Shown here: positions 1 to 9,784 of the stretch, piece after piece | Position numbering within the stretch: position 1 is the first letter of the stretch | How the letters are laid out: each line of letters starts with the position of its first letter | From: Chloroflexota bacterium | GTDB taxonomy: Bacteria > Chloroflexota > Ktedonobacteria > Ktedonobacterales > Ktedonobacteraceae | DNA: 9,784 bases | NCBI GenBank assembly: GCA_902810755.1 | Contig: CADDYT010000199.1 | Location: forward strand, 1 to 9,784 | Reading direction: 5' to 3' | Translations under genes and position numbers: made by a program | Notes under the pieces: model-generated | Database searches by the model: none | What the model was told of the DNA's origin: nothing | Seen by the model: only the letters and a program-made list of their open reading frames with translations

Positions 1-31
1 GGCGGCTGCCCTGCGACGGCTGGTCGATGGC

Positions 32-130
32 GCATGGCCTGTGACGGGGACGCCCATGTCTTCTACCTGGATCACTTCGTATCCAGCGCGGCGGCTGGCC
101 TGGGGCGGGGACGCTCAGGTCTTATACCTG
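32..130. repeat. Two degenerate copies of a GC-rich repeat
   Basis: Bases 32-69 and 94-130 are imperfect direct copies about 62 bases apart. They share the core tggcctg(t/g)(g)g.cggggacgc followed by a gtctt.tacctg end, with about 31 of 37 positions alike by hand alignment. The second copy overlaps the stop and last codons of the GT2 gene that ends at 122. A related phrase, ggtggcctggggtgggacga, occurs at 6737-6756 in the other repeat-rich gap. The rest of bases 1-121 shows no gene: the minus strand has stops soon after the GT2 stop, and there is no terminator hairpin with a U-tract. The repeat family is unknown to me; a dispersed genomic repeat is the simplest reading. Confidence 0.5.
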
Positions 131-883
131 TGCCGGAGTCCCCTGCGTCTCGCGTTCGGGCGTTGAGGGATCGGTTGGCTTTTTGTTGAGGCCCAGGCGG
201 GTGCGCACGACGTAGGTAAAGGCCTCCAGGAAGATGGCGCGTGACATTTTGGATTTGCCGACGCGACGATCCATGAAGATGATGGGCGTCTCCACAATCT
301 TGAAGCCCTGTCGCCTGACACGGTAGGCCATTTCGACCTGGAAGGCATAACCCTGCGACTCGACAGTATCCAGATCAATGCGTTCCAGCACTTCGCGCCG
401 GTAGCAGCGATACCCGGCGGTGCAGTCATGAATGGGCAGGCCAAGCATGAAGCGAGCGAAAATATTGCCGCCGCCGCTGATGATGCGCCGCGAGAAAGAC
501 CAGTTGGGGGTATCGCCGCCGGGAATATAGCGGGAGCCTATTACCAGATCCGCCTGTTCGATCTTGTTGAGGAAATCAGGCAGATAGCGGGGATCGTGCG
601 AAAAATCGGCATCCATCTCGAAGGCGGCATCATAGCCGTGTTCAATCGCATACTTGAAACCGGCAATATAAGCAGTGCCGAGGCCCAGCTTGCCTGCGCG
701 GTGCATCACATGAACCTGCGGATTCTCGTTGTGGATCTCGTCCGCGAGCTGACCGGTGCCATCCGGCGAGTTGTCATCAACGATCAGCACATCCGTTTCT
801 GGCGCGTAAGTAAAAAGCTCCTTGAGCAGCGGGCGCAGATTGTCTACTTCGTTATAGGTTGGAATAATAATGAGCGTCTTCAT
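122..883 (-). CDS. Polyprenol-phosphate mannose synthase-like GT2 glycosyltransferase
   Basis: The 253-residue protein is a single-domain GT-A fold enzyme of the dolichol/polyprenol-phosphate mannosyltransferase group (DPM1, Ppm1). This group moves a hexose from a nucleotide sugar to a polyprenyl phosphate at the cytoplasmic membrane face. Visible signatures are the N-terminal IIPTYNE (6-12), the nucleotide-binding DDNSPDGT (36-43), the metal-binding DAD (91-93) after FEM, the GSRY (116-119) segment, the CTAGYRCYRR stretch (154-163) and the RRVGKSKMS loop (206-214). There is no C-terminal membrane domain, so it resembles the soluble DPM1 form. The ATG at 883 follows a strong ribosome site (ggagagagag) and overlaps the upstream gene's stop as ATGA, implying translational coupling with the flippase-like gene. 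The sugar donor could be GDP-mannose or another sugar; sequence alone does not decide. Its last codons lie inside a repeat copy (94-130), so the hydrophilic tail from about 233 may not be ancestral. Confidence 0.88.
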   Translation of the reverse strand: MKTLIIIPTYNEVDNLRPLLKELFTYAPETDVLIVDDNSPDGTGQLADEIHNENPQVHVMHRAGKLGLGTAYIAGFKYAIEHGYDAAFEMDADFSHDPRYLPDFLNKIEQADLVIGSRYIPGGDTPNWSFSRRIISGGGNIFARFMLGLPIHDCTAGYRCYRREVLERIDLDTVESQGYAFQVEMAYRVRRQGFKIVETPIIFMDRRVGKSKMSRAIFLEAFTYVVRTRLGLNKKPTDPSTPERETQGTPAQV

Positions 884-1953
884 GAAACTCTCTCTCCATT
901 CATTGTCGTCACTGCCGCAGGCACTGCATCTGTCAACGGCAACGTGCGAGCGTTTTCATCGGTATGCTTCGGCCAACGCTCATCCTCTCGCTCTGCAAAG
1001 AGGTGGATGTGTTGGATGGAACGAAAAACGAGCAGGGCGGCCACGCCAAGACCCAGCCCAAACCATAAGGTACAGAGCCGAATCAGCAGCGTGGCGGAGC
1101 CGCCCAGCGTGGCCGATGGGGAAATCAGCAGGCGCGTCAGCCCCAGCATGCTGCCATCGGCTGTACCCAGTCCCCCGGGCAGACCGGAAGCCGATCCGAC
1201 CAGCGATGAGACAGCCAGAATAAACATAGCTTTGATAAAGAGGTCAAGACCCGGCCCCACCCCCAGGCCCGCGTAGACAAAATAGAGGGCCCCGCATTCC
1301 CCCGACCATGAGATGAAGCCGACGAGAATACCGAGTAACACGGGCTTCCATTGTAATAAAGTGTACGCACTTTCATAGAAGGTACGGGCCATATGCGCAA
1401 TTCGTGACACCCCCGGCAGGCGTTCCGCGAAGGCGAGCAGCGAGAGGGCCAGCGCGCGATTCTGCGCCAGCAGGATGATGGCAAAACCGAGAATGAGCAG
1501 TACCAGCAGCAGTTCCCAGCCGAAACGGTAGAGGACCAGGCCGGTTGCCGCCAGGCCAATCATCGCCACCCCATCGGTGAGCCGCTCGCAGACAATGACC
1601 GGCGCAGTACGGCTCATCGGCTCTCCTGTCGAGCGTTTGAGCAGGTAGGATTTGAGCAACTCGCCCACTTTGCCGGGGGTGATGGCCATAGAGAGGCCGG
1701 AAAGGAAGATCAGCAGACTTTTGCCCCAGGCAATACGCACATGCAGCCGGTGCAAGTAGTACTGCCATTTCGTAAAACGCCCGGCATAGTTGAACAACGT
1801 CAAACCCAGGATCAGGGGCAGATATTGCCAGCGAAAGTGGGCAACGGCAGCGACCATGTGCGGAACATCCCCGTAGAGGGCGAGGCCCGTCATCACCGCA
1901 AAAGCCAGCGCCAGCGAAAATAGTATGCCCTTGCGTAGATTGCGCGTCAGCAA
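880..1953 (-). CDS. Flippase-like integral membrane protein (LPG_synthase_TM / UPF0104 family)
   Basis: The 357-residue protein has about eight hydrophobic segments (roughly 9-27, 43-56, 78-92, 127-143, 146-163, 204-226, 236-257 and 285-309) and a charged cytosolic tail from about 310. Family motifs are clear: TPGKVGELLK (92-101), ERLTD (123-127) and GLPGGLGTADG (257-267), matching the P-G-K/R-x-G-E, E-R-x-x-D and P-G-G-L-G pattern of this family. Relatives include the membrane part of lysyl-phosphatidylglycerol synthases and archaeal AglD; many are annotated as flippase-like. Only the membrane part is present, with no aminoacyl-transfer domain, so it is not an MprF. The start is TTG at 1953, supported by a purine-rich ribosome site (ggaaggaag, complement of 1961-1969) seven bases away; no ATG is better placed. 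Between a prenyltransferase and a GT2 gene, a role in moving polyprenyl-linked sugars across the membrane is an attractive inference, not shown. Confidence 0.85.
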   Translation of the reverse strand: MLTRNLRKGILFSLALAFAVMTGLALYGDVPHMVAAVAHFRWQYLPLILGLTLFNYAGRFTKWQYYLHRLHVRIAWGKSLLIFLSGLSMAITPGKVGELLKSYLLKRSTGEPMSRTAPVIVCERLTDGVAMIGLAATGLVLYRFGWELLLVLLILGFAIILLAQNRALALSLLAFAERLPGVSRIAHMARTFYESAYTLLQWKPVLLGILVGFISWSGECGALYFVYAGLGVGPGLDLFIKAMFILAVSSLVGSASGLPGGLGTADGSMLGLTRLLISPSATLGGSATLLIRLCTLWFGLGLGVAALLVFRSIQHIHLFAEREDERWPKHTDENARTLPLTDAVPAAVTTMNGERVS

Positions 1954-1994
1954 TGAGCTGCTTCCTTCCTTCCTTGCTCGTCTTCCGCCTCAGC

Positions 1995-3008
1995 TTACGG
2001 CGGCAGGATATACAGCACAACAATAATGATGGCTACACACAACACAACGGTTACGAGCATGTGACGGTCACGCAGTAAGACTTCTTCAGGACTTCCGCCT
2101 TCTCGCTGCTTATAGACAAGATAGAGATAGCGGAACATGCCGTAAAGCACAAGGGGAATGGTGACCATGAGACGGCGATTGCCGGTCGGCCCCTCGAAGG
2201 TGTAGAGGCTGTAAGCCATCAGGGTAGCGGAGACGACAATCGTAATCATCTGATCCAGCATGGGCAGATTATACTCTTTGAGAATCTGCCGGTGGTTGCT
2301 GGCCTCATCCTGCAACAGCACGAGTTCGTGGCGACGCTTGCTCAAAGCCAGGAAGAGCGCGAGCAGGATGGTGACGAGGTAGAGCCAGGGTGAGACGGAG
2401 ACGGGGATGACCACCGCCCCCGCCAGGATACGCAGGACAAAACCGGCGGCGATGAGAAAGACATCCAGCAGCACAACATGCTTGAGGCGCAGGCTGTAGA
2501 ACACCATCAGCAGCAGATAGGCGGCGACGGAGAGCGCGAAGAGGACATTCGCGCCGACAGGGGCAAAGATATCGGCCAGCGGCGCGATGGGCATGAAAAA
2601 GAGCAGCGTTATTAACGCGGCGCAGGCGAGCAGCAAGACGACGATGGCAGCGACGGCGCGGGAGACGGGCAGGCGACCGGAAGCGAGCGGGCGCAGGCGT
2701 TTGGCCGGATGCTGTCGGTCATTTTCCAGATCGAGCAGGTCATTGAACAGGTAGATGCAGCTCGACGCCAGGCAGAAGACAATGAACGCCACACAGGCCC
2801 GCGCAAGCGACGGCAGCGTGAACAGGCGCTGCGCGAAAACGATGCCCACAAAAAGCGCAAGGTTCTTTGTCCACTGGCGCGGACGCAAAGCCTGCAATAA
2901 AGCGAAAAGCTGCTCCTGTTTCCACGCTGGCACCAGCGTTTCTTTTGCCTCAGAAGCCGCCAACGCCTGCTGCTTTTCTGTTATGGAAGCTTTATCCAGC
3001 AGAGTCAT
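1995..3008 (-). CDS. UbiA-family prenyltransferase, decaprenyl-phosphate phosphoribosyltransferase type
   Basis: The 337-residue protein has about nine hydrophobic segments and the two Asp-rich sites of the UbiA superfamily. The first, NDLLDLENDRQHP (89-101) followed by KRLRP, is the N-D-x-x-D-x-x-x-D-x-x-H-P form typical of 5-phosphoribosyl-1-pyrophosphate:decaprenyl-phosphate phosphoribosyltransferases such as mycobacterial Rv3806c. The second site is at YSLRLKHVVLLDV (171-183), followed by GFVLR (189-193). LRPRQWTKNL (41-50) and ALSKRRHEL (221-229) also fit that subgroup. The expected reaction joins phosphoribose to a long-chain polyprenyl phosphate; in actinobacteria this starts decaprenyl-phospho-arabinose synthesis. 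The DprE1/DprE2 partners are not in this window, so the end product is unknown. The ATG at 3008 follows a modest gggtgaaga site, 40 bases after the regulator gene. About 40 N-terminal residues precede the first family motif and are poorly conserved-looking. A homogentisate or menaquinone prenyltransferase is less likely given the H-P-x-K-R-x-R-P signature. Confidence 0.85.
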   Translation of the reverse strand: MTLLDKASITEKQQALAASEAKETLVPAWKQEQLFALLQALRPRQWTKNLALFVGIVFAQRLFTLPSLARACVAFIVFCLASSCIYLFNDLLDLENDRQHPAKRLRPLASGRLPVSRAVAAIVVLLLACAALITLLFFMPIAPLADIFAPVGANVLFALSVAAYLLLMVFYSLRLKHVVLLDVFLIAAGFVLRILAGAVVIPVSVSPWLYLVTILLALFLALSKRRHELVLLQDEASNHRQILKEYNLPMLDQMITIVVSATLMAYSLYTFEGPTGNRRLMVTIPLVLYGMFRYLYLVYKQREGGSPEEVLLRDRHMLVTVVLCVAIIIVVLYILPP

Positions 3009-3048
3009 TCTTCACCCAACAGCCTGGTGAACAGGAAGCGTGCTGGCA

Positions 3049-3738
3049 TCAATAGATGCGCCGCTTCAACTCGGTCATGCGATGCAACGTGATCCTGTGC
3101 TTATCGGTACTGATATAGTGCTTATCGGTGAAATAGCCCAGTACTTTATTCACGCTTTCACGCGAAGCCCCCACCATTGAAGCCAGCTCCTGCTGCGTCA
3201 GGCGCACCTCGATACGCACACCATCATCGACCTTCACGCCGTGCGTGTCCGCCAGTTCCAGCAACTTTTTCGCCACGCGGCCATAGACATCGAGGAAGAT
3301 CAGGTCTTCAATCATCTGGTCGGTGGTACGCAGGCGCTTTGTCAACACTTCCATGACATGAATGGCAATCTGCGGATTCTTCATAACGGCCTTATGGAAA
3401 TCGCTGCGCTGGAGCGAGTAACATTCCACTTTTTCCAGCGTCACGGCATCGGCAGAGCGGGGCAGGCCGTCCAGGATGGCAAACTCGCCGAAGCAGTCTC
3501 CTTTGCCAAAGACGACAAGCGAAATCTCCTGACCATCGGGGCTGATCAGGCACATCTTGACTTTGCCCTCTTTAATAATGTACATCACCTGACCGGGGTC
3601 GTCTCGGTGAAAGATGACCTCGCCACTGCGAAACGTGCGCTTGCGCGCCACTGCCATCAATTCGCGAATGTCGGCATCCGCCAGACCGGCAAATAATGGC
3701 ACCTGCTTGAAGTATAACGCCTCGTCTTCTGTCTGCAT
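3049..3738 (-). CDS. Crp/Fnr-family transcriptional regulator
   Basis: The 229-residue protein has the standard Crp length and layout. A cNMP-binding beta-barrel spans about 10-125 and contains the phosphate-binding cassette GEFAILDGLPRSADA (84-98), with the Arg94-Ser95 pair that contacts the cyclic nucleotide in true cNMP binders. A dimer helix spans about 125-150. The C-terminal winged helix-turn-helix has LTQQELASMVGASRESVNKVL (180-200, written here with its recognition part ASRESVNKVLGYF). There is no N-terminal cysteine cluster, so it is not an FNR-type iron-sulphur sensor. The effector could be cAMP, c-di-GMP or none. The ATG at 3738 has an aaggg ribosome site about six bases upstream. 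It is the first gene of the four-gene minus-strand operon, transcribed from a good promoter at 3824-3852. The arrangement suggests it controls the lipid-linked sugar genes behind it, or itself, or both. Confidence 0.92.
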   Translation of the reverse strand: MQTEDEALYFKQVPLFAGLADADIRELMAVARKRTFRSGEVIFHRDDPGQVMYIIKEGKVKMCLISPDGQEISLVVFGKGDCFGEFAILDGLPRSADAVTLEKVECYSLQRSDFHKAVMKNPQIAIHVMEVLTKRLRTTDQMIEDLIFLDVYGRVAKKLLELADTHGVKVDDGVRIEVRLTQQELASMVGASRESVNKVLGYFTDKHYISTDKHRITLHRMTELKRRIY

Positions 3739-3823
3739 ATCGTTTCCCTTACGCTACACCTGGATGTCAAATCGTATCACAAGGGCGAAAGAATCAGCCA
3801 CCATACGCCCTGTCTACAGAAGC

Positions 3824-3852
3824 ATATTAGCGTACTTTCGGCTCTCATGCAA
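3824..3852 (-). promoter_or_regulatory. Predicted sigma-70-type promoter of the minus-strand operon
   Basis: On the minus strand, TTGCAT (complement of 3847-3852) is followed after exactly 17 bases by TAATAT (complement of 3824-3829). This gives a start site near 3817 and a leader of about 78 bases before the Crp/Fnr start codon at 3738. The spacing and hexamers are close to the housekeeping consensus. It lies back to back with the rightward promoter at 3905-3933 in the 313-base divergent gap. Confidence 0.6.
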
Positions 3853-3904
3853 GAGTTCTCTGAGATTCGGGGAAAGATTGACGTTGCCCTTCGCTCTTGT
3901 TTAG

Positions 3905-3933
3905 ATGACATCAGGGCCAGGATGTGCTAAAAT
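3905..3933 (+). promoter_or_regulatory. Predicted sigma-70-type promoter of the CoA-transferase pair
   Basis: ATGACA (3905-3910) and TAAAAT (3928-3933) each match five of six consensus bases and are separated by exactly 17 bases. The start site would be near 3940, leaving a leader of about 110 bases before the ATG at 4052. The two divergent promoters have -35 boxes about 52 bases apart, so a protein bound between them could affect both. Confidence 0.6.
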
Positions 3934-4006
3934 ATGCCCCAATAGTTCATGCAATTATTCGCATGACTTTTCTATTTTCACAGGTACACCAGACTCTATG
4001 TTGTTC

Positions 4007-4033
4007 TCAGGGCGATGGCAAACGTTGCCCTGA
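4007..4033 (+). promoter_or_regulatory. Hairpin in the leader just before the ribosome site
   Basis: TCAGGGC (4007-4013) pairs perfectly with GCCCTGA (4027-4033) around a 13-base loop. An alternative stem, GGCAA (4017-4021) with TTGCC (4025-4029), uses part of the same right arm, so the two are mutually exclusive. The ribosome site gggagga (4036-4042) starts three bases after the hairpin. This could modulate translation of the first CoA-transferase, or simply be mRNA structure. No known riboswitch is recognised. Confidence 0.35.
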
Positions 4034-4051
4034 TAGGGAGGACGAGCGACT

Positions 4052-5275
4052 ATGCCTGATGAAGTTGTATCCCCCACGGACAGGACCCTCTTCGGCGATA
4101 TCGTTGTGCTTGACCTGAGCAGCAATGTGCGCGGCATGCATTGCGCCAAAATGTTCGCCGACTACGGCGCGGAAGTCATTCTGGTCGAGCCGATTGGTGG
4201 CAGTTTCGCGCGCCAGGTCGGCCCCTTTGCGCATGGCAATGAGGGCCTTGAGACGAGCCTGCACTTTGCCCACCACAACCGCAACAAGAAAAGCATCACG
4301 CTGAACCTGGACACGCCCAAGGGACAGGAAATCCTGCGCGACCTGGCACGACAGGCCGATCTGCTGATCGAGGACTGGCCTGTCGGCGCGCTGGCGGAAA
4401 GAGGGCTGGGCTACGAGCAATTGCACGCGATCAATCCCCGACTCATCGTCTGCTCCATCACAGGCTTCGGGCAGAGCGGCCCGTATGCGCACTTCAAGAC
4501 GAGCAATATTGTGGAAGACGCGATGGGCGGGCTGATGGGCATTACCGGACCGGCGTACAAGCCGCCGACGATGACCGGCGGCAACCAGGCCGAACACACC
4601 GCCGCCATGCACGCCGCCTACGCCTGCGCCGTTGCGTTGCTCTACCGCGACCTGCAAGGCGTCGGCCAGCACGTCGATGTCTCCGCGCAGGAGTGCGTTG
4701 CCAATGTACTGGAAAACGCCATCGAGCAGTATACCTACACAGGCGTCGTGCGCAAGCGTTCCGGCAGCCGCCACCCCACCGCCTGGCCCTGTACCGTTTT
4801 CCCCTGCGGCGACGGCTATATCGGCATGTGCTGCACCCAGGGCAAAGAGGCACGCGCCGCCGCCCTGCTGGCCGAAGATTACGAACTGGCCGAAGACCCC
4901 GTTCTGGATAACCAGTTCGAGCGCCGCGCCCGCGCCGACGAGCTTGAGCCGCGCCTCATCAAAGGTTATATGAAGTACGGCAAGGCGCAACTCTTCCACA
5001 AAGGACAATCCCTCGGCTGTCCGATTGGCATGACCAGCGACGCACGCGACCTGGCCACCGACCCTCACCTCAACGAGGTCGGCTTCTTTGCCGAATTCGA
5101 TCATCCTGTGATCGGCAAGTACAAAGATATTGCCGCGCCCGTCTATTTCACAGAGACGCCGGGAGTCATGCGCAGCGCCGCCCCTTTGCTGGGCCAGCAC
5201 ACGGCAGAAGTGCTGGCGCGGCTGGGCGTCGACACCGCGATGCTGAACCACTTACACGCGGACGGCGTGCTGTAG
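4052..5275 (+). CDS. Family III CoA-transferase (CaiB/BaiF), Glu at the catalytic Asp position
   Basis: The 407-residue protein has the full family length and landmarks: GDIVVLDLSSNVRG near the N-terminus, LADYGAEVI-like FADYGAEVILVEP (36-48), the NRNKKSITLNL segment (76-86), NPRLIVCSITGFGQSGPY (128-145) and GVGQHVDVS (203-211). Family III enzymes move CoA between carboxylic acids through an aspartyl-CoA anhydride/thioester formed on a conserved Asp. Here the gapless alignment to the next gene, counted back from the GxGQ motif, puts Glu181 (codon 4592-4594) where the partner has Asp174. The start has a good ribosome site (gggaggac, 4036-4043). The next gene begins 29 bases after the stop, so the two are almost surely co-transcribed and may form one heteromeric enzyme. 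The substrate cannot be read from the sequence; dicarboxylic, carnitine-like or aromatic acids are all possible. Confidence 0.88.
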   Translation: MPDEVVSPTDRTLFGDIVVLDLSSNVRGMHCAKMFADYGAEVILVEPIGGSFARQVGPFAHGNEGLETSLHFAHHNRNKKSITLNLDTPKGQEILRDLARQADLLIEDWPVGALAERGLGYEQLHAINPRLIVCSITGFGQSGPYAHFKTSNIVEDAMGGLMGITGPAYKPPTMTGGNQAEHTAAMHAAYACAVALLYRDLQGVGQHVDVSAQECVANVLENAIEQYTYTGVVRKRSGSRHPTAWPCTVFPCGDGYIGMCCTQGKEARAAALLAEDYELAEDPVLDNQFERRARADELEPRLIKGYMKYGKAQLFHKGQSLGCPIGMTSDARDLATDPHLNEVGFFAEFDHPVIGKYKDIAAPVYFTETPGVMRSAAPLLGQHTAEVLARLGVDTAMLNHLHADGVL

Positions 5276-5304
5276 CGTTAAAACATCACAGAGGAGACAG
5301 AACC

Positions 5305-6519
5305 ATGATGAAAGATGCACTGGCAGGCTTCCGCTGCACCGATTTCTCCTGGGTGTTCGCCGGCCCCTACGCCGGGCAATTGCTGGCCGACATGGGCATG
5401 GAGATGATTAAGATCGAGAGTCGCAAGCGCATGGACGTCGTGCGCAACTATCCCCCGTTTGCCCACGAGGATCGCCGCCTCAATTCCAGCGGCTACTGGA
5501 ACACGCACAATCGCAGCAAGTACAGCATCAACCTGGACATGAAGAGCGAGAAGGCGCGTGAGATCGTCACTCGATTGATCGAGACCAGCGACCTGGTGCT
5601 GGAAAACTTCAGCGCGCGCGGCATGAAAGCCCTCGGCTTCGACTACGAACGCCTGCGCCAGATTAACCCGCGCATCGTCTACTGCTCGATGGCCGGCTTC
5701 GGGCATCGCGGCCCCTACAAGAACTACGTCGCCTATGGACCGATGCAGGAGTCGCAGGCGGGTATCGTCTACCTGACCGGCTGGCCCGACGATCACCCTT
5801 CGCGCGTCGGCACCAGCTATCCCGATGCGGCAGGGGGCGTGAGCGCGGCCTTCTCCATCATCGCCGCCCTGCGCCACGCGCGCCGCACCGGTCAGGGGCA
5901 GTGGATCGATCTCGGCCAGACACTGACTTCCGCCGCCCTGACCGATACCGCCGTGATCGAATATACCGTTAACGGCCATATTCAGGAACGCAACGGGGAT
6001 CTGAACCGCTTCTTCGCGCCGCATAATGTCTATCCGAGCAGCGGCGAAGATCAGTGGGTCGCCATCTCGGTCGATAACGACGCGGACTTCGCCAACCTGG
6101 CAAACGCTATTGGCCAGCCCGCTCTGGCAAGCGATCCGCGTTTCTCCACCAACGCCGCGCGCGTGCAGAACCGTGTGGAACTGGACAACATCATCAGCCG
6201 ATGGACGGAGCAGCGCGACCACTACGAGGCGATGCACCGCTTGCAGGCAGCCGGGGTAGCAGCAGGAGCAGTCCTCAGCACAGGCGAGCTTGTCAACGAC
6301 GAACACATCAAGGCACGCGGCTACATGGAGAGCTTCGACCATCCCGTCGCAGGCGAAAAGCTCTATCCCGGCGTCCCGTTCAAGCTGTCCGAGACGCCGG
6401 GCTACATCCATCGTCCCGCCCCCTGCCTGGGCGCCGACACCGAACATGTCCTCAAAAACATCCTGGGCATGAGCGACGCCGAGATCAAAGCCCTGGACGA
6501 AGCAGGCATACTGGTCTAA
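5305..6519 (+). CDS. Family III CoA-transferase (CaiB/BaiF)
   Basis: The 404-residue protein is a full-length family member and carries the catalytic Asp as Asp174 in the PDAAGG segment (173-178; codon 5824-5826). Other landmarks are FSWVFAGPYAGQLLADMGMEMIKIE in parts (FAGPYAGQLLAD, 18-29), the NRSKYSINLD stretch (69-78), NPRIVYCSMAGFGHRGPY (121-138) and GQGQWIDLGQ (196-205). It starts at ATG 5305 after a gaggag ribosome site at 5291-5296; a second ATG follows directly and could also serve. It shares only moderate similarity with the preceding gene, so the pair is not a recent tandem duplication. The likely role is CoA transfer between organic acids in catabolism. Two-gene CoA-transferases of this family are known (for example BbsE/BbsF in benzylsuccinate degradation), which makes an alpha/beta complex with the upstream product plausible. 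No substrate-specific neighbour is present to narrow it down. Confidence 0.9.
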   Translation: MMKDALAGFRCTDFSWVFAGPYAGQLLADMGMEMIKIESRKRMDVVRNYPPFAHEDRRLNSSGYWNTHNRSKYSINLDMKSEKAREIVTRLIETSDLVLENFSARGMKALGFDYERLRQINPRIVYCSMAGFGHRGPYKNYVAYGPMQESQAGIVYLTGWPDDHPSRVGTSYPDAAGGVSAAFSIIAALRHARRTGQGQWIDLGQTLTSAALTDTAVIEYTVNGHIQERNGDLNRFFAPHNVYPSSGEDQWVAISVDNDADFANLANAIGQPALASDPRFSTNAARVQNRVELDNIISRWTEQRDHYEAMHRLQAAGVAAGAVLSTGELVNDEHIKARGYMESFDHPVAGEKLYPGVPFKLSETPGYIHRPAPCLGADTEHVLKNILGMSDAEIKALDEAGILV

Positions 6520-6848
6520 TCCGACCGGCCAGCCTCCCAGGCGCACCGATGGCCGTAATATAGTAGGACCAGCCCTCATAAGCGGTAACTTAAGCCCGTG
6601 CGAGCGCGACGCAGGCCAGCCGCCAGGGGTGGCCCTCAGAAGCGTTAACTTAAGGCCGCCGCAGGCCACCCCTGGCGGCTGGCCTGCCTGGCGCTCGCAC
6701 GGGCTTAAGTTAACGCCTATGGGGCCATCCCTTGCGGGTGGCCTGGGGTGGGACGACTGGCCTACCACCTCTAACCCGGCCTGCGATCTGCGGCCCGGCC
6801 TACAACCTGGCCTGCAAACTTAACCTTAACAGGCGACGCTGACAACAG
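6520..6848. repeat. GC-rich repeat region between convergent genes
   Basis: No gene is supported here. The stretch is made of repeated words: AACTTAAG at 6587-6594 and 6647-6654, its complement-order form CTTAAGTTAACGC at 6704-6716, and many copies of ggcc(a/t)gcc and tggcctg. It has a variant of the repeat at 32-130 (ggtggcctggggtgggacga, 6737-6756). It separates the end of the CoA-transferase pair from the end of the small minus-strand gene, so it may act as a transcription barrier, although no classical U-tract terminator is visible for the CoA-transferase genes. Confidence 0.6.
6582..6716. repeat. Long inverted repeat, 53-base arms, 29-base centre
   Basis: The left arm 6582-6634 and right arm 6664-6716 are reverse complements at 50 of 53 positions by hand comparison. 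The mismatches are one near the outer end and two in the middle (around 6607-6609 against 6689-6691). The 29-base centre holds another direct copy of the gcgttaacttaag element (6642-6654). As RNA this would form a very stable stem; as DNA it could extrude a cruciform. No transposase gene or target-site duplication is evident, so it looks like a non-autonomous palindromic repeat rather than an insertion sequence. Confidence 0.75.
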
Positions 6849-7193
6849 CTACATCTGGGGGAAATGCGTGCTTTTGACTGCTGTAGTTTCGCTTTGCTGC
6901 GGCTCCCAGCGGACAAAACGATTATTCTCAAGCACAAAGAAGCCGGGCAGGGTAATACTTTGCCAGCGAGCCGTCTTTTCCCTGATCTTCAAACGATAAA
7001 CAGGTTGGGCATCTATGCCGGTACCAGTCTGGCCGACACGATGGGCGGTACCACAGGGGCGTTTCGGCGTGTGTGAGCGGGCAATGGGAAACCTTTTGAG
7101 AAAATCAGGAGCATCAATGCCGGTGACAAGTATATAGCTCTGCTGACGCGAGAGCGATGACTCCTCGTGTTCTTCCACTGTTCGATTCCTCAC
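6849..7193 (-). CDS. Small hypothetical protein
   Basis: The reading frame ends with TAG at 6849-6851 and shows mixed but plausible codon use, with no recognised domain. I favour a GTG start at 7193, because a ggag ribosome site lies six bases before it (complement of 7200-7203); this gives 114 residues. An ATG at 7241 gives 130 residues but has no ribosome site. The frame stays open without a usual start back to 7313, encoding a basic amphipathic stretch (KIGRLLKLAGHLLRYIYR), so a longer, decayed ancestor is possible. The C-terminal half has a strand-rich look (ITLPGFFVLENNRFVRWEP). The opposite strand of the same bases has a shorter open frame with an unlikely composition. Function is unknown and a pseudogene remnant cannot be excluded. 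Confidence 0.45.
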   Translation of the reverse strand: MRNRTVEEHEESSLSRQQSYILVTGIDAPDFLKRFPIARSHTPKRPCGTAHRVGQTGTGIDAQPVYRLKIREKTARWQSITLPGFFVLENNRFVRWEPQQSETTAVKSTHFPQM

Positions 7194-7456
7194 CTGTAAC
7201 TCCGAGAAGATTGCTTCTCTTCTCATGATAAACTCAATCATTCGATAGATATAACGCAGCAGATGCCCTGCCAGTTTCAGCAGGCGACCAATCTTCCCAG
7301 GTGGTGCAGTAGCCTATCTCGATCGTTCTGTCAGGGTAGTTTTAATATCAATTTTACATGATTTATAACATCAGAAAACAAGCACATCATTTGAATAATA
7401 CCGGTCTATAAAAACATCACACCAACCGTCCAGTTTACTTTTATACCGCTTCTTTG

Positions 7457-7563
7457 CTCTACACTACTAAAGTACCATATTTTTCTCTTTCATGCTCTGG
7501 CTGCCATCAGGTGATTTATAATGGTTATGTACGCTATGAAAGACAGGCAATAGTAGTGTAGAG
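7457..7563. promoter_or_regulatory. 13-base perfect inverted repeat around the flavoprotein promoter
   Basis: CTCTACACTACTA at 7457-7469 is the exact reverse complement of TAGTAGTGTAGAG at 7551-7563, with 81 bases between. The arms bracket the -10 box at 7517-7522. Centre to centre is 94 bases, close to nine helical turns. The right arm also overlaps the first bases of the ribosome site gagagg (7561-7566). This could be a pair of operator half-sites supporting looping or, in a transcript starting upstream of 7457, a stem that hides the ribosome site. Confidence 0.45.
7517..7522 (+). promoter_or_regulatory. Consensus -10 box ahead of the flavoprotein gene
   Basis: TATAAT at 7517-7522 is a perfect -10 hexamer, which would place transcription start near 7529 and a leader of about 49 bases. 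No good -35 hexamer lies 16-18 bases upstream (the bases there are near gctctg), so this promoter may be activator dependent or served by another sigma factor. Confidence 0.4.
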
Positions 7564-7577
7564 AGGAAAATCGATAT

Positions 7578-8639
7578 ATGGAGGTAGGTATTTCTCTTCC
7601 AACCGGACAGCAGAGGGCAAGGACACGCTGGGGAACGCATGAGAGCGGAGCAGCGTTTGACCGCAAAAAACGCCCGTACCTGAGCGAGCAGGCGCAGGCC
7701 TTTATGATGCAGCAGGCATTCTGTGTGCTTGCCGGTCGCGGGCCGCATGGTGAACTTGATGGGCAGCTCGCGATGGAGAAACCCGGTTTTGTCGAAATTG
7801 TTGATGAGCAGAGCTGCCTGTTGCATCTTACTACAAGTTTAAGGACTTCCCTGCTCTTCCAGGGGCTGGAGCAGGCATCGCTGGCGGAAGAGGCCAGCCC
7901 CGCAGCCCTCTTCTTTATTTGCCATCCCACACGGGAACGGCTGTGCGTGCATGGAACAGCACAACTGCTGCCGGAGAGAAAAGCACCGATCTTCTGGCCC
8001 TTCAAGCGGCAAAACTCGCTGTGCATGCGTTTCAATGTGGAGGAGTCGTTCTTCCACTGTTCTAAGTACGTGCGCACACGGGTAGCGGGTCTGACCGCCC
8101 CCGCGCTTCCATGCGAGGATCAGCAATGGCATCCTCAACAACTGCTCAACGCGGATCAGCAGAGCCTTTCCGAAGAGGTGCGCGCTTTTCTGAGCAAACA
8201 GGTTCTCTGCTTCCTCTGTACGGTCAATCAGGAGGGACGATGTGCGGTCAACCATCGCGGAGGCGCAGCAGGTTTCCTGCTGGCTTTTCCGCCCGACAGG
8301 GTATCGAGCGGAGGTATGGTGTTACTGCCGGACTACGCGGGCAATGGCGCCTTTGAGGCGCTGGGTAATATTCTGGAGACGGGGCAGGCAACGCTGGTTG
8401 TTCCCCAGTATGCTGCTCAGATGGCTGTATGTATCGCCGGAGTCGCGGGTATCTTTGAACAGGCGGAATTCCCGGCATGGCTGGCCCGTAAGTACCAGGG
8501 CGCGGAACGAGCAATCGCCATAGCCGTACAGCGCGTCTCCGTGCAACATGGTGACTGGTCTGCGACCCTGGCTTGCGAGCGCGCCCGTGCCGAATCTCTG
8601 GGGAAGGTGACCAACCCGATCCTGGCATGCCCTGTCTGA
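7578..8639 (+). CDS. Tandem split-barrel flavin-binding protein (PNPOx-like)
   Basis: The 353-residue protein looks like two pyridoxamine 5'-phosphate oxidase-like split barrels in a row, about 36-165 and 196-335, after an N-terminal lead (LPTGQQRARTRWGT) typical of this uncharacterised family. Both halves open with a similar phrase (LSEQAQAFMMQQAFCVL at 35-51, LSEEVRAFLSKQVLCFL at 197-213). The second half keeps the family's central signature, LPDYAGNGAFEALGNILE (250-267), which normally lines the FMN site; the first half has an unrelated stretch there (about 82-104) but keeps FFHCSKYV (158-165). FMN, F420 or haem binding is possible; true PNP oxidase activity is unlikely. The ATG at 7578 has a gagagg ribosome site 11 bases upstream, slightly long. 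The gene precedes the H-NOX gene by 123 bases in the same direction, hinting at a shared redox or NO-related role. Confidence 0.75.
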   Translation: MEVGISLPTGQQRARTRWGTHESGAAFDRKKRPYLSEQAQAFMMQQAFCVLAGRGPHGELDGQLAMEKPGFVEIVDEQSCLLHLTTSLRTSLLFQGLEQASLAEEASPAALFFICHPTRERLCVHGTAQLLPERKAPIFWPFKRQNSLCMRFNVEESFFHCSKYVRTRVAGLTAPALPCEDQQWHPQQLLNADQQSLSEEVRAFLSKQVLCFLCTVNQEGRCAVNHRGGAAGFLLAFPPDRVSSGGMVLLPDYAGNGAFEALGNILETGQATLVVPQYAAQMAVCIAGVAGIFEQAEFPAWLARKYQGAERAIAIAVQRVSVQHGDWSATLACERARAESLGKVTNPILACPV

Positions 8640-8640
8640 A

Positions 8641-8654
8641 CATCTCTAGAGATG
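8641..8654. promoter_or_regulatory. 14-base perfect palindrome after the flavoprotein stop
   Basis: CATCTCTAGAGATG reads the same on both strands and begins one base after the stop codon at 8637-8639. It lacks a loop and U-tract, so it is unlikely to be a terminator. Its size suits a dimeric regulator site ahead of the H-NOX gene. Confidence 0.35.
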
Positions 8655-8674
8655 ACTGTACTTACTATCGTTAT

Positions 8675-8750
8675 GGAGACCGCTTCTCCGTATTACATTA
8701 CCTGACCAGAAAATCCTTCGGCACTCTGGTGTCTGATAGCGTTTGTCAGA
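8675..8750 (+). promoter_or_regulatory. Two small stem-loops in the leader of the H-NOX gene
   Basis: GGAGA (8675-8679) pairs with TCTCC (8685-8689) around a 5-base loop. TCTGATA (8732-8738) pairs with TGTCAGA (8744-8750), with one G-U pair and a 5-base loop. The second stem overlaps the first bases of the ribosome site agaggag (8748-8754), so it may limit initiation at 8763. No convincing promoter is seen in this spacer, so the H-NOX gene may be read from the flavoprotein promoter. Confidence 0.3.
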
Positions 8751-8762
8751 GGAGACATCTAC

Positions 8763-9614
8763 ATGCACGGATTGATCTTTGTAACCTGGGAAAAATACCT
8801 GGCCGAACGATTTGGCACCCCGTTGCTGGCTACCTACCGAAAAATCATAGGGGAGACTCCGGCAAATTCGCCTCTCACCAGTCATGTCTACGATGACGAG
8901 ACGCTCTTAGCCGGTGTCGGCGTTGCCTGCCAGTTAACGCGCCTCCCGGCGGACACACTCTTACATGAGTACGGGCGCTATTTCATCATCAACGGCCTGA
9001 CCAGCCACCTCTGTGCCTACCTGCTGACACAGGTTCACAACGGCAAAGAACTGTTGATGGTCATGCGTGACGCCCACGCTCAGATGCGGCGCACACCTGA
9101 CTCATTGACGCCGCCGCTCTTTGAATACGAAATCTCACCGCTTAACCCGGATAGCTTTGTCCTCATTTACGATAGCCCGCGCAAGCTCTGTTCTGTCCTG
9201 CATGGAGCCATCGAGGGAGCGGCGGCACGCTATGGGGAGAAGGTGCAGGTACGCGAGCAAACATGTATGAAAAAGGGGGCCGCGACCTGCCGCTTCGAGG
9301 TGCATTTCTCCGCCCCGGCTTCCGGTTCGCTGGCACAGCAAGAGACGCCGGAGCAGCGAGAGCGACGGATAGCTCAGCGACGGCTCGATCAACTCGTTCT
9401 GGCCGTTCTCCCTGCCGAGGATGGCGTGACCATGCAAGAGCTGCAAGGAATCCTGCAACTCCACAACGCCATGCCACAGCAAACGCGGCCCAGTGTCCTG
9501 CTGGAGGCGCTCCGGCGCCTGCAACACACCGGCCTCGTCGCCAGCACCGCCAACCAGCCCGGCGATGACCTGACCAACCGTCGCTACTGGCGCGCCCCCA
9601 CCTCCGGCAAATAA
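8763..9614 (+). CDS. H-NOX (haem NO/O2-binding) protein with C-terminal winged-helix domain
   Basis: Residues 1-182 form an H-NOX (HNOB) haem domain. It starts MHGLIFVTW, with Trp9 as in Thermoanaerobacter H-NOX. The proximal haem ligand is His105 in RDAHAQM, followed by a TPP turn at 116-118. The haem-propionate motif Y-x-S-x-R is Tyr136, Ser138, Arg140 (YDSPR). The end of the domain is CMKKGAATCRFEVHF (168-182). The position matching the O2-stabilising distal Tyr140 of Thermoanaerobacter is Val145, which predicts NO/CO rather than O2 binding. After a charged linker (190-207), residues 208-279 look like a winged helix-turn-helix: helix DQLVLAVL, helix TMQELQGIL, recognition helix RPSVLLEALRRLQHTGLV and a wing ending NRRYWRAP. 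Stand-alone H-NOX proteins are about 180-190 residues, so this extra domain is notable. The ATG at 8763 has a strong agaggag site eight bases upstream. The likely role is a cytosolic gas-responsive DNA-binding regulator; target genes are unknown, and the adjacent flavoprotein gene is the first candidate. Confidence 0.85.
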   Translation: MHGLIFVTWEKYLAERFGTPLLATYRKIIGETPANSPLTSHVYDDETLLAGVGVACQLTRLPADTLLHEYGRYFIINGLTSHLCAYLLTQVHNGKELLMVMRDAHAQMRRTPDSLTPPLFEYEISPLNPDSFVLIYDSPRKLCSVLHGAIEGAAARYGEKVQVREQTCMKKGAATCRFEVHFSAPASGSLAQQETPEQRERRIAQRRLDQLVLAVLPAEDGVTMQELQGILQLHNAMPQQTRPSVLLEALRRLQHTGLVASTANQPGDDLTNRRYWRAPTSGK

Positions 9615-9617
9615 AAT

Positions 9618-9652
9618 CAGGGACGCAATCCACGTGATGGATTGCGTCCCTG
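9618..9652. terminator. Strong hairpin, 15-bp perfect stem
   Basis: The left arm 9618-9632 (cagggacgcaatcca) and right arm 9638-9652 are perfect complements with a 5-base loop (cgtga), starting four bases after the H-NOX stop. On the plus strand no U-tract follows. On the minus strand the hairpin is followed by attttattt (complement of 9609-9617), a fair U-tract. It may stop transcription in both directions, but by sequence it is a better intrinsic terminator for leftward transcripts. Confidence 0.6.
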
Positions 9653-9660
9653 TGCGAGTG

Positions 9661-9681
9661 GAAGCAGTTGCTCCCTGCTTC
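9661..9681 (+). repeat. Small inverted repeat
   Basis: GAAGCAG (9661-9667) and CTGCTTC (9675-9681) form a 7-base stem with a 7-base loop, directly after the larger hairpin. No strong U-tract follows, although tccttttgtct lies about 30 bases on. It may reinforce the end of the H-NOX transcript. Confidence 0.3.
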
Positions 9682-9729
9682 AACGCCTGGTAGGCCTGGC
9701 CCATCTTCATCCTTTTGTCTCATCTGATC

Positions 9730-9778
9730 TTGCTCACAGCGCGAGGTCTGGTATATACTGTGCCGGGTATGATATAAT
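9730..9778 (+). promoter_or_regulatory. Predicted promoter elements for a gene beyond the right edge
   Basis: TTGCTC (9730-9735), 18 bases, TATACT (9754-9759) makes a reasonable promoter. A perfect TATAAT lies at 9773-9778 without an obvious -35 partner. The surrounding gatataatatctga is nearly symmetrical, so a leftward promoter is not excluded. No coding start is visible before the window ends. Confidence 0.4.
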
Positions 9779-9784
9779 ATCTGA

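Follow-up and report, generated by a model that had tools for sequence, protein, structure and literature searches.

An H-NOX haem domain joined to a predicted winged helix in Ktedonobacteria: a candidate nitric oxide-responsive transcription factor

Genes and features at the locus

The window, by which we mean the whole stretch of 9,784 nucleotides that was analysed, contains close to its end an ATG-initiated open reading frame whose translation joins an H-NOX haem domain to a predicted winged helix. This fusion gene and the features next to it are the following.

8763-9614, + strand: H-NOX-winged-helix protein, whole gene, 283 amino acids (open reading frame and translation, Pfam HNOB, relatives)
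8763-9317, + strand: H-NOX haem domain, residues 1-185 (PF07700 at E 2.2e-22, PDB alignments, conservation)
9348-9611, + strand: predicted C-terminal winged helix, residues 196-283 (AlphaFold2 models, matches to solved winged helices)
7578-8639, + strand: PPOX-type flavoprotein, 353 amino acids (PF01243 at E 1e-10; TIGR04025 below cut-off)
8641-8654, no strand assigned: perfect 14-bp palindrome CATCTCTAGAGATG, a candidate operator, just past the PPOX stop codon and 108 bp before the sensor ATG
9618-9652, no strand assigned: hairpin with 15-bp perfect arms, just past the sensor stop codon, with a T-rich tail on the minus-strand side only

The PPOX gene lies on the same strand as the fusion gene, 123 bp upstream of it. 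Elsewhere in the window, the minus strand encodes a UbiA-type protein (1995-3008) that scored 256.1 bits against the decaprenyl-phosphate phosphoribosyltransferase model of NCBIfam (cut-off, 234) and adjoins genes for a flippase-like membrane protein and a glycosyltransferase. A CRP/FNR-type regulator (3049-3738, minus strand) lies near two tandem class III CoA-transferases (PF02515; 4052-5275 and 5305-6519, plus strand).

The N-terminal domain is H-NOX

PF07700 (HNOB) covered residues 2-164 of the protein with a score of 80.1 bits (cut-off, 25.5), and H-NOX chains of the PDB aligned with it up to residues 1-185, those of S. oneidensis H-NOX being the best-scoring sequences. Both the family cut-off and the fold comparison identified the domain as H-NOX.

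Conservation was followed in an alignment of 151 rows, composed of 120 relatives among the matches listed and 31 window or locus proteins, in which the window protein is present twice and some loci are near-duplicates. The proximal histidine and the Y-x-S-x-R motif were present, with His105 (codon 9075-9077), Tyr136 and Arg140 in all 151 rows and Ser138 in 150. His105 aligned with a histidine of the S. oneidensis and T. tengcongensis H-NOX proteins which we take to be their haem ligand. Gly71, Met101, Pro118, Cys143 and Cys168 were likewise found in every row, and Pro117, Trp9 and Cys176 in 150. The first-pass annotation had described a complete H-NOX domain with His105 and Tyr136/Ser138/Arg140, and it is borne out by the PF07700 match and by conservation in 150 or 151 of the 151 rows.

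The fusion defines a two-domain family of Ktedonobacteria

A protein search rendered 864 relatives at E <= 0.001, the window's own protein included. Among the matches listed there were 120, of which 40 were aligned (again with the window's own), and both domains were present in all 40. Some relatives are annotated as "heme NO-binding domain-containing protein," a name that leaves the C-domain unnamed. Scanning a collection of 84,980 species with the family pattern gave 30 loci, Ktedonobacteria throughout; the named genera among them presumably all belong to this class, and the genome of L015, labelled Chloroflexi bacterium, is within the class set.

In the class itself, PF07700 was detected in 28 of 47 genomes (completeness unstated), in a total of 40 genes. 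A profile of the C-domain matched 39 times, and these matches fall in that set of 28 genomes, every one of them following a same-strand H-NOX domain by no more than 300 bases. Away from H-NOX, the 47 genomes gave no match, with 113 of the 117-164 candidates scored in G001, G003, G038, G039 and G040. Thus, 39 of the 40 H-NOX genes of the class carry the C-domain, the exception being L039, from genome G011. Among 400 Chloroflexota genomes of the larger group, 30 had H-NOX; two of these do not belong to the class set, and their H-NOX genes are open frames with 197 and 218 amino acids.

These data confirm the fusion as a real two-domain family, more than a product of chance. A chance or broken C-terminal extension is ruled out by the presence of the domain in 39 of the 40 genes. 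A widespread helix-turn-helix (HTH) module borrowed from other regulators was also rejected: a word-based search with residues 198-283, whose candidates were restricted to proteins of 0.55-1.75 times 283 amino acids, found 144 proteins, and 118 of the 120 listed contain PF07700. Of the two that do not, P0123 is a truncated H-NOX and P0127 is a join of PPOX and winged helix.

The exceptional gene, L039:1495-2571, belongs to a second, divergent H-NOX family of 36 proteins, mostly of 340-390 amino acids, whose named members are Ktedonobacterales and whose tail reads like another winged helix. Genome G011 holds the main fusion type as well. When the C-domains of the two families were compared with hhalign, a single comparison gave a probability of 2.2% and an E value of 0.022, and the joining of the two families was therefore rejected; so weak a match does not support a common origin of the two fusion types.

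The C-terminal domain is predicted to be a winged helix and probably binds DNA

AlphaFold2 predicted for the C-domain a helix at residues 196-215, a one-residue bridge at 222, a helix at 224-233 and helices at 238-241 and 243-255, with wing strands at 259-261 and 275-277. A second model, in which the C-domain was folded alone, gave the same layout. As modelled, the domain would thus contain the three-helix core and two-strand wing of a winged helix. The fold proposed by the first-pass annotation for residues 208-279 was recovered in both models, but the boundary was not, the start of the domain being nearer to residue 196.

The fold resembled those of Fur/Zur, PadR, MarR and Z-alpha proteins, and about 35 of the 50 matches listed by Foldseek were Fur/Zur/Nur-, PadR- or MarR/ZitR-type regulators, with repeated entries; the winged helices of MCM4 and cullins were also among the matches. 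None of the Foldseek matches to the C-domain alone reached E <= 0.001. At the sequence level, a Pfam search of the window C-domain at E <= 10 returned three families, MCM4_WHD (E 0.029; 14.9 bits against a cut-off of 24.4), MshEN (E 0.068; 13.6 against 23.1) and PadR (E 0.095; 13.1 against 27). None exceeded its cut-off, and consequently the winged HTH assignment found no HTH family above threshold. No PDB sequence matched the C-domain profile below E 0.02.

DNA-binding winged helices usually contact DNA through helix 3 and the wing, and conserved basic residues of the family are placed at both. Arg242, at the start of helix 3, is present in 151 of 151 rows, and the RRYWR strand (residues 273-277) retains Arg273 in 151, Arg274 in 143, Trp276 in 151 and Arg277 in 148. 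The net charge of the C-domain averages +1.2, ranging from -3 to +6, in the 77 of 122 proteins that carry the marker motif (the other 45 are without it); the window C-domain has 12 Lys/Arg and 9 Asp/Glu residues (net, +3). In 123 of 151 rows an acidic residue, Glu248, is present in helix 3. The conserved arginines (Arg242 and those of RRYWR) speak for the basic surface expected in homologues of a DNA-binding domain; Glu248 and a mean domain charge of just +1.2 speak against it. The weak mean charge, together with the lack of a family-wide operator (see below) and of an HTH family over its cut-off, was counted against the DNA-binding reading. On balance, we consider that the winged helix probably binds DNA.

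The alternative that survives best is that the winged helix serves as a protein-docking domain, through which the haem domain would control a histidine kinase, NOS or RNA polymerase instead of DNA, much as stand-alone H-NOX proteins control their kinases. The near-neutral charge of the C-domain is in agreement with docking, as is the resemblance to the winged helices of MCM4 and cullins, which we take to be protein-binding; MCM4_WHD was also the commonest weak Pfam match in the family (14 of 29 members; best E value, 0.0017). Furthermore, six loci (L004, L008, L009, L010, L012 and L024) have c3 and c1 cluster genes upstream of the fusion gene on the opposite strand. Pfam identified the members checked, all of them L012 genes, as a PAS protein and histidine kinases. 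However, c3 was found near the fusion gene in those six loci only, c1 was found additionally in L007, L013 and L018, and neither was present in 22 of the 31 regions compared. Given also that helix 3 and the wing hold Arg242 and the RRYWR strand, respectively, we regard docking as unlikely, and DNA binding as the preferred reading.

A nitric oxide synthase gene adjoins the fusion gene in several genomes

Gene neighbourhoods were compared in 31 regions (the 30 loci plus the window), taking into account open reading frames of at least 80 amino acids within about 6 kb. In L021 the fusion frame was displaced by an overlapping one, and the fusion cluster thus counts 30 members. Four genomes have a nitric oxide synthase (NOS) gene immediately before the fusion gene on its upstream side: Dictyobacter arantiisoli (L003; gap, 3 bp), Ktedonobacteria bacterium brp13 (L005; 35 bp), D. 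aurantiacus (L006; 14 bp) and D. kobayashii (L007; 12 bp). Its identity was established by PF02898, with E values of 5e-164 and 5.9e-161 for the two proteins tested. In an uncultured bin (L014), one strand carries, in order, the fusion gene, a gene for a 179-amino-acid protein, a PPOX flavoprotein gene and NOS; two of the junctions are spacers of 17 and 75 bp, and at the third the genes overlap by 4 bp. The 179-amino-acid protein (L014:3665-4204) had no Pfam match at E <= 5. A NOS gene within about 6 kb was not found in 26 of the 31 regions; some of these regions are truncated at a contig boundary, and the window itself stops 170 bases after the fusion gene.

NOS was detected in 12 of the 47 class genomes, and all 12 also carry the fusion; 16 of the 28 fusion genomes have no NOS, and 19 genomes have neither. 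This co-occurrence corresponds to a Fisher p of 0.0006 on the assumption of independent genomes, an assumption that does not hold here. In 5 of the 12 NOS genomes, the NOS gene is adjacent to a fusion gene. The 16 fusion genomes that lack NOS, like the 26 regions in which the gene was not found, weigh against the NO-sensor reading. The NOS linkage, a new addition to the earlier reading of this DNA, suggests a compact switch that makes and senses NO. Copper nitrite reductase was rejected as the NO source, as none of the 47 genomes reached the NirK cut-off; weaker matches occurred in 33.

In Ktedonobacter racemifer, a PAS protein and histidine kinases flank the fusion gene (L012:6648-9202 and L012:10973-12688, both on the minus strand), and the clusters to which these genes belong have members in related loci.

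Three other genomes have a relative of the window PPOX protein next to a fusion gene; in L014, the PPOX gene is located between the fusion and NOS. PPOX is upstream of the fusion gene in Thermosporothrix hazakensis (L030) and downstream of a second fusion copy in Ktedonosporobacter rubrisoli (the L009 genome). The window protein is 57% identical to that of L014 and 42% identical to that of L030. Close relatives, at least 45% identical to the L014 protein, occur in 5 of the 47 genomes (G047 twice, G035, G008, G003 and G006); those of G035 and G008 and the second one of G047 stand apart from any fusion gene in the assemblies. A single gene run (L014) ties PPOX to NOS, and a redox role for PPOX beside NOS is a guess. 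Residues 197-321 alone of the PPOX protein match PF01243, and the protein seems to hold two split-barrel halves. In P0127 (187 amino acids, from a Ktedonobacteraceae MAG), residues 1-87 correspond to the C-terminal part of PPOX (57%) and residues 86-187, in frame, to the end of the H-NOX-winged-helix protein (61%). Either a deletion fused the two genes or the assembly joined them, and the PPOX-sensor order of the window is hinted at here as well.

Nitric oxide is the likely ligand

Trp9, Asn74 and Tyr140 are the residues that we take to line the distal pocket of T. tengcongensis H-NOX. Trp9 is common to both proteins, Asn74 aligned with Phe74, and Tyr140 aligned with Val145, a position at which all 151 rows have Val, Leu or Ile. 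A distal tyrosine is a requisite for O2 binding by H-NOX according to the available part of PMC8738867. The fusion protein, with Val145 in its place, lacks this mark of the O2-binding subclass; O2 sensing is thus disfavoured, and NO is the likely ligand. As judged from these residues, the distal pocket looks like that of the NO-selective H-NOX class. The strongest evidence on the ligand is the NOS linkage, found in relatives and not in the window.

A different input is suggested by three cysteines. Cys143, Cys168 and Cys176 are near-invariant in the family (151, 151 and 150 of 151 rows), and both their spacing and the alignment with S. oneidensis H-NOX equate them with Cys138, Cys163 and Cys171 of Caulobacter H-NOX. 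In the Caulobacter protein these cysteines bind zinc together with His160, and activation occurs by cysteine oxidation and not by NO, as described in the portion of PMC12329717 that was accessible; the same portion gives three cysteines plus His or Gln as the motif of zinc-site H-NOX proteins. A V4R match just below its cut-off spans the same cysteine segment (Pfam). The transcription factor might therefore respond mainly to thiol or zinc redox chemistry through these residues. However, the fourth zinc position is Glu165 in 149 of 151 rows (Gln in one and Lys in one), replacing the His or Gln of the known zinc binders. The protein thus has the three cysteines but not the fourth ligand of the S. 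oneidensis, V. cholerae and C. crescentus type. The NOS linkage, moreover, favours NO, and we consider redox as the main input to be quite improbable. NO and redox inputs may coexist in the fusion protein. Trp9, of an invariant type, and Glu165 at the fourth zinc position are unusual, and both were counted against the NO-sensor reading.

CO, which H-NOX proteins can bind (Fe(II)-CO structures exist) and for which many Ktedonobacteria carry a dehydrogenase, was set aside as a very improbable ligand, since CoxL exceeded its cut-off in 18 of the 28 fusion genomes but also in 8 of the 19 without the fusion (Fisher p of 0.15 over 47 genomes).

Candidate operators

The palindrome CATCTCTAGAGATG is the sole perfect palindrome of at least 14 bp in the 9,784-base window, and it was not found in the family loci compared. 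A scan of the window for terminator-like structures gave 3 sites, no excess over shuffled sequences (mean, 2.1; standard deviation, 1.5).

In Ktedonobacter L008, L010 and L012, an 18-bp near-palindrome, AGGTTGTGTACTCAACCT, lies 187-200 bp upstream of the fusion gene. It occurs exactly once in each of these three genomes, which are close relatives and one of which has an additional site with one mismatch, and was absent from four other genomes searched, in one of which the backwards control sequence matched once. Beyond the site is a divergent gene, and either of the two genes could be under its control. Elsewhere in the family, AGGTTGTGTACTCAACCT scored 8-11 of 16 against shuffled maxima of 10-12, and L002 alone exceeded its own shuffles, by one.

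After removal of the near-duplicate loci L010, L020, L028 and L029, the commonest dyads with arms of 4, 5 and 6 bases were counted in 6, 3 and 2 of 31 upstream regions, respectively, against shuffle maxima of 4, 2 and 1. The excess is small, the regions are related and T-rich, and there is no convincing common site. A family-wide operator was thus rejected, neither CATCTCTAGAGATG nor AGGTTGTGTACTCAACCT being common to the whole family.

Discussion

We favour, with some confidence, the view that the window protein is a one-component, haem-based NO sensor that acts as an NO-responsive transcription factor. The first-pass annotation had proposed a one-component gas-responsive transcription factor; the winged-helix fold and the two-domain layout support it, and the DNA-binding step is a matter of inference. 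According to this proposal, NO would bind the ferrous haem of the N-terminal H-NOX domain, and the bond between His105 and the haem would weaken or break. The H-NOX domain would then shift and, by way of the linker and the long helix 196-215, move the winged helix, whose hold on DNA, and with it target gene expression, would change. Several Ktedonobacteria would draw the NO from their own NOS, encoded in the same gene run. The computations establish the two domains, the haem-ligand and YxSxR residues, the predicted fold and the linkage and co-occurrence with NOS; the binding of haem, NO and DNA by the protein, its dimerisation, direction of response and targets are features that we infer.

Haem-based one-component regulators are a known kind, and CooA, RcoM and DNR are gas sensors that carry a DNA-binding domain. 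The sensor folds of these proteins and of FG214 are CRP-like or PAS, not H-NOX, and we know of no one-component regulator based on H-NOX. FG214 is reported to be an HTH-PAS haem protein (PMC13060918). All four share with the fusion a haem sensor and a domain of DNA-binding type in one chain.

The stand-alone H-NOX proteins of S. oneidensis (SO2144) and Vibrio cholerae (VCA0720) have the same haem domain, histidine ligand and YxSxR-type motif. They act on a separate partner, a kinase or a diguanylate cyclase (PMC8738867, accessible part), whereas in 39 of the 40 class genes the output domain is in the same chain. In the T. tengcongensis type, H-NOX is likewise the sensor of a longer chain and Trp9 is shared, but the output is a membrane-bound receptor and a distal tyrosine accompanies O2 binding (PMC8738867, as far as available), in contrast with the winged helix and Val145 of the fusion. 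HnoC of Shewanella, like the fusion, ties H-NOX and NO to transcription, but as a separate phosphorylated transcription factor (same source and extent), whereas the fusion unites the sensor and the presumed DNA binder in one protein. In Silicibacter, NOS is used in the signalling of biofilm formation (PMC9500659, available in part) and H-NOX acts on a histidine kinase (PMC8738867, available in part); signalling there proceeds via a kinase and a diguanylate cyclase, while in Ktedonobacteria NOS and the fused regulator are adjacent genes. With MsvR, a V4R-type transcription factor, residues 140-180 of the fusion matched the end of the model at E 0.0023, and the score of 17.6 bits against a cut-off of 220 shows that the fusion is not a member.

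Known H-NOX outputs, as far as the available parts of PMC8738867 and PMC9500659 describe them, are histidine kinases, diguanylate cyclases/phosphodiesterases and fusions to chemoreceptors. No H-NOX fused to a DNA-binding domain was found by title or abstract when the full texts of an open-access library were searched, where a passing mention is possible, and none of the open-access full texts searched treats H-NOX together with Ktedonobacter or Chloroflexi. The first-pass annotation had not recognised the protein as a member of a described class, in agreement with this result.

Ktedonobacteria are filamentous, sporulating soil bacteria. They may possess a self-contained circuit in which the genes for NOS and for a one-chain H-NOX transcription factor lie together and NO directly tunes the transcription of the NOS run and other genes, with no kinase or second messenger, and the conversion of H-NOX into a transcription factor may have happened repeatedly, given the winged-helix-like tail of the L039 family; we put this forward as a tentative idea, less probable than not. 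If the proposal is true, an H-NOX transcription factor would be a shorter route to gene expression than the kinases, cyclases/phosphodiesterases and chemoreceptors described in the accessible parts of PMC8738867 and PMC9500659. The way in which haem-NO chemistry sets an output domain in motion could then be studied in a simple system, and NO-responsive gene switches would gain a candidate component. H-NOX is the bacterial relative of the animal NO receptor, and the fusion would give it a new output; the linkage to NOS offers a test of the purpose of bacterial NO synthase in the Ktedonobacteria.
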